A stretch of DNA of 64,000 nucleotides from Thiobacillus denitrificans. Its GTDB lineage: Bacteria; Pseudomonadota; Gammaproteobacteria; Burkholderiales; Thiobacillaceae. The notes under the pieces were generated by a model, which saw nothing but the letters and a program-made list of their open reading frames with translations, was not told the origin of the DNA and ran no database searches. The position numbers and the translations under genes are program-made. Below, piece by piece: positions 1 to 64,000 of this stretch. The stretch covers positions 1-64,000 of the forward strand of contig NZ_LDUG01000003.1 of the NCBI RefSeq assembly GCF_001530125.1, written 5' to 3'. The stretch's first letter is position 1. Each line of letters opens with the position of its first letter.

Positions 1-104
1 GCAGAGTGGAACCACCCCTTCCCATCCCGAACAGGACGGTGAAACGCTCCCGCGCCAATGATAGTAGGCACTGCGCCTGTGAAAGTAGGTCATCGTCAGA
101 CTCC
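1..104 (+). rRNA. rrf: 5S ribosomal RNA, 3' portion (5' end outside the window)
   Basis: The first 104 bases read as the body and 3' end of a bacterial 5S rRNA: the conserved loop with cccatcccgaac, then gtgaaacgc, the gatagtagg segment, and the closing agtaggtcatcgtcagactcc. About 15 bases of the 5' end are cut off by the window edge. A strong intrinsic terminator follows at once, so this is the distal end of an rRNA operon lying to the left. Confidence 0.93.
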
Positions 105-130
105 TTATTCGTGCCCAAGGGCACATGAAA

Positions 131-159
131 ACCCCCTCACTCAATGAGGGGGTTTTTTT
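131..159 (+). terminator. Intrinsic terminator of the rRNA operon
   Basis: A perfect 9-bp stem (131-139 with 145-153) closes a 5-base loop and is followed by a run of T to 159. It sits about 27 bases after the 5S end, where an rRNA operon terminator is expected. Confidence 0.92.
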
Positions 160-219
160 ATGGGAATTCGTACGGCCAAGCCATGTAAAATTCCGTGCGT
201 GTACGCCCGAACCCACCAC

Positions 220-1194
220 GTGCTGTTTCCGCTCCTGCGTCGCCTGTCCGATGGCCGATTTCATTCGGGTCAGACGCTTGCACGCGAGTTCAGTCTTTCC
301 CGATCCAGCATCTTCAATGCACTCGCCCAAGCCGAGACTATGGGCCTGACGATTCACGCGGTTCGGGGGCGCGGCTACCGTTTGCCCGAGCCCGTGGAGT
401 GGCTGGATAGCGACGCTGTCGCCCACCACCTGGGAACCGTATCGGGGGCCTACACGATTCACGTGCTTGACAGCGTGGATTCGACCAACACGGCCTTGAT
501 GGCTGCTGCCCTTGATGGCGCTGCGGATGGCACCTTGTTCTGCACCGAGCACCAGCTCGCCGGCAAGGGCCGGCGTGGGCGCCAGTGGCATTCGGTTCTC
601 GGTGGCGGGCTGACGTTTTCGGTGCTGTGGCGTTTCGAGAATGGCTTGCAGTCGTTGTCCGGCCTGAGCCTGGCGGTGGGGCTCGCGATCGCGCGCGCGG
701 TGAACCGCCATAGCCGCCATCCGGCCAGATTGAAATGGCCCAACGATGTGTTGGTGGACTACCGAAAATTGGCGGGGATTCTGGTCGAGGTCCAGGGCGA
801 CATGCATGGAACCGCCTTCGCGGTGGTGGGGATTGGATTGAACGTCCGACTGAATGAAGCGCAGCGCGATGCAGTCGATCAGGCCGTGGTCGATCTCGCC
901 GAGATGGGGGTGACGGTGGGGCGCAACCGCTTGTTGGCGGATTGCATGCTGGAGCTGCACGCGATGTTGACCCTGTTTCGCCAACACGGGTTTGCGGCCT
1001 TGCGCGAGGACTGGTTGGCGCTGGATGCGTATGCGGGCAGGGCGGTGTCGCTGCATTTGCCGGACGCACGCAGCGTTCAGGGCATGGCGGCGGGTGTCGA
1101 CGAGTCCGGCGCATTCCTGCTGCGCGACGCGCAGGCGGCGTTACGCCCCTACAGTGGCGGTGAAATCAGCCTGCGTCTGGATGCTGCGCGGTGA
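220..1194 (+). CDS. birA: Biotin--[acetyl-CoA-carboxylase] ligase BirA, with N-terminal HTH
   Basis: Activates biotin to biotinyl-AMP and transfers it to the carboxyl-carrier subunit of acetyl-CoA carboxylase. The ligase core is clear: GKGRRGRQW (the GRGRRGRQW signature) about 115 residues from the chosen start and KWPNDVLVD about 57 residues further on, followed by the small C-terminal domain. The N terminus holds a winged-helix segment (ARE-FSLSRSSIFNAL), so biotin-dependent DNA binding is possible. The frame is open from ATG 160, but that codon touches the T tail of the rRNA terminator. A TAAAAT box at 186-191 would start the mRNA near 198, so GTG 220, just before the helix-turn-helix, is preferred. 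The stop overlaps the coaX start. Confidence 0.9.
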   Translation: MLFPLLRRLSDGRFHSGQTLAREFSLSRSSIFNALAQAETMGLTIHAVRGRGYRLPEPVEWLDSDAVAHHLGTVSGAYTIHVLDSVDSTNTALMAAALDGAADGTLFCTEHQLAGKGRRGRQWHSVLGGGLTFSVLWRFENGLQSLSGLSLAVGLAIARAVNRHSRHPARLKWPNDVLVDYRKLAGILVEVQGDMHGTAFAVVGIGLNVRLNEAQRDAVDQAVVDLAEMGVTVGRNRLLADCMLELHAMLTLFRQHGFAALREDWLALDAYAGRAVSLHLPDARSVQGMAAGVDESGAFLLRDAQAALRPYSGGEISLRLDAAR

Positions 1195-1925
1195 ATCGGC
1201 GGCGGTTGTTGATCGATGCCGGTAATACGTGTCTGAAATGGGCCGTGGTTGAAGACAAGCAGTGGCGTGCGCAAGGCAGAAGCGATTACGCCGATTGGGC
1301 GGCCTTGACGGTGCAGCTGACGGCCGGCACCCCTTGCTTCATCGCCAGCGTGGCAAGTACCGCGCAGGAACAGCGGCTTGCCGCGCTGCTGGGGGCGGCG
1401 GGTATCAGCGCGCACTGGTTGGCGGCTGAGGCAGATTTGGCCGGGGTGAAAAACAGCTACCTTAACCCGCTGCAGCTGGGGGTGGATCGCTGGATGGGCT
1501 TGATCGCCGCGCGCGGCCGTACCCGCGAGCCGGTGCTGGTGGTGTCGGTTGGAACGGCGATGACGGTGGATGCGCTGTCGGCCGATGGCGTGTTTCTGGG
1601 CGGGGTGATCGTGCCCGGTATCCGTTTGATGCGGCAGGCGCTGCAGCAGGGGACGGCGCTGATAGCGGAGACGATGGGCCACTGGCAGGCGTTTCCGCGC
1701 AGCACCGCCGATGCGGTCGAGAGTGGAATAGTGGCGGCGCTGTGCGGCGCCATTCAGCAGCAGCATGCGCGTCTGGTCGAAGCCTCCGGATCGGCGCCGC
1801 AGTGCCTGCTGACGGGCGGGGACGCCAGCATGGTGCTGCCGCATTTGGCGCTGCCTGCCGAACAGGTTCCCGCTCTGGTGCTGGAAGGGGTGGACTGTGT
1901 TGCAAGAGAGAGGATGGCTCGATGA
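1191..1925 (+). CDS. coaX: Type III pantothenate kinase CoaX
   Basis: Phosphorylates pantothenate in the first step of coenzyme A synthesis; cytoplasmic ASKHA-fold enzyme. The 244-residue product has the phosphate-binding DAGNTCLKW near residues 9-17, GVDRW at 97-101 and GTAMTVD at 121-127, all diagnostic of CoaX (the Baf group in Bordetella). It starts at GTG 1191, overlapping the birA stop by 4 bases, so translational coupling with birA is likely; the birA-coaX pair is common in betaproteobacteria. Its own stop overlaps the next gene's ATG. Confidence 0.94.
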   Translation: MNRRRLLIDAGNTCLKWAVVEDKQWRAQGRSDYADWAALTVQLTAGTPCFIASVASTAQEQRLAALLGAAGISAHWLAAEADLAGVKNSYLNPLQLGVDRWMGLIAARGRTREPVLVVSVGTAMTVDALSADGVFLGGVIVPGIRLMRQALQQGTALIAETMGHWQAFPRSTADAVESGIVAALCGAIQQQHARLVEASGSAPQCLLTGGDASMVLPHLALPAEQVPALVLEGVDCVARERMAR

Positions 1926-2575
1926 AATGGATCGTTGGTACATTGCTGGTGCTGAACCTGGCTGTGGCGGGGCTTTTCATGGGCCGCAGCCACTGGCCGC
2001 AGGCTGCATCGGACCAGCATGCGCCGATGAACGTAGATCGCCTCAGCCTCCACAGCCAGTCTGCACCGGCCCCGGAGGACGTGCCGCCGCCTCGTGTGGA
2101 GGTGGCCGAGGCGCTGTGCGTGGAGTGGCGCGGTTTGAATCTGGTTGAATTCGCGCAGGTGCGCGAACAGCTCAAAGCCCTGGTCGGGCAGCGGGTGATG
2201 TCGTTCACCGAGGTGCCGCTGAATACCCGGCATTGGGTGATATTTCCGCCTTTGCCCAGCCCGCAGTCGGCGACGGCTAAATTAAACGAGCTGACCGCGG
2301 CAGGCGTGCAGGATGCCTTCGTGGTGAAGGACGGGCCCTGGCGCAACGCCATTTCGCTCGGCCTGTATGCCAACGATGAATCGGCACGCCGGCGCGTGCG
2401 CGAAGTGGAGGACAAGGGCGTGCTCGGCACGCGCGTCGAGTTGCAGCCGCGCCAGGGTACGGATTTTTACTTCGTGATCCGCAGCGAAGACCCGGATGCG
2501 CTGAAAAGCCTGGGCGGGATCAAACAGGCTTACCCGAACAGTCAGCAGTCGCGCGTGGCCTGTCCGTCGTTATAA
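1922..2575 (+). CDS. SPOR-domain protein, single-pass membrane anchored
   Basis: Predicted 217-residue protein with an N-terminal hydrophobic stretch (residues 3-20, [16 protein letters not shown]), a variable linker rich in Pro and Ala, and a C-terminal half resembling a SPOR (peptidoglycan-binding) repeat: [20 protein letters not shown] followed by a basic RRRVREVE helix. SPOR domains bind denuded glycan strands, usually at the septum. ATG 1922 overlaps the coaX stop (ATGA) and places the membrane segment at the N terminus. It overlaps the convergent ubiA stop by 6 bases. It could be a periplasmic division or cell-wall factor; the specific role is not known. Confidence 0.8.
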
Positions 2576-3439
2576 GCTACGCAGCAGGAAGTTGAGGGCA
2601 ATGCCGCCGAACACCGCGGCGCCGAACCAGGTATTGTGCAGGAAGGCGCGAAAGCATTGCTGCGGGTCGCGATGCCGGATCAGCTTCATGTGATACAGCG
2701 CGATCGCCGCCGCCACCGCCAGCCCGCCGTAGAAGGCCACGCCCATCCCCCGCTGCTGCCCGATCCAGCCGAGCAGCCCCAGCGTCGCCGCATAGCACAC
2801 CGCGATGGCGGCCAGATCAAAACGGCCGAAGGTGATCGCCGAGGTCTTGATGCCGATCTTGAGGTCGTCGACACGGTCGACCATGGCATATTGCGTATCG
2901 TAGGCAACCGCCCAGAAAACGTTGGCCGCCAGCAGAATCCAGGCTTCCAGCGGCACCTCGCCCCACAGCGCAGCGTAGCTCATCGGGATGCCGAAGCCGA
3001 ACGCGATGCCGAGATAGGCCTGCGGAATCGCGAAGAAGCGCTTGGTGAAAGGATAGCTGGCGGCCAGAAACAGCGCGACGACCGAAAGCTTCAGCACCAG
3101 CGTGTTGAGCGGCAGGATCAGCAGGAAGGCCAGCAGCGATAGCCCCGCCGCCAGCAGCAGCGCTTCCTTAGGCGACACCTTGCCGGCGGCCAGCGGACGC
3201 TCGCGGGTGCGCGCCACGTGAGGATCGATCTCGCGGTCGGCGTAGTCGTTGATGACGCAGCCGGCCGAGCGCATCAGCACCACGCCCATGACGAAAATCC
3301 ACAGGATCATCCAGTCCGGCCGCCCGTCGCTGGCCAGCCATTGCGCCCACAGCGTGGGCCACAGCAGCAGCAGGATGCCGATCGGCTTGTCGAGCCGCAT
3401 CAACTTTTCGTAATGGGACAGGCGTTCGGTCAGGGTCAT
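2570..3439 (-). CDS. ubiA: 4-hydroxybenzoate octaprenyltransferase UbiA
   Basis: Inner-membrane prenyltransferase that attaches the polyprenyl tail to 4-hydroxybenzoate in ubiquinone synthesis. The 289-residue product carries the two Asp-rich motifs of the family, NDYADREID at residues 64-72 and [12 protein letters not shown] at 181-192, among about eight hydrophobic helices. The ATG at 3439 overlaps the ubiC stop (ATGA), so ubiC-ubiA is a coupled two-gene operon supplying and using 4-hydroxybenzoate. The frame remains open upstream, but that part overlaps ubiC and has no family similarity. Confidence 0.95.
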
Positions 3440-3996
3440 AGCGTGTCGATCGCGGGCAGAAAAACTTCGGTCACCAGCAGCGGATGGCCGTTGAGGCAGA
3501 ACACCGAGCGGCGTGCCCACAGGCTGCTGGCTGCCAGCGGCTGTTGCCTGGCAATGGCATGGAACAGTGCGTGGTCGTGCCGTACCTGGCGGTAGGCTAA
3601 AGGCCGGCGCGCGATGCTGTGATCGCTGAACAGGACCTCGCCGAGCGAGCGGCTGCCGAGCCGGGTGATGCCGTTCCAGCCGCCGCGCAGGCCAGTGTGC
3701 GGCAGCACGCTGTGGGCAAACACCACCGGCACCTCATTGCACAGCAGCATCACTTCGCGCACATAGGCGCGGCTGCCCGGCGCCATGCCCAGCAGCGCGT
3801 ATTCGTCCGGATTGGGGCGGGCGATGCCAGTGGCCAGCGGCACCACGCGAAACGAGGCGCAGCGCGCTTTCAGGCGCTGGGTGAGCGAGCCGTGGTCGCT
3901 GAGCCAGGAACGCAGCGAGCGCGGAATGGGATGCGGGTGGGCAAGCCAGCCCTGACGGGAATGCGACACGCGGTTAACGAGGTGGAAACCCAGCAT
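3436..3996 (-). CDS. ubiC: Chorismate--pyruvate lyase UbiC
   Basis: Converts chorismate to 4-hydroxybenzoate and pyruvate, the committed step of ubiquinone ring synthesis. The 186-residue product is a normal length for UbiC and shows the active-site landmarks: the Arg in YVREVMLL near residue 79, [13 protein letters not shown] in the middle, and the C-terminal Glu in LLVTEVFLP. It lies upstream of ubiA with a 4-base overlap and about 40 bases after recG on the same strand. Confidence 0.92.
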
Positions 3997-4035
3997 TATG
4001 CCGCAGCTCGTGGCGCCGGGCAGGCTTGGTGCGAA

Positions 4036-6072
4036 TCAGATCGTTGATAGCGATTGCCGGCTGCCGATCCAGCGCTCCAGGTGGCGGGCGGTGATGTCGG
4101 GGTGGTGGGCCAGACAGCGCTGTGCCAGGTTGCGCGCGGCTTCCAGCAGCGCGACATCGCGCTCGAGGTCGGCGAAGCGCAGCATCGGCAGGCCGCTCTG
4201 GCGGTGGCCGAGCAGTTCGCCCGGGCCGCGTAGCAGCAAGTCCTGGCGCGCGATTTCAAAGCCGTCGGTGAGCTCGAAAATGACCTTGAGGCGCGCCCGT
4301 GCGAGTTCCGAGACTGGCGTCTGGTACAACAGCACGCACACCGATTCGCGGCTGCCGCGCCCGACCCGCCCGCGCAGTTGATGCAATTGAGCAAGCCCCA
4401 TGCGTTCGGCGTGCTCGATCACCATCAGCGCGGCATTGGGCACGTCGACGCCGACTTCGATCACGGTGGTGGCCACCAGGAGGTCGATTTCGTGCGCCTG
4501 GAACGCCGCCATTACCGCCAGTTTTTCATTCGGCTTCAGCCGCCCATGCACCAGGCCGATGCGCAGTTCCGACAGTTGTTCCACCAAGGCCGCATAGGTG
4601 TCCTGTGCGGTCTGCAGTTGCAGCTTCTCGGATTCCTCGATCAGCGGACACACCCAGTAGGTCTGGCCGCCGGCGAGGCAGGCCTCGCGTACGCGTGCCA
4701 GCACGTCGTCGCGGCGCGCGGCGTTGACCAGCTTGGTGACGATGGGGGTGCGGCCCGGCGGCAGTTCGTCGATCACCGAGACGTCGAGGTCGGCAAAAAA
4801 ACTCATCGCCAGGGTGCGCGGGATCGGTGTCGCGCTCATCATCAGCTGGTGCGGTTCGATGCCTTTCTGCATCAGCGCCAGCCGCTGGCCGACGCCGAAA
4901 CGGTGCTGCTCGTCGACCACAGCCAGGCCCAGACGCACAAAGCTGCCGGCTTCCTGGAACAGCGCATGGGTGCCGAATGCGAGGTCGGCTTCGCCTGCAG
5001 CGATGGCCTGCCAAGCCGCGGTGCGCTCGGCCTTGCGCTGGCTGCCCGAGATCCAGGCGCAACGCACCCCGAGTTCGGACAGGAGGGGTGCCAGCTTGCG
5101 GTAATGTTGTTCGGCGAGGATTTCGGTCGGCGCCATGAAGGCGGCCTGAAAGCCGTTCTCAATCGCCTGCAGGCAGGCCAGCGCTGCCACCACGGTCTTG
5201 CCGCTACCGACGTCGCCCTGCAGCAGGCGACGCATCGGGTGCGGCTGCGCCAGATCAGCGCTGATTTCCTGCCAGGCATGCGCCTGCGCGGCGGTTAATT
5301 CAAACGGCAGCGCGTGGGTGAAGGCGGCGGTCAGCTGCTGGCGGGGCGGCAAGGGCAGGGTCGGGCGCGACTTGCGTTGCCGGCGCGCGGTGGCGAGCGA
5401 CAGCTGCTGTGCCAGCAGCTCGTCGAAGGCCAGCCGCTGCCACGCGGGGTGGCTACGCGATTCAAGCTCGGCAAGCGGGCAATCCAGCGGCGGCTGGTGC
5501 AGCAGGCGGATGCTGGCCTCCAGTTCGGGCAAGCCGAATTCGGCCAGCCAGTCGGCGGGCAGGGTGTCGGAAATCGGCGCCGCCAGTGCGCGCTCGACTG
5601 CGCGGCGCAATGTGGCCTGGCCGAGCCCGGCGGTGGTGGGGTAGACCGGGGTCAGCTGTGCCGGCAGGGGCGTGGCGTCGTCGGCTTTGGCAAAGCGCGG
5701 ATGCACCATCTCCAGCCCGAGAAAGCCACCGCGCACCTCGCCGTTGAAACGAAAGCTCTCTCCCGGCTGGAACAGCTTGAGGTGGCTGGGATAGAAATTC
5801 AGGAACCGGATGCCGAGCACGCCGCCGGCGTCCTCCACCGTCACCGTCAGCATGCGGCGCGGCCGGTAGGCGACGCTGGCGTCCGTCACCACCGCCTGCA
5901 CCTGCGCTGTCTGCCCTGGCAGCAGGTCACGGATCGGCGTGAGGTGGGTTTCGTCTTCCCAGCGCAGCGGCAGGTGCAACACCAGGTCGGCGTCGCGGGT
6001 GAGGCCCAGCTTGGCGAGCTTGGTGGTGAGCGCCGGGCTGACGGGGAAGGAAAACGGCGATGCCGCTTTCAC
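4036..6072 (-). CDS. recG: ATP-dependent DNA helicase RecG
   Basis: Branch-migrating helicase that remodels stalled forks and Holliday junctions. At 678 residues it has the full domain set: an N-terminal wedge (OB-fold) domain, Walker A GDVGSGKT at 286-293, the DEQH box at 387-390 (DEQHRFGVGQR), SATPIPRTLAMSFF, and the C-terminal helicase half with LRGRVGRG. Translation probably starts at GTG 6072, with AAGG a few bases upstream. It is cotranscribed with or just upstream of ubiC-ubiA. A palindromic repeat element lies directly upstream. Confidence 0.95.
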   Translation of the reverse strand: MKAASPFSFPVSPALTTKLAKLGLTRDADLVLHLPLRWEDETHLTPIRDLLPGQTAQVQAVVTDASVAYRPRRMLTVTVEDAGGVLGIRFLNFYPSHLKLFQPGESFRFNGEVRGGFLGLEMVHPRFAKADDATPLPAQLTPVYPTTAGLGQATLRRAVERALAAPISDTLPADWLAEFGLPELEASIRLLHQPPLDCPLAELESRSHPAWQRLAFDELLAQQLSLATARRQRKSRPTLPLPPRQQLTAAFTHALPFELTAAQAHAWQEISADLAQPHPMRRLLQGDVGSGKTVVAALACLQAIENGFQAAFMAPTEILAEQHYRKLAPLLSELGVRCAWISGSQRKAERTAAWQAIAAGEADLAFGTHALFQEAGSFVRLGLAVVDEQHRFGVGQRLALMQKGIEPHQLMMSATPIPRTLAMSFFADLDVSVIDELPPGRTPIVTKLVNAARRDDVLARVREACLAGGQTYWVCPLIEESEKLQLQTAQDTYAALVEQLSELRIGLVHGRLKPNEKLAVMAAFQAHEIDLLVATTVIEVGVDVPNAALMVIEHAERMGLAQLHQLRGRVGRGSRESVCVLLYQTPVSELARARLKVIFELTDGFEIARQDLLLRGPGELLGHRQSGLPMLRFADLERDVALLEAARNLAQRCLAHHPDITARHLERWIGSRQSLSTI

Positions 6073-6089
6073 TTTAAAACCTTATTTGA

Positions 6090-6222
6090 ACCACAGAGGC
6101 ACAGAGGCACAGAGAAAAAACAGGACAGGGCCGCTAAACCTGTGCACCCGCCATAGACGTACCGAACGCCGTACACGGCGGCCTGTTTTTCGATGTTCTC
6201 TGTGTCTCTGTGCCTCTGTGGT
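6090..6222. repeat. Long palindromic element with CACAGAG-type tandem arms (copy 1)
   Basis: The left arm (6090-6114) is ACCACAGAG plus two 8-base units of RCACAGAG type. The right arm (6198-6222) is its reverse complement in the form CTCTGTGTCTCTGTGCCTCTGTGGT. Inside, GAAAAAACAGG near 6114-6124 pairs with CCTGTTTTTC near 6182-6191, so the whole 133-base unit can fold into one extended hairpin. It sits between recG and ridA and encodes nothing convincing. A second copy lies at 61605-61786. The next bases outside the right arm, GAGCGGTTT, also reappear inverted beside copy 2. Confidence 0.85.
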
Positions 6223-6245
6223 GAGCGGTTTGGATTCAATTCAGA

Positions 6246-6626
6246 TTAGCCAACAACCATCACGGCGTCAGCCTCAACCAGCGCGCCGCGTGGCAATGCA
6301 GCCACACCGACCGCGGCACGTGCCGGATAGGGCGGGCTGAAGTAGCCGGCCATGATTTCGTTGACCCTGGGGAAGTGGCCGAGGTCGGTCAGGAACACGT
6401 TCAGCTTCACCACGTCGGCCAGCGAACCACCTGCCGCGGTTGCCACTGCGGCCAGGTTCTTGAACACCTGGTGGATCTGCGCGTCGATGCCATCGATCAT
6501 CTGCATGGAGGCGGGTTCAAGGCCGATCTGCCCCGACATATAGACAGTGTGGTCGACCCGCACGGCCTGCGAATAGGTGCCGATCGCGGCTGGGGCGTCG
6601 GCGGTCTGGATGATGCTTTTGTTCAT
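6246..6626 (-). CDS. ridA: RidA family reactive enamine/imine deaminase
   Basis: Hydrolyses the reactive 2-aminoacrylate-type enamine/imine intermediates released by PLP enzymes. The 126-residue product matches the family: [15 protein letters not shown], and the C-terminal segment with Arg 103 ([12 protein letters not shown]) and Glu 118 (VEADA), the positions that bind substrate carboxylate and activate water. ATG 6626 gives the standard RidA N terminus [15 protein letters not shown]; the longer open frame upstream is out-of-frame spoT sequence. It lies 26 bases after spoT, as in many proteobacteria. Confidence 0.93.
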
Positions 6627-6652
6627 GCTGGATTCCGGGTTGGGGGAAATGC

Positions 6653-8869
6653 TTATTGGGGCGGCGCGGCGCGGCCGTCCTTCCTGCCCTTGATGCGGAA
6701 AATCCGCACCACGTCGGGCAGCGCGCGCAGGCCGCGCATCACACGTGCGAGGTGCATGCGGTTTTCCACCTGCACGGTGAAGAACAGCACGGTGTAGGGG
6801 CTGCCGTCTTCTTCCATTGCGATGTTGCCGATGTTGGAGCCGTGTTCGGCGATCGCTGCCGCGACCTTGGCCAGCACGCCGCGCTGGTTGCCGACGACGA
6901 CCTTGATCGAGACGTCGAACATGTGGCCGGGCTCGGCTTCCCATTCGACGTCCAGCCATTTGTCCGGATCGGTGCGGTAGGCGCGGATCGAGGTGCAGTC
7001 GTGGGTGTGGATGATGAGGCCGCGATCCTTGTGGATGAAGCCGAGAATCGGGTCGCCGGGAATCGGGTGGCAGCATTGCGCCAACTCGACCGCGACACCT
7101 TCGGTGCCGCGGATACTGATGGCGTGGGGATGCGCCGGTTCACCTGTTTTTTCACCCTGCACGTGCAGCAGCTGGTGCGCCACCACCAGCGGCAATTTGC
7201 GTCCCAGGCCGATCCCGGCGAACAATTCCTCGCGGGTCTGCAGGCCGTAGTCCTTGACTACGCGGTCCCACACAGCCTGGTCGGGCTCGATCGCTTCTGG
7301 ATGGAGTGCGGCAATGGCGTTATTGAGCAGGCGCTCGCCGAGCGCCGCCGCCTCTTCCACCCGCGTGTTGCGCAGGTAATTGCGGATGTGCGAGCGCGCC
7401 TTGCCGGTGACGACGAAATTCAGCCAGGCGGCGTTGGGGCTGGCGTTGGCGGCAGTGAGAATCTCGACGTGGTCGCCGTTGCGAAGCTGGGTGCGCAATG
7501 GCATCAGTTCGTAATTGATCTTGACGGCAATGCAGTGGCGGCCGACGTCGGTGTGGACGGCAAAGGCAAAGTCCACTGCGGTGGCGCCGCGCGGCAGCGC
7601 CATGATTTTGCCCTTTGGGGTAAACACATAGACTTCGTCGGGGAACAGATCGATCTTGATGTGTTCGAGGAATTCGGGTGAATCGCCGTGGTCGGCGTGG
7701 ATGTCGAGCAGCGACTGCAGCCAGCGATGGGTGCGCGTCTGCACGTCGTTGAGCGCGGTCTCGGCGGATTTGTACATCCAGTGCGAGGCGACGCCGGATT
7801 CGGCCAGCCGGTTCATGTCGGGGGTGCGGATCTGCACCTCGATCGGGGTGCCGTTGGGGCCGAACAGGATCGAGTGCAGCGACTGATAGCCGTTGGCCTT
7901 GGGAATCGCGATGTAGTCCTTGAACTTGCCGGGGATGGGCTTGTACAGCGCATGCAGCGCGCCCAGCGCCAGATAGCAGGTCGGCTGGTCGCGCACCACT
8001 ACCCGAAAGCCGTAGATGTCGAACACTTCGGAGAACGCCAGATTCTTTTCCTGCATCTTGCGGTAGATGCTGTGGAGGTGTTTTTCGCGCCCGCTGATGG
8101 TGGCCTCGATGCCGGCCTGCTCGAGCTTTTCCTGCAATGCGATCTTGATCTTGTCGACCAGTTCGCGGCGGTTGCCGCGCGCCGCCTTCACTGCCTTGGC
8201 CAGTACCTGGTAGCGATTGGGGTGACTGTAGCGGAAGCCGAGGTCTTCCAGTTCCTGGTAGACCAAATGCAGCCCCAGCCGGTTGGCGATCGGGGCGTAG
8301 ATTTCCAGCGTTTCCTTGGCGATCCGCTTGCGCTTTTCGGCCGGCATCGCGCCCATGGTGTGCATGTTGTGCAGACGGTCGGCCAGCTTGACCAAAATGA
8401 CCCGCACGTCCTGCGCCATCGCCAGCAGCATCTTGCGGAAGTTCTCTGCCTGCGCGTGCTGTTCGGAGGCAAACGCCAGTTTGTCGAGCTTGGAGACCCC
8501 CTCGACCAGCAGGGCGACGGCCTTGCCGAAGCGTGCCTCGATTTCGCACGCCGTCGCCGGGGTGTCCTCCACCACGTCATGCAGCAGCGCGGCGCACAGG
8601 GTTTGCGCGTCAAGATGCCAGCCGGCAAGGATGCCGGCGACGGCAAGCGGATGGGAAATATAGGGTTCGCCGCTTTTGCGGAACTGCCCTTCGTGGGCAC
8701 TGCGGCTGAATTCGTAAGCCTGCTCGAGCTGACTGATTTCGTCAGGCGAAAGATAAGCCAGGTCCGGACGCAGCGATTCGAATTCGTGCGTCATCGCCGG
8801 CGCGCGGCTGGCGTGCGCCGGTTGACCAGAGGGAAGCCGCTCAGGCACGGCCCCGGTTGAGGATTTCAC
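6653..8869 (-). CDS. spoT: Bifunctional (p)ppGpp synthetase/hydrolase (SpoT/Rel type)
   Basis: Makes and degrades the stringent-response alarmone. Domains in order are an HD hydrolase with LLHDVVEDT (His-Asp at 97-98), the RelA/SpoT synthetase with YGFRVVVRD and GYQSLHS, a TGS domain, and a C-terminal ACT domain ([18 protein letters not shown]). The synthetase loop reads KFKD, the basic class typical of bifunctional enzymes rather than the acidic EFDD of RelA. GTG 8869, with AAGG six bases upstream, overlaps the end of rpoZ and gives 738 residues; ATG 8794 ([12 protein letters not shown]) is the alternative and may be the real start, since family similarity begins there. Confidence 0.93.
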
Positions 8870-9044
8870 GGCCGACCTTGCCCGCGGCGATTTCGCGCAG
8901 TGCGGTAACGATGGACTTGTCCTTTGACTCGACCATGGGTTGCGAGCCCTGTGCCAGCTGGCGTGCGCGGTAGGTCACGGCAAGGGTCAGCTCGAAACGG
9001 TTAGGGAATATATCAATGCAATCATCAACGGTGATGCGGGCCAT
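8841..9044 (-). CDS. rpoZ: DNA-directed RNA polymerase omega subunit
   Basis: Small 67-residue subunit that helps assemble RNA polymerase and forms part of a ppGpp-binding site. The N terminus [19 protein letters not shown] is the standard omega signature, followed by ARQLA-G and the acidic helix. It lies between gmk and spoT in the usual proteobacterial order. Its last codons overlap the GTG start proposed for spoT, which would couple the two. Confidence 0.96.
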
Positions 9045-9079
9045 ACGGATACTCCTGCTTCAGGCGGCGCGGGTGCGCC

Positions 9080-10595
<1,516 letters not shown>

Positions 10596-10696
10596 GGGTG
10601 ATCTGTATATGCGTTATGAATATGATTGCCGGTGTGGAACCGGGTTAAGCTTTTCGGCATGGCCGATTAACAGACAAAGATAATAGACGTTCGACT

Positions 10697-11641
10697 ATGG
10701 CGACTCAACCCAACCAGGCGCTGCCCAACGGCTACCGACTGAATGAATACACCATCGTGCGCAAGATCGGCGGTGGCGGCTTCAGCATGGTGTATCTGGC
10801 GCGTGACGACAACAATCAGTCGGTGGCGATCAAGGAATACCTGCCGGGCCAGCTGGTGCTGCGAACCGAGGGCTCGGTCCTGGTGCAGGCCAGTTCGACC
10901 GAGAACAACAACATCTTCCGCCACGGCATGAAGTGCTTTTTCGAGGAGGGGCGGGCGCTGGCATGCATCGACCATCCCAATGTCATCCGCGTGACCAACT
11001 TCTTCCGCGCCAACGACACCGTCTACATGGTGATGCGCTTCGAACGTGGCAAAACGCTGCAACAGCACATCCAGGCCAATCGCGGCACCATCCGCGAAAG
11101 CTTCATCCGGCGGGTGTTTGCCCAGCTGATGAACGGCCTGCGCGAGGTGCACACGCACAAGCTGCTGCATCTGGACATCAAACCGTCGAATTTATACATC
11201 CGCCTGGACGGCTCGCCCGTCCTGATCGACTTCGGTGCGGCGCGGCAGACGCTCAGCCAGGAAGAAACCAAGCTGCAACCCATGTACACCCCCGGATTTG
11301 CCGCGCCCGAGCAGTATCACAACCGCGAACGGCTGGGGCCGTGGACTGACATCTACAGCGTCGGTGCCAGCCTGTATGCCAGCCTGGCCGGCTACCCGCC
11401 GCAGGCGGCTGATGCGCGCCTGCTCAACGACAATCTGGTGCCGGCAACGGTGAACTGGCGCGGGGCCTACTCCGACCAGTTGCTGGAAACCATCGACCAG
11501 TGCCTCAAGCTCAATTACATGGAACGCCCGCAAAGCGTGTTCAGCCTGCAGAAAGTCTTGATGGACAACACCGCGATGAAGCCGTCACGTACTTCACTGC
11601 TGACCAGCATCAAACGCTCGCTGAGCCGCGAATTGTTTTAA
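10697..11641 (+). CDS. Serine/threonine protein kinase (Hanks type)
   Basis: Cytoplasmic eukaryotic-like kinase of 314 residues with no membrane segment and no PASTA domains. All core motifs are present: glycine loop GGGGFSMVY at 25-33, ATP-binding Lys 46 in AIKEY, catalytic loop HLDIKPSN at 158-165 (HLD in place of HRD), DFG at 178-180, and APEQY at 203-207. It is followed after 9 bases by a PP2C phosphatase, so the two form a reversible phosphorylation pair. The substrate is unknown. No strong Shine-Dalgarno precedes ATG 10697; a GATAAT box at 10679-10684 lies very close to the start. Confidence 0.9.
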   Translation: MATQPNQALPNGYRLNEYTIVRKIGGGGFSMVYLARDDNNQSVAIKEYLPGQLVLRTEGSVLVQASSTENNNIFRHGMKCFFEEGRALACIDHPNVIRVTNFFRANDTVYMVMRFERGKTLQQHIQANRGTIRESFIRRVFAQLMNGLREVHTHKLLHLDIKPSNLYIRLDGSPVLIDFGAARQTLSQEETKLQPMYTPGFAAPEQYHNRERLGPWTDIYSVGASLYASLAGYPPQAADARLLNDNLVPATVNWRGAYSDQLLETIDQCLKLNYMERPQSVFSLQKVLMDNTAMKPSRTSLLTSIKRSLSRELF

Positions 11642-11650
11642 AGTAGCGTC

Positions 11651-12559
11651 ATGAAATTCACCATTTATCAGGCGTCACGTCAGGGCGGGCGCAAAAACAA
11701 CCAGGACCGAGTTGCCTATTCCTACAGCCGCGAAGCGCTGCTGATGGTGGTGGCGGACGGCATGGGCGGCCACATGCACGGCGAAATCGCCGCGCAGATT
11801 GCAGTGCAGACGCTGACCGACCAGTTCCAGAAAATGGCCAAGCCGCGCCTGGACGACCCCATGGCCTTCCTGGCCGATGCAACCACACGCGCGCATTATG
11901 CGATCAACGATTACGCGGTCGAGCAGGAGCTGCTGGAAATCCCCCACACCACCAGTGTCGCCGCCGTCATCCAGGACAACACGGCTTACTGGGCGCATGT
12001 GGGCGATTCGCGGCTGTACCTGTTCAGCGACGGCAGTCTGCTCGCGCGCACGGAAGACCACACCGCAGTGGCCCAACTGGTGCGCAACGGCATCATCAGC
12101 GAAGAAGAGGCGGGCACTCACCCGGAGCGCAACAAGGTGTCCAACTGCCTGGGGGGCTACGTCCCGCCGCAGGTGGAATGCAACGCGCCGATCCCCTTGC
12201 ACGACGCCGACACCATGCTGCTGTGCACCGACGGCATATGGGGCATGATCAGCATGCCTGAAATATCGGCCCTGCTGCATGCCTACACGCTGGAAGATGC
12301 GGTGCGTCACCTGATGGATCACGCCGAATTCCGCGGCGGCGAACACGGCGACAACCTCAGCCTGATTGCCATGACCTGGGGCGAGGCGCGGATGCCGAGC
12401 AAGGATTCGATTTCCACCCTGGCGTTGCCGGATGGCGGCGTCACCACCCAGATCAACGCAATGAGCCCCCTATCCGGCTCGCAGGCGGTGTCGGACGACG
12501 AAATCGAGCGTGCGATCGCCGAAATCCAACAGGCCATCCAGAAAATTTCCGCCAAATAG
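11651..12559 (+). CDS. PP2C family Ser/Thr phosphatase
   Basis: Metal-dependent phosphatase of 302 residues, the expected partner of the upstream kinase. Metal-binding motifs are intact: NNQDR at 16-20, ADGMGGH at 35-41, HVGDSRLYLF near 116, LLCTDGIWGM near 191, and the final GEHGDNLSL. The last 60 residues form an acidic helical tail not needed for catalysis. It starts 9 bases after the kinase stop and ends about 100 bases before rph. Confidence 0.91.
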   Translation: MKFTIYQASRQGGRKNNQDRVAYSYSREALLMVVADGMGGHMHGEIAAQIAVQTLTDQFQKMAKPRLDDPMAFLADATTRAHYAINDYAVEQELLEIPHTTSVAAVIQDNTAYWAHVGDSRLYLFSDGSLLARTEDHTAVAQLVRNGIISEEEAGTHPERNKVSNCLGGYVPPQVECNAPIPLHDADTMLLCTDGIWGMISMPEISALLHAYTLEDAVRHLMDHAEFRGGEHGDNLSLIAMTWGEARMPSKDSISTLALPDGGVTTQINAMSPLSGSQAVSDDEIERAIAEIQQAIQKISAK

Positions 12560-12656
12560 GTGGCGTGCGAGCCCGACGTGGCAGGCCCGGCACGGTAAAA
12601 CGCGGCCGTTAAGCTTGACGCGGTAAAATCGCGCTTTCCGTTTTGAACCGTCCACC

Positions 12657-13388
12657 ATGTCCGCTCCCATTGCCCGTCCCAGCGGCCGCGCCCCCGATGC
12701 GCTGCGCGCCCTGTCGTTCATTCGCCAGTTCACCCGGCATGCCGAAGGCTCGGTGCTCGTCACCATGGGCGACACCCGCGTGCTGTGCACCGCCAGCGTG
12801 CTCGACAAGCTGCCGCCGCACAAAAAGGGCAGCGGCGAGGGCTGGCTGACCGCCGAATACGGCATGCTGCCGCGCTCCACCCATACCCGTAGCGACCGCG
12901 AAGCCGCGCGCGGCAAGCAGTCCGGGCGCACCCAGGAAATCCAGCGCCTGATCGGACGCAGCCTGCGCGCCGTGGTCGACCTGAAGAAGCTCGGCGAGCG
13001 CACCCTGCACATCGACTGCGACGTGCTGCAGGCCGACGGCGGCACCCGCTGCGCCAGCATCTGCGGCGCCTATGTCGCGGTGGCCGACGCCATCGACTGG
13101 CTCGTGCGCGAGGGCAAGCTCGCCGAGACCCCGCTCACCGACAGCATTGCCGCCGTCTCGGTCGGCGTCTATCAGGGCCAGCCGGTGCTCGACCTCGATT
13201 ACATCGAAGACTCCGACTGCGACACCGACATGAACGTGGTGATGACCGGCAGCGGCGGCATCGTCGAAGTGCAGGGCACCGCCGAAGGCACGCCGTTTTC
13301 CCGCGCCACGCTTGAGGCGCTGCTAGACCTGGCCACCGCCGGCATCGCGCAGATCACCGCGGTCCAACGCCAGGTGCTCGCTTCATGA
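12657..13388 (+). CDS. rph: Ribonuclease PH
   Basis: Phosphorolytic 3'-5' exoribonuclease that trims tRNA and rRNA precursors. The 243-residue product has the family core: [44 protein letters not shown] (with the phosphate-binding RS.R element) and the DIDYIEDS-type metal site ([18 protein letters not shown]). The stop overlaps the rdgB ATG by 4 bases, giving an rph-rdgB-hemW operon. Confidence 0.96.
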
Positions 13389-13975
13389 AGAAACTGATCA
13401 TCGCCTCCGGCAATCCGGGCAAGCTGCGCGAGATTGCCCGCATTCTCGAACCGCTCGCCATCGTCGCCGCGCCGCAGTCCGATTTCGGCGTCCCCGAATG
13501 CGCCGAGCCGCACGTCACCTTCGTCGAGAATTGCCTCGCCAAGGCGCGCCATGCCAGTGCCCACACCGGCCTGCCGGCGCTGGCCGACGACTCCGGCATC
13601 TGCGTCGAGGTGCTCAACGGCGCGCCCGGCGTGTATTCCGCCCGCTACGCCGGCGAGCCGAAATCCGACGCACGCAACAACGAAAAGCTCATCGCCGCCC
13701 TCGCGGGGCAACCCAACCGCCGCGCGCATTACTACTGCGTGATGGTGCTGGTGCGCTACGCCGACGACCCCGAGCCGCTGATTGCCGAGGGCCGCTGGTA
13801 CGGTGAAATCATCGACACGCCGCGCGGCGAGAACGGCTTTGGCTACGACCCGTATTTCCTGCTGCCCGAATTCGGCAAGACCGGCGCGGAACTCGGCGAG
13901 GACGAGAAGAACGCCATTTCGCACCGCGGCCGCGCTTTGCGCGAACTGGCCGACAAGCTGAAGCGGCTTGGCTGA
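13385..13975 (+). CDS. rdgB: dITP/XTP pyrophosphatase (RdgB/HAM1)
   Basis: Removes non-canonical purine nucleoside triphosphates (dITP, XTP) from the pool. The 196-residue product has the NTP-binding [24 protein letters not shown], the catalytic [24 protein letters not shown] region split here only for length, and the C-terminal NGFGYDP and SHRGRAL. ATG overlaps the rph stop; the stop overlaps the hemW start. Confidence 0.96.
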
Positions 13976-15194
13976 GTCCGTCGTTCGTTTCCATAGCGGC
14001 GGCCTGAAAGTCCAGCCGCCGCTGTCGCTCTACATCCACCTGCCGTGGTGCGTGAAGAAGTGCCCGTACTGCGACTTCAATTCGCACGCTTTTCTCCCCT
14101 CGCCCGCAAGCGGGAGAGGGGCAGGGGGTGAGGGAGAGGGCAGCGCCCTCCCCGAAGCGGCCTACATCGACGCGCTGCTGCTCGATCTGGAACGCGCGCT
14201 GCCCGACATCTGGGGGCGCAGGATTCACACGGTGTTTTTCGGCGGCGGCACCCCCAGCCTGTTTTCTGCGGACGGCATCGACCGCATCCTCACCGGCGTG
14301 CGCACCCTGACGCAATTGACTCCCGGTGCTGAAATCACCCTCGAAGCCAACCCCGGCACGGTGGAAGCCGCCAAGTTCGTCGGTTTCCGCGAAGCGGGCG
14401 TCACGCGCGTCTCGCTCGGCATCCAGAGCTTTAACCCGCGCCACCTGCAGGCACTCGGGCGCATTCATGACGACAGCGAAGCGCGCCGCGCGGCTGAGCT
14501 CGTCGCCACCCATTTCGACACCTTCAACCTCGATCTCATGTTTGCCCTACCGGGGCAGACGCTGGCCGAGGCGCTGGCCGATATCGACACCGCGCTCACC
14601 TTCCAGCCGCCGCACCTGTCGGCTTACCACCTCACGCTCGAACCCAACACCCCGTTCGGCCACACCGCGCCGGCGAACCTGCCGGACGAGGATCTCGCCG
14701 CCGACATGCAGCTGGCGATCGAAGCGCGGTTGGCTGAGGCGGGCATGCAGCACTACGAAACCTCGGCCTATGCGCTGCCAAATCACGCCAGCCGCCACAA
14801 TCTCAACTACTGGCAGTTCGGCGACTATCTCGGCATCGGCGCCGGTGCGCATTCAAAACTAAGCTTTCACGACCGCATCCTGCGGCAGATGCGCGTGAAG
14901 CATCCGCAGCAATACATGGATGCCGTGGCGCAGGGTACGCACATCGCCGACACCCGCACGCTTACGCGCGCCGACCTGCCGTTCGAGTTCATGATGAATG
15001 CCCTGCGCCTCAACGAGGGCGTGCCCGCCGCGCTGTTCGACGAACGCACCGGCCTGCCGCTGATTGTCTGCGCGTCCGCCCTTGAACGCGCGCGCGGTCT
15101 GGGTTTGCTGGAACGCGACGCGACCCGGCTCAAGCCGACACTGCAGGGGCAGCGCTTTTTGAACGATCTGCTGGAATTATTTTTGCCGGGTTAG
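13968..15194 (+). CDS. hemW: Radical SAM protein HemW with a small in-frame insertion
   Basis: HemW is a radical-SAM heme chaperone, often misnamed oxygen-independent coproporphyrinogen oxidase. Of 408 residues, the iron-sulfur motif is CVKKCPYC (Cys 28, 32, 35), then FFGGGTPS, ITLEANPGT, GVTRVSLGIQSF and the C-terminal HemN-type domain. The start is TTG 13968, overlapping rdgB. Residues 42-59 (FLPSPASGRGAGGEGEGS) are low-complexity and do not fit the family; they come from a palindromic repeat described separately. The insertion lies just after the cluster-binding loop, is in frame, and leaves the rest of the gene intact. Confidence 0.9.
   Translation: MAESVVRFHSGGLKVQPPLSLYIHLPWCVKKCPYCDFNSHAFLPSPASGRGAGGEGEGSALPEAAYIDALLLDLERALPDIWGRRIHTVFFGGGTPSLFSADGIDRILTGVRTLTQLTPGAEITLEANPGTVEAAKFVGFREAGVTRVSLGIQSFNPRHLQALGRIHDDSEARRAAELVATHFDTFNLDLMFALPGQTLAEALADIDTALTFQPPHLSAYHLTLEPNTPFGHTAPANLPDEDLAADMQLAIEARLAEAGMQHYETSAYALPNHASRHNLNYWQFGDYLGIGAGAHSKLSFHDRILRQMRVKHPQQYMDAVAQGTHIADTRTLTRADLPFEFMMNALRLNEGVPAALFDERTGLPLIVCASALERARGLGLLERDATRLKPTLQGQRFLNDLLELFLPG
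14094..14145. repeat. REP-like palindrome inserted in frame inside hemW
   Basis: Bases 14096-14107 and 14110-14121 form a 12-bp stem with one mismatch (CCCCTCGCCCGC against GCGGGAGAGGGG), followed by a GGGGGTGAGGGAGAGGG tail. This GC-skewed form is typical of dispersed intergenic palindromes in proteobacteria, but here it is read through as protein within hemW. It adds about 17 codons without a stop. Confidence 0.75.
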
Positions 15195-15233
15195 CGGGGT
15201 GGCCGTCCACATACGCGGTTCCTTACGCCATTA

Positions 15234-15319
15234 CGTCATTGCGAGGAGCGTAGCGACGCGGCAATCCAGAATGCCTGCTTAATCATGCGCTGGATTGCCG
15301 CGCTTCGCTCGCAATGACG
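15234..15319. repeat. Dispersed palindromic element (GTCATTGCGAGGAGCG type)
   Basis: The left arm, 15234-15268, begins CGTCATTGCGAGGAGCG and ends GCGGCAATCCA. The right arm, 15291-15319, begins TGGATTGCCGCGCTTCG and ends GCTCGCAATGACG. The arms are near-perfect reverse complements around a 22-base centre. This form, with GTCATTGCGAG ends, is a widespread intergenic palindrome in many bacterial genomes. It lies between the convergent hemW and zinc-finger genes, where it could serve as a bidirectional transcription block. Confidence 0.85.
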
Positions 15320-15345
15320 GCCATACCAAATTAATCAGTGTTTCC

Positions 15346-15549
15346 CTAGTGATGACTGCCGCTGGGTTTGCCTTTCAGGCGATAGAGGGTGCCGCAATAG
15401 GGGCATAGCGCTTCGCCGCGCGACTCGATGGGCAGGTAGACGCGCGGGTGCGCATTCCAGTCCGCGTGCTGCGGCATCGGGCAGTGCAGGGGCAGGTCGC
15501 CCTCGGTGACCTCGATGACGCGTTGGGTGTTGTCGTGCCGCTCGCTCAT
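15346..15549 (-). CDS. Small zinc-finger protein (zf-CHCC type)
   Basis: A 67-residue protein with one Cys-His cluster: LHCPMPQHADWNAHPRVYL followed by ALCPYCGTLYRL, which matches the zf-CHCC pattern related to the NDUFS6 subunit of complex I. Bacterial members are of unknown function. It starts 12 bases after the ilvE stop on the same strand, so it is probably cotranscribed with ilvE. Confidence 0.85.
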   Translation of the reverse strand: MSERHDNTQRVIEVTEGDLPLHCPMPQHADWNAHPRVYLPIESRGEALCPYCGTLYRLKGKPSGSHH

Positions 15550-15560
15550 GCTGATCTCGC

Positions 15561-16484
15561 TTATTTGACCGGGGTGAGCCAGCCGGTGTGGGCCGCGGCA
15601 CGGCCGTGCACGCAGTCGAAATACATCGCCTGCAGCCGGGTGGTGATGGGGCCGCGGGTGCCTTCGCCGATCGCCCGGTTGTCGAGTTCGCGGATCGGCG
15701 TGACCTCGGCGGCGGTGCCGGTGAAGAAGGCCTCGTCGGCGCTGTAGACCTCGTCGCGGGTGATGCGTTTTTCAACCAGCGGCAGGCCGATTTCGGCGGC
15801 AAGCTGGATGAGGGTGTCGCGAGTGATGCCTTCCAGCGCGCTGGTTAAGTCCGGTGTGATGAGCTTGCCGTTGCGGATGATGAAGACGTTCTCGCCCGAG
15901 CCTTCGGCGACGAAGCCGTCGACGTCGAGCAGCAGCGCTTCGTCGTAGCCGTCCGTCTCGGCTTCCTTGTGCGCCAGGATGGAGTTCATGTAGTTGCCGT
16001 TGGCCTTGGCCTTGCACATGGTGACGTTGACGTGATGGCGCGAGAACGAACTGGTTTTGACGCGGATGCCACGCTCCAGCGCTTCCTGCCCCAGATAGGT
16101 GCCCCACGGCCAGGCGGCGACGATGACATGCACCGACAGGTTTTTGGCCGAGATACCCATGGCCTCTGAACCGAGAAACGCCATCGGCCGCAGGTAGCCT
16201 GATTCGAGGCCGTTCTCGCGCACCACGGTGCGCTGCGCTTCGGAGATCGTGTCCTTGTCGAACGGCAGTTTCATGCCGAGGATATGGGCGGAGCGGAACA
16301 GCCGGTCGGTGTGTTCCTGCAGGCGGAAAATCGCCGTGCCCTGCTCGGCCTTGTATGCGCGCACGCCCTCGAAAACGCCCATGCCGTAGTGCAGGGTGTG
16401 GGTGAGGACGTGGGTGGTGGCGTCGCGCCAGGGAACGAGTTTGCCGTCGTACCAGATGACGCCATCGCGGTCGGCCATGGACAT
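15561..16484 (-). CDS. ilvE: Branched-chain amino acid aminotransferase
   Basis: PLP-dependent class IV transaminase for the last step of Ile, Leu and Val synthesis and the first step of their breakdown. The 307-residue product has YGMGVFEGVRAY, the PLP lysine in KAKANGNY (Lys 160), EGSGENVFII, EGITRDTLI and FFTGTAAEVTPI. Its start (MSMADRDGVIWYDGKL) is standard. It is divergent from the RNase T2 gene across about 160 bases that hold a 30-base palindrome. Confidence 0.94.
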   Translation of the reverse strand: MSMADRDGVIWYDGKLVPWRDATTHVLTHTLHYGMGVFEGVRAYKAEQGTAIFRLQEHTDRLFRSAHILGMKLPFDKDTISEAQRTVVRENGLESGYLRPMAFLGSEAMGISAKNLSVHVIVAAWPWGTYLGQEALERGIRVKTSSFSRHHVNVTMCKAKANGNYMNSILAHKEAETDGYDEALLLDVDGFVAEGSGENVFIIRNGKLITPDLTSALEGITRDTLIQLAAEIGLPLVEKRITRDEVYSADEAFFTGTAAEVTPIRELDNRAIGEGTRGPITTRLQAMYFDCVHGRAAAHTGWLTPVK

Positions 16485-16544
16485 GGTGAAAAATCTCTTA
16501 ACGAATGGAAAACGCCGATTTTACCGGAATCCGGACGCATACGA

Positions 16545-16574
16545 ACTTGCTATGGGCTTTAGCCCATAGCAAGT
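16545..16574. repeat. Perfect 30-base palindrome between ilvE and the RNase T2 gene
   Basis: Fourteen bases (ACTTGCTATGGGCT) are followed by TT and their exact reverse complement. It has no T tail, so it is not a classic terminator. It lies between two divergent genes, about 60 bases upstream of ilvE and 70 upstream of the RNase gene, so it could be an operator or a repeat. Confidence 0.8.
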
Positions 16575-16642
16575 CGGAGTCCCCTTGTGGGGCGGCGAGG
16601 CGGCCGCATTGTGGCACGATGCGGCCAACCAGGAGACATAAC

Positions 16643-17389
16643 ATGCGATGGAAAGGGTTGGTTTTCGCGCTGCTGCTGGCGCCGCTCGCCAGTTGCGCCG
16701 AGCCTGCGCGCTTCGACTATTACCTGCTGGCCCTGAGCGTGGCGCCAGCGTTCTGCGAGGACGCGCCGCAGCGCAAGCAGGCGTTCGCGCAATGCCGGGC
16801 CCTGTCCGAGGCCGGCTTCAGGGCGATGCCGCTGACACTGCACGGACTGTGGCCGAATCGCACCGACCGCAGGCATCCGGTGTACTGCGGCGGCGAAGCC
16901 AGCGGCGCATTCTGCCGCTTGCCGCCGCTGCGCCTGCCGGCGGCAACGCGCGCGCGGCTGGCGCAGGTGATGCCGGCGGCGACGGACTGTCTCGACCGCT
17001 ACCAGTGGGCCAAGCACGGCAGCTGCTCGGGGCTTGCCGAGGCGGATTATTTCGCCGCCTCGGTTGCACTGACCGAGCGCGTCAATCGCGCAATCGGCGG
17101 CGAGATCGCGCGTCACATGGGCCGCGAAGTCAGCCTGGCATCCCTGCGCGAGACGCTGGCCCGCGCCGACCCTGCATTGAAGGATGCCGTGACCTTCGAC
17201 TGCCAGACGCCGCGCACGCCCGACCCGGCCAAGCGCCGTCCCATGCTGCGGGAGGTGCGGGTCCATTTCGAGCGCGACCCGGCGACCGGGCTGCCGGGGC
17301 AGCCGCTTGCCTACACCCGTGCGAACGTCAGGCATTACAACTCGGGGTGCTCGCAGGGGAAGGCCTATATCGATACGCCGCTGGATTAA
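16643..17389 (+). CDS. Ribonuclease T2 family protein, exported, possible lipoprotein
   Basis: Predicted secreted RNase of 248 residues. Both catalytic segments are present: LHGLWPN at 66-72 (His 67) and WAKHGSC at 122-128 (Lys 124, His 125). Several Cys residues fit the disulfides of the fold. The N terminus MRWKGLVFALLLAPLASC is a signal peptide ending in a lipobox-like LASC. ATG 16643 is chosen because AGGAGA precedes it and the signal peptide starts there; the frame extends upstream without family similarity. By homology it cleaves single-stranded RNA through 2',3'-cyclic intermediates in the periplasm or outside the cell. Confidence 0.88.
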   Translation: MRWKGLVFALLLAPLASCAEPARFDYYLLALSVAPAFCEDAPQRKQAFAQCRALSEAGFRAMPLTLHGLWPNRTDRRHPVYCGGEASGAFCRLPPLRLPAATRARLAQVMPAATDCLDRYQWAKHGSCSGLAEADYFAASVALTERVNRAIGGEIARHMGREVSLASLRETLARADPALKDAVTFDCQTPRTPDPAKRRPMLREVRVHFERDPATGLPGQPLAYTRANVRHYNSGCSQGKAYIDTPLD

Positions 17390-17449
17390 CGGTTGACATG
17401 AACGACGCTGGGGGAATCAGCTCCCGCCATCGTCACATTGCCGGAAGAC

Positions 17450-17773
17450 TTACAGGTAGGATTTGGCTTCCTCACCTGGATTGGGCAGGCCGGCGATCCG
17501 CCATGCCTCGCGCGGGCTGGGGAACAGGCGCTGCATGCAGTCGGCACTCTGGCCCGTGAGATGGCAGATGTGGCTCAGCGCGGTTACGCTGTCGTGCTTG
17601 GCATACTCGCGCCGCAGTGCGTGCAGCAGGCCGATCTGCAATTCGTTGAGTTCACCCAGGCCGTCGCTCCGGGCGACGCGGTCAGCCAGGTTCTCGCTCC
17701 ACATTGCCGGGTCGAGCAGGAAACCGTCGGAATCGAAGATGGCAGGGCCGGGCGGGGTGGGGGACATGTTCAT
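17450..17773 (-). CDS. DsrC/TusE-like protein lacking the C-terminal cysteine (RspA-like)
   Basis: A 107-residue protein with the DsrC/TusE layout: FDSDGFLLDPAMWSENLA at the N terminus, an LRREYAKHD helix in the middle, and LFPSPREAWRIAGLPNP at 83-99. In DsrC and TusE the chain ends shortly after GLPKP with a catalytic Cys; here it ends GEEAKSYL with no Cys, and the only cysteines are 70 and 79. That fits the RspA class of the superfamily, thought regulatory rather than a sulfur carrier. ATG 17773 has AGGAG five bases upstream. It lies 82 bases downstream of mutY, with its own promoter-like sequence. Confidence 0.82.
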   Translation of the reverse strand: MNMSPTPPGPAIFDSDGFLLDPAMWSENLADRVARSDGLGELNELQIGLLHALRREYAKHDSVTALSHICHLTGQSADCMQRLFPSPREAWRIAGLPNPGEEAKSYL

Positions 17774-17801
17774 GTCAACTCCTGTGACAGGCGGGCTCAT
17801 G

Positions 17802-17830
17802 AATATATATAGCACGCCCTCCGGAGTCAG
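17802..17830 (-). promoter_or_regulatory. Candidate sigma-70 promoter of the DsrC-like gene
   Basis: On the minus strand, CTGACT (17825-17830) is followed after 17 bases by TATATT (17802-17807), within an AT-rich TATATATATT stretch that stands out from the GC-rich surroundings. It lies about 30 bases before the start codon, in the gap after mutY. Confidence 0.5.
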
Positions 17831-17855
17831 CCAGGTGCGTGCGGCCGCCCCGTGT

Positions 17856-18890
17856 TCAGGTGAGGTCGAGTTGGGCCACCAGTCGGCGCACCGGCGTGGG
17901 CAGTGCGGCATTGAGCGCGTCAGTCGGGGGCAGCCAAATCTGGCCGGGCCGCGTGATCTGGCGCGGCGCCAGCTGCATCTGGACGGGCTGGATATGCAGC
18001 TTGAAGTGGGTGAAGCTGTGGCTGAATCGCGGCAGCACCTGCTGCGCGAGCGGGGTGAGGCCGAAGCAGTCACGACAGTGGGCGGCCGCGTCGGCGTCCG
18101 GGGTGAGTTCGGGCAGGCTCCACAAGCTGCCCCATATGCCCTGTGCGGGGCGTTTTTCCAGCATCAGCTCGCCCCGGTCAAGCAACAGCAGCATCAGCAC
18201 CTGTTTTTCGGGCAGGATTTTTTTGGGGCGAGGCGTGGGCAATTCGGCGGTTCGATGCTGCGTGAAGGCAACGCAATCGGTGCTGACCGGGCACACCGGG
18301 CAGGCGGGTCGGCTGCGCGTGCAGGCGAGTGCGCCCAGATCCATCATGCCCTGGGTGTAGGCCTCAATGGCGTTGCGCGGAAGATGCGACTCGGCCAGCT
18401 GCCATAGCGCCGTTTCAACGTTCCTGTCGCCGGGCCAGCCGGCAATTCCGCCGTGGCGCGCCAGTACGCGTTTGACGTTGCCGTCGAGAATGGCGCCGCG
18501 CTGGCCGAACGCCAGCGCGGCAATGGCGGCAGCTGTCGAGCGCCCGACGCCGGGCAGCTGCGCGATGATGTCGGCCGCGGCCGGAAATATTCCATCATGG
18601 CTTTCGACTAGGGTGCGCGCGGCGGCATGCAGGTTGCGCGCGCGACTGTAGTAGCCGAGTCCGCTCCACAGTGCGAGCACATCGTCCTCATGCGCGGCAG
18701 CGAGGGCGGGCAGATCGGGGAAACGCGCGACAAAGCGCTCGAAATAGGGAATGACCGTGGCCACCTGGGTCTGCTGCAGCATGACTTCCGATAGCCAGAT
18801 GCGGTAAGGGTCATGGGTAGCCTGCCAGGGCAGGGCGTGGCGGCCATGGCACTGTTGCCAGCGGATGATGCGGGAGGCGAATGATTTCAC
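17856..18890 (-). CDS. mutY: A/G-specific adenine glycosylase MutY
   Basis: Removes adenine mispaired with 8-oxoguanine. The 344-residue product shows EVMLQQTQV, the helix-hairpin-helix LPGVGRSTAAAI, catalytic Asp in ILDGNVKRVLAR, the [4Fe-4S] ligands in CTRSRPACPVCPVSTDC (C-x6-C-x2-C-x5-C), and a C-terminal NUDIX-like 8-oxoG recognition domain. The start is taken at GTG 18890 (MKSFASRIIRWQQ), where family similarity begins; the longer open frame upstream is not MutY-like. Confidence 0.93.
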   Translation of the reverse strand: MKSFASRIIRWQQCHGRHALPWQATHDPYRIWLSEVMLQQTQVATVIPYFERFVARFPDLPALAAAHEDDVLALWSGLGYYSRARNLHAAARTLVESHDGIFPAAADIIAQLPGVGRSTAAAIAALAFGQRGAILDGNVKRVLARHGGIAGWPGDRNVETALWQLAESHLPRNAIEAYTQGMMDLGALACTRSRPACPVCPVSTDCVAFTQHRTAELPTPRPKKILPEKQVLMLLLLDRGELMLEKRPAQGIWGSLWSLPELTPDADAAAHCRDCFGLTPLAQQVLPRFSHSFTHFKLHIQPVQMQLAPRQITRPGQIWLPPTDALNAALPTPVRRLVAQLDLT

Positions 18891-18976
18891 CCCGGCAGAG
18901 TAGCCGGGGTGACGGGGTGAATCAATGGGATGCTCCGCAGGGCGGGATGGAGTCGTATGCGTCAACAACCCCGCGC

Positions 18977-21181
18977 TCAGGCGTGGCCGAGTTTCTGCCG
19001 GAACAGGTTCATCAGCTTGCCGAACGCCGATTCGGTGATGGATTTGCGTTCGACCAGCACCGCTTCGCCACGGCGCAGCTTGTCGGCCAGGCGGAGCTGG
19101 CTGATGGAAAAGCTGTTCATGCCGTCCTGGTCCGAGAACAGGTAGGTGTTCTTGACGCTGCTGGCCCAACCCAGCCGTGCCCAGCGGAAGGTGCCGTCGT
19201 CGTAGTGGAATTCCACCCAGTCGCCCTTGTTCAATGCGCGGGCGCGCAGGTTGAACTCATCCTCCACTTCGGGTGCGGCTTCGGATTCGGGCTCTGACGT
19301 GGCGGCCTCAGCGGCTGTCGGGGCGGGTGCCAGTTCCTCGATTGCTTCGGGCGTGATGTCGGGCAGCGGCACCGGCTGGGCATTGGGACGCACCGCGTTG
19401 GCGTGCAGGATGACCAGGGTGGCGAAGAAACGGTCGGACAGCTTTTGCGGCAGATCGATTTCTGCCACGCCTTCGCGCAGCCGTTTCAGCAATCCGGGCA
19501 GAATGCGCACCAGCATCAGGCGCGCGTCCATATCGGCCTTGGACTGCACGCTCCACACCAGTTCGCGCATGGTTTCGACATGGCTGTTGAAATGCGCGCC
19601 CTGCTCGCCTTCGTTGACGTAATCCAGGGTCAGCAGTTGCGCCCAGTCGCGCCGCAGAAATTCACGCAGGGCGTCCACCACCGGCTGCTCCTTGTTGAGC
19701 GCGCGATTGATGAAGTCGTGCACGATCACCGGCGCGAGCTCTGCGCGCTCGGACTGCTTGATCTGGGCAATGTCCTGCTGCAGGCTGGCGTCGACGATTT
19801 CTTCCAGCGTCTCTTCCAGCAGGCTGCCCATCGCTTCCAGTTCCACGGCGGCGGAATCGAATACAGTGATGTCCTTTTCGAAGCTGTCGAGCACTCGGCT
19901 GACCACTTGCGAAATGGCTTCCAGTCGCGCATTGCCTGCCTCGTTGTCGGGCAGGTGGACGGCCAGCGTGGCGATCGCATCCAGCATGCGGCGGACCGGA
20001 TGATTCGATTGTGAGAAGAAGTTGCGGTCGAGCATCGCCGCCTTCAGCACCGGAATTTGCAGGCGCGCAATTTGCGCCTTGAGATGATCCGGAATGGCGG
20101 CATCATCGAAAACCACATCGAACAGCATCGCCACCGCATCGACCAGCACCGCGTCAAGCGGACTGGCAGCCTGCATCACCGGACTTTGCTGCAGGCTGCG
20201 CAGCACGTTCTGGATGGTGGCGGCTTCCAGCAGGGGGAGTTCGAAACGACCGCCGCCGGGCAGCATCATGGCGCCCGATTTCAGCTGGCCGAGCGAGTCG
20301 AGCAGGCTGAATCCGGCCAGTCCTGCTGACGCGCCGCCCGCCCCCCCTCCCCCCGCTGCGCTGCCGCTGTGCGCCAGTTGCTCGAACAGCTTGAACATGT
20401 CGCCGCCCGTCTGCCCCTGCATGGCCGGGGCCGGACCGGCTGCCCCGGCGCTGTTGGGCGCTGTCCCTTGCGCCCGGCTTTTCGCACCGACCTTGAGGTC
20501 GGGCAGGATGCCGCGGTCGATCAGGTAACGGTTGATGGACTGGTAGATGTGCGCGAGCTCGGTGGTCAGCACCAGGTCGAACTGGTTCAACAGCACGATC
20601 CGGATGGCCTGTTCAAGCTGCATGCGGCTGATGCCATCCAGCAGCGCTTCGCACAATACACGCGGGCCGAGCGGACTGTCGTTTTCGGACAGGTCGGAGC
20701 GGCTCAGCAGATGGGCGATGCGGGCATCCAGGGCGACCAGCTCTTCGGCGCAGTTGTAACGCAGTCGTGAAGTGGCTTTATCGATCACCAGCGTGATTTC
20801 GAAATCCTGGTCGTCCAGCAGGGACAACTCGAGCAGTTCGCCGCCGGCGGGCTTTTCGCGGTTATGGGCAAAATCGTTGAAAGTTTGGCAATACGCATCC
20901 TTGCAGGCGCTCAGCAATTCATTGGCCCGTGTATTGAGGATGCCCTGGGCGCTGTAATACGAATTGCGCGTATCCAGCAACGGCGAACGATCGGCCATCG
21001 CCAGCAGGGTGTTTTCCATGGCCTCGGACTGCCTGGTCAGCACACGGGTCGTGCCCTCGATCAGCAAGTCACGGCAACCGTGCAGAATCGACAGGGCTTC
21101 GGCGGAGACCTGCGCGCGGCGTGAACGCTCAAACTGTTTGAGGTTAACTACGACTGAATTTTCTGGCATTTCGCGCTCCAT
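18977..21181 (-). CDS. DUF1631 family protein
   Basis: A 734-residue cytoplasmic protein of the DUF1631 family, whose function is not established; I recognise the family but can assign no reaction. The N-terminal half is helical and contains LLEGT-like and LDGISRMQLEQAI segments. A Gly/Ala/Ser-rich linker near residue 280 is encoded by long C tracts. The conserved middle (DAVAMLFDVVFDD, LQIPVLKAAMLD, FFSQSNHPVRRMLD) follows. The C terminus has a GDWVEFHYDDGTFRWARLGW domain. ATG 21181 has GAGGTG upstream. The mRNA leader holds a predicted c-di-GMP riboswitch, and a frameshifted paralogue lies directly upstream. Confidence 0.85.
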   Translation of the reverse strand: MEREMPENSVVVNLKQFERSRRAQVSAEALSILHGCRDLLIEGTTRVLTRQSEAMENTLLAMADRSPLLDTRNSYYSAQGILNTRANELLSACKDAYCQTFNDFAHNREKPAGGELLELSLLDDQDFEITLVIDKATSRLRYNCAEELVALDARIAHLLSRSDLSENDSPLGPRVLCEALLDGISRMQLEQAIRIVLLNQFDLVLTTELAHIYQSINRYLIDRGILPDLKVGAKSRAQGTAPNSAGAAGPAPAMQGQTGGDMFKLFEQLAHSGSAAGGGGAGGASAGLAGFSLLDSLGQLKSGAMMLPGGGRFELPLLEAATIQNVLRSLQQSPVMQAASPLDAVLVDAVAMLFDVVFDDAAIPDHLKAQIARLQIPVLKAAMLDRNFFSQSNHPVRRMLDAIATLAVHLPDNEAGNARLEAISQVVSRVLDSFEKDITVFDSAAVELEAMGSLLEETLEEIVDASLQQDIAQIKQSERAELAPVIVHDFINRALNKEQPVVDALREFLRRDWAQLLTLDYVNEGEQGAHFNSHVETMRELVWSVQSKADMDARLMLVRILPGLLKRLREGVAEIDLPQKLSDRFFATLVILHANAVRPNAQPVPLPDITPEAIEELAPAPTAAEAATSEPESEAAPEVEDEFNLRARALNKGDWVEFHYDDGTFRWARLGWASSVKNTYLFSDQDGMNSFSISQLRLADKLRRGEAVLVERKSITESAFGKLMNLFRQKLGHA

Positions 21182-21244
21182 GGGAATCACCTCGCGGTAT
21201 CGGCGGTTGGCTGACCTGGGAACGGGGTGACCTGCGCGTGACCG

Positions 21245-21352
21245 GAAGCTGCCGGCGGTCCCGCTGTCTCGGCCGCCTGCTGCGGGGACTGAGACCGGTA
21301 ACTTTGCGTCCCCGCCTCGCGGCGGGTTTGCCCTGTTCGGTGGTCGGCGATT
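21245..21352 (-). ncRNA. Cyclic di-GMP-I (GEMM-I) riboswitch
   Basis: Read on the minus strand, the leader contains ACAGGGCAAACC, a CGCC-GCGA-GGCG hairpin with a GNRA loop, then GGGACGCAAAG and ACCGG, followed by a second GC-rich hairpin region. The two conserved blocks and the GNRA-capped stem between them match the V. cholerae Vc2 aptamer at nearly every conserved base (core 21300-21336). Downstream there are about 60 bases before the DUF1631 start. The expression platform, and whether c-di-GMP turns the gene on or off, cannot be read by eye. Confidence 0.87.
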
Positions 21353-21387
21353 GTGTCTGAAAGTCGACACACAGCCGCACAATAGAT

Positions 21388-21415
21388 CTATCGGCCGGAG
21401 GTGGAGAAAACTTGA
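21388..21415 (-). promoter_or_regulatory. Candidate FliA (sigma-28) promoter
   Basis: On the minus strand, TCAAGTTT (21408-21415) is followed after 12 bases by GCCGATAG (21388-21395). The E. coli sigma-28 consensus is TAAAGTTT, 11 bases, GCCGATAA, so each half matches at 7 of 8 positions with one extra spacer base. Transcription would begin near 21378, about 25 bases before the riboswitch. Confidence 0.6.
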
Positions 21416-21433
21416 GCGTGCGAATTGAAAATA

Positions 21434-23401
21434 TCAGCCGAGGCGGGTCGACCAGTTTGCTTTCAAGCGTAGCATGGCTTTGCGGGTGAGCGACTGCTCC
21501 GGAATGCGTGCGCGGCCAGCACGTATCTCAGTCGCGAGCCGTTCGCAGCCGAGTGAAACATGGCGCCCGCCAGCGCTGTCGCAGAACAGGAGGTGGCCAT
21601 TCACCCCGACCCAGAGCACGCGCGCGGCCGTCAGGTCCTCGTAAGCCGGGTCGAAATCCACCCAGTCGCCTTCGCGCAACTGCTGTGCCTGTTGCAGGGC
21701 GGAATCATTGGCCGGAGTATCCGCAAACTGGAGAGCGAGCGACGCGATCTGCTCCCGCGAGACGCGGCGCGGCATAAATGAGTTGACCACCCTTTCACGT
21801 TGACCCAGGGCGGGACGAATCCAGCACTCCTGGGTGGCGGTGATGGCGCTGAAAAAGTCCTTCAACTGCGCAGGCTCGGCCCCTTGCGCCAGCAGCCCGC
21901 GCCGCAGCGCGGCGTTGATGGATGGAATCGATTGCAGGCGGGATTCCCGCGTGGCGTCGCCGTCCGGCGCCTGCAGACTGAGAAAAAGCTGTTGCAGGGT
22001 ATGGCAGGCCGCGCGCCAGTCAGGGCCCTCGCCGGATTCGGCCACATACAGCGAGGCCATCTGCGGCACCCAGGCCGCTTGCAGCCGCCGCAATACGGAT
22101 TCCGGGGCAGGGTAGCGTTCGGTCAGGTCATGCAGGTTTTCCAGCGCTAGCAGGGTGCCCAGTTCCTGGCGTTCGATGTGCTCCATCCGCGCCACGTCAG
22201 AAGCCAGCCGGGGATCTGGGCGCGCCGCTTCGTCGGCCAGCCAGGCGGCCAGGCTGGTGTGCGCCTGCGCAAAGGCCTCGGCGGGGGGTGCCCAGGATCG
22301 TGGTGGAGGGCGGCGCAGGCGGCCTGGATGTGCTCGAGCGCAGGGACATGCGAGGCGTCGTGCTCGGGAAAACGGCGCGAGAACTGGCCCATCAGATCAA
22401 TCAATTGGCGTGCCGGGTGCTGATCGGCGCTGAAAAAGTCGGGCGCAACCAGGGCGTCACGGAGGGCCGGGATTTGCAGGTGCGCGATTGCAGCCCTGTA
22501 ACGCGGCGATAGACCCGGGTCGTCGAGGATGAATTCAAACAGCCCGGCGACGGCATCCAGCACTGCGAGATCATGTGCATCGGTGCCGGGATGGTGCGCA
22601 CCCTGCTGCAATTGCTGCAGGATGCGCGCGGGGACGTCCGACGGCGCGCTTGTACTTTGCCGGATCGATTTCGTTCGCCTGTGTGGCTACCGGCTGGATA
22701 TGTTCCAGGATGGCCTGCCCGGCATCGCTTGGCGTGCTCCGGGGCAGAAGGGGAGCTGCGTGTGCAACAGGAAGTTCGGGGATGTCCTGCACACCCAGAA
22801 ACTGATAGAGCGCCGTGTAGGTGTGTTTCAGCGTATCGAGCAGGGGGGCGGCGGCACACTGGAGCAGGAGGGTGCCGCATGGCGAGTCGATGTCCAGCGC
22901 ATCGAGTGCGCGCGACAGCGCGCGCACGACCGGCAGCGGGCCATAGACGTTGGCATGGTCTGCTGGATCTTCCGACGCTGCCCGCCGCACCGCCTGCAAA
23001 CGGCCGAATAGCTGCAACATGTTGGCCCGCAGGACTTCGGTCAGTTGGGCAGCGGACTTTTCTTCTGCCAGTTGTCGCTTGAGCGCGTCGTCGTCCAGCA
23101 GCTGCAGTTCGGCCGGACGGCTGTCATGGCGCAGGGTAAACGCCTCGGGCCGGGCGAGGTGAAGACGGAACTGATCGACAAACGCAGTAGACAAGGCATC
23201 CGGACGGGTATTGAGCCAGTCCAGGCAAGCCTGCCCGGTGGCGATGGCCGAAGGCGTCATCTGCGCCGCAATGGCGCGCAAAACGCTGCCCTGAAGCGGG
23301 GCATGGCTGCGCTGGAAAAAATTGCCCAGCGCCTGCGTCATGCGTGCATCAGCTTCGGATAGCAGCGCAGCAGGAGTAAGGGGAGTCGATTGGGTATTCA
23401 T
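21434..23401 (-). pseudogene. DUF1631 paralogue broken by two compensating frameshifts
   Basis: Three open segments together read as one roughly 655-residue protein related to the downstream DUF1631 gene. The first (from ATG 23401) keeps frame to about 22690-22645. The middle one (ILQQLQQGAHHPGTD, then LDAVAGLFEFILDD and FFSADQHPARQLID) is in a second frame. The last (APPAEAFAQAH onward, ending REGDWVDFDP and LKANWSTRLG) returns to the first. The shift back falls in a run of six G at 22283-22288, consistent with one lost base; the earlier shift looks like one extra base. As given, translation would stop at 22571. Either the gene is dead or there are two sequence errors. Confidence 0.75.
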
Positions 23402-23479
23402 GGCCTGGTTGCAATAACGGCCATGGCGTACGAATTATTGAACTGCGGCCAGCCAGATAGCCTGTCTGCAAGCAGTGTT

Positions 23480-23553
23480 TGGAGCGGGCGAAGGGAATCG
23501 AACCCTCCTCATGAGCTTGGGAAGCTCAGGTAATGCCACTATACGACGCCCGC
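23480..23553 (-). tRNA. tRNA-Gly, anticodon CCC
   Basis: On the minus strand the cloverleaf begins GCGGGCG at 23553. It has the D arm ending TAGTGGCATTACC, anticodon stem GAGCT/AGCTC around loop TTCCCAA (anticodon CCC), and the T arm GAGGGTTCGATTCCCTT. The acceptor closes CGCCCGC-T, and CCA is encoded at 23480-23482. It lies between the divergent thiS gene and the DUF1631 paralogue. Confidence 0.95.
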
Positions 23554-23612
23554 GCGGTAGAATTCGGCATGATACTGAAACTCATGCCCATCGGATAGAA
23601 AAGAAGTGATTT

Positions 23613-23816
23613 GTGATTGAACTGGTCATCAACGGCGAAGCCCGCAGCTTTCCTGCGCCGCTTACCCTGGCTCAACTGATCGAGTTGCAGGACCTGGCGG
23701 GAAAGCGCATCGCCATCGAAAAAAATGGCGAGATCGTCCCGCGCAGCCAGCACGCCACCACTTCGCTGGCCAGCGGCGACCGCCTGGAAATCGTCGTCGC
23801 GGTCGGCGGCGGCTGA
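23613..23816 (+). CDS. thiS: Sulfur carrier protein ThiS
   Basis: Ubiquitin-fold carrier whose C-terminal Gly-Gly is thiocarboxylated to supply sulfur for the thiazole ring of thiamine. The 67-residue product starts at GTG 23613 (MIELVINGEARSF), has the LTLAQLIELQDL helix, and ends VAVGGG. It is followed by thiG after a 110-base gap carrying an inverted repeat. No THI-box riboswitch is visible upstream. Confidence 0.94.
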   Translation: MIELVINGEARSFPAPLTLAQLIELQDLAGKRIAIEKNGEIVPRSQHATTSLASGDRLEIVVAVGGG

Positions 23817-23827
23817 AGTGGGAGAGG

Positions 23828-23918
23828 GGTGAGGCGTCGGGGGTGAGGTGCCCCGCCCCGGCCTCTGCCCTTCGTTCCTCATTTCCCCGCGCCTAACCCA
23901 TCACCCTTACGCCTCACC
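23828..23918. repeat. Imperfect inverted repeat between thiS and thiG
   Basis: The left arm GGTGAGGCGTCGGGGGTGAGG (from 23828) is matched by CCCATCACCCTTACGCCTCACC (23897-23918) in reverse complement with a few mismatches, across a GC-rich loop of about 48 bases. It resembles the GGTGAGG/CCTCACC palindromes common between genes in proteobacteria, and it separates two genes that are usually tightly spaced. Confidence 0.6.
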
Positions 23919-23925
23919 TGAACTT

Positions 23926-24729
23926 ATGAACCCTCTCGTCATCGCCGGAAAATCCTATGCCTCCCGCCTGCTGGTGGGCACCGGCAAGTACCAGGACTTT
24001 GAGCAGACGCGCCTCGCGGTCGAAGCCTCGGGCGCCGAAATCATCACCGTTGCCATCCGCCGCACCAACATCGGCCAGGATGCCGGTCAGCCCAGCCTGC
24101 TCGACGCGCTGCCGCCGTCGAAATACACCTACCTACCCAACACCGCCGGCTGCTACACGGCTGACGACGCCATCCGCACCCTGCGCCTTGCGCGCGAACT
24201 GCTGGACGGTCACGCGCTGGTCAAGCTCGAAGTGCTGGGCGACGCCGAATCGCTGTATCCCAACGTGGCCGAAACGATCAGGGCCGCCGAGGTGCTGGTA
24301 AAGGACGGCTTCCAGGTGATGGTCTACACGTCGGACGACCCGATCGCCGCCAAACAGCTGGAGGACATCGGCTGTGTCGCTGTGATGCCGTTGGCGAGCC
24401 TGATCGGTTCCGGCATGGGCATTCTCAATCCGTGGAACCTGCAGATCATCATCGATCGCCTCTCGGTGCCGGTGATCGTCGACGCCGGTGTAGGCACTGC
24501 CAGCGACGCCACCATCGCGATGGAACTCGGCTGCGGCGCCGTGCTGATGAATACCGCGATCGCCGGCGCCGGCAATCCGGTGCTGATGGCCTCGGCGATG
24601 AAAAAAGCGGTGGAAGCCGGCCGCGAAGCCTTCCTCGCCGGCCGTATGCCGAAGAAGATTTATCAAGCCAGCCCCAGTTCGCCCACCAGCGGCCTCATCG
24701 CTGAAAATAAAAGCGCGGGCAGCAAATAA
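23926..24729 (+). CDS. thiG: Thiazole synthase ThiG
   Basis: Forms the thiazole phosphate of thiamine from 1-deoxy-D-xylulose 5-phosphate, dehydroglycine and ThiS thiocarboxylate. The 267-residue TIM-barrel enzyme has RLLVGTGKY, the Schiff-base Lys 100 in [22 protein letters not shown] and the phosphate-binding [21 protein letters not shown] 23926 gives the normal N terminus [15 protein letters not shown]. It lies two bases before trmB. Confidence 0.95.
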
Positions 24730-24731
24730 GC

Positions 24732-25415
24732 ATGACGACAGACACTGGCGCGCACCCACGCATCCGTTCCTATGTGCTGCGCGCCGGGCGCGTTGGCTCC
24801 GGCCAGGCGCGTGCGCTGGCTGAAATCGGTCCGCAGTTCATGTTGCCGTACCAGCCCGCGATGCTCGATTTCGAGGCGGTGTTCGGTCGCGCCGCCCCGC
24901 GCATCCTGGAAATCGGCTTCGGCATGGGCGAAGGGCTGGCCGAGATTGCCGCCGCTCACCCGGAAAACGACTACCTCGGCGTTGAGGTTCACACGCCTGG
25001 CGTCGGCGCACTGCTGAAGCAGCTTGGCGAGCGGGGGCTCACCAATGTCCGGGTCGTCCAGCACGATGCCGTCGAGGTGCTGACTCACATGCTGGCGCCG
25101 GCCAGCCTCGCCGGCATCCACATCTTTTTCCCCGATCCCTGGCACAAGAAGCGTCACCACAAGCGCCGCCTGATCCAGCCTCCGCTGGTGAGTCTGCTGG
25201 CCAGCCGCCTGGCGCCCGGCGCCTACATCCACCTCGCCACCGACTGGCAGGACTATGCCGAGCAGATGCTGGCCGTGCTCTTCGCCGAGCCGCAGTTGCA
25301 AAACACCGTGGCGGATTACGCGCCGCGCCCCGACACCCGCCCCCTCACCAAGTTCGAGCAGCGCGGCATCCGTCTGGGCCATGGGGTGTGGGACCTGGTG
25401 TTCCGCCGGATTTAA
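24732..25415 (+). CDS. trmB: tRNA (guanine-N7-)-methyltransferase TrmB
   Basis: Methylates G46 in the tRNA variable loop using SAM. The 227-residue product has the SAM-binding [15 protein letters not shown], the next strand [30 protein letters not shown] (the conserved tRNA-binding/catalytic segment) and [11 protein letters not shown]. The N-terminal extension [14 protein letters not shown] is typical of proteobacterial TrmB. It appears to be coupled to thiG. Confidence 0.95.
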
Positions 25416-25448
25416 AAATCTGCGGCGCCATGCCGCTATGATGCAGGC

Positions 25449-26084
25449 ATGGACATCCTCGAACTCGTCAAGGCGGCATTCGCACTGTTTGCCATCGTCG
25501 ACCCGGTCGGCGTCATTCCGCTTTTTCTCCTCGCCACCCACGGCTACACCCTGGCGCAGAGCCGTGGAGCGGCACGCATCGCGGCGCTGACGGTGCTCGG
25601 CGTGTTGACGCTGTTCACGTTCGCCGGCGAACCCATGCTGGATTTCTTTGGCATTCGCCTCGAGGCGTTCTCGGTGGCGGGCGGCCTGCTGTTGCTATTG
25701 CTGGCACTGTCGATGGTGCAGGCGCACGTCAGCCCGCAGCGGCAGACGCAGGACGAGGCGCTGGAAGCCGAGGAAAAGGACGCGGTCGGTGTGGTGCCGC
25801 TCGGCATTCCGCTGCTGGCCGGGCCGGGCGCGATCACCCATGTCATCGTGGCAGCGGGCGCGGCGCAGGGCGATGTGCTGCACCAGGGCCTGTTGCTGAT
25901 CCCGGTGGCGCTGGTGGCCCTGTCGGTGTGGCTGGCGTTTCGTGCCGCACCGATGATTGCGCGGCGGCTCGGCAAAACCGGGATTCACGTCGTCACGCGC
26001 TTGATGGGTCTGATCATCGCGGCGATTTCGGTCGAGATGATCGCGGGCGGCCTGGGCAAGCTGTTCCCGGGTTTGCTGGCCTGA
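25449..26084 (+). CDS. MarC family integral membrane protein
   Basis: A 211-residue protein of the MarC/UPF0056 family with six predicted membrane helices, and the family signatures AIVDPVGVIPLFL near the N terminus and GIPLLAGPGAIT in the middle. The name comes from a locus once linked to multiple antibiotic resistance, but no transport substrate has been shown. It follows trmB by 33 bases. Confidence 0.88.
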   Translation: MDILELVKAAFALFAIVDPVGVIPLFLLATHGYTLAQSRGAARIAALTVLGVLTLFTFAGEPMLDFFGIRLEAFSVAGGLLLLLLALSMVQAHVSPQRQTQDEALEAEEKDAVGVVPLGIPLLAGPGAITHVIVAAGAAQGDVLHQGLLLIPVALVALSVWLAFRAAPMIARRLGKTGIHVVTRLMGLIIAAISVEMIAGGLGKLFPGLLA

Positions 26085-26211
26085 TCGGGTGCATCGTGCA
26101 CCGATAGCGCGCATTTCCGCGCAACGCACCCTTCATCGGCACGATCTATCATGTGTTCACTGCTGGCACGATTGCTGCGCCATTCAGGCATAAACCTTAA
26201 AGGAGTCAAGT

Positions 26212-27120
26212 ATGGAATTCGGTATCGTCGGACTGGGTCGCATGGGCGGCAACATGGCGCGGCGACTGGCGCGCAAGGGCGCGCAGATCGCGCTATACAA
26301 CCGCAGTTTTGATGTGACGCAAAGCCTGGCTGAAGAAACGGGCCATCTCGCCTGTGACAGCTTGCAAGCCCTGGTCGATGCACTCGCCACGCCGCGCATC
26401 GTGTGGCTGATGTTGCCTGCCGGCGACGCAACGGAAGCGACGTTGCAAGCCTTGCGGCCGATACTGGCGCCGGGTGATCTGATCGTGGATGGAGGCAATT
26501 CCTTCTATAAAGATGTGCAGCGCCGCACCGCCTGGCTGGCCGAACGCCAGATCGAGTTTTCCGATGCAGGGGTGTCCGGTGGCGTGTGGGGGCTGGAGAA
26601 CGGCTATTGCCTGATGTTTGGCGCGAGCGAAGCGGCAGCGGCCCGGCTCAGGCCTTATATGGAGAAACTCGCCCCCGCGTCGGACCGTGGCTGGCTGCAT
26701 TGCGGCTCGGTCGGCTCCGGGCATTTCGTCAAGATGGTTCATAACGGCATCGAGTACGGCATGATGCAGTCGCTGGCCGAAGGCTTCGCGCTGATGAAAA
26801 ACAAACCGGGGTTTGAGTTGAATCTCGGTGAAATTGCCGAGCTGTGGCGCCACGGCAGTGTGGTGCAATCGTGGCTGCTTGATCTGTCGGCGGATTTTCT
26901 GGCGCAGGATCAGACGCTCGAGAACATTCTGCCTTATGTCGGCGACTCCGGCGAAGGTCGCTGGACCGCGCTCGAAGCGATCGAGCAGGGCATCCCCGCG
27001 CCGGTGATGACGCTGTCCCTGATGATGCGCTTTGCCAGCCAGGGCAAGAGCGATTACGCCAATAAAATGCTGGCAAAAATGCGTCAGGGCTTCGGCGGCC
27101 ACGAAGTGAAGGAGGGCTGA
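26212..27120 (+). CDS. gnd: 6-phosphogluconate dehydrogenase, decarboxylating (short form)
   Basis: Oxidises 6-phosphogluconate to ribulose 5-phosphate with CO2 release. At 302 residues it is the short GndA/YqeC-type enzyme. It has the dinucleotide motif GLGRMGGNMA at 7-16, VDGGNSFYKD, DAGVSGGVWGLENGY, and the catalytic Lys in HFVKMVHNGIEYGMMQ. AGGAG precedes the start. It leads a gnd-zwf-pgl operon encoding the complete oxidative branch of the pentose phosphate pathway. Confidence 0.94.
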   Translation: MEFGIVGLGRMGGNMARRLARKGAQIALYNRSFDVTQSLAEETGHLACDSLQALVDALATPRIVWLMLPAGDATEATLQALRPILAPGDLIVDGGNSFYKDVQRRTAWLAERQIEFSDAGVSGGVWGLENGYCLMFGASEAAAARLRPYMEKLAPASDRGWLHCGSVGSGHFVKMVHNGIEYGMMQSLAEGFALMKNKPGFELNLGEIAELWRHGSVVQSWLLDLSADFLAQDQTLENILPYVGDSGEGRWTALEAIEQGIPAPVMTLSLMMRFASQGKSDYANKMLAKMRQGFGGHEVKEG

Positions 27121-27121
27121 G

Positions 27122-28612
27122 ATGAACCTGGGCAAAAACGATTCAGCCGATAATCTGCCGTGTTCGTTCGTGATTTTCGGTGCGACCGGCAACCTCGCAT
27201 CAAACAAGCTCCTGCCTGCGCTGTATCACCTGGAGGCCGCCGGACGGCTGGCCGAGTCGCTTACGATCATCGCATTTGCAAGGCGTGACTGGACGACGGA
27301 AAACTGGCGCGAACACATGCGCGAGACGCTCGATGGCAAGATCAAAGGCTCGCTCGACACGCCGGTGTTCGAACGCTTCATCGCGCGCTTCAGCTATCAC
27401 AAGGGCGATCTCAACGACGTTGCCTCCTACCGCGCGCTGGCCGAGCGCCTGCCGCCCGAATCGGCGTGTTCGGGCGCGGTGTTCTATCTCGCAATCAAGC
27501 CGGCGGAATTCGGCGCAGTGATCCAGAATCTCGAAGCCGTGGGACTCAACAAGCCGCGCGGCCTGCACCGCGTGGTGATCGAAAAGCCTTTTGGCGAAGA
27601 TCTCGAATCGGCGCAGATGCTCAATCGTCTGCTGCACCAGTATTTCGACGAGGAGCAGGTCTACCGCATCGACCACTTTCTCGGCAAGGAGACGGTGCAG
27701 AACCTGCTCGTCTTCCGTTTCGCCAACACGCTGATCGAGCCCTTGTGGAACCGCAATTTCATCGACCATGTGCAGATCACCGTGGCAGAGTCGATCGGCA
27801 TCGAGGATCGCGCGGATTACTACGATCGTGCCGGCGCGCTGCGCGACATGCTGCAAAACCACCTGATGCAGTTGCTGACCGTCGTCGCGATGGAGCCGCC
27901 CGCCGCGCTCGAAGCCGACGCGCTGCAGGACGAAAAGGTGAAGGTGCTGCGCTCGATCCGTCCGATCGCCAAGCGCGCAGTGCACGCGCATGCGCTGCGT
28001 GCGCAATACACCCACGGCAAAATCGATGGCAAGCCCGTGGTGGGCTACCAGCAGGAAGAAAACGTTGAGCCGAACTCCATCACCGAAACCTTCGTCGCAG
28101 CCAAGTTTTACATCGACAACTGGCGCTGGCGCGGGGTGCCGTTCTTTCTGCGCACCGGCAAGCGCATGCCGCACCAGACCTCGATGATCGCGATCCGCTT
28201 CCGCCATCCGCCGCAGCAGCTGTTCCGCGAAACCCCGCTCGAGACGATCGATCCCAACTGGATTCTGCTGTCGATCCAGCCTGACGAATCGATGCGCATG
28301 GAAATCCACGTCAAGCAGCCCGGGCTCGACATGGACACGCGGCTGATGCAGATGAATGCGAGTTTTCTCAAGACCGACGAGCAGACGCTCGATGCCTACG
28401 AAACCCTGCTGCTCGACGTCATCGAAGGCGACCGCTCACTGTTTCTGCGCTTCGACGAAATCGAATGGGCGTGGCGGGTGGTCGATCCCATCCTTAATCA
28501 CTGGGCGGTCGAGCGCGAATATATCCCGACCTACGCCGCCGGCAATTGGGGGCCGGCCGACGCCAATCGTCTGTTCGACAGCGACGACCAGGTCTGGCGC
28601 AACGAACTGTGA
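27122..28612 (+). CDS. zwf: Glucose-6-phosphate 1-dehydrogenase
   Basis: Oxidises glucose 6-phosphate to 6-phosphogluconolactone with reduction of NADP+. The 496-residue product has the nucleotide-binding IFGATGNLASNKLLPAL, the substrate site RIDHFLGKETVQN with its catalytic His, RNFIDHVQI, and FFLRTGKRM. It begins one base after the gnd stop and ends overlapping the pgl start. Confidence 0.96.
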   Translation: MNLGKNDSADNLPCSFVIFGATGNLASNKLLPALYHLEAAGRLAESLTIIAFARRDWTTENWREHMRETLDGKIKGSLDTPVFERFIARFSYHKGDLNDVASYRALAERLPPESACSGAVFYLAIKPAEFGAVIQNLEAVGLNKPRGLHRVVIEKPFGEDLESAQMLNRLLHQYFDEEQVYRIDHFLGKETVQNLLVFRFANTLIEPLWNRNFIDHVQITVAESIGIEDRADYYDRAGALRDMLQNHLMQLLTVVAMEPPAALEADALQDEKVKVLRSIRPIAKRAVHAHALRAQYTHGKIDGKPVVGYQQEENVEPNSITETFVAAKFYIDNWRWRGVPFFLRTGKRMPHQTSMIAIRFRHPPQQLFRETPLETIDPNWILLSIQPDESMRMEIHVKQPGLDMDTRLMQMNASFLKTDEQTLDAYETLLLDVIEGDRSLFLRFDEIEWAWRVVDPILNHWAVEREYIPTYAAGNWGPADANRLFDSDDQVWRNEL

Positions 28613-29304
28613 TGCAGCCCGAATGGCGAGTGCTCGCCGACGCCGATGCGCTGGTGGAACGCCTGGCCGCTGCGCTGTGTGCCGAAGCCGAGGCTGCCAT
28701 CGCCGCGCGTGGCGTGTTTCATCTGGTGCTGGCGGGCGGAACCACCCCGCTTGCCCTGTATCGCGCGCTGGCTGACAGACGTGCGGGCGATGCGCGCTGG
28801 CATGTCTGGTACGGCGACGAGCGCTGTTTGCCGGCGGACTATCCCGAGCGCAACAGCGTCATGCTCGAAGCCGCCTGGTTTGCGGCGTCAAGCATTCCTC
28901 CGGAAAACCGTCGTCCGATTCCCGCCGAACGCGGTGCGCGCGAGGCCGCAGCGGTGTATGGCGAGTGGCTGGAAGGCGTGGGAGATTTCGACGTGGCCCT
29001 GCTCGGCATGGGCGAGGACGGTCATACTGCGAGCCTTTTCCCCGGACACGGCTGGGGTGATGCGCCCGACAGCGCAGATGTGCTGGCGGTTCACGCTGCG
29101 CCGAAGCCGCCGCCCGAGCGGGTGAGCCTGTCGGCGGCGCGGCTGAATCGCAGCCGGCGCGTTTGGTTTGTCATTACAGGTTCGGGCAAGCGCAAAGCGC
29201 TGCTGTGCTGGAAAAACGGCGAGACGCTCCCGGCATCAGTTGTGCGGGGCAAGCTGGAAACCGTGGCCTGGCTGGATGCCGCGGCCTGGCCGGTTAATGA
29301 GTGA
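28612..29304 (+). CDS. pgl: 6-phosphogluconolactonase
   Basis: Hydrolyses 6-phosphogluconolactone, linking zwf and gnd. The 230-residue product has LVLAGGTTPLALYRAL, WHVWYGDERCLP, NSVMLEAA, and LLGMGEDGHTASLFPGH, the core of the NagB/Pgl fold. ATG 28612 overlaps the zwf stop (TGATG); the longer open frame upstream is zwf read in another phase. It is convergent and almost abutting with ylqF. Confidence 0.94.
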   Translation: MQPEWRVLADADALVERLAAALCAEAEAAIAARGVFHLVLAGGTTPLALYRALADRRAGDARWHVWYGDERCLPADYPERNSVMLEAAWFAASSIPPENRRPIPAERGAREAAAVYGEWLEGVGDFDVALLGMGEDGHTASLFPGHGWGDAPDSADVLAVHAAPKPPPERVSLSAARLNRSRRVWFVITGSGKRKALLCWKNGETLPASVVRGKLETVAWLDAAAWPVNE

Positions 29305-30219
29305 TCACTCGGCTGTGTCGGGTTTCGGTGCGGCCGTTTTTTTGGGCTTGTTCGCTGCTGTCGCCAGCAGCGCCTGGCGCGACGCCGGGGTTTCCAGGCT
29401 GATGCGGCCGAGGGTGCCGCTGCGGTAGTCGGTGAGCAGGATCATCGCGGCCTTTTCCAGATCGAGTTCGGCACCGCGCCCCTTTTTCAGGCAGCCGCGT
29501 TTTTTCGCCACTGCTTCCAGCACCCCAGGCGCATCCACCCCTTCCAGCGAAAAGCCGTAACGCGCCTTCAGCAAGGCCGGATAGCGTTCGAGCAGAATGC
29601 CTGCGAGAAAAATCGCCACCTCCTCGTCGATCACCGCGTTGCGGCCGATCGCGTGGCTGGCTGCCAGCATGAAGCCGTCGGAGTCGTGCTCGATCTTCGG
29701 CCAGGTCATGCCCGGCGTGTCGACCAGGATCAGGCGCGGCGACAGGTTGATACGCTGCTGCGACTTGGTCACCGCAGGCTCGTCGCCGACTGCCGCCACG
29801 CGGCGCTTGACCCAGGTGTTTATCAGCGTGGATTTGCCGACGTTGGGGATGCCCATGATCATCAGCCGCAGCGGCTTGAAAGTGTCGTCGCGGTGCGGCG
29901 CCAGCTTCTGCGCCAGTGCCGGCAGCTTCGCCACGTCGGATGCTTTCTTGGCGGAAATCGCCACTGCCAGCACGCCGGGCTGCTTGTTGAAATAAGCCAG
30001 CCAGGCGCGGGTGGCTTCCGGGTCGGCCAGGTCGGCCTTGTTCAAGAGCTTGAGGCACGAGCGTTGGCGATGCAGGCGCAGTTCGTGGATCATCGGGTTG
30101 CTGCCGGCTTCCGGCAGGCGCGCGTCGAGCACCTCGACCACCACGTCGATCTGCGCCATCGTCTCCGCGGCTTTCTTGCGCGCGGTGGTCATGTGACCGG
30201 GGAACCACTGGATCGCCAT
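29305..30219 (-). CDS. ylqF: Ribosome biogenesis GTPase YlqF/RbgA
   Basis: Circularly permuted GTPase that helps late 50S assembly. The motifs come in permuted order: G4 LNKADLAD near residue 61, then G1 GIPNVGKSTLIN near 122, and G3 DTPGMTWP. The N-terminal IQWFPGHMTTARK is the family signature. The 304-residue length is normal. The Lys/Ala/Pro-rich C terminus is probably disordered. It follows the aspartase-like gene by about 50 bases. Confidence 0.92.
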   Translation of the reverse strand: MAIQWFPGHMTTARKKAAETMAQIDVVVEVLDARLPEAGSNPMIHELRLHRQRSCLKLLNKADLADPEATRAWLAYFNKQPGVLAVAISAKKASDVAKLPALAQKLAPHRDDTFKPLRLMIMGIPNVGKSTLINTWVKRRVAAVGDEPAVTKSQQRINLSPRLILVDTPGMTWPKIEHDSDGFMLAASHAIGRNAVIDEEVAIFLAGILLERYPALLKARYGFSLEGVDAPGVLEAVAKKRGCLKKGRGAELDLEKAAMILLTDYRSGTLGRISLETPASRQALLATAANKPKKTAAPKPDTAE

Positions 30220-30268
30220 CGGGTAGGGGTATCGGAGGAAAGGGCGGGATTATCCCATTAGTCCGGGC

Positions 30269-31684
30269 TTAGCCGGCACCGCCGCCGCTGCCCACGCCGT
30301 GCGCCGCCTGCAATACCAGCACATCGAAATCGGCCGCGCTCATCAAGCCGCGCTCGGCGACGATGTCGCGCACCGGGCGCCCGGATTTTTCCGATTCCTT
30401 GGCGACTTCGGCGGCCCGGTTGTAGCCGATCCGGGTGTTGAGCAGGGTGGCGAGTGCGACGCTCTGGTGGATGAAGAAGGCACAGCGCTCGCGGTTGACG
30501 ACGATGCCCTTGAGGTTTTTCTCGGTGGCGGCGTTCATCGCGTTGGTCAGCCAGTCCATGGCGTCGAACAGCGCGGAGCCCAGCGCCGGCATCATCACGT
30601 TCAACTCCATCTGCCCGGCCTGCACCATGTAGGACACCGCCGCGTCCTGCCCCAGCACCTGGAAGCAGACCTGGTTCAGCATCTCGAACATCACCGGGTT
30701 GACCTTGCCGGGCATGATGGAAGACCCCGGCTGCACCGGCGGCAGCTGGATTTCGCCCAGCCCGGTGCGCGGGCCGGAAGCCAGCAGGCGCAGGTCGTTG
30801 GAGATGCGGGTGAGTTCCAGCGCGAGGTTGCGGATTTCACCCGACAGCCGCGCCAGATCGTTCATCGACTGCATCTGCGCGACCAGCTGGCCGACGCGGA
30901 TCGGTTCATGGGTGAGCTTCGCCAGTTCGGTTGCGACGCGTGCCGGATAGTCGGGCGAGGTGTTGAGACCGGTGCCGGCGGCGGACCCGCCCAAGCCGAT
31001 TTCGCACAGTGCCGGGCGCACCGCATCCAGACTGGACGCACACCGCGCGAGCGTCCACGCATAGCCGGCGAATTCCTGCCCCAGCGTGGTCGGCACCGCG
31101 TCCTGCAGATGGGTGCGGCCGGATTTCACCGTGTCCTTCTCGCGCTCGGCCAGGCGCGAAAACTCCGCCGCCATGGCATGCACCGCTGCGGTCAGGCGCG
31201 GCAGCTTGGCCAGCACGGCGAGGCGGATCGCGGTCGGGATGGTGTCGTTGGTCGACTGCCCCATGTTGACGTCGTCGTTGGGGCTGACCGGCGTGTAAAC
31301 GCCTTTTTCGCCGCCCAGCGCGACGTTGGCGACGTTGGCGATGACCTCGTTGCTGTTCATGTTGTGGCTGGTGCCGGCGCCAGCCTGGAAGCGGTCGACC
31401 ACGAATTCATCCCTATACTCGCCGGCGAGAATTTTTTCGCAGGCAGCTACGATGGCGTCGCGTTTTTCTTCCGAGAGCCAGCCCGGCTGGCAGTTGGCGT
31501 GCGCGGCGGCGAGCTTGATGCGCACGTGCGCTAGTACGAAATCCTTATCCGGCCGGCGTCCCGAAATGGGAAAATTGGCCATGGCGCGCGCGGTCTGTGC
31601 GCCATACCAGGCATTCAGGGGAACCTGGACCTCGCCGAGCGAGTCTTTCTCAGTACGAAATTTATTCACGGCGAATTCATTCAT
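30269..31684 (-). CDS. Aspartase/fumarase superfamily lyase, probably aspartate ammonia-lyase
   Basis: A 471-residue lyase with the superfamily signature GSSIMPGKVNPV and the catalytic-loop segments GTSHNMNSNEVIANVAN and KSGRTHLQDAVPTTLGQEF. The substrate motif reads GQSTND; aspartases carry Ser-Thr there where class II fumarases carry Ser-Ser, and DAVPTTLGQEF is also aspartase-like. PGK rather than PAK is shared with fumarases. It therefore most likely interconverts aspartate with fumarate and ammonia, but a fumarase role cannot be excluded by eye. It is divergent from the TlpA-like gene with starts only about 14 bases apart. Confidence 0.8.
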   Translation of the reverse strand: MNEFAVNKFRTEKDSLGEVQVPLNAWYGAQTARAMANFPISGRRPDKDFVLAHVRIKLAAAHANCQPGWLSEEKRDAIVAACEKILAGEYRDEFVVDRFQAGAGTSHNMNSNEVIANVANVALGGEKGVYTPVSPNDDVNMGQSTNDTIPTAIRLAVLAKLPRLTAAVHAMAAEFSRLAEREKDTVKSGRTHLQDAVPTTLGQEFAGYAWTLARCASSLDAVRPALCEIGLGGSAAGTGLNTSPDYPARVATELAKLTHEPIRVGQLVAQMQSMNDLARLSGEIRNLALELTRISNDLRLLASGPRTGLGEIQLPPVQPGSSIMPGKVNPVMFEMLNQVCFQVLGQDAAVSYMVQAGQMELNVMMPALGSALFDAMDWLTNAMNAATEKNLKGIVVNRERCAFFIHQSVALATLLNTRIGYNRAAEVAKESEKSGRPVRDIVAERGLMSAADFDVLVLQAAHGVGSGGGAG

Positions 31685-31697
31685 GATGGAAATAACA

Positions 31698-32192
31698 ATG
31701 CAAACTTTACAAAGAAGGCAATTTTATCCGATGTGGCTGGCCGGGCTGCTGCTGGCGCTGACGGCGTCATGGGTGCAGGCGGCGGATTTCAGGGTGACCG
31801 ATACCAACGGCAAGACGCATACGCTGTCCGGCTACAAGGGCAAGTGGGTGCTGGTGAATTACTGGGCGACCTGGTGCCCGCCCTGCCTGGAGGAAATCCC
31901 CGACCTGATCGCGCTGAACGAAAACAAGAAAAACAACCTTGTGGTCATCGGCGTGGCGATGGATTACCGCAACGCCAAACAGGTGACCGATTTTGCCGAG
32001 AGCATGTTTGTCGATTACCCGATTGTGCTGGGCACCCCTGAAATCGTGCGCCAGATCGGGCCGGTGCAGGGCCTGCCGACCACCTACCTGTATAATCCGG
32101 ATGGTAAAATGGTTGCACAGCAGGTTGGATTGATTACCCGCGCGGTGGTGGAAAGCTACATTGCTAGCAAGCCGGCCCGCCCGAAAAAATAA
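31698..32192 (+). CDS. TlpA-like periplasmic thiol-disulfide protein
   Basis: A 164-residue exported thioredoxin-fold protein. A signal peptide (FYPMWLAGLLLALTASWVQA) is followed by DFRVTDTNGKTHTLSGYKGK, the redox motif WATWCPPCLEEIP and the cis-Pro GLPTTYL. Such proteins reduce periplasmic disulfides, for example in cytochrome c maturation or Sox-type sulfur systems. GGAA precedes ATG 31698. It leads a rightward cluster with a second thioredoxin-fold gene, a TolC-type outer-membrane protein and an adaptor. Confidence 0.86.
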   Translation: MQTLQRRQFYPMWLAGLLLALTASWVQAADFRVTDTNGKTHTLSGYKGKWVLVNYWATWCPPCLEEIPDLIALNENKKNNLVVIGVAMDYRNAKQVTDFAESMFVDYPIVLGTPEIVRQIGPVQGLPTTYLYNPDGKMVAQQVGLITRAVVESYIASKPARPKK

Positions 32193-32214
32193 TTCCGACT
32201 GCAACGGAGACTCC

Positions 32215-32721
32215 ATGCGCCAATTTCTGATCGCGTTTTTCTTGCTCCTGTCTGTGCCCGCCTGGGCAGAGACGCGCGACCCGGTCAACCATTTCTTCCA
32301 ACCCGGATTCGGCGACCTGCAGGCCGATTTGCAGGAAGCCAGAAAGCAGGGCAAGAAGGGTATTTTCCTTTTTTTCGAAATGGATAACTGCCCTTGGTGC
32401 GAACGCATGAAAACCACCATCCTCAACCAGTCCGAAGTGCAGGATGACTATCGTGCAAAATTCCTGCTGTTTTCGATCGATGTCAACGGCGATACCGCGC
32501 TCACCGATTTCCAGGGCAATGCCACCACCGAAAAGGCGTTTGCCCTGGGTCTGCGCGTGCGCGCCACGCCGGTGCTGTTGTTCTTCGATCTCGACGGCAA
32601 GTTGATGGCGCGCCATACCGGCCCGGTCAAGGACAAGGCCGAGTTTCTGCTGCTCGGACGCTATGTGGCCGAGGGCGCCTACGCAGCTGGACCGTTTATC
32701 AAATACAAGCAAGGCAAATGA
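32215..32721 (+). CDS. Periplasmic thioredoxin-fold protein with CPWC (SoxW/DsbD-gamma-like)
   Basis: A 168-residue exported protein with signal peptide MRQFLIAFFLLLSVPAWA. The thioredoxin-fold core has redox motif DNCPWCERMK and cis-Pro VRATPVLLFFDLDG. The N-terminal FFQPGFGDLQADLQEARKQGK is typical of the SoxW/DUF255-like thioredoxins found in sulfur-oxidising bacteria. GGAGA lies just upstream of ATG 32215. It follows the TlpA-like gene by 22 bases and overlaps the TolC-like gene by 4, so the two redox proteins and the envelope proteins are probably one operon. Confidence 0.82.
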   Translation: MRQFLIAFFLLLSVPAWAETRDPVNHFFQPGFGDLQADLQEARKQGKKGIFLFFEMDNCPWCERMKTTILNQSEVQDDYRAKFLLFSIDVNGDTALTDFQGNATTEKAFALGLRVRATPVLLFFDLDGKLMARHTGPVKDKAEFLLLGRYVAEGAYAAGPFIKYKQGK

Positions 32722-33986
32722 AGCGCGCCACCTGGAGTGTGGTGCTGGCGTGGGCGCTGTCCGGCGCGGCTGGGGCGGCGGACCTGACGCTGGACGAGGC
32801 GCTGGCAGCCGTGGCTGTTGCCCACCCCGATCGGCGCATGGCCGAGAGCGATCTGGCGCTGTCGCGCGCCGACCGCGACCAGGCAGCCAGCAGGAAGGAT
32901 TTCAGCCTGTTCCTGGACGGCAGCCTGCGCACCGGACGGCGACTGGACGGCGACTGGAACCCCGACAATGTCGGCCGCATCGTCGCGCGCAAGCCCTTGC
33001 TGGACTTCGGGCGAAGCGGCCAGGCCGTCGCCGCGGCCGATCAGGAAATCGCTGCGCGCCAGGCGGATCTCCTCAATGCCGAGAGCCTTCGCCGCATCGA
33101 CATCATGGCGCGTTTTTTTGATGTTTTGCTGGCCGATCAGCAGTACGCTGCGGACAACGAATTCATGACGGTGGCCTATCTGGACTGGGACAAGGCCCGC
33201 GAGCGTTTTGAACTCGGCATCGGCAACCGGCCCGATCTGTTGCGCCTGGAAGCGTTCTACCAGGATTGGCGTGAACGCCGTAATGCCAGCCTGCAGCGCA
33301 TGCGCAGCGCCCGGCAGAAGCTTGCGCATGCCATGTACAGCCAGGACAAACTGCCGACCACCCTCGCCGAGCCGGTCTTGCAGGGCAATGCCAGGCCGGT
33401 GCCAGAATACGATTCGCTGCTGCCCTGGGTGATGCAGAAAAATCCACGCGTGCAGGCCTTGCAGGCACAGCTTGCGGCCGCGGATGCGCGGCTTGCCTCG
33501 ATTCGCGCCGAGCGTCACCCGACGCTCGACGCCGAAGTGATCGGCGGTGGCTATAGCCGCGAATCGGTCATCCGTGATGAACTCAGCGCCGGCCTGGTGT
33601 TCAATATCCCGCTTTACCAGGGCGGCCGCGTGGATGCCCGGACAGCGCGCGAGTTGGCACAGAAGGAGCGTCGCGCCGCCGAGCTGGAAAAACTCAAGCT
33701 CGATCTTTCGGACACGCTGCTCGCCACCCTGCAGGAAATCGAGTGGTTGCGGGGCAGCGGTCGTGCGGCCGCCGACAAGCAGGTGGAATATCGCGACTGG
33801 GTGCTGGAGCGCGCGCGCGCCGAGTATGAACTCGAACTGAAAACTAATCTGGGAAGCAGCATGGCGGAGACCCAGACGGCGCTGCTGCGGCGCAAGCAGG
33901 TGGAATACCGTCTGGCGCTGGCGCTGGCCCGGCTGGAAGCATTGTCCGGCGGCAGCCTGCCGCCTGTTGAGGGAGCACCGAAATGA
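32718..33986 (+). CDS. TolC family outer-membrane protein
   Basis: A 422-residue protein with a signal peptide (VVLAWALSGAAGAA) and two TolC/OEP-like halves, each rich in long helices: LDEALAAVAVAHPDRRMAES near the N terminus and LVFNIPLYQGGRVDARTARE in the second half. These form the outer-membrane channel of efflux or secretion systems. The start overlaps the previous gene (ATGA). Only an adaptor gene follows; no inner-membrane pump is in the window. Confidence 0.85.
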   Translation: MKRATWSVVLAWALSGAAGAADLTLDEALAAVAVAHPDRRMAESDLALSRADRDQAASRKDFSLFLDGSLRTGRRLDGDWNPDNVGRIVARKPLLDFGRSGQAVAAADQEIAARQADLLNAESLRRIDIMARFFDVLLADQQYAADNEFMTVAYLDWDKARERFELGIGNRPDLLRLEAFYQDWRERRNASLQRMRSARQKLAHAMYSQDKLPTTLAEPVLQGNARPVPEYDSLLPWVMQKNPRVQALQAQLAAADARLASIRAERHPTLDAEVIGGGYSRESVIRDELSAGLVFNIPLYQGGRVDARTARELAQKERRAAELEKLKLDLSDTLLATLQEIEWLRGSGRAAADKQVEYRDWVLERARAEYELELKTNLGSSMAETQTALLRRKQVEYRLALALARLEALSGGSLPPVEGAPK

Positions 33987-34504
33987 AGCAGGGCATTGTG
34001 GCGATCGCACTGGCCGGGTTGTGTCTGGGGGTGGCTGGCCCGCTTGGGGCCGCAGAGCGGGTCGAACTCACCACCCGCGTGTCAGGCGTGGTCGAGGAGG
34101 TTCTGGTGAAACCCGGGCAGCGCGTGAAGAAAGGCGCGGTGCTGCTGCGTCTCGGCACGACCGTGCTGCAGGCCCGGCTCGACGAGGCGGCGGCGGAACA
34201 GGCGCGCGCGGATGCCGATGAGGCGGATGCCAGGCGCGAACTGGAACGGGCCCAGGAACTGTTCGACCGCACCGTGTCGTCGACCAGCGAACTCGAAGCG
34301 GCTACGCTGCGTCACGCACGGGTGAAGGCCGCCCTGTCGGGCGCCAATGCGCGGCTCGTGATTGCCAAAAAGAACCTCGGCGACGCCGAACTCAAGGCAC
34401 CGTTTAGCGGTGTGGTCAGTTCGGTGCCGGGCGGGCCGGGCACCGTGGTGACGGCGGACTGCCAGCCGAAGACGCTGATTGTCCTGAGCCCGGGGCAGCC
34501 CTGA
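33983..34504 (+). CDS. Short periplasmic adaptor (HlyD/MFP type)
   Basis: A 173-residue membrane-fusion-type protein with a signal peptide (MKQGIVAIALAGLCLGVAG). It has a lipoyl-like half (TRVSGVVEEVLVKPGQRVKKGAVLLRL split here by length), a coiled-coil hairpin of Ala, Glu and Arg, and the returning LKAPFSGVVSSVPGGPG. It is much shorter than normal adaptors (about 350 residues) and lacks the beta-barrel and membrane-proximal domains. It overlaps the TolC-like gene by 4 bases. Confidence 0.82.
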   Translation: MKQGIVAIALAGLCLGVAGPLGAAERVELTTRVSGVVEEVLVKPGQRVKKGAVLLRLGTTVLQARLDEAAAEQARADADEADARRELERAQELFDRTVSSTSELEAATLRHARVKAALSGANARLVIAKKNLGDAELKAPFSGVVSSVPGGPGTVVTADCQPKTLIVLSPGQP

Positions 34505-34587
34505 ACGGGCGGCCGGTTTGGTCTGACGCTCCGGCGGCTTGAACAGCGAGGCAGGGCAAGCCCGTGGCGTTGCCCTCGGGGCAGCTA

Positions 34588-35106
34588 TCAGGCGGCCATG
34601 CGTTTGGCGGCGCCGGCCTCCATTTCCGCCGCCTGATGCGGCGAAGCCACTGCGGCGATCACCCTGCGGCACATCGGCAGGACCGTGTTGAAGCCCGCCA
34701 GGTCCTTCACTTCGCTCATCTGCCGATAGGCCGGTGACTTGGTCCCCACCAGTGTGGCCATGAATTCCAGCACGTAGCTGCGCCCCGCTTCCAGGCTGTC
34801 TGCTGGTTGCGTGGCTGCGGCAGCAGCTTGCGCAAGCGCCTCCGGGGCCGTCGGCAGGCTGGATGCGGCAGCAGCCTGTGCTGCCGCCGGGTTGCGCGGG
34901 GCCTCGATGAACCCGCTTTGCAGCAAATCGTTCACCATTGTTTCGAGCTCGGTGCAGCTGGGCAACTTGTCGCGCAGTTCGCCAAACGAAATGCCGTTTC
35001 CGATAGCGAACATGATTTGCCGCTGTTTGGGCCGCAAGGTGTGGCCGTGGTTGAAGATTTCTTCCCGTCCCTTGGCCGTGCGGGACAATTGCATTGTCAT
35101 GTCCAT
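34588..35106 (-). CDS. Conserved hypothetical protein, winged-helix-like N terminus
   Basis: A 172-residue cytoplasmic protein I cannot name. The N-terminal part, TAKGREEIFNHGHTLRPKQRQ followed by ISFGELRDKLPSCTELETMVNDLLQSGFIE, resembles a domain seen in many betaproteobacterial hypothetical proteins and may be a winged helix. An Ala-rich linker (PAAAQAAAASS) leads to a C-terminal helical part. GGAGG precedes ATG 35106 by five bases, which decides the start over the longer open frame. It is convergent with the adaptor gene. Confidence 0.6.
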   Translation of the reverse strand: MDMTMQLSRTAKGREEIFNHGHTLRPKQRQIMFAIGNGISFGELRDKLPSCTELETMVNDLLQSGFIEAPRNPAAAQAAAASSLPTAPEALAQAAAAATQPADSLEAGRSYVLEFMATLVGTKSPAYRQMSEVKDLAGFNTVLPMCRRVIAAVASPHQAAEMEAGAAKRMAA

Positions 35107-35389
35107 GGTCGCCTCCGATGCCTCGTTATCGTAGTGCAGGTGAAACACCTGTGTCATGCCCCAGCATGGCCTGTGCCAGGGCGTGAATTGCGTGTCTCCC
35201 CTTGCCGGCCAGCTTGCAGCGCGGTTGGCGGCGGAGGGGGGCGATGAACGGTGGCAGAAGTGACGAATGCGTGACGGCTGGTTGAGATTTCGCCAGGGTG
35301 GTGATCGAGGGTGGCGTACCGGTCTGCCCTGCCCGGAGGCCTAACGGCGAGCGTGTGCGCTTGCGGGTGATGTCCTCAATCGGTGAGCT
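35107..35389. other. Intergenic stretch with no recognised gene
   Basis: About 280 bases between two leftward genes. I see no convincing ORF, RNA gene or clear promoter; the base composition is similar to the surroundings. Confidence 0.5.
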
Positions 35390-36025
35390 TCAGCTGCGTG
35401 ATGCGACGGTCGTGTCGGCCGGTTGGGTGCTGGGGGTGTAATCCCAGTGGCGTTTCCATGCGCCGACGACAAGGTTGGGGTATTCCGGGCGCCCCAGGCT
35501 GCCGTTATAGCGGCCCAGCGCACGGAATAAGTCGCCGCGTTCGATGTCGATGTAGTGGCGCAGGATCAGCGCGCCATAGCGCAGATTGGTGCGTAACTGG
35601 AACAGATTGTGGTCGGGATCGCCGATGGCCTTGACCCAGAACGGCATCACCTGTGTGTAGCCGCGCGCGCCTACCGGTGAAACGGCATATTTGCGGAAAC
35701 CGCTTTCGACCTGGATCAGGCCGAGCATCAGTTGCGGGTCGACTCCGGCGCGCGAGGCTTCCCAGTGCAGGGTGGTCAGAAATTCCAGCCGCTCGGCCTC
35801 ATCCGGCATGCGCCTAGCGAGCCGGCTCGACATGTCCTTCAGCCAGGCCGCCTCATCCGCAAGCTGGCGAAACGCCGTGCGGGTAACGGCGGTATCGGCC
35901 AAGCCGCGCTGCAGGGACGAACGCACATTGGCGGACATGGCTTCCTCGCGCTGGTTGCCCGCATGCGCGGACAAGGCAAGCAGCAGGGCGGTGGCTAGTG
36001 TTGCGAACCGCAAATAACGAAACAT
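35390..36025 (-). CDS. Lytic transglycosylase (SLT domain)
   Basis: A 211-residue exported murein lyase. ATG 36025 gives a clear signal peptide (LATALLLALSAHA). The SLT core contains the catalytic Glu in LGLIQVESGFRKYAVSPVGA, GYTQVMPFW, and NLRYGALILRHYID. It follows proS on the same strand. The open frame extends 162 bases upstream with no family similarity. The start region lies in one arm of an inverted repeat. Confidence 0.88.
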   Translation of the reverse strand: MFRYLRFATLATALLLALSAHAGNQREEAMSANVRSSLQRGLADTAVTRTAFRQLADEAAWLKDMSSRLARRMPDEAERLEFLTTLHWEASRAGVDPQLMLGLIQVESGFRKYAVSPVGARGYTQVMPFWVKAIGDPDHNLFQLRTNLRYGALILRHYIDIERGDLFRALGRYNGSLGRPEYPNLVVGAWKRHWDYTPSTQPADTTVASRS

Positions 36026-36160
36026 GAAACCGTGTCTTTTTCCGCCATGCGTCGTTGCAGCCCCTTGCCGTATACCCCATACGGCTGCGGGCCCGCGCCT
36101 AGCCTGACGAAAAAATCCATCAATTTCATTTGTTCCGCTATTTGCGGTTCGCAACACCAG
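36001..36160. repeat. Inverted duplication of the transglycosylase start region
   Basis: The sequence at 36001-36030, which carries the first codons of the transglycosylase gene on the minus strand, reappears in the opposite orientation at 36124-36160. Of the central 24 bases, 22 match in reverse complement (TTGCGAACCGCAAATA is identical), with about 105 bases between. This could form a long hairpin in the proS-transglycosylase transcript. Confidence 0.75.
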
Positions 36161-36188
36161 CAGGCCGATGTGCGTTGTTTTCTTCATG

Positions 36189-37931
36189 TCAGTGTCCCAA
36201 CAATCCTGTCAAAAATTCCGTTGCATCGGCCAGCGTGATTTTTTGCGCTTCGCCGCTTTGACCCGGCGCGGCGCGGCGCGGCTGGTATTCGATTACGCCG
36301 TCCTTCAGCCCGCGCTCGCCCACGGTGACGCGGTGCGGGATGCCGATCAGTTCGGCGTCGGCAAACATCACGCCGGGGCGTTCGTCGCGGTCGTCCAGCA
36401 GCACGTCGTGTCCGGCGGCAATCAGTTCAGCATACAACGTATCGGCGGCTTGTCTAACCATCTCGCTCTTGCCGTAGCCGATGGCCACGATCACCAGCCA
36501 GAACGGCGCCATGGTTGCCGGCCAGATGATGCCCTTCTCGTCGTGGTGCTGCTCGATGGCCGAAGCCACGATGCGCGACACGCCGATGCCGTAGCAGCCC
36601 ATTTCCATCGCCTGGGACTTGCCGGCCTCGTCCAGATAGGTCGCGTTCATGGCCTGCGAATACGTGCTGCCAAGCTGGAACACGTGGCCGACCTCGATGC
36701 CGCGGCACAGTTGCAGCGTGCCCTGGCCGTCCGGGCTGGGGTCGCCGGACGCCACATTCCTTATATCGGCTACAACATCCGGTTCCTGCAGGTCGCGACC
36801 AAAATTTACCCCGGCCAGGTGATATTTCGGCTTGTTGGCGCCGCAGACAAAATCGCTCATCGCCGCGACCGTGTGATCCGCGATGACCCTGATTTTGGCG
36901 AGATCGAGCCCGACCGGCCCCAGGAAACCGGGCGAGCAATTAAAGACCGCGCGGATTTCGGCTTCGTTCGCCAGCCGGAAATCCGAAAACCCTTCCAGTT
37001 TGCCGAGTTTGACTTCGTTCAGCATGTGGTCGCCGCGCAGCAACAGCGCGACCATCTGCTCGCCGGCGCTGCCCTTGACCATCCCGGCGATGAGCTTCAC
37101 GGTTCGGGTCAGCGGGATGTCGAGCAGGGCGGCGACATCCTCGCACGTGGTCTGTTTCGGCGTTTCCACCTCGCGCAGCGTTTCCTGCGGCGCGGTGCGC
37201 TGCGTGGCGGGGGCAACGGCTTCGGCGAGCTCGACGTTGGCGGCGTAGTCGGAGTCCGGGCAATAGGCGATCAGGTCTTCGCCGGAATCGGCCAGCACGT
37301 GGAATTCGTGCGAGGCGGAGCCGCCGATGGCGCCGGTGTCGGCCGCCACGGCACGGAAGGTCAGCCCCAGCCGGCTGAAAACCCGCGTGTAGGCGTCATA
37401 CATGATCTGGTAGGTTTCAGCGAGGCTGGCCTTGCTGGCGTGGAAGGAATAGGCGTCCTTCATCAGGAATTCGCGCGCGCGCATGACGCCGAAACGCGGC
37501 CGGATCTCGTCGCGGAATTTCATCTGGATCTGGTAGAAGTTGACCGGCAATTGCCGGTAGCTCTTGATCTCACGCCGCGCCACGTCGGTGATGACTTCTT
37601 CGTGGGTGGGGCCGAAGCAGAAATCGCGCTGGTGCCGATCCTTGATTTTCAGCATCTGTGGGCCGAATACCGCCCAGCGCCCGGTTTCCTCCCACAGCTC
37701 GGCCGGCTGCACCGCCGGCATCAAGAGCTCGATCGCGCCAGCGCGATTCATTTCCTCGCGCACCACCGCTTCCACCCGGCGCAGCACGCGCAGCCCCAGC
37801 GGCATCCAGGTATATAGCCCCGACCCCAGGCGCTTGATGAGGCCGGCGCGCAGCATCAGCTTGTGGCTGACGAGTTCGGCCTCCGACGGGGCTTCCTTGG
37901 TGGTGGAAATGAAAAACCGGGTGGCGCGCAT
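36189..37931 (-). CDS. proS: Prolyl-tRNA synthetase
   Basis: Charges tRNA-Pro. At 580 residues it is the bacterial-type enzyme with class II motif 1-2-3 elements: [47 protein letters not shown] and [17 protein letters not shown], here given in parts, and the editing (INS) domain in the middle. The C-terminal anticodon-binding domain ends [12 protein letters not shown] 37931 gives the standard [15 protein letters not shown]. Confidence 0.96.
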
Positions 37932-38012
37932 GGTGGAATAATCAGGACGAAAACGCGCATTTTAGCGTGCGGACGGTTAATCTTTCGCCCTCGATTTTGC
38001 GACAGGACAGCA

Positions 38013-38783
38013 ATGCGCTTGAAGTTTGGGAAACGCCGGGCAACCGATGACGGGCTGGAAGTGACCGAAGAACGCGGCATGCGCGTGCTGCATCTGGGCA
38101 GTCGCGCGATCCAGAGCGCGATGCGGGTGAGCCGGCCGTGGGATCTGGAGCTCGCCTATACCCGCGCGATGATGGGCTTTCTGATGTTCAACCCGATGCC
38201 GCAGGACGTGCTGATGATCGGCTTGGGCGGCGGTTCGCTCGCCAAGTTCATCCGCCGGCAGCGGCCGCAGACGCGCATTACTGCGGTGGAGATCGATCCG
38301 CGGGTGATTGCCGCCGCGCGCACGCATTTCGAGCTGCCGGCGGACGACGACACGCTCAGGGTGATCGAGGCTGACGGCGCGCTGTATGTGCGCCAGCACC
38401 CCGGCAGCGCCGATGTCATCCTGCTCGACGGCTTCGATGCCGGCAATCAGGTGGAGGCGCTGGCGACGCAGACTTTTTATGCGGCATGCCGCCGCGTGTT
38501 GAAGCCGGGCGGCGTGCTGGTGGTGAATCTGTGGGGGCGCGACGGCGACTTCGCCGAGTATTTCGCACGGCTGACGCGCGTGTTCGACGGCGAGCTTGGC
38601 TGGATTTCGGTGCAAGACAAGACCAACGTCATCGTGTTTGCATTTGCCGAGCCGGATGCGGCAGCCAGGCTCGATGCAGCGAGGCCGCAGCTGGCCGACC
38701 TGTCGAAACGCTGGGGGCTCGATCTGCGCGGCTTCGCGCGCGATTTTCAGTGGGCGGCGGGCATTGCGCCCTTGCTGGAATAG
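38013..38783 (+). CDS. Spermidine synthase-like protein
   Basis: A 256-residue Rossmann methyltransferase-fold protein related to polyamine aminopropyltransferases. The nucleotide-binding GLGGGSLAKFI, ITAVEIDPRVI, and VILLDGFDAGNQVEA follow the SpeE pattern, and the two acidic residues of the active site (LDGFDAG) are kept. The short N terminus lacks most of the SpeE beta-barrel lid. It is therefore a spermidine-synthase-like protein; true aminopropyl transfer is not certain. ATG 38013 is preceded by AGGA. Its last 37 bases overlap the convergent WD40 gene. Confidence 0.8.
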   Translation: MRLKFGKRRATDDGLEVTEERGMRVLHLGSRAIQSAMRVSRPWDLELAYTRAMMGFLMFNPMPQDVLMIGLGGGSLAKFIRRQRPQTRITAVEIDPRVIAAARTHFELPADDDTLRVIEADGALYVRQHPGSADVILLDGFDAGNQVEALATQTFYAACRRVLKPGGVLVVNLWGRDGDFAEYFARLTRVFDGELGWISVQDKTNVIVFAFAEPDAAARLDAARPQLADLSKRWGLDLRGFARDFQWAAGIAPLLE

Positions 38784-39709
38784 CGTGTTTGATCGATGCG
38801 ATGCAGGCGCACGCTTTCATCGTCCGAGCCCGAGGCCAGTGTGCGTCCATCGGGGCTGAAGCGGATGACCGCGCCGCACAACTCGTGTGCCTGGTAGCGC
38901 TTCACCACGCTGAAGTCGGTGGTGTCGAGGAGGCGGATCGCGGAGTCGGTATGGCGCCCCAGGGTGGCCAGATAACGGCCGTCCGGGCTGAAGGCGACCG
39001 AGGTCAGCAAGCCGTTGTGCTCGGTCGGGATGGAGCGCCTCGTGCCGCTCGCCACATCCCACACGCTCAGACGGAACCAGCTGCCTGCAGCCAGCATGCG
39101 GCCGTCCGGGCTGAACTGCAGATCGTGCGGGGCGTGTGGGGTGGCGAGGGTCTTGCGCAGGGTGAAATCCGTACCCAGCACCCGGATTTGGTCTTCGAGA
39201 CCGACCGCCAGCTGCGCGCCCTGCACGCTGAGCGCCACCACGCTGCCGTCCATGGGAACGTCACGCAGGGCGCTCAGGCTGTCCGCTGACCAGATGCGCA
39301 ACCGGCCGTCAGTGTGGCCGCTGACCACCTGGCCCTGAAACAGCGTCAGCGCCGTCACAGCTGCGCCATCACGCTGCACCTTGATTCGACCGTCGTGCCA
39401 CAGAATCAGGCGGCCATCGCCGCCGCCGCTGACAAACCCGCCCGAGGGCAAGGGCAGAATGGCGCGCACCGCAAGGCGATGGCCGCGCATTTCACCGAGT
39501 GGTCGTCGTGTGGCGGCATCCCATATCCGAATGTCGCCTTGGAACCCCCCGCTGATGAAGCGCTGTCCATTCGCTGTATAGGCGAAAGCGGTGGTGCCGA
39601 ATTCATGTATTCCAGCCAGCACATGATCCGGCGGGTCGGCCGTCATCAAATTGGAGCAGCCCGACAAAAAATTAATTAAAACAATGCTTAACAGAAGGTT
39701 TCTGGCCAC
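38747..39709 (-). CDS. WD40-repeat lipoprotein
   Basis: A 320-residue exported beta-propeller protein. The signal peptide MARNLLLSIVLINFLSGC has a lipobox ending at Cys. About seven blades follow, each with a WD-like strand (GDIRIWDAATR, GRLILWHDG, GRLRIWSADS, FRLSVWDVASG, SVRLHRIDQ). Such propellers usually act as assembly platforms; no partner is evident. The 3' end overlaps the spermidine synthase-like gene. Confidence 0.84.
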   Translation of the reverse strand: MARNLLLSIVLINFLSGCSNLMTADPPDHVLAGIHEFGTTAFAYTANGQRFISGGFQGDIRIWDAATRRPLGEMRGHRLAVRAILPLPSGGFVSGGGDGRLILWHDGRIKVQRDGAAVTALTLFQGQVVSGHTDGRLRIWSADSLSALRDVPMDGSVVALSVQGAQLAVGLEDQIRVLGTDFTLRKTLATPHAPHDLQFSPDGRMLAAGSWFRLSVWDVASGTRRSIPTEHNGLLTSVAFSPDGRYLATLGRHTDSAIRLLDTTDFSVVKRYQAHELCGAVIRFSPDGRTLASGSDDESVRLHRIDQTRYSSKGAMPAAH

Positions 39710-39777
39710 GGCAGGTTTGCAATTTCCGAAGGGTGTGAAAGAATACAGGTAATCGAATATTTTAGATGGTGGCGGCC

Positions 39778-40329
39778 ATGATCGACCGAGAAGGGTACCG
39801 CCCGAACGTAGGCATTATCGTGTGCAACGCGCAGAACCAGGTTTTCTGGGGCAAGCGCGTCAACCAGCACGCCTGGCAGTTTCCCCAGGGCGGCATTAAC
39901 GCAGGGGAAACGCCGGAACAGGCTATGTTCCGGGAACTGGAAGAAGAAGTGGGTTTGCAGCCCGCACATGTGCGCGTCCTCGGGCGCACGCGCGAATGGT
40001 TGCGTTACGACGTGCCGACCCACTGGGCGCGGCGCGACAGTCGCGGCCTCTATCGCGGCCAGAAACAGATCTGGTTCTTGTTGCGGCTGACCGGGCGCGA
40101 TTGCGACGTCTCGTTGCGCGCCAGCAGTCATCCCGAATTCGATGCTTGGCGCTGGAACGAATACTGGGTGCCGATGGATATGGTGGTCGATTTCAAACGT
40201 GAGGTCTACCGCCTGGCGCTCGAGGAGCTCGAACGTTATTTGCACAAGGACGTGTGTTCTCTGCGGCAACGGGCACGTCGCCTGTGCGACCGGCGTGGCG
40301 TGGCACTGGATATGCAGTTGAAGCCCTGA
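39778..40329 (+). CDS. rppH: RNA pyrophosphohydrolase RppH
   Basis: NUDIX enzyme that removes pyrophosphate from mRNA 5' ends and triggers decay. The 183-residue product has [26 protein letters not shown], and the NUDIX box [18 protein letters not shown]. The in-frame codon at 39766 is passed over in favour of ATG 39778, the conserved start. It is divergent from the WD40 gene. Confidence 0.94.
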
Positions 40330-40351
40330 ACGCCGGGGCGCTGGAGGCAGG

Positions 40352-40711
40352 ATGAAGATGCGGATCCATGCTTCAACCCCATTGTCGACTGCCGCGGAAT
40401 CTGTGCCGGGTTTGCCTCTGTGGCAGCTCGCGCCCACGCGCGACAGCGCCGGCCAGCGGTTGACCGATTTCATGATGCTGATTCCCCGTCTGCGCAGCCG
40501 TCCGCGCGCCGAGATCGAGCGCGCTTCGCGCGACATCCAGGCCGTGCTTGCGCTGCATCCGGACGTGGTGTTTGCCGACCTCAACCTCAGGCTTAACCTG
40601 CTGTGGGTGTCGTTGCGCCCGCGGCAGGGGGCGATCAGCGAGCTGGTCGCGGCGATCCGGCTGCGCGTGCCCGAGGCGGTGCTGATCGCGCATCACGTCG
40701 CCCCCCGTTAA
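40352..40711 (+). CDS. Hypothetical protein
   Basis: A 119-residue product with no family I recognise. It has a basic middle (RLRSRPRAEIERASRDIQ) and an LLWVSLRPRQGAISELVAAI segment that could be a small alpha-beta fold. It follows rppH by 22 bases. Codon use is like the neighbours. The start ATG 40352 has AGGCAGG upstream. Confidence 0.45.
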   Translation: MKMRIHASTPLSTAAESVPGLPLWQLAPTRDSAGQRLTDFMMLIPRLRSRPRAEIERASRDIQAVLALHPDVVFADLNLRLNLLWVSLRPRQGAISELVAAIRLRVPEAVLIAHHVAPR

Positions 40712-40834
40712 GCGCGTTTCCGATGCGCTCGGCGCATCGCTGCCTGGTGAGCTGGAGGGGCCATCCAATGGCCCTGACGCCCCCCGAAAGTCCCTGCGAA
40801 TGACAGGGAATCCCACGTCCTTATTACGTTTCCG

Positions 40835-40864
40835 TTCACCCAAAGCGGTGGAATTCGTTAAAAT
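40835..40864 (+). promoter_or_regulatory. Candidate sigma-70 promoter upstream of apbC
   Basis: TTCACC (40835-40840) is followed after 18 bases by TAAAAT (40859-40864), in the only AT-rich part of the gap. The apbC start is 33 bases further on. Confidence 0.45.
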
Positions 40865-40896
40865 GAACGATTGCTAATTAACCCGCTGGAGCAAAC

Positions 40897-41985
40897 ATGG
40901 CCGTTTCCGAACTTCAGGTGCAGACCGCACTGAAAGAGTTGATCGATCCCAATACCCACAAGGATTACGTTTCGACCAAATCCGCCCGCAACATCAAGAT
41001 CGACGGCGGCGCTGTTTCGGTTGATATCTTGCTGAGCTACCCGGCACAGAGTCAGTTGGCGCCCATTAAACAGCAGGTCGAAGACAAGCTCAACGCCCTC
41101 GATGGCGTGACCAGCGCCACCGCGAATGTGAGCTTCAAGATCGTTTCGCACGGCGTGCAGCGCGGCGTCAAGCTGATCCCCAACGTGAAAAACATCATCG
41201 CCGTGGCGTCTGGCAAGGGCGGCGTCGGCAAATCCACCACCGCCGTCAACCTGGCGCTGGCGCTGGCCGTCGAGGGCGCGCGCGTCGGCATGCTCGACGC
41301 CGACATCTACGGGCCGTCGCAACCGACCATGCTCGGGATTACCGACAAACCCGAATCTACCGACGGCAAGAACCTCGAGCCGCTGATCGGACATGGCATT
41401 CAGGCGATGTCGATCGGCTTCCTGATCGACGTCGAGACCCCCATGGTGTGGCGCGGCCCGATGGTGACGCAGGCGCTGGAGCAGTTGCTGAACAACACCA
41501 ACTGGAGCGAGCTCGACTACCTGGTGGTCGATCTGCCGCCCGGCACCGGTGACATCCAGCTGACGTTGGCGCAACGCGTGCCGGTGACCGGCGCGGTGAT
41601 CGTCACCACGCCGCAGGACATCGCGCTGATCGACGCGCGCAAGGGGCTGAAGATGTTCGAGAAGGTTGGCATCCCGATCCTCGGCGTGGTCGAAAACATG
41701 AGCCTGCACATCTGCTCGAACTGCGGCCACGAAGAGCGCATCTTCGGCGAAGGCGGCGGCGAGCGCATGTGCAAGGACTACAATGTGGAATTCCTCGGTT
41801 CGCTGCCGCTCGATGGCAGCATCCGTGCCGACACCGATTCCGGCAAGCCGTCGGTGGTGGCCGCCCCGGATAGCCGCGTGACCGAAATCTACAAGCAGAT
41901 CGCGCGCCGCGTGGCGGTGAAGATCGGCGAAACCGCAGTGGATCACTCCGCCAAGTTCCCCAATATTGTCATTTCCAACACCTGA
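40897..41985 (+). CDS. apbC: Iron-sulfur cluster carrier protein ApbC (Mrp/NBP35)
   Basis: P-loop ATPase that carries [4Fe-4S] clusters to target proteins. The 362-residue product has the N-terminal DUF59 domain, deviant Walker [11 protein letters not shown] near residue 105, [10 protein letters not shown], and the cluster-binding CSNC motif (HICSNCGH). It is followed by dcd with a one-base overlap. Confidence 0.95.
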
Positions 41986-42551
41986 TGAGCATCAAGTCCG
42001 ACCGCTGGATCCGCCAAATGGCGGCGGAGCATGGCATGATCGAGCCGTTCGAGCCGGGGCAGGTCAAGCAGGCCGGTGGCCGGCCCATCGTGTCGTACGG
42101 CACCTCGAGCTACGGCTACGACGTGCGCTGCGCCAACGAATTCAAGCTGTTCACCAACATCAACACTACCATCGTCGACCCCAAGGCATTCGATCCGAAC
42201 TCCTTCGTCGAGGTTAGGGGCGACTCCTGCATCATCCCGCCCAACTCGTTTGCACTCGCGCGTACGGTGGAATATTTCCGCATTCCGCGCAGTGTGCTGA
42301 CGATCTGTCTGGGCAAAAGCACCTACGCGCGCTGCGGCATCATCGTCAACGTGACGCCGCTGGAGCCCGAGTGGGAAGGCCACGTAACGCTGGAGTTTTC
42401 CAACACCACCCCCCTGCCGGCACGCATTTACGCCAACGAAGGCGTGGCGCAAATGCTCTTCCTCGAATCCGACGAGGTTTGCGAGATTTCGTATCGTGAT
42501 CGCGGCGGCAAATATCAGGGCCAGACCGGCGTAACCCTGCCGAAAACTTAA
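41985..42551 (+). CDS. dcd: dCTP deaminase
   Basis: Deaminates dCTP to dUTP, feeding dTMP synthesis. The 188-residue trimeric enzyme has [13 protein letters not shown], the catalytic-loop [33 protein letters not shown] region in parts, and [14 protein letters not shown] at the end. ATG 41985 overlaps the apbC stop. Confidence 0.95.
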
Positions 42552-42574
42552 TCCCGCGAGACGCGCGGGATTCG

Positions 42575-42580
42575 TATAAT
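42575..42580 (+). promoter_or_regulatory. Perfect -10 box upstream of the decarboxylase gene
   Basis: TATAAT lies 48 bases before the decarboxylase ATG, but no clear -35 box is present at 16-18 bases. A CCCGCG/CGCGGG hairpin at about 42553-42569 immediately precedes it and may end dcd transcripts. Confidence 0.4.
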
Positions 42581-42628
42581 CCGCTTCTTTAATCCGCCCA
42601 TTCCAACGGCTTCCCTCTGGAGCAGGCC

Positions 42629-44872
42629 ATGCGCTTCCGCTTTCCCGTTGTCATCATCGACGAAGATTTCCGTTCCGAAAATGCCTCGGGGCTCGGCATC
42701 CGCACGCTGGCCGACGCCATCGAGAAGGAGGGCATGGAGGTGCTCGGCGTCACCAACTACGGTGACCTGACCTCATTCGCCCAGCAGCAGGCGCGCGCTT
42801 CGGCCTTCGTGCTGTCGATCGACGACGAGGAACTCGCGGGCAGCGACGAGGATACGAGCAAGGCGCTGCAAAAACTGCGCAGCTTCGTCGAGGAGGTACG
42901 CTTCCGCAATGCCGAGATCCCGATTTTCCTGCACGGCGAAACGCGTACTGCGCGCCATATCCCGAACGACATCCTGCGCGAGTTGAACGGCTTCATCCAC
43001 ATGCTGGAAGACACGCCGGAATTTCTCGCTCGATATATCGGCCGCGAGGCGCGCGCCTATCTCGAATCGCTGGTGCCGCCGTTCTTCCGCGCGCTCACGC
43101 ATTACGCGGCGGACGGTTCTTACTCCTGGCACTGTCCCGGCCATTCCGGCGGGGTGGCCTTCCTGAAGTCGCCGATCGGCCAGATGTTCCACCAGTTCTT
43201 CGGCGAGAACCTGCTGCGCGCCGATGTCTGCAATGCGGTGGATGAGCTCGGGCAGTTGCTCGACCACACCGGTCCGGTGGGGGCGTCGGAGCGCAACGCA
43301 GCGCGCATTTTCAACTGCGATCACCTGTTCTTCGTTACCAACGGCACCTCGTCGTCCAACAAGATGGTGTGGCACGCCACCGTCGCGCCGGGCGACATCG
43401 TGGTGGTCGACCGCAACTGCCACAAGTCCATCCTGCATGCGATCATCATGTGCGGCGCGATCCCGATTTTCCTGACGCCGACGCGCAACCATTACGGCAT
43501 CATCGGGCCGATCCCGCTGGACGAATTCCGCCCGGAGAACATCCAGAAGAAAATCGCCGCGCATCCGTTCGCCAAGGACGTGAAGCGCAAGCCGCGCATT
43601 CTCACGATCACCCAGTCGACCTACGACGGCATCCTCTACAACGTCGACATGATCAAGGAACTACTCGGCGACTACATCGATACCCTGCATTTCGACGAAG
43701 CCTGGCTGCCGCACGCGACCTTCCACGACTTCTATCGCGGCATGCACGCCATCGGCCGTGACCGTCCGCGCGCCAAGGATGCGCTGGTGTTCGCCACCCA
43801 GTCGACGCACAAGCTGCTGGCGGGCCTCTCGCAGGCTTCGCAGATACTGGTGCAGGACTCGGAGACGCGCAAGCTCGACTTTCACCGCTTCAACGAGGCC
43901 TACCTGATGCACACCTCGACCTCGCCGCAGTACGCCATCATCGCCTCGTGCGACGTGGCGGCGGCGATGATGGAATCGCCCGGCGGTCCCGCGCTGGTCG
44001 AGGAGTCGATCAAGGAAGCGCTCGATTTCCGCCGCGCCATGCGCAAGGTCGACGCGGAGTTCGGCGACTCCTGGTGGTTCAAGGTGTGGGGGCCCGAGAA
44101 ACTCGCCGACGAAGGCGTGGGCGACCGCGAGGACTGGATGCTGGCAGCGGGTGAGCGCTGGCACGAGTTCGGCAATCTCGCGCCCGGCTTCAACCTGCTC
44201 GACCCGATCAAGGCCACCGTCATCACGCCGGGGCTGGACATGGATGGCGCTTTTGCCGACTGGGGCATCCCGGCGGCGATTGTCACCAAATACCTGGCTG
44301 AACACGGCGTCATCGTCGAAAAAACCGGGCTGTATTCCTTCTTCATCATGTTTACCATCGGTATCACCAAGGGCCGCTGGAATACGCTAGTGACCGCGCT
44401 GCAGCAGTTCAAGGCCGACTACGACGAGAACCAGCCGCTGTGGCGCGTGCTGCCCGAGTTCATCGAAAAGCACCCGCGCTACGAGAAAACCGGCCTGAAA
44501 GCCCTGTGCGACCAGATTCACACCATCTACAAGGCCAACGACGTGGCGCGCCTGACCACCGAGATGTACCTGTCGGAAATGGCGCCGGCGATGAAGCCGG
44601 CCGACGCCTTTGCCAAAATGGCGCACCGCGAGATCGAGCGGGTCGAGATCGACCAACTCGAAGGCCGCATCACAGCCATGCTGGTGACGCCCTATCCGCC
44701 GGGCATTCCCCTGCTGATCCCGGGCGAGCGCTTCAACAGCACTATCGTGCGCTATCTGCAGTTCACCCGTGATTTCAACGTGAAATTCCCCGGCTTCGAA
44801 ACCGACGTGCATGGGCTGGTCGAGGACATGGTCGACGGCAAGGCCACGTATTACGTCGATTGCGTGATGTGA
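42629..44872 (+). CDS. PLP-dependent Arg/Lys/Orn decarboxylase
   Basis: A 747-residue group III (prokaryotic ornithine-type) decarboxylase that converts a basic amino acid to the diamine or agmatine with CO2 release. It has the response-regulator-like wing domain (VVIIDEDFRSENASGLGIRTL), the PLP core with HCPGHSGG and the Schiff-base Lys in QSTHKLLAGLSQAS, TLHFDEAWLPHA, and the C-terminal domain ending TYYVDCVM. Whether arginine, lysine or ornithine is the substrate cannot be told by eye; the closest feel is arginine/lysine decarboxylase. It may feed the polyamine route with the spermidine synthase-like gene. Confidence 0.9.
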   Translation: MRFRFPVVIIDEDFRSENASGLGIRTLADAIEKEGMEVLGVTNYGDLTSFAQQQARASAFVLSIDDEELAGSDEDTSKALQKLRSFVEEVRFRNAEIPIFLHGETRTARHIPNDILRELNGFIHMLEDTPEFLARYIGREARAYLESLVPPFFRALTHYAADGSYSWHCPGHSGGVAFLKSPIGQMFHQFFGENLLRADVCNAVDELGQLLDHTGPVGASERNAARIFNCDHLFFVTNGTSSSNKMVWHATVAPGDIVVVDRNCHKSILHAIIMCGAIPIFLTPTRNHYGIIGPIPLDEFRPENIQKKIAAHPFAKDVKRKPRILTITQSTYDGILYNVDMIKELLGDYIDTLHFDEAWLPHATFHDFYRGMHAIGRDRPRAKDALVFATQSTHKLLAGLSQASQILVQDSETRKLDFHRFNEAYLMHTSTSPQYAIIASCDVAAAMMESPGGPALVEESIKEALDFRRAMRKVDAEFGDSWWFKVWGPEKLADEGVGDREDWMLAAGERWHEFGNLAPGFNLLDPIKATVITPGLDMDGAFADWGIPAAIVTKYLAEHGVIVEKTGLYSFFIMFTIGITKGRWNTLVTALQQFKADYDENQPLWRVLPEFIEKHPRYEKTGLKALCDQIHTIYKANDVARLTTEMYLSEMAPAMKPADAFAKMAHREIERVEIDQLEGRITAMLVTPYPPGIPLLIPGERFNSTIVRYLQFTRDFNVKFPGFETDVHGLVEDMVDGKATYYVDCVM

Positions 44873-44898
44873 CCCGGTTGCCGGGTACGGCTGTAAGC

Positions 44899-44926
44899 TT
44901 GATTTGACAGGAATAAAGCGTATGAT
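44899..44926 (+). promoter_or_regulatory. Candidate sigma-70 promoter of rpsF
   Basis: TTGATT (44899-44904) and TATGAT (44921-44926) are separated by 16 bases, about 115 bases before rpsF. The mRNA would begin near 44933, just where a CCCCG/CGGGG hairpin starts. Confidence 0.55.
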
Positions 44927-44933
44927 TTGCAGT

Positions 44934-44959
44934 CCCCGCTTTGCCGGGGATTGTTTTTT
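44934..44959 (+). terminator. Hairpin with T-rich tail between the decarboxylase and rpsF
   Basis: A 5-bp CCCCG/CGGGG stem with loop CTTTGC is followed by ATTGTTTTTT. It could end decarboxylase transcripts. Since it starts at the predicted rpsF transcription start, it would be too close to the 5' end to terminate rpsF itself. Confidence 0.55.
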
Positions 44960-45041
44960 GACCTTGGCTTTTTGGCCTTGGTCGTTTTTAACCTTGCTCC
45001 ACCGCGCCGCACTGCAGCGGGGGGCTTAACCGAAAGGAAAC

Positions 45042-45458
45042 TTGATGCGGCATTACGAAATCGTATTTATCGTCCATCCCGATCAGAGCGAGCAGGTGCC
45101 CGCCATGATCGAGCGCTACAAGAGCAATATCACCACGCGCGGCGGCATTGTTCATCGCCTGGAAGACTGGGGTCGCCGCCAGATGGCCTACCCGATCCAG
45201 AAGGTCCACAAGGCCCACTACGTGCTGATGAACATCGAGTGCGACCAGGAAACCCTGGACGAACTCGAACATGGCTTCAAGTTCAACGATGCCGTGCTGC
45301 GTCATCTGACCATCAAGCACGCCGCCGCCATGACCACGGCCTCGCCGATGATGAAGGAAGAAAAGTCGCGCGACATGCTGGACAGCGCCAAGGCTGAAAC
45401 TGCCAAGGCCGAAGCCCCCAAGGCGGACGTGGCAGTCGAACAGCCTGCCGCCGCCTGA
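45042..45458 (+). CDS. rpsF: 30S ribosomal protein S6
   Basis: A 138-residue S6. [18 protein letters not shown], the [23 protein letters not shown] region and [11 protein letters not shown] are standard. The C-terminal Ala/Lys/Glu-rich tail after residue 100 is common in betaproteobacteria. The 80 bases upstream, after the hairpin, are a leader that may contain the S6:S18 binding motif, which I cannot verify by eye. It heads rpsF-priB-rpsR-rplI. Confidence 0.96.
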
Positions 45459-45475
45459 GTGCGTGGTCTGAATGA

Positions 45476-45766
45476 GTGAATAAGCTGGGCATCAGCGGAA
45501 CGCTCATCCAGGTTGATCCTGTGCGTTACAGTCCGGCGGGCGTGCCGATTGCCGAAGCGGTGATCCTGCATCGAAGCAGCCAGACAGTAGCCATGCAAGC
45601 CCGACAGGTGGAATGCGAGTTGACGGTACAGGCGAGTGGAACGCTTGCCACCCAACTGGCGCAACTGGCTACCGGCGCACAGGTGAAACTGGAAGGTGCG
45701 TTGAATCGACGCAGCGTGAAGAGCCGACAGCTGATCCTGATATTGAATCGAATCGAAAAGGAATAA
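45476..45766 (+). CDS. priB: Primosomal replication protein PriB
   Basis: OB-fold single-stranded DNA-binding protein that helps PriA restart forks. The 96-residue product begins MNKLGISGTLIQVDPVRYSPAGVPI and ends LILNRIEKE, the usual PriB extent. It starts at GTG 45476. The rpsF-priB-rpsR-rplI order is classical. Confidence 0.93.
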   Translation: MNKLGISGTLIQVDPVRYSPAGVPIAEAVILHRSSQTVAMQARQVECELTVQASGTLATQLAQLATGAQVKLEGALNRRSVKSRQLILILNRIEKE

Positions 45767-45769
45767 ATC

Positions 45770-46060
45770 ATGGCACGTCCCATGGGTGGTAAATCCGGCG
45801 GCAAGTTCGCCAAAAAAGGCGGTCGCGACAGCGGCAACCGTGGTCTCTTCAAGCGCCGCAAGTTCTGCCGCTTCACCGCCGAAAAAGTGGTTGAGATCGA
45901 TTACAAGGACATCGACGTACTGAAGGAATTCATCGCCGAAAATGGCCGCATCATCCCGGCGCGCATCACCGGCACCAAGGCGCATTACCAGCGCCAGCTG
46001 GGCACCGCGATCAAGCGTGCGCGCTTCCTGGCGCTCATGCCTTACACCGACCTGCATTGA
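45770..46060 (+). CDS. rpsR: 30S ribosomal protein S18
   Basis: A 96-residue S18 with the [20 protein letters not shown] core and a Gly/Lys-rich N terminus ([15 protein letters not shown]), ending [15 protein letters not shown]. It lies three bases after priB. Confidence 0.96.
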
Positions 46061-46070
46061 GGAGACGGCC

Positions 46071-46520
46071 ATGCAAGTGATTCTGACCGACAAAGTCGCA
46101 AACCTGGGCAATCTGGGTGACGTGGTTAAAGTAAAAGACGGCTATGCCCGCAACTTTCTGATTCCCACCGGCCGTGCGCGTCGCGCCACCCAAGCCAACA
46201 TGGAAGCGTTTGCCACGCAGAAGGCCGAACTGGAACGCGTTGCAGCCGAAAAACTGGCCGACTCCCAGCGCCGTGCCGAAAAGCTCGAAGGCACGAGCGT
46301 GACGATCAGCCAGAAAGCCGGCGTCGATGGCCGCCTGTTCGGCTCCATTACCAACGCCGACATTGCCGATGCGCTGCAGGCGCAAGGGCATGAAGTGGCC
46401 AAGTCGGAAATTCGTCTGCCCGAAGGCCCGTTCAAGACCCTCGGCGAATACCCGGTGGTGCTTGCGCTGCACTCCGACATCACCGCCAACATCAAAGTGG
46501 TGGTGACTGGCCTGCAGTAA
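46071..46520 (+). CDS. rplI: 50S ribosomal protein L9
   Basis: A 149-residue L9: [36 protein letters not shown], a long helix linker and the C-terminal domain with [21 protein letters not shown] 46071 follows rpsR by 10 bases with a GGAGA site. A terminator follows. Confidence 0.96.
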
Positions 46521-46535
46521 CGCTGCCGGAAACGT

Positions 46536-46567
46536 CAAAAAAAGGGAGCCCCTGGCTCCTTTTTTTA
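46536..46567 (+). terminator. Intrinsic terminator of the rpsF-rplI operon
   Basis: AAAAAAAGGGAGCC pairs with GGCTCCTTTTTTT around a CCT loop with one bulged G, and a T run follows. It lies 16 bases after rplI. Confidence 0.9.
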
Positions 46568-46639
46568 TTCCCGGCTGTACCTGCTTTATCCACAGCCTTA
46601 TCCCTTGGTAGGGCTGGGGCGGAAGACTAGAATCCTGCC

Positions 46640-48031
46640 ATGGCCGCTATCCATTCGTTTAACACAAGTTCCGATCCCCAATTGGCGCAAATGCGCCTGC
46701 CGCCGCATTCGCTGGAAGCCGAGCAGGCGGTGCTGGGCGGCCTGCTGCTGGACAACAGCGCATGGGACCGCATTGGCGATGTGGTGTCGGAAAGCGATTT
46801 CTACCGTCAGGATCATCGCCAGATCCTGCGCGCGATCGTGCGGCAGATTGCCGAAAACCGGCCGGCCGACGCGGTGACGGTGACCGAAGCGCTGCAATCG
46901 CTGGGCCAACTCGAGAGCGTGGGCGGACTGGCCTACATCGTCGCGCTGGCGAGCAATACGCCGTCGGCCGCCAACATCCGCCGCTATGCCGAAATCGTTC
47001 GCGAGCGCTCGGTGATGCGGCGTCTGGCCGATGTGGCGACCGGGATTGCCGACACCGCCTACGCCCCGGCCGGGCGCAGCGCTTCGCAACTGCTCGACGA
47101 AGCCGAAGCCAAAGTGTTCGAGATTGCCGAGTCCGGCAGCCGCGGCCAGGCGGGCTTCACCGAAATCAAGCCGCTGCTGAAAGAAGTGGTCGAGCGCATC
47201 GACGAGCTGTATCACCGTGACAACGATTCCGGCATCACCGGCGTGCCCACCGGATTTCACGACCTCGACCAGAAAACCTCGGGTTTCCAGCCGGGCGACC
47301 TGATCATCGTCGCCGGGCGCCCGTCGATGGGCAAGACCGCGTTCTCGATCAATATCGGCGAGAACGTCGCGCTCGATACCGGTTTGCCGGTGGCGGTCTT
47401 TTCCATGGAAATGGGCGGCCAGCAGTTGGTGATGCGGATGATCGGCTCGGTCGGCAAGCTCGACCAGCATCGGCTGCGTACCGGCAAGCTCGGCGAGGAC
47501 GACTGGCAGCGGCTCACCTATGCGCTGGGCAAGCTCAACGACGCTCCCATCTTTATCGACGAAACGCCGGGGCTCAATGTGCTGGAACTGCGCGCGCGCG
47601 CGCGGCGCCTGATGCGCCAGTGCGGCAAGCTCGGCCTGATCATCATCGACTACATCCAGCTGATGTCGGCCAGCAGCTCGGGCGAAAATCGTGCCACCGA
47701 AATTTCTGAAATTTCGCGCGCCCTCAAGGGCCTGGCAAAGGAATTGCACGTGCCGGTGGTCGCGCTGTCGCAGTTGAACCGGGGACTGGAGCAGCGCCCC
47801 AACAAGCGGCCGGTGATGTCCGATTTGCGCGAATCAGGCGCCATCGAGCAGGATGCCGACGTCATCCTGTTCATCTACCGCGACGAGGTCTACAACCCCG
47901 ACACGCAGGACAAGGGCACCGCCGAAATCATCATCAGCAAGCAGCGTAACGGCCCGATCGGCACGGTGCGGCTGGCCTTCGTCGGCGAATACACGCGCTT
48001 CGAAACGCTGGCGCAGCCGGGGTCCTATTAA
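46640..48031 (+). CDS. dnaB: Replicative DNA helicase DnaB
   Basis: Hexameric 5'-3' helicase at the fork. The 463-residue product has the N-terminal collar (PPHSLEAEQAVLGGLLLDN), Walker A GRPSMGKT, Walker B IIIDYIQLMS, and the SEISRALKGLAKEL and SDLRESGAIEQDAD motifs. No intein is present. It begins after the rplI terminator and ends five bases before alr. Confidence 0.96.
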   Translation: MAAIHSFNTSSDPQLAQMRLPPHSLEAEQAVLGGLLLDNSAWDRIGDVVSESDFYRQDHRQILRAIVRQIAENRPADAVTVTEALQSLGQLESVGGLAYIVALASNTPSAANIRRYAEIVRERSVMRRLADVATGIADTAYAPAGRSASQLLDEAEAKVFEIAESGSRGQAGFTEIKPLLKEVVERIDELYHRDNDSGITGVPTGFHDLDQKTSGFQPGDLIIVAGRPSMGKTAFSINIGENVALDTGLPVAVFSMEMGGQQLVMRMIGSVGKLDQHRLRTGKLGEDDWQRLTYALGKLNDAPIFIDETPGLNVLELRARARRLMRQCGKLGLIIIDYIQLMSASSSGENRATEISEISRALKGLAKELHVPVVALSQLNRGLEQRPNKRPVMSDLRESGAIEQDADVILFIYRDEVYNPDTQDKGTAEIIISKQRNGPIGTVRLAFVGEYTRFETLAQPGSY

Positions 48032-48035
48032 GTCG

Positions 48036-49103
48036 ATGCGGCCGATCCAGGCACGGATTTCAGTCGGTGCGATGGCGCACAACCTGCGCGTGGCGCGCAG
48101 CCACGCGGGGACGGCGTGCGTGTTTGCGGTGGTCAAGGCCAACGCCTATGGTCACGGATTGTCGCGCGCGCTGCGCGCGCTGGCGGCAGCGGATGGCTTC
48201 GCCGTATTGACGCTGGAAGAGGCCGCCAACCTGCGCCTGATGGGGGTCGAGAAGCCGATCCTGCTGCTGGAAGGGATCTTTGGCGCGGATGAGATCGCCA
48301 CCTGCGCTGAACTGGACCTGTGGCCGGTGCTGCACCATGCGGCGCATCTCGACTGGCTGCAGCAGCAGCCGCCTGCCCGCCCGCTTCAGGTCTTTCTCAA
48401 GTTCGACAGCGGCATGCACCGGCTGGGGTTCCCGCTCGCCGATCACGCCGCCGTCGTCGCACGGGTGCGCAGCCTGCCCGGGGTGGCCGGCATCACGCTG
48501 ATGACCCACTTTGCCCAGGCAGACGAGGCCGCGGGGGTGGATTGGCAGTTGCAGCCGTTTCTGCGCGAAATGGCCGGCCACGACCTGACGTGGAGCAGCG
48601 CCAATTCGGCGGCGCTGTTGCGTTATCCGGAAACCCTGGGCGCCTGGGTGCGCCCCGGCATCATGCTGTATGGCGCTTCGCCTTTTGCCGAGGTGTCGGC
48701 CGAGCAATTGGGGCTGCGGCCGGCGATGACCCTGCAATCGGAAATCATCAGCGTGCAGACCCTGCAGCCAGGCGAGGGGGTGGGTTACGGCCAGTTGTTC
48801 CGCGCCGAACGCGCGATGCGGGTGGGCGTGGTGGCGTGCGGCTATGCGGACGGCTATCCGCGCCATGCGCTGACGAGCACCCCGGTGCTGGTCAACGGTT
48901 GTGTCAGCCGAACCCTGGGACGGGTGTCGATGGACATGCTGTGTGTCGACTTAAGCGAGTGCGCCAATGCCGGCGTCGGCACCCCGGTGGTGCTGTGGGG
49001 GGAGGGTCTGCCGGTGGATGCGGTGGCCGCGGCCGCCGGCACCAGCAGTTATGAACTGCTGTGCGCCCTGGCCGCGCGGGTGCCAGTAGAAGAAGTCGCC
49101 TGA
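48036..49103 (+). CDS. alr: Alanine racemase
   Basis: PLP enzyme making D-alanine for peptidoglycan. The 355-residue product has the PLP lysine in FAVVKANAYGHG, FLKFDSGMHRLGF, RPGIMLYGASPF, and the second-base Tyr in GVGYGQLF. ATG 48036 gives MRPIQARISVGAMAHNL, the normal start. The frame extends into dnaB without meaning. Confidence 0.95.
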   Translation: MRPIQARISVGAMAHNLRVARSHAGTACVFAVVKANAYGHGLSRALRALAAADGFAVLTLEEAANLRLMGVEKPILLLEGIFGADEIATCAELDLWPVLHHAAHLDWLQQQPPARPLQVFLKFDSGMHRLGFPLADHAAVVARVRSLPGVAGITLMTHFAQADEAAGVDWQLQPFLREMAGHDLTWSSANSAALLRYPETLGAWVRPGIMLYGASPFAEVSAEQLGLRPAMTLQSEIISVQTLQPGEGVGYGQLFRAERAMRVGVVACGYADGYPRHALTSTPVLVNGCVSRTLGRVSMDMLCVDLSECANAGVGTPVVLWGEGLPVDAVAAAAGTSSYELLCALAARVPVEEVA

Positions 49104-49180
49104 ACGGGCGGCAAACGACGCGTCGCGGGTGCCGAGCCCGTCCTGCCGTGCCTTCTTGGCAGCCATCGCTCCCGTTCAGG
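49099..49180. repeat. Inverted repeat between alr and DUF4936
   Basis: CCTGAACGGG (49099-49108) and CCCGTTCAGG (49171-49180) are perfect reverse complements 62 bases apart, with a smaller TGCC-TTCTT-GGCA hairpin inside. It separates convergent genes and could terminate both. Confidence 0.6.
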
Positions 49181-49214
49181 GTTCCAGTCCGATCAAGTGG
49201 CACGCGAACTCGGT

Positions 49215-49496
49215 TCAGCGGTCAGTCCGGAAAAAACATTCCAGATGGCGTTCGCCCCGGGTGAATGCCGCGCAGTCGGCCGTCTGAACAGCCGCGTTCA
49301 AGGCCGCGGCAAATGCCGCAAAGTCGGCAATGCCTTCGTAGATCTCCATCCACGTCGCCGCATCGTCACAGCGGTTCAGCCGCCGCGGCGGCTGGCTGCA
49401 AGGCGTGGCCATCGTGTCCAGCAGCGCATCGATCCGTGTAGCAGCCAGGCTGGCCTGCACCGGATCGATGCGGTAATAGACGTAGACGCTCTTCAC
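49215..49496 (-). CDS. DUF4936 family protein
   Basis: A 93-residue protein typical of betaproteobacteria, beginning MKSVYVYYRIDPVQA with TWMEIYEGIADFAAFAAALN and ending ERHLECFFRTDR. It resembles a small ferredoxin-like fold. Function unknown. GTG 49496 immediately follows the ygfZ stop, so it is coupled to ygfZ. Confidence 0.75.
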   Translation of the reverse strand: MKSVYVYYRIDPVQASLAATRIDALLDTMATPCSQPPRRLNRCDDAATWMEIYEGIADFAAFAAALNAAVQTADCAAFTRGERHLECFFRTDR

Positions 49497-50525
49497 CTAT
49501 TCGGGCAGCGCGTAGGGCAGGGGCTTCAGGATTAGCGCCGCGCCGTCGGCGGCTTTCAGGTGCAGGGTCTGCGCGTTCGCGCTTTCGACCTGGGCGACGG
49601 CCAGCACATCGTAGCCGCCGGCCGGTGCCGGAGCAGCGTTGACCACAGTGCCAGTGGCCTGGCCCTCGATGTCAGCGCTGTACAGGCTGTCGCCCGGTGC
49701 GGCTTCGGCATCCACATGCGCCAGAAACATGCGGCGCTTGAGCTTGCCCAGATACTGGCTGCGCGCGACGATTTCCTGGCCCGGGTAGCAGCCCTTCTGG
49801 AAACTGACCCCGCCGATGGCTTCGAGGTTGACCATCTGCGGCACGAACTGCTCCTGGGTGGCGGCGACGATCATCGGAATGCCGGCGTTGAGCCGCAGCC
49901 AGTCCCATACCGGGGCGCCAACCGGGGTGGCTGACGGGCGCAGTGCCTGCCACACGGCGGCGGCACGCTCGGGTGCGATCGACAGCACGAACTTGTCGTC
50001 GCCCAGGCGGATCACCTGGCCGGCCTCGCCGGCGACCGAGCGCATCGCGGTGTCCGGCACGGCGCCCATCGCGGCGGTCACCGCCGCCAGCGCCTGCTTG
50101 CCGGCCACCACCAGCCGCACGTTTTCGTCGCTGGCATCGCGCCCCTGCACCTTGGCGCGCATGATGAACATGGACAGGCGCTTCAGCACGCCGGGAAGAA
50201 TGTCGCCCGAGAGTTGCAGGCAAAAATCCTCGCCCTGCCGCCATGCCAGGAAATTGCCGAGCAGGCGCCCCTTGGGGCTGCAATAGCCGCTCCACTGTGC
50301 GCCATCGGCATGCAGCGCGCGCACGTCGTTGGTGAGCTGGCCCTGCAGGAAGGTGGCGGTGTCCTCGCCGCGCAACGCGATGACGCCGAGTTGCGACAAA
50401 TCCGCCACAATGGTGCCGTCCATGGCGACCGCGCGTTCGGCGGCGGGGTCGCCATAGTGCAGCACGGCACTGCCTTCGATTGCCGCGCCTTGGGATTGCA
50501 GAAAGTTTTTCCAGGAATCGATCAC
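49497..50525 (-). CDS. ygfZ: Folate-binding iron-sulfur maintenance protein YgfZ
   Basis: Tetrahydrofolate-dependent protein of the GcvT fold that supports repair and assembly of iron-sulfur enzymes. The 342-residue product has the invariant KGCYPGQEIVARSQYLG motif with its Cys, LTNDVRAL near the N terminus, and FQKG. It starts at GTG 50525. Downstream is DUF4936, and ygfX is divergent. Confidence 0.92.
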   Translation of the reverse strand: MIDSWKNFLQSQGAAIEGSAVLHYGDPAAERAVAMDGTIVADLSQLGVIALRGEDTATFLQGQLTNDVRALHADGAQWSGYCSPKGRLLGNFLAWRQGEDFCLQLSGDILPGVLKRLSMFIMRAKVQGRDASDENVRLVVAGKQALAAVTAAMGAVPDTAMRSVAGEAGQVIRLGDDKFVLSIAPERAAAVWQALRPSATPVGAPVWDWLRLNAGIPMIVAATQEQFVPQMVNLEAIGGVSFQKGCYPGQEIVARSQYLGKLKRRMFLAHVDAEAAPGDSLYSADIEGQATGTVVNAAPAPAGGYDVLAVAQVESANAQTLHLKAADGAALILKPLPYALPE

Positions 50526-50565
50526 GTTACGGTCCAGTCAAAAAGGGAGGCCATGAAGCCCAAAA

Positions 50566-51009
50566 GTGTACACGCTGATGCGCGAGTTTGAGCTCAAGCC
50601 CTCACGCCGACTGGGGCTGTTCGTGCTTGGCATGACGGCACTGGCGCTGGCAGCCATCGGCGTCGCGGCCTTGCCGGATGAAGTCCGGCTGGCGCTGGGT
50701 GCCGCCGTGATCGCTCTGGCTGTGCAGGGCTGGCGGCACGCGCGTTTCAGCGAAGTTGTGCGCGTGGCCGCGGACGGCCAGCTGCAATGCCTGGATGAGC
50801 AGGGGGAATGGGATGAGGTCGAGGTGCTGGGCGACAGTTTCGTTTCGACCGGCCTGATCGTGTTGCGCTACCGCACGGCGGGCCGGCGCGTGCGCAGCCT
50901 GACGCTGCTGCCCGACAGTGCAGCAGCCGACGACCTGCGCCGGCTCAGGGTGTCGCTTCGCTGGACACGCCGCACACGCTTGGACACAGCGTCCCCGGGC
51001 GCGGGTTGA
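50566..51009 (+). CDS. YgfX-like inner-membrane protein
   Basis: A 147-residue protein resembling the YgfX family: EFELKPSRRLGLFVLG, two adjacent hydrophobic helices, then WRHARFSEVVRVAADGQLQC and LTLLPDSAAADDLRRLRVSLRW. YgfX proteins sit beside SdhE or near the rpoE-nadB region, and a role in flavinylation or cytoskeleton control has been proposed. GTG 50566 and ATG 50578 are possible starts. The best Shine-Dalgarno (GGGAGG) precedes an out-of-frame ATG at 50553. Its last 65 bases overlap nadB in convergent orientation. Confidence 0.75.
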   Translation: MYTLMREFELKPSRRLGLFVLGMTALALAAIGVAALPDEVRLALGAAVIALAVQGWRHARFSEVVRVAADGQLQCLDEQGEWDEVEVLGDSFVSTGLIVLRYRTAGRRVRSLTLLPDSAAADDLRRLRVSLRWTRRTRLDTASPGAG

Positions 51010-52570
51010 GCACGGTGTTGCCGGCGATCGGCAGCGTCTCCGGGTAGTCGCGGCTGTAGTGCAGGCCGCGGCTTTCCTGCCGCAACTGGGCCGAGCGGAT
51101 GATGAGATCGGCGCTTTGTACCAGATTGCGCAGCTCGATCAGGTCGTTGCTGACGCGGAAGTGGCGGTAGAACTCGTCAATTTCGGCCCGCAGCAGGCGG
51201 ATGCGGTGCGCCGCCCGCGTCAGCCGCTTGTTGGTGCGCACGATGCCGACGTAGTCCCACATGAAGCGGCGCAGTTCGTCCCAGTTGTGCGAGATCACCA
51301 CTTCCTCGTCGGGGTCGGTGACGCGCGAGGCGTCCCACGGCGGCAGGTCGAGCGTGGGAGCGGGCGGGGTGGCCAGGATGTCGCGCGCGGCGGCGTGGCC
51401 GAATACCAGGCATTCGAGCAGCGAGTTCGACGCCAGCCGGTTGGCGCCGTGCAGGCCGGTGAAGGTGACTTCGCCGACTGCGTGCAGGTTGCACAGGTCG
51501 GTGCGCGCGTCGATGTCGGTGACCACGCCGCCGCAGGTGTAGTGCGCGGCCGGCACCACCGGGATCGGCTGACGCGTGATGTCGATGCCGAGTTCGAGGC
51601 AGCGGCGGTGGATGGTCGGGAAATGCTCGCGCACGAAGTCGGGCGGCTTGTGGCTGATGTCGAGATAGACGCAGTCGATGCCGCGTTTCTTCATTTCGAA
51701 GTCGATCGCGCGCGCCACCACGTCTCGCGGCGCGAGTTCGGCGCGTTCGTCGTGCAGCTGCATGAAGCGGCTGCCGTCGGGCAGCAACAGCCGCCCGCCC
51801 TCGCCGCGCACCGCCTCGCTGATGAGAAAGGATTTGGCGTGCGGGTGGTACAGGCAGGTCGGATGAAACTGCACGAATTCGAGGTTGGCCACCCGGCAGC
51901 CGGCGCGCCACGCCATGGCGATGCCGTCGCCGGTCGCAGTGTCGGGGTTGGTGGTGTAGAGGTAGACCTTGCCGGCGCCGCCGGTCGCCAGCACGGTGTG
52001 GCCGGCGGCAAAGGTCTCGACTTCGCCGGTCCCCTTGTTGAGCGCGTAGGCGCCGTGGATCTGCCGTTCCTCCCCGCCGGCGCGCTTGCCGGTGATGAGG
52101 TCGATGGCGACGTGCTGCTCGAAGGTTTCGATATTGGGATGGGCGCGCACGCGGTCGAGCAGGCTGGTCTGCACTGCGTGGCCGGTGGCGTCGGCTGCGT
52201 GTACCACGCGGCGCCGGGAATGGCCGCCCTCGCGCGCCAGATGCAGGCCACCGGGCGCCTGCGGGTCGGGGGTAAAGGCGACGCCGTTGGCGGTCAGCCA
52301 GGCAATCATGTCGCGCGCCTGACTGGCCACCAGTCGGGTGACCGCTTCGTCGCACAGGCCGGCGCCGGCGACCAGGGTGTCGTGCACATGGGCCTCCACC
52401 GAGTCGCCGTTGTCGACTGCTGCCGCAATTCCGCCCTGCGCCCAGTCGCTGGCGCTGTCGATCATCTGGCGCTTGGTGACAATGGCGACACGGCGCTGGT
52501 CGGCAAGCTTGAGCGCGGTGGTCAGCGCGGCGAGGCCGCTGCCGAGGATGAGGACGTCGTGTCTGTGCAT
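50945..52570 (-). CDS. nadB: L-aspartate oxidase NadB
   Basis: FAD enzyme that makes iminoaspartate for NAD synthesis. The 541-residue product has the dinucleotide fold VLILGSGLAALTTAL, SDWAQGGIAAAV, HTVLATGGAGKVY, and the Arg-rich catalytic segment PAAHYTCGGVVTD. ATG 52570 gives MHRHDVLILGSG. It is divergent from rpoE and convergent with ygfX. nadA and nadC are not in this window. Confidence 0.95.
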   Translation of the reverse strand: MHRHDVLILGSGLAALTTALKLADQRRVAIVTKRQMIDSASDWAQGGIAAAVDNGDSVEAHVHDTLVAGAGLCDEAVTRLVASQARDMIAWLTANGVAFTPDPQAPGGLHLAREGGHSRRRVVHAADATGHAVQTSLLDRVRAHPNIETFEQHVAIDLITGKRAGGEERQIHGAYALNKGTGEVETFAAGHTVLATGGAGKVYLYTTNPDTATGDGIAMAWRAGCRVANLEFVQFHPTCLYHPHAKSFLISEAVRGEGGRLLLPDGSRFMQLHDERAELAPRDVVARAIDFEMKKRGIDCVYLDISHKPPDFVREHFPTIHRRCLELGIDITRQPIPVVPAAHYTCGGVVTDIDARTDLCNLHAVGEVTFTGLHGANRLASNSLLECLVFGHAAARDILATPPAPTLDLPPWDASRVTDPDEEVVISHNWDELRRFMWDYVGIVRTNKRLTRAAHRIRLLRAEIDEFYRHFRVSNDLIELRNLVQSADLIIRSAQLRQESRGLHYSRDYPETLPIAGNTVLNPRPGTLCPSVCGVSSEATP

Positions 52571-52636
52571 GAGTCGGGCGATGATAGCAGGCTTGGGCGG
52601 ACCCGAATCACCCCGCTGCATTGAAGCTGGCAGGGT

Positions 52637-52663
52637 GAACTTTTTTGCCGGGGCATCCTCTCA
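52637..52663 (+). promoter_or_regulatory. Candidate sigma-E promoter of rpoE
   Basis: GAACTT (52637-52642) and TCTCA (52659-52663) are 16 bases apart, close to the sigma-E consensus GGAACTT and TCTGA. It lies about 60 bases before rpoE and suggests autoregulation. Confidence 0.6.
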
Positions 52664-52722
52664 TGTCCAGGAAGCTGCGGTCACGTATACTTTCAACATA
52701 AACATAAATGTAGCAGGGAGAT

Positions 52723-53319
52723 ATGTCAGACCGCGAACTGGATCAGGTGTTGGTTGAACGTGCCCAAGAGGGCGACAAGCGTGCGTTCGAGCTGCTGGTG
52801 ATCAAGTATCACCGCAAGGTCGGCCGGCTGTTGTCGCGCATGGTGCGCGACGCGGCGGAGGTGGAAGATATTACGCAGGAAGCTTTTATCAAGGCCTATC
52901 GCGCGTTGCCGGGATTTCGCGGCGAAAGCGCGTTCTACACCTGGCTGTACCGCATCGCCGTCAACACCGCCAAGAATTACCTGGTGGCACACAAGCGCCA
53001 GCCAGTGTCGAGCGATGTGCAGGCGGAAGACGCGGAAAATTATGAAGAGGGCGACTTGCTGCGCGACATTGCGACGCCGGAAGCGGAACTTCATAGCAAA
53101 CAGATCGCCCAAGCAGTGAATGAGGCAGTCGATGCGCTGCCCGAGGAATTACGGACAGCCATCACGTTGCGCGAGATCGAAGGCATGAGCTACGAGGACA
53201 TTGCGCAGATGATGGAATGCCCGATCGGCACCGTACGCTCGCGGATATTCCGCGCGCGTGAGGCCATTGCAGAAAAGATACGCCCGATGTTGGGCACCGG
53301 TCAGGACAAAAGGTGGTAA
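52723..53319 (+). CDS. rpoE: RNA polymerase sigma factor RpoE
   Basis: Extracytoplasmic-function sigma factor for envelope stress. The 198-residue product has region 2 ([21 protein letters not shown] and [17 protein letters not shown]) and region 4 ([20 protein letters not shown], then [12 protein letters not shown]). It leads rpoE-rseA-rseB-rseC-degP. A sigma-E-like promoter is upstream. Confidence 0.96.
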
Positions 53320-53321
53320 CC

Positions 53322-53864
53322 ATGTCAGCACTTCGCAAATTCGACACCCTTCCCCAGGCTGAACAGGCCGACAACGACCAGCTGTTGATGCTGTCCGCGG
53401 CGCTGGACGGCGAAACGGCGCGCGCCGAGACCGGCGCCTGCATCACGGCGATGAAACGTGACGAAGTCTTGCGACAAAGCTGGTCCGAATACCACCTGAT
53501 CGGCGACCTGATGCGAGGCGTGGCGCCGGTGCAGGATGACTTCATGGCACGCTTCTCGGCGCAGCTGGCAGCCGAGCCGACCGTGCTCGCGCCGCGCCGC
53601 AGCGTGTGGCCGCAACGGCTGGCGGTGGTATCGTTTGCCTCGTTCGCCGTATGGGGCGTGGTCGCGCTGACCGGGCTGATGTCGGATGCGCCTGCCACGG
53701 CACCGATGGCGGTGGCGCCGGGCTTCCAGCAAGCCGGGTTGGTCTCGGAGCCGCGTGACGATGACCGCTTCGCTTCCTATCTGGTGGCGCATCAGGAATT
53801 TTCCCCGATGGCGGTGGCATCGCCCTACCAGCGCGTGATGGCGGTTGCGGTGGAGCCGCGTTGA
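53322..53864 (+). CDS. rseA: Anti-sigma-E factor RseA
   Basis: Inner-membrane anti-sigma factor. The 180-residue product has the N-terminal sigma-binding part ([18 protein letters not shown] and [16 protein letters not shown]), one membrane helix ([20 protein letters not shown]), and a periplasmic tail that RseB protects. ATG 53322 is preferred over GTG 53313. Confidence 0.92.
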
Positions 53865-54823
53865 TGCGGGCGGGATCATCTGTTTGGCGGCAAGGCTGGC
53901 TGGCTGCAGGGTTTGCCGGACTGATGCTGTTGTCCGGCATGGCGCGCGCCGATGCCGCGCTCGATTGGCTCAACCGCGCCGCCGTCGCCGCCAAGCAGCA
54001 GAACTATAGTGGCGTCTATGTGTACCACCACGGCGAACACGTCGAAGTGCTGCGCGTGCTGCATCGCACCGATTCGACCGGCGAAATGGAAAAGGTCGAG
54101 GTGCTCGACGGCACGCCGCGCAAGTTCCTGCGCGTCAACAACGACGTCTATTGCCACTTGCCCGACGGCAAGAGTGTGCGGCTGGAGCGCAATGCCCAGC
54201 GCCGTTTCTTTCCCGCCTTGCTGCCCGCCCAGCCGGCCAGCCTGCTCGACTATTACGAGGCGAAGCTCGGCGGAACCGAGCGGGTGGCGGGGCGGCCCTG
54301 TCAGGTGGTGACGCTGGAGCCGCGTGACGGCTATCGTTATACCTATTATCTGTGGCTGGACAAGCAAACCGGACTGCCGCTCAAGTCTCGCGTCGTCAAC
54401 AGCAGCGGCGCCGTGGTGTCGATGTTCGTGTTCTCCGAAATCCAGATCGGCAAGGCACCCGATGCCCAGCTGTTCCGCAACGACCTGGCGGGCAAGCGCA
54501 TCCAGCAAGCCAGTCTCGACAATCCGGCCGAGGTGGCCTGGAACGTGACCCCGCCACCGGGATTCGAGCGAGTGCAGGAGGCGGTGCGCTCACTGCCGGG
54601 CAAGCAGGCGCCTGTCACCCATCTGGTGTTTTCGGACGGCCTCTCCGTGTTGTCGATGTTCGTCGAGCCGGTTGATCCCCAGGGGCAAACTCTGCGCGGC
54701 CTGTCGGCTGAAGGCGTGATCGGCATCTATGCGCGCGAGGTCGACGGACACACCGTGACCACCCTGGGCGAAGTGCCGAACAAGGCGCTGATCGAAACCG
54801 GAAACTCGGTGAAGCGAAAGTAA
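53864..54823 (+). CDS. rseB: Sigma-E regulatory protein RseB
   Basis: Periplasmic sensor that binds RseA and lipopolysaccharide-type signals. The 319-residue product has a signal peptide (GWLAAGFAGLMLLSGMARA), LNRAAVAAKQQNYSGVYVYH, and the C-terminal domain (PGFERVQEAV and VTHLVFSDGLSVLSMF). ATG 53864 overlaps the rseA stop. Confidence 0.93.
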   Translation: MRAGSSVWRQGWLAAGFAGLMLLSGMARADAALDWLNRAAVAAKQQNYSGVYVYHHGEHVEVLRVLHRTDSTGEMEKVEVLDGTPRKFLRVNNDVYCHLPDGKSVRLERNAQRRFFPALLPAQPASLLDYYEAKLGGTERVAGRPCQVVTLEPRDGYRYTYYLWLDKQTGLPLKSRVVNSSGAVVSMFVFSEIQIGKAPDAQLFRNDLAGKRIQQASLDNPAEVAWNVTPPPGFERVQEAVRSLPGKQAPVTHLVFSDGLSVLSMFVEPVDPQGQTLRGLSAEGVIGIYAREVDGHTVTTLGEVPNKALIETGNSVKRK

Positions 54824-54831
54824 GCAGCACC

Positions 54832-55266
54832 ATGCTGGAGCAAACCGCCGAAGTCATCAATACGGCCTCAGATGGCATCTGGGTGCGGGCGGTCGAGCCG
54901 TCTGGCTGCGGTACCTGCGGCGGCCAGGGCTGTGCATCGCGCCGCATTGCCGAACTGTTCCAGCGCAAACCACGGCATTTTCTGGTCGACTGCGACTTGT
55001 CGCTGTCCCCTGGCGACCGCATTGTCGTCGGGATTGTCCGCGGCAGCGTGCTCAAAAGCGCATTGCGGGTCTATGGCCTGCCGTTGGGATTGATGCTCAC
55101 TGGCGCGTTGCTGGCACAGGCGGTGCAGCCCGGCGACGGCCCCGCACTCGTGGGTATGCTGCTCGGGGGCATGGCGGGCTGGCTGGTCGCGCGAGGCGGC
55201 CGGCCGGTGCGCCCGGTCGTGCTCAGGCGTGAAGACGTCAACCTGCTTCACATGAAGAAAGGATGA
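54832..55266 (+). CDS. rseC: SoxR-reducing/RseC family protein
   Basis: Inner-membrane protein of 144 residues with the Cys cluster CGTCGGQGC near residue 26, two membrane helices (YGLPLGLMLTGALLAQAV and ALVGMLLGGMAGWLV), and a cytoplasmic tail. RseC family members affect sigma-E activity or SoxR reduction. It overlaps degP by 4 bases. Confidence 0.88.
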   Translation: MLEQTAEVINTASDGIWVRAVEPSGCGTCGGQGCASRRIAELFQRKPRHFLVDCDLSLSPGDRIVVGIVRGSVLKSALRVYGLPLGLMLTGALLAQAVQPGDGPALVGMLLGGMAGWLVARGGRPVRPVVLRREDVNLLHMKKG

Positions 55267-56651
55267 CCAGGTTGAGAACGGCTTTGGCTGCAACAGCGCT
55301 GGCAATGACCTTGTCTGCGCCGGCAGTGGCAAGAGAGGCGATGGATGTTGCCGATCTGGTCGAAACACACGGCCCGGCGGTGGTCAACATCAGCACCACC
55401 AAGCTGGTGAAGCGCGGTGTGGAAGGTTTTCCGTTCGTGATTCCCGATGGGGAAGACATGCAGGAATTCTTCCGCCGCTTTTTCCCGCCTGGCGGGCCCG
55501 GGCCGGTCGAGGAGATTCCCGCGCGCGGCGCCGGTTCCGGCTTCATCGTCAGCAACGACGGCTACATCCTGACCAATGCCCATGTGGTGCGCGGCGCCGA
55601 CGAAGTCGAGATCAAGCTCATCGACAAGCGTACGTTCAGCGCCAAGGTGATTGGGGCCGACAGCCGCACTGATGTTGCCGTCATCAAGATCACCGCCAAC
55701 AACCTGCCTGCCGTCAAGCTGGGCGACCCTGCCAGGCTGCGCGTCGGCGAGGCCGTCGCCGCGATTGGTTCGCCGTTTGGCTTCGAGAACTCCGTCACCG
55801 CCGGCATCGTCTCCGCCAAGGGCCGCTCGCTGCCGTCGGAAAGCTATGTGCCCTATATCCAGACCGATGTGCCGATCAACCCCGGCAACTCGGGCGGGCC
55901 GCTGTTCAACATGAAGGGCGAGGTGGTCGGCATCAATTCGCAGATCTACAGCCGCAGCGGCGGTTATCAGGGCGTGTCGTTCGCGATCCCGATCGATGTC
56001 GCAATGGAAGTTGCCGAACAGCTGAAGGCCGCCGGCAAGGTTTCGCGCGGCTGGCTGGGCGTGGTGGTCCAGGAAGTGACCGCCGATCTTGCCGAATCGT
56101 TCGGCATGGATCGCCCGCGTGGCGCGCTGATTGCGCAGGTGCAGGCGGATGGCCCGGCGGCCCGGGCCGGCCTGCAGGCGGCCGATGTGATCCTCATGTT
56201 CGGCGGCAAGCCGGTTGAAAATTCGGGCGACCTGCCGCGCATGGTCGGCATGACCAAGCCGGGGGCGAAGATTCCGCTACAGGTATGGCGCCGCGGCAAG
56301 CTGCAGGCAATCACGGTGGAGCTGGGTGAGTTGCCGGGCGAGGAGCAGCTTGCCGGCAAGCCCGGCAAGACGTATTCGCGAGGCGGCCTGGCCCTGTCCG
56401 AGCTGACTGCCGAGCAGCGGCGCGAACTCAGGATCGACCACGGTTTGCTGGTGGAGGAGGTCACCGGCGATGCTGCGCGCGCGGGCATCCGCGTCGGTGA
56501 CGTGATCCTCGCGGTGAACAACGGCAAGGTGGCGACGGTCGAGGCCTTCCGCAAGGCGATCGCCGCCATTCCCAAGGGCAAGAGCGCGGCCGTCCTGGTG
56601 CGCCGCGGCGAAGGTTCGCTCTATATTCCGCTGAAGATATCGGGTGAGTAG
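55263..56651 (+). CDS. degP: DegP/MucD-type periplasmic serine protease
   Basis: HtrA protease-chaperone of 462 residues. It has a signal peptide (ALAATALAMTLSAPAVA), the catalytic triad in ILTNAHVV (His), SRTDVAVIK (Asp) and NPGNSGGPLF (Ser), and two PDZ domains (GWLGVVVQEVT and LLVEEVTGDAARAGI). It is the usual downstream member of the sigma-E operon. Confidence 0.95.
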   Translation: MTRLRTALAATALAMTLSAPAVAREAMDVADLVETHGPAVVNISTTKLVKRGVEGFPFVIPDGEDMQEFFRRFFPPGGPGPVEEIPARGAGSGFIVSNDGYILTNAHVVRGADEVEIKLIDKRTFSAKVIGADSRTDVAVIKITANNLPAVKLGDPARLRVGEAVAAIGSPFGFENSVTAGIVSAKGRSLPSESYVPYIQTDVPINPGNSGGPLFNMKGEVVGINSQIYSRSGGYQGVSFAIPIDVAMEVAEQLKAAGKVSRGWLGVVVQEVTADLAESFGMDRPRGALIAQVQADGPAARAGLQAADVILMFGGKPVENSGDLPRMVGMTKPGAKIPLQVWRRGKLQAITVELGELPGEEQLAGKPGKTYSRGGLALSELTAEQRRELRIDHGLLVEEVTGDAARAGIRVGDVILAVNNGKVATVEAFRKAIAAIPKGKSAAVLVRRGEGSLYIPLKISGE

Positions 56652-56889
56652 AACACTCACGCTCTACACGCGGGCGGACTGCCCGCTGTGCGAGGAGATG
56701 GCGGCAAAAGTCGGTGCGCTGATCGTGGATACCAGGCATCGTCTGGCGCCCGTGGATGTGGATGCCGACCCGTCGCTCAAGGCTGACTTCGGCTGGGACG
56801 TGCCGCTGCTGTTCGACGGCGGCACCGAGATATGCCGCCATCAGCTCAATCTGCCGGCGCTTCAGGAATGGCTGCGCCTTAACCCCTAA
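56644..56889 (+). CDS. Glutaredoxin-like protein (DUF836)
   Basis: An 81-residue thioredoxin-fold protein with the redox motif CPLC near residue 13 (YTRADCPLCEEMAAKV) and the cis-Pro DVPLLFDGG. It starts at GTG 56644 inside degP and is commonly found between degP and lepA in betaproteobacteria. Confidence 0.82.
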   Translation: MSRTLTLYTRADCPLCEEMAAKVGALIVDTRHRLAPVDVDADPSLKADFGWDVPLLFDGGTEICRHQLNLPALQEWLRLNP

Positions 56890-56926
56890 AATCCGTTAAA
56901 ATTCGGCTAGTTATCTCATCCCTGAC

Positions 56927-56950
56927 CGGGCACGGAAACGTGCCCGTTTT
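56927..56950 (+). promoter_or_regulatory. Strong hairpin immediately before the lepA start
   Basis: CGGGCACG-GAAA-CGTGCCCG-TTTT forms an 8-bp stem with a GNRA loop and T tail, ending three bases before the lepA GTG. It can act as a partial terminator and covers the ribosome-binding region. Confidence 0.75.
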
Positions 56951-56953
56951 GCT

Positions 56954-58753
56954 GTGTCCCAGAGTCTGATCCGCAATTTTTCCATCATCGCCCATATCGA
57001 CCACGGCAAATCCACGCTGGCTGATCGCCTGATCCAGTCTTGTGGCGGCCTGTCCGACCGCGAAATGGGAGCGCAGGTGCTCGATTCCATGGACCTGGAA
57101 AAGGAGCGCGGCATCACCATCAAGGCGCAGACCGCCGCGCTCACCTACAAGGCGCAGGACGGCAAGACCTACCACCTGAACCTGATTGACACCCCCGGCC
57201 ACGTCGACTTTTCCTACGAGGTGTCGCGTTCCCTGTCCGCCTGCGAAGGCGCGCTGCTGGTAGTCGACGCCTCGCAGGGGGTGGAAGCGCAGACGGTGGC
57301 CAACTGCTACACCGCGATCGATCTCGGCGTCGAGGTCATTCCGGTGCTGAACAAGATCGACCTGCCTGCGGCCGATCCGGACCGGGTGGCGGAGGAAATC
57401 GAGGATATCGTCGGGCTGGACGCGAGCGATGCGGTGCGCGCGTCGGCCAAGACCGGGATCGGCATTGCCGAAATCCTCGAGGTGGTGGTGAAGCAGGTGC
57501 CGCCGCCGCGTGGCGATGAGAGCGCGCCACTGAAGGCGCTGATCATCGACTCATGGTTCGACAACTATGTCGGCGTGGTGATGCTGGTGCGGGTGTTCGA
57601 CGGCGTGCTGAAACCCAAGGACAAGATCCGCTTCATGGCAAGCGGGGCACAGCATCTGACCGAGCACGTCGGCGTGTTCACGCCCAAGGCGGTCGACCGC
57701 CCCAGCCTGTCGGCAGGCGAGGTCGGCTTCGTGATTGCGGGCATCAAGGAACTCAAGTCGGCCCAGGTGGGTGACACCATCACCCTGCTCGATCGGCCCG
57801 CGGCCAAGGCGCTGCCTGGCTTCAAGAAAGTGCAGTCGCAGGTCTTCGCCGGGCTCTATCCGATCGAGTCGCACGACTTCGAGGCGCTGCGCGACGCGCT
57901 GACCAAGCTGCAGTTGAACGACGCGGCGCTGCAGTTCGAGCCCGAAGTCTCGCAGGCGCTGGGCTTCGGCTTCCGTTGCGGCTTCCTCGGCCTGCTGCAC
58001 ATGGACATTGTCCAGGAGCGGCTGGAACGCGAATACAACATGGACCTCATCACCACCGCGCCGACGGTGGTGTACGAAGTGTTGATGAAAGACGGCAGCC
58101 TGCTCAAGGTCGAAAACCCGTCCAAGCTGCCCGAGCTGTCGAAGATCGAGGAAATCCGCGAGCCCATCATCACCGCGACGATCTTCGTGCCGGAAGAATT
58201 CGTCGGCAACGTCATCACCCTGTGCAACCAGAAGCGCGGCATGCAGGTGAACATGCAGTACCACGGCAGGCAGGTGATGCTGGTGTACAACCTGCCGATG
58301 AACGAAGTGGTGATGGATTTCTTCGACAAGCTGAAATCAACCAGCCGCGGCTACGCCTCGCTCGATTACGAGTTCAAGGAGTACCGGCCGGGTGACCTGG
58401 TCAAGCTCGATATCCTGGTCAACAACGAAAAAGTCGATGCGCTGTCGCTGATTGTGCACCGCGCCACCAGCGTGTATCGCGGGCGCGAACTCGCCTCCAA
58501 GATGCGCGAGATGATCCCGCGCCAGATGTTTGACGTCGCGGTGCAGGCGGCGATCGGCGCCAACATCATCGCGCGCGAAAACATCAAGGCCTTGCGCAAG
58601 AACGTGCTCGCCAAATGCTACGGTGGCGACATCTCGCGCAAGAAGAAGCTGCTGGAAAAACAGAAGGCCGGCAAGCGGCGCATGAAGCAGGTCGGCAACG
58701 TCGAAATTCCGCAGGAAGCCTTTCTTGCGATCCTGCAGGTTTCGGATAAATAA
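56954..58753 (+). CDS. lepA: Elongation factor 4 (LepA)
   Basis: GTPase that acts on stalled or misassembled ribosomes. The 599-residue product has G1 AHIDHGKST near the N terminus, [20 protein letters not shown], the LepA-specific C-terminal domain, and ends [13 protein letters not shown]. It starts at GTG 56954, with no clear Shine-Dalgarno because a hairpin occupies the site. Confidence 0.95.
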
Positions 58754-58770
58754 GAAGTGGACCCATCAAC

Positions 58771-59580
58771 ATGAATTTTGCGCTCATTCTTTTCATCGCG
58801 CTGGCCGTCACCGGCGGCATCTGGCTGCTCGACGTGCTGCTGTTCAAGCGTTTCCGCGACAAGGATGCCCGCGAGCCGCTGCTGGTCGAATATGCCAAGA
58901 GCTTCTTCCCGGTCATCCTGGTCGTGTTCGGCCTGCGCTCGTTTCTGGTCGAGCCGTTCAAGATACCGTCCGGCTCGATGATGCCGACGCTGCTGATCGG
59001 CGACTTCATCCTGGTCAACAAATACACCTATGGCATCCGCCTGCCGGTGATCAACAAGAAAGTGGTCGCGCTGAACAACCCCGAGCGTGGCGACGTCATG
59101 GTGTTCCGCTATCCGGCCGACCCCGGCCTCGACTACATCAAGCGCGTGGTCGGCGTGCCGGGCGACGTGGTCGAATACCGCGACAAGCAGCTCAGCATCA
59201 ACGGCCAGCCGGTGCGCACGGTCAACACCAGCACCTACAGCTATGTCGGCAACGGCCTCAGTTACGTCACCGCCATGGTGTACCAGGAGCATCTCAATAG
59301 CGTTGGCCACGCCATGATGACCGAGCCGGGCAAGCTCGCAGTCTATCCGTCACAGGTGGTGGACTTCCCTTACCGCGAAAACTGCTCCTACAATGCCGAA
59401 GGCGAAGGCTTCGTCTGCAAGGTGCCGGAAGGGCAGTACTTCATGATGGGCGATAACCGCGACGCCAGCAACGACAGCCGTTACTGGGGCTTCGTCCCGG
59501 ACCGGAACATCGTCGGCAAGGCCTTCTTCATCTGGATGAACTTCGACGATTTTGGCCGCATCGGCACCACCCTCAAATAA
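58771..59580 (+). CDS. lepB: Signal peptidase I
   Basis: Inner-membrane protease that removes signal peptides. The 269-residue product has two N-terminal helices, the nucleophile Ser in IPSGSMMPTLL, the general-base Lys in DYIKRVVGVPGD, and GDNRDASNDSRYWGFV. It follows lepA by 17 bases. Confidence 0.95.
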   Translation: MNFALILFIALAVTGGIWLLDVLLFKRFRDKDAREPLLVEYAKSFFPVILVVFGLRSFLVEPFKIPSGSMMPTLLIGDFILVNKYTYGIRLPVINKKVVALNNPERGDVMVFRYPADPGLDYIKRVVGVPGDVVEYRDKQLSINGQPVRTVNTSTYSYVGNGLSYVTAMVYQEHLNSVGHAMMTEPGKLAVYPSQVVDFPYRENCSYNAEGEGFVCKVPEGQYFMMGDNRDASNDSRYWGFVPDRNIVGKAFFIWMNFDDFGRIGTTLK

Positions 59581-59589
59581 GGAGACACC

Positions 59590-59991
59590 ATGACCCGCGC
59601 ACGCCCCCTGCAATCTCAACAACGCGGTCTGAGCATGATCGGCTTTCTGTTCGTCGCCGTCGTGCTGGTTATGATCGCCATGCTGGCAATGAAGCTGGTG
59701 CCGGCCTATATCGAGTTTTTCTCGGTGAAGAAGATTCTCGCCACGATGGGGCAGGAGTCCGACCTCCGATCGAAAAGCAATGCCGAGATCCGCAGCGATT
59801 TCTCGAGACGCGCCAACGTAGGTTATGTCACGGTGGTCAAGCCGGAACATCTCACCATCGACCGTCGTGGTGGCGTCCCGGTCATTTCCGCTGATTACGA
59901 ATTCCGCACCAAGCTCGTCGGCAATGCCAGCCTGGTGGTCGATTTCAGTGCCAGCACCAACCCCAACGCCGCGCCCGCCCAGATTGAATAA
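59590..59991 (+). CDS. DUF4845 family membrane protein
   Basis: A 133-residue protein with a QQRGLSMIGFLFVAVVLVMI start resembling a pilin-like class III signal or single anchor helix, then a small periplasmic domain. DUF4845 genes lie between lepB and rnc in many betaproteobacteria; function unknown. It overlaps rnc by 8 bases. Confidence 0.8.
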   Translation: MTRARPLQSQQRGLSMIGFLFVAVVLVMIAMLAMKLVPAYIEFFSVKKILATMGQESDLRSKSNAEIRSDFSRRANVGYVTVVKPEHLTIDRRGGVPVISADYEFRTKLVGNASLVVDFSASTNPNAAPAQIE

Positions 59992-60697
59992 CGCCTTGCT
60001 GACCCAGCGCCTGCAGCAGGCGCTGGGTTATACCTTTATCCGCGCCGACCTGCTGACCCAGGCGCTGACGCACCGCAGCTACGGCGCGGTCAACAACGAG
60101 CGGCTCGAATTCCTCGGCGACTCGGTGCTGAACTGCTCGGTCGCCCGTGCGCTCTACGATGCGTTTCCCGATTTGCCCGAAGGTAGCCTGTCGCGCCTGC
60201 GCGCCAACCTGGTGCGGCAGGAAACCCTGGCCGAGATCGCCGCGACCCTGAGGCTGGGCGAGAGCCTGCGCCTGGGCGAGGGCGAACTCAAGAGCGGCGG
60301 TTTCCGCCGTCCCTCGATTCTGGCCGATGCGCTCGAATCGCTGTTTGGCGCGATCTTTCTGGAGGCCGGCTTTGACGGCGCGCAACGCGTGGTGCGTGGC
60401 TTGTTCGACCCGCTGGTCGCGCAAATCGACCCCACGGCCTCGGGCAAGGATCCCAAGACGGAACTGCAGGAACTGCTGCAGTCACGGCGGCTGCCGCTAC
60501 CGGACTACCAGCTTGTCGATACCGAGGGCGAGGCGCACGACCAGAGTTTCATCGTCGAGTGCGTGCTCATCAGACCCGTGCTCAGCACGCGCGGCGTCGG
60601 CAAAAGCCGCCGCGCCGCCGAACAGGAGGCCGCACGCCAGGCGTGCGCCGCGTTACGAAATGAACAGGCAGCAAAGAAGAGTGAACTGCGTAAATGA
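59984..60697 (+). CDS. rnc: Ribonuclease III
   Basis: Double-strand-specific RNase for rRNA and mRNA processing. The 237-residue product has the catalytic NNERLEFLGDSVL, the ADALESLFGAIFLEAGF acidic motif and a C-terminal dsRNA-binding domain (DPKTELQELLQSRRLPLPDY). The start is probably TTG 59984, overlapping DUF4845. It overlaps era by 4 bases. Confidence 0.94.
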   Translation: MNNALLTQRLQQALGYTFIRADLLTQALTHRSYGAVNNERLEFLGDSVLNCSVARALYDAFPDLPEGSLSRLRANLVRQETLAEIAATLRLGESLRLGEGELKSGGFRRPSILADALESLFGAIFLEAGFDGAQRVVRGLFDPLVAQIDPTASGKDPKTELQELLQSRRLPLPDYQLVDTEGEAHDQSFIVECVLIRPVLSTRGVGKSRRAAEQEAARQACAALRNEQAAKKSELRK

Positions 60698-61578
60698 GTG
60701 AATTCAAGTGTGGCCTCATCGCCATCGTCGGGCGTCCCAACGTCGGCAAGTCGACCCTGCTCAACCGCATCGTCGGGCAGAAAGTCAGCATCACCTCGCG
60801 CAAGGCGCAGACCACGCGTCACCGGGTGATGGGCATTCACACCACCGACGAGGCACAGTTCGTGTTCGTCGATACGCCGGGATTCCAGACGCGCTACACC
60901 GGCACCATGAACCGCGCGATGAACAAGCGGGTGCGCGAAACGCTGTCGGATACCGACGTGGTGATGCTGCTGGTGGAGGCGGGACGGCTGAAGAACGAGG
61001 ATCGTCAGGTGATGGAGTTGCTGCCCAAGGATCGCCCGCTGATCCTGGTGGTGAACAAGATCGACCAGGTCAAGGATCGCGCCGAGTTGATGGCGTATCT
61101 GCAGGAAGTCACCGCCGCGCATGCGTTTACCGAGATCGTCCCGGTATCGGCCAAGCAGGGAAACAACCTCGACGAGCTGCTGAAAACCCTGCAAACCCAC
61201 CTGCCGGAAAACGCGCCGCTGTTTGATGCGGACGACGTCACCGACCAGACCGAACGCCAACTGGCCGCCGAACTCATTCGGGAAAAAGTCTTCCGTCTGT
61301 GTGGCGAAGAAATCCCTTACGGGGTGGCGGTGGCCATCGACAAGTTCGAGGAGGAGGGCAACCTGCGCCGCATCTTCGCCACCATCCTGGTCGACCGCGA
61401 CAGCCACAAGCCCATCATCATCGGCAAGGGGGGCGAAAAGCTCAAGGCCATTTCCACCCAGGCGCGTCTCGACATGGAGCGCGCGTTCGACAGCAAGGTC
61501 TATCTTGAGGTCTGGGTCAAGGTCAAGGGCGGCTGGGCCGACGACGTGCGGATGCTGAGATCGCTGGGGCTGGATTAG
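60694..61578 (+). CDS. era: GTPase Era
   Basis: Essential GTPase for 30S assembly. The 294-residue product has G1 GRPNVGKSTLLN, FVDTPGFQTR, NKIDQVKD, and the C-terminal KH domain (IIIGKGGEKLKAISTQAR). After it, a palindromic repeat separates it from recO, although the two genes are normally adjacent. Confidence 0.95.
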   Translation: MSEFKCGLIAIVGRPNVGKSTLLNRIVGQKVSITSRKAQTTRHRVMGIHTTDEAQFVFVDTPGFQTRYTGTMNRAMNKRVRETLSDTDVVMLLVEAGRLKNEDRQVMELLPKDRPLILVVNKIDQVKDRAELMAYLQEVTAAHAFTEIVPVSAKQGNNLDELLKTLQTHLPENAPLFDADDVTDQTERQLAAELIREKVFRLCGEEIPYGVAVAIDKFEEEGNLRRIFATILVDRDSHKPIIIGKGGEKLKAISTQARLDMERAFDSKVYLEVWVKVKGGWADDVRMLRSLGLD

Positions 61579-61604
61579 AGCAGGTGCAGGGTTGGAAACC
61601 GCTC

Positions 61605-61786
61605 ACCACAGAGGCACAGAGACACAGAGGCACAGAGGCACAGAGGCACAGAGACACAGAGACACAGAGACACAGAGACACAGAGACACAGAGGTAAAAC
61701 CGGTTTGGGCGCTGTGCGTGGAAAGTCGAGCGTTTGCCCTGTATGGTTTTTCGAGGATTTTCTCCGTGTCTCTGTGCCTCTGTGGT
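61605..61786. repeat. Long palindromic element with CACAGAG-type tandem arms (copy 2)
   Basis: The left arm (61605-61694) is ACCACAGAG followed by ten 8-base units of form RCACAGAG. The right arm (61762-61786) is CTCCGTGTCTCTGTGCCTCTGTGGT, the reverse complement of the start. The 67-base centre differs from copy 1. The bases just left, AAACCGCTC, are the inverted form of those just right of copy 1. It lies between era and recO. All six frames through the tandem part are open, so apparent ORFs here are false. Confidence 0.88.
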
Positions 61787-61805
61787 GAAAATCTTTTGAC
61801 AACCT

Positions 61806-62543
61806 ATGTCTTCCCCTGACCGCATCAACAACGAACCCGGCTTCATCCTCCACACCTATCCTTTCAAGGAAACCAGTGTGGTGGCGGAGGTGTTCACCCT
61901 TAGCCACGGGCGCGTGGCGCTGATCGCACGCGGTGCGCGCCGACCGACCTCGGCCCTGCGCGGGCTGATGCAGCCATTCACCCCGCTGCTGCTGTCGTGG
62001 TTCGGTAAATCCGAACTGAAAACCCTGCACGCCGCCGAATGGCAAGGCGGCCTGATCGCCCCGCAGGGGCGCGCGCTGATGTGCGGGTTTTATCTGAATG
62101 AACTGCTGCTGCGCCTGCTGGCGCGCGGCGATGCGCACGAACAGCTGTACGACCGCTATGCCGATACCCTCGACCAGTTGGCGAACGAGGCTTGCGGCAC
62201 CGATTACGAGCGCATCCTGCGGCGCTTCGAAAAAAATCTGTTAAGTGAAATCGGCTATGGCGCCACCTTCGACGTCGATGCAGACAGAGGGACGCCGATC
62301 GAACCCGGTGTCCGTTATGTGTTCCAGCCCGAACGTGGCGCGCTGCGCGAGAATGGACAACCCGGCTGCCCGGTCTCGGGCCAGACGCTGATCGATCTGG
62401 CGGCCGGCCGCTTCGAACGGCCAGCGACGCTGGCCGAGGCCAAGTCCTTGATGCGCACCCTGATCGACCACACCCTGGGCGCGAAGCCGCTTTATACTCG
62501 CCAGCTGTTACGCGAACTCACAGAATTGAATCCACTCGGCTGA
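61806..62543 (+). CDS. recO: DNA repair protein RecO
   Basis: Mediator that loads RecA on gapped DNA with RecR. The 245-residue product has the N-terminal OB fold ([20 protein letters not shown] and [17 protein letters not shown]) and a C-terminal helical domain ([18 protein letters not shown]). Proteobacterial RecO often lacks the zinc ligands, as here. pdxJ follows by 4 bases. Confidence 0.92.
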
Positions 62544-62547
62544 ACCC

Positions 62548-63281
62548 GTGAGCATCTATCTCGGCGTCAACATCGACCACATCGCCACCCTGCGCCAGGC
62601 GCGCAAGACCCGCTACCCCAGCCCGGTCGAGGCCGCGCTGATGGCGGAAACCGCCGGCGCCGATTCGATCACCCTGCATCTGAGGGAAGACCGTCGCCAC
62701 ATCCAGGATGCCGACGTCGCGATCCTGCGCCAGATGCTGAAAACAAAAATGAATCTGGAAATGGCGGTGACCGAGGAAATGCTCGGCATCGCCATCGCCA
62801 CGCGGCCGCAGGATGTCTGCCTGGTGCCGGAAAAGCGCGAGGAACTCACCACCGAAGGCGGGCTGGACGTCAAAGGCCAGATGCCGAAAATCGCCGGCGC
62901 CTGCAAGCGGCTGCGTGATGCCGGAATTCGCGTCTCGCTCTTCATCGACCCCGACTTCCCCCAGCTCGACGCCGCCCACGCGGCCGGCGCGCCTGTCGTC
63001 GAAATCCACACCGGTGCCTACGCCGACGCCGAAACCGACGAAGCGCGCGTACTGTAGAGTTCGAGCGCATCCGCACAGCTGTCGCCTACGGCCGCAGCCT
63101 CGGCCTCACGGTCAACGCCGGGCATGGCCTGACCTACCACAACGTGCAGCCGATTGCCGCACTGCCGGGTATCCATGAACTCAACATTGGCCATGCGATT
63201 GTCGCGCAGGCGCTGTTCGTGGGCTGGAAGGAAGCGGTGGCGGAAATGAAGCGGCTGATGGTGGAGGCGGCCGCTGGGTAA
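62548..63281 (+). pseudogene. pdxJ: Pyridoxine 5'-phosphate synthase PdxJ, apparent frameshift
   Basis: PdxJ closes the pyridine ring of vitamin B6. From GTG 62548 the reading is normal ([20 protein letters not shown], then [14 protein letters not shown] and [11 protein letters not shown]) until EARVL and a stop at 63055. In another frame the remaining conserved C terminus continues without pause from [13 protein letters not shown], with [18 protein letters not shown] and the end [19 protein letters not shown] to a stop at 63279. The break falls in a GCGCGCG run near 63043-63049, equivalent to two extra bases. Everything else is full length (about 243 residues), so a sequence error is as likely as a dead gene. 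Confidence 0.85.
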
Positions 63282-63296
63282 ACTGCCGGCCGGACA

Positions 63297-63317
63297 CTGG
63301 GCGCGCTGCGCGCCCAG
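63297..63317. terminator. Perfect hairpin after pdxJ
   Basis: CTGGGCGCG and CGCGCCCAG form a 9-bp stem with a 3-base loop between convergent pdxJ and the CorC-like gene. No T run follows, so it may not be a classic terminator. Confidence 0.5.
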
Positions 63318-63365
63318 CCCGCGGAGTTGGCCTGATCGGGACTCAGCGAAGCTCGACGGCCGTTG

Positions 63366-64000
63366 TCATGATTTCACCCCTGCCGTATTTTGCGGTGGCG
63401 CGAGGCGGGCGATCAGTACCTTGTCCACCCGGTTCCGGTCCATGTCCATGACCTCGAAACGCCAGTTTTCCCATTCGAAATGATCGGCCACGGCAGGAAT
63501 ATGTCCTAGCATGTGCATGATGAACCCGCCCAGGGTGTTGAACGCATTCGCTTCCTCGCCAGGCAGGTCTTCGTCGATCTCCAGAGCCGACTTGAGCCGC
63601 TCGATGGCCACGCTTCCATCCACCAGCCAGGAACCATCCTCGCGTTCGACCACGTCCTGTTCATCAGGTGAATCGTAGGTAGGCAATTCGCCCACGATGG
63701 ACGTCAGCACGTCGGTAAGCGTCACCAGGCCTTCCAGATCGCCGTATTCATCGACGATCAGAGCGAATTGCATGCGCGCCTTGCGGAAGCTTTCCAGCAA
63801 CTGGGTCGTGCTGACGCTGTCCGGGACATACAGTGGCGCGCGCAAGACCGCTTCGATATTCAGCGGCCCACCGGCCAACGCGGGTTTGAGCAGGTCGGAG
63901 GTGCGCAGAATGCCCGCGATGTTGTCAAGCCCGCCGCGGCAGACCACGATGCGCTCATACGGGCTTTCGGCGATCAGGCGGCGAAACTCGTCTTCGGGGT
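63366..64000 (-). CDS. HlyC/CorC family protein, C-terminal part (5' end outside the window)
   Basis: The visible part has a CBS-domain pair (YERIVVCRGGLDNIAGILR, then VLRAPLYVPDSVSTTQLLES and LIVDEYGDLEGLVTLTDVL) and the C-terminal CorC/HlyC domain (GSVAIERLKSALEIDEDLPG and FNTLGGFIMHMLGHIP). The N-terminal membrane DUF21 domain, if present, lies beyond base 64000. Such proteins are linked to magnesium or cobalt efflux. The frame is open to the window edge. Confidence 0.85.
   Translation of the reverse strand, partial: PEDEFRRLIAESPYERIVVCRGGLDNIAGILRTSDLLKPALAGGPLNIEAVLRAPLYVPDSVSTTQLLESFRKARMQFALIVDEYGDLEGLVTLTDVLTSIVGELPTYDSPDEQDVVEREDGSWLVDGSVAIERLKSALEIDEDLPGEEANAFNTLGGFIMHMLGHIPAVADHFEWENWRFEVMDMDRNRVDKVLIARLAPPQNTAGVKS

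Follow-up and report, generated by a model that had tools for sequence, protein, structure and literature searches.

A putative c-di-GMP-I riboswitch in the leader of a DUF1631 gene predicted to belong to the FliA regulon in Thiobacillaceae

The stretch of DNA analysed here (hereafter, the window) comprises 64,000 nucleotides of the Thiobacillus denitrificans genome. On its minus strand, positions 18977-21181 encode a protein of 734 amino acids (P0001) that was indeed, as the original prediction had it, a DUF1631 protein, and a full-length one: the PF07793 profile matched residues 26-724 (model positions 3-738 of 741) with 558.8 bits, against a cut-off of 33.7 bits. To our knowledge, no function has been assigned to DUF1631. 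The gene is preceded by a Shine-Dalgarno sequence, GAGGTGA, at 21187-21193 (-), which is conserved in most of the leaders listed, and the ORF that follows it on the minus strand, at about 17856-19169, presumably encodes the adenine glycosylase MutY, judging by eye. Directly upstream of the gene, at 21434-23401 (-), lies a broken tandem copy of the gene, not under the riboswitch described below, which consists of three DUF1631 pieces in different frames that were 82-88% identical to the copy at a related locus (L038). Tandem copies of about 650-755 amino acids were open in 21 of the 37 named loci encoding relatives of P0001; the broken copy in the window may be a pseudogene or an assembly error.

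In contrast to the full-length PF07793 match, the PacR family profile (NF058594) matched P0001 only partially and far below its cut-off (138.1 versus 1200 bits). No GGDEF, EAL, or PilZ profile match was found in P0001 (for PilZ, at E ≤ 0.1 over the whole protein and at E ≤ 1 over the last 107 residues), and its identification as a PilZ protein by profile was rejected for this reason. The AlphaFold model, of middling confidence, shows two helical parts, one N-terminal and one central (the latter with a single long helix), and a small barrel at the C terminus. This barrel aligned to TraI and to Tudor/SH3-like barrels, with PilZ not among the structures listed. A sequence search for a solved relative of DUF1631 gave none at E ≤ 1, and neither model had a Foldseek match at E ≤ 0.001. 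Moreover, Pfam profiles identified two further DUF1631 proteins in the same genome (L003, 843-4871 (+), and L004, 214-4047 (-)), of 1342 and 1277 amino acids, each with both GGDEF and EAL domains. At its N terminus, the L003 protein showed a PilZ match below the cut-off (20.2 versus 22.5 bits), and no aptamer was found at either paralogue locus.

A c-di-GMP-I riboswitch had been predicted in the leader of the DUF1631 gene, and a cmscan search of the whole window bore this out, with a match to RF01051 at 21342-21251 on the minus strand (55.1 bits, E = 4.9e-8, model 1-87 complete) against a gathering score of 35 bits. This was the single RF01051 match found in the T. denitrificans genome (3.29 Mb), and 70 nt separate the 3' end of the aptamer (21251-21342) from the ATG at 21181. 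The two conserved GEMM-I blocks, the GNRA loop (GCGA), and the ACCGG sequence were all located where they had been described. The further statement that the aptamer resembles Vc2 nearly base for base held for the conserved blocks and the core, which are common to both, but not for the loop, which is GCGA instead of GAAA, nor for the usual tetraloop receptor, whose CUAA strand is missing. Thiobacillus aptamers as a group had the GCGA loop and lacked the CUAA receptor strand, whereas the GAAA loop and the CUAA strand occurred together in 13 of the 22 readable family aptamers from other genera. Since the GAAA loop and its receptor are common and not obligatory, membership of the c-di-GMP-I class rests on the score and the core, the columns of which were invariant or almost so across 29 aligned leaders; canonical relatives scored up to 88 bits. 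A chance match was rejected on the basis of the E-value and of the order-wide arrangement of aptamer and DUF1631 gene.

The 37 named loci belong mostly to Thiobacillus and Hydrogenophilales assemblies, and their proteins are up to 95% identical to P0001. A leader was visible in 36 of them (L070 starts inside the gene), and an aptamer above the gathering score was found just upstream of the gene in 34 of these 36. Within the Thiobacillaceae, 105 of the 117 genomes contained an aptamer somewhere and 93 of the 117 a relative of P0001 (E ≤ 1e-20). In the other genera of the family, 30 of the 37 leaders examined held an aptamer, a rate that is not unbiased, since some of these leaders were chosen because they held one. 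The seven aptamer-less leaders before a P0001-like gene all came from a single genus (g3), and three of these g3 genomes had another DUF1631 gene behind an aptamer (L075, L077, and L084).

In a sample of 399 Burkholderiales genomes, the aptamer was present in 149 and a DUF1631/PacR match in 163. At least 48 of the 150 order aptamer sites listed (from 119 genomes) had a listed DUF1631 match within 2.5 kb downstream on the same strand, and these 48 came from 48 genomes and 11 families; the reverse arrangement did not occur among the 150 sites. Both elements were listed for 71 genomes; at least 48 of these had them linked, and no linkage was seen in the other 23. The downstream ORFs, each taken as the longest frame and counted from its earliest start codon, began 85-412 nt after the aptamer start. 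Nine of the 48 were scanned with Pfam, and all nine encoded DUF1631 (538-626 bits), while GGDEF and EAL gave no match at E ≤ 0.01 in any of them. In families f30 and f40, riboswitch-linked DUF1631 ORFs (L212, L224, L241, and L250) reached 1226-1391 amino acids and exhibited long insertions, and no other Pfam domain exceeded its cut-off in them. Overall, the survey of other DUF1631 leaders upheld the proposed association.

Among 369 genomes sampled from the class, 67 had the aptamer, 124 had DUF1631, and 28 had both. Apart from the window genome, adjacency was found in at least one of the 27 genomes with both (G835, confirmed by reading), as judged by eye among the places listed, with no DUF1631 place listed for G652, G861, and G864. 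In G715 the two appeared close, but no DUF1631 gene lay behind the aptamer. The link appears to be mainly a feature of Burkholderiales, because it is rare elsewhere in the class. On a tree of 80 DUF1631 proteins (58 with the riboswitch and 22 without), the riboswitch label changed 7 times versus 19.6 times when shuffled, and none of 500 shuffles was as low. This tree was of a quick kind with long branches and shows clustering only, which near-copies alone can produce; 17 duplicate or edge loci were excluded, and L205-L252 were labelled from the order-wide aptamer search. The riboswitch was absent from the tandem copies in Thiobacillus, from both GGDEF-EAL fusions, and from family f22. The original prediction considered this link to be undescribed, and we found no report of it in the literature searched, where the mentions of DUF1631 include rows of gene tables; the claim holds for that literature, as subscription papers or supplements may hold an earlier mention.

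Upstream of the aptamer, we identified a sigma-28 (FliA) element, TCAAGTTT-N12-GCCGATAG, at 21388-21415 on the minus strand (pattern 21389-21415), which matched 14 of the 16 positions of what we take to be the E. coli consensus and was conserved in the family. Among 64 unique Thiobacillaceae leaders (five second copies from the same genomes were left out, and the second copy L170 replaces L060), 57 reached at least 12 of 16 positions and 48 at least 13; the element was perfect in L041 and L095 and, in most Thiobacillus leaders, was situated 52-55 nt before the aptamer motif. A strict sigma-28 pattern occurred three times in the genome, including the site in the window, versus one control match. 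As for the T. denitrificans flagellin genes, one scored 15 of 16 and the other only 11, the element being absent. No sigma-70-like site was found in 21100-21500.

The element accompanied aptamers linked to DUF1631 more often than other aptamers, which seldom had it. Sites with DUF1631 reached 12 of 16 in 4 of 13 cases in the order and in 13 of 16 cases in the family, versus 0 of 17 and 2 of 13, respectively (2 of 30 together), for sites without it; one of the 60 loci compared (L104) was not orientable. At two c-di-GMP-I sites of Thiobacillus that lack DUF1631 (L100 and L101, upstream of 1501-1586), the score was 12 of 16, and it is possible that they mark further genes under both FliA and a riboswitch. 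Order-wide, 20 of 48 leaders reached this score: all of those from families f50 (9 of 9), f30 (6 of 6), f40 (3 of 3), and f1 (1 of 1), one of six from f35, and none of the other 23. Because only these 20 did so, FliA control seems to be lineage-specific, and because only some families have the element, conservation of the riboswitch extends further than that of the promoter. FliA itself exceeded the cut-off in 104 of the 117 family genomes and did so twice in the window genome; the two sigma factors above the FliA/WhiG cut-off in G000 are encoded at C48:3889-4551 and C27:127114-127779. Three genomes (G411, G427, and G430) kept the aptamer and the gene with no FliA match over the cut-off, which disfavours strict FliA dependence in them. 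In the Thiobacillaceae, FliA is the most likely sigma factor for transcription of the DUF1631 leader.

Between this element and the aptamer, a 5' leader hairpin (P0; 21347-21378 (-)) was more stable than its shuffles (mean z of -2.65 over 36 leaders), and four of its eight pairs had both bases changed in at least one of 25 leaders. Downstream, a candidate switching hairpin at 21241-21256 (-), which would reuse the 3' strand of P1, was suggested by a local folding signal. The post-aptamer hairpin gave the sole clear signal of the 11 offsets (mean z of -0.86; the others ranged from -0.14 to +0.84). It appeared in two registers across species, and single sequences reached p ≤ 0.05 in just 3 of 30. 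Predicted access to the Shine-Dalgarno sequence did not change consistently with the switching hairpin in 33 leaders. No intrinsic terminator was found between the aptamer and the ATG, and such a terminator was rejected as the expression platform on this account. One weak terminator-like stem was observed, at 21454-21435, where the upstream copy ends, against an expectation of 0.4 from shuffles.

Taken as a whole, the prediction for the Thiobacillaceae that a DUF1631 gene of the FliA regulon is under the control of a c-di-GMP-I riboswitch is well supported by comparative evidence, and we hold it quite probable that transcripts of this standalone gene start from a FliA promoter and carry an aptamer that would bind c-di-GMP. 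As judged from the conserved element, FliA would initiate transcription near 21381, and the Rfam score and core bases point to c-di-GMP binding by the aptamer in the resulting leader. The ligand may then fix P1 and exclude the post-aptamer hairpin, which would need the 3' strand of the same helix, as suggested by folding. Because there is no intrinsic terminator between the aptamer and the ATG, the effect would probably be on translation start or on Rho-dependent termination. The last step is speculative: the protein may act in the switch from swimming to settling, most likely by modulating swimming or the c-di-GMP network, perhaps induced as c-di-GMP rises in a swimming cell, either sign of the switch being conceivable. 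We put this role forward tentatively, and with less than even confidence.

In the core of the window aptamer, GGCAAA and GACGCAAA provide G20 and A47, in what we take to be Vc2 numbering. The GEMM variants were reportedly defined in a 2017 paper, and a variant for another ligand, either c-AMP-GMP or the ligand of c-di-GMP-I-GGC (RF03167), would find an argument in the fact that RF03167 outranked RF01051 in Rfam for 22 of the 34 aptamer-bearing named relatives. RF01051 was, however, the match kept for the window, and position 47 is a G in the consensus of RF03167 (GACGCGAA), whereas this segment reads GACGCAAA in the window and 34 intact relatives, except for L073 (GGCGCAAA). The GGC subtype was rejected on the A at this position, despite the Rfam preference. 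G20 and A47 were moreover present in all 44 readable order aptamers and in all 22 readable family aptamers from other genera, once unreadable rows had been left out (1 of 38, 4 of 48, and 6 of 28); among 37 Thiobacillus reads, A47 was absent from two, L054 (decayed) and L070 (no leader), which were taken as decayed or off-target. The change towards c-AMP-GMP specificity (GEMM-Ib) is G20A (PMC6274999), and the window has G20 and not A20. A variant ligand thus appears improbable, and c-di-GMP is the expected ligand of the predicted aptamer, since G20 and A47 are not the variant bases.

It is also unlikely that the aptamer is a relic being lost in Thiobacillus lineages, with the gene simply a member of the FliA regulon. 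Such decay was observed at L050, L054, and L167, where the promoter element and the gene were kept, and the GCGA loop and missing CUAA strand of Thiobacillus could be read in the same way; yet the window copy is intact, nearly all named loci with a leader scored above the gathering threshold, and the core columns are close to invariant. The leader RNA might itself serve as a c-di-GMP sponge in swimming cells, with the downstream ORF secondary. A study of Bdellovibrio describes attack-phase promoters together with a massively expressed c-di-GMP riboswitch RNA, merRNA, and its FliA motif, TTAAG-N16-CCGATA, resembles the TCAAG-N16-CCGATA upstream of the window aptamer, with identical spacing (PMC3627812). 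The likeness extends to the setting of merRNA in a FliA-dominated motile programme, but merRNA is not followed by a conserved ORF, nor does the table of that source mark it with a FliA promoter (PMC3627812), whereas a DUF1631 ORF closely follows the aptamer in many genomes, and we consider a sponge very improbable.

The FliA-started, c-di-GMP-responsive leader predicted here shares its aptamer family, core, and 5' leader position with Vc1, located before gbpA in Vibrio, and Cd1, located before flgB in C. difficile. In these systems, c-di-GMP raises gbpA expression through Vc1 (PMC4744006) and Cd1 is linked to motility (PMC6366702). The window differs from both in its DUF1631 target and in its GCGA loop without a CUAA strand, and from Cd1, which has an intrinsic terminator, in that none was found in its leader. 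As regards the promoter, yhjH, ycgR, and bifA are FliA-dependent c-di-GMP genes of the late flagellar regulon, for which the accessible portion of the source mentions no riboswitch (PMC5300878). The DUF1631 gene would similarly be a c-di-GMP-related gene placed in that regulon; the products of those three genes, however, are phosphodiesterases or a PilZ receptor, and P0001 has no GGDEF, EAL, or PilZ match. As its leader is most likely transcribed by FliA, the protein would be made when the late flagellar genes are on. We favour a late-flagellar modulator of swimming dosed by c-di-GMP, by analogy with the FliA-dependent yhjH and ycgR.

The original prediction also connected DUF1631 with c-di-GMP-dependent motility or biofilm switching. 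This is supported as a link, and not as a proven role, by the conserved pair, by the sigma-28 element found in the Thiobacillaceae and in three more families of the order, and by the two DUF1631 paralogues with GGDEF and EAL domains. More broadly, and with confidence just short of even, DUF1631 could be an unrecognised part of betaproteobacterial c-di-GMP circuits: a leading conserved target of c-di-GMP-I riboswitches in the order, limited by FliA to flagellated cells in several families and dosed by c-di-GMP, serving as a timed motility brake or adaptor, and having paralogues fused to GGDEF-EAL. Riboswitch surveys can give leads to c-di-GMP effectors overlooked by domain searches. The conserved riboswitch and the flagellar promoter element give DUF1631 a testable role, as they name both a signal and a cell state, and the recurrence of the pairing in many related bacteria suggests a part for the protein in the decision of cells to swim or to settle.
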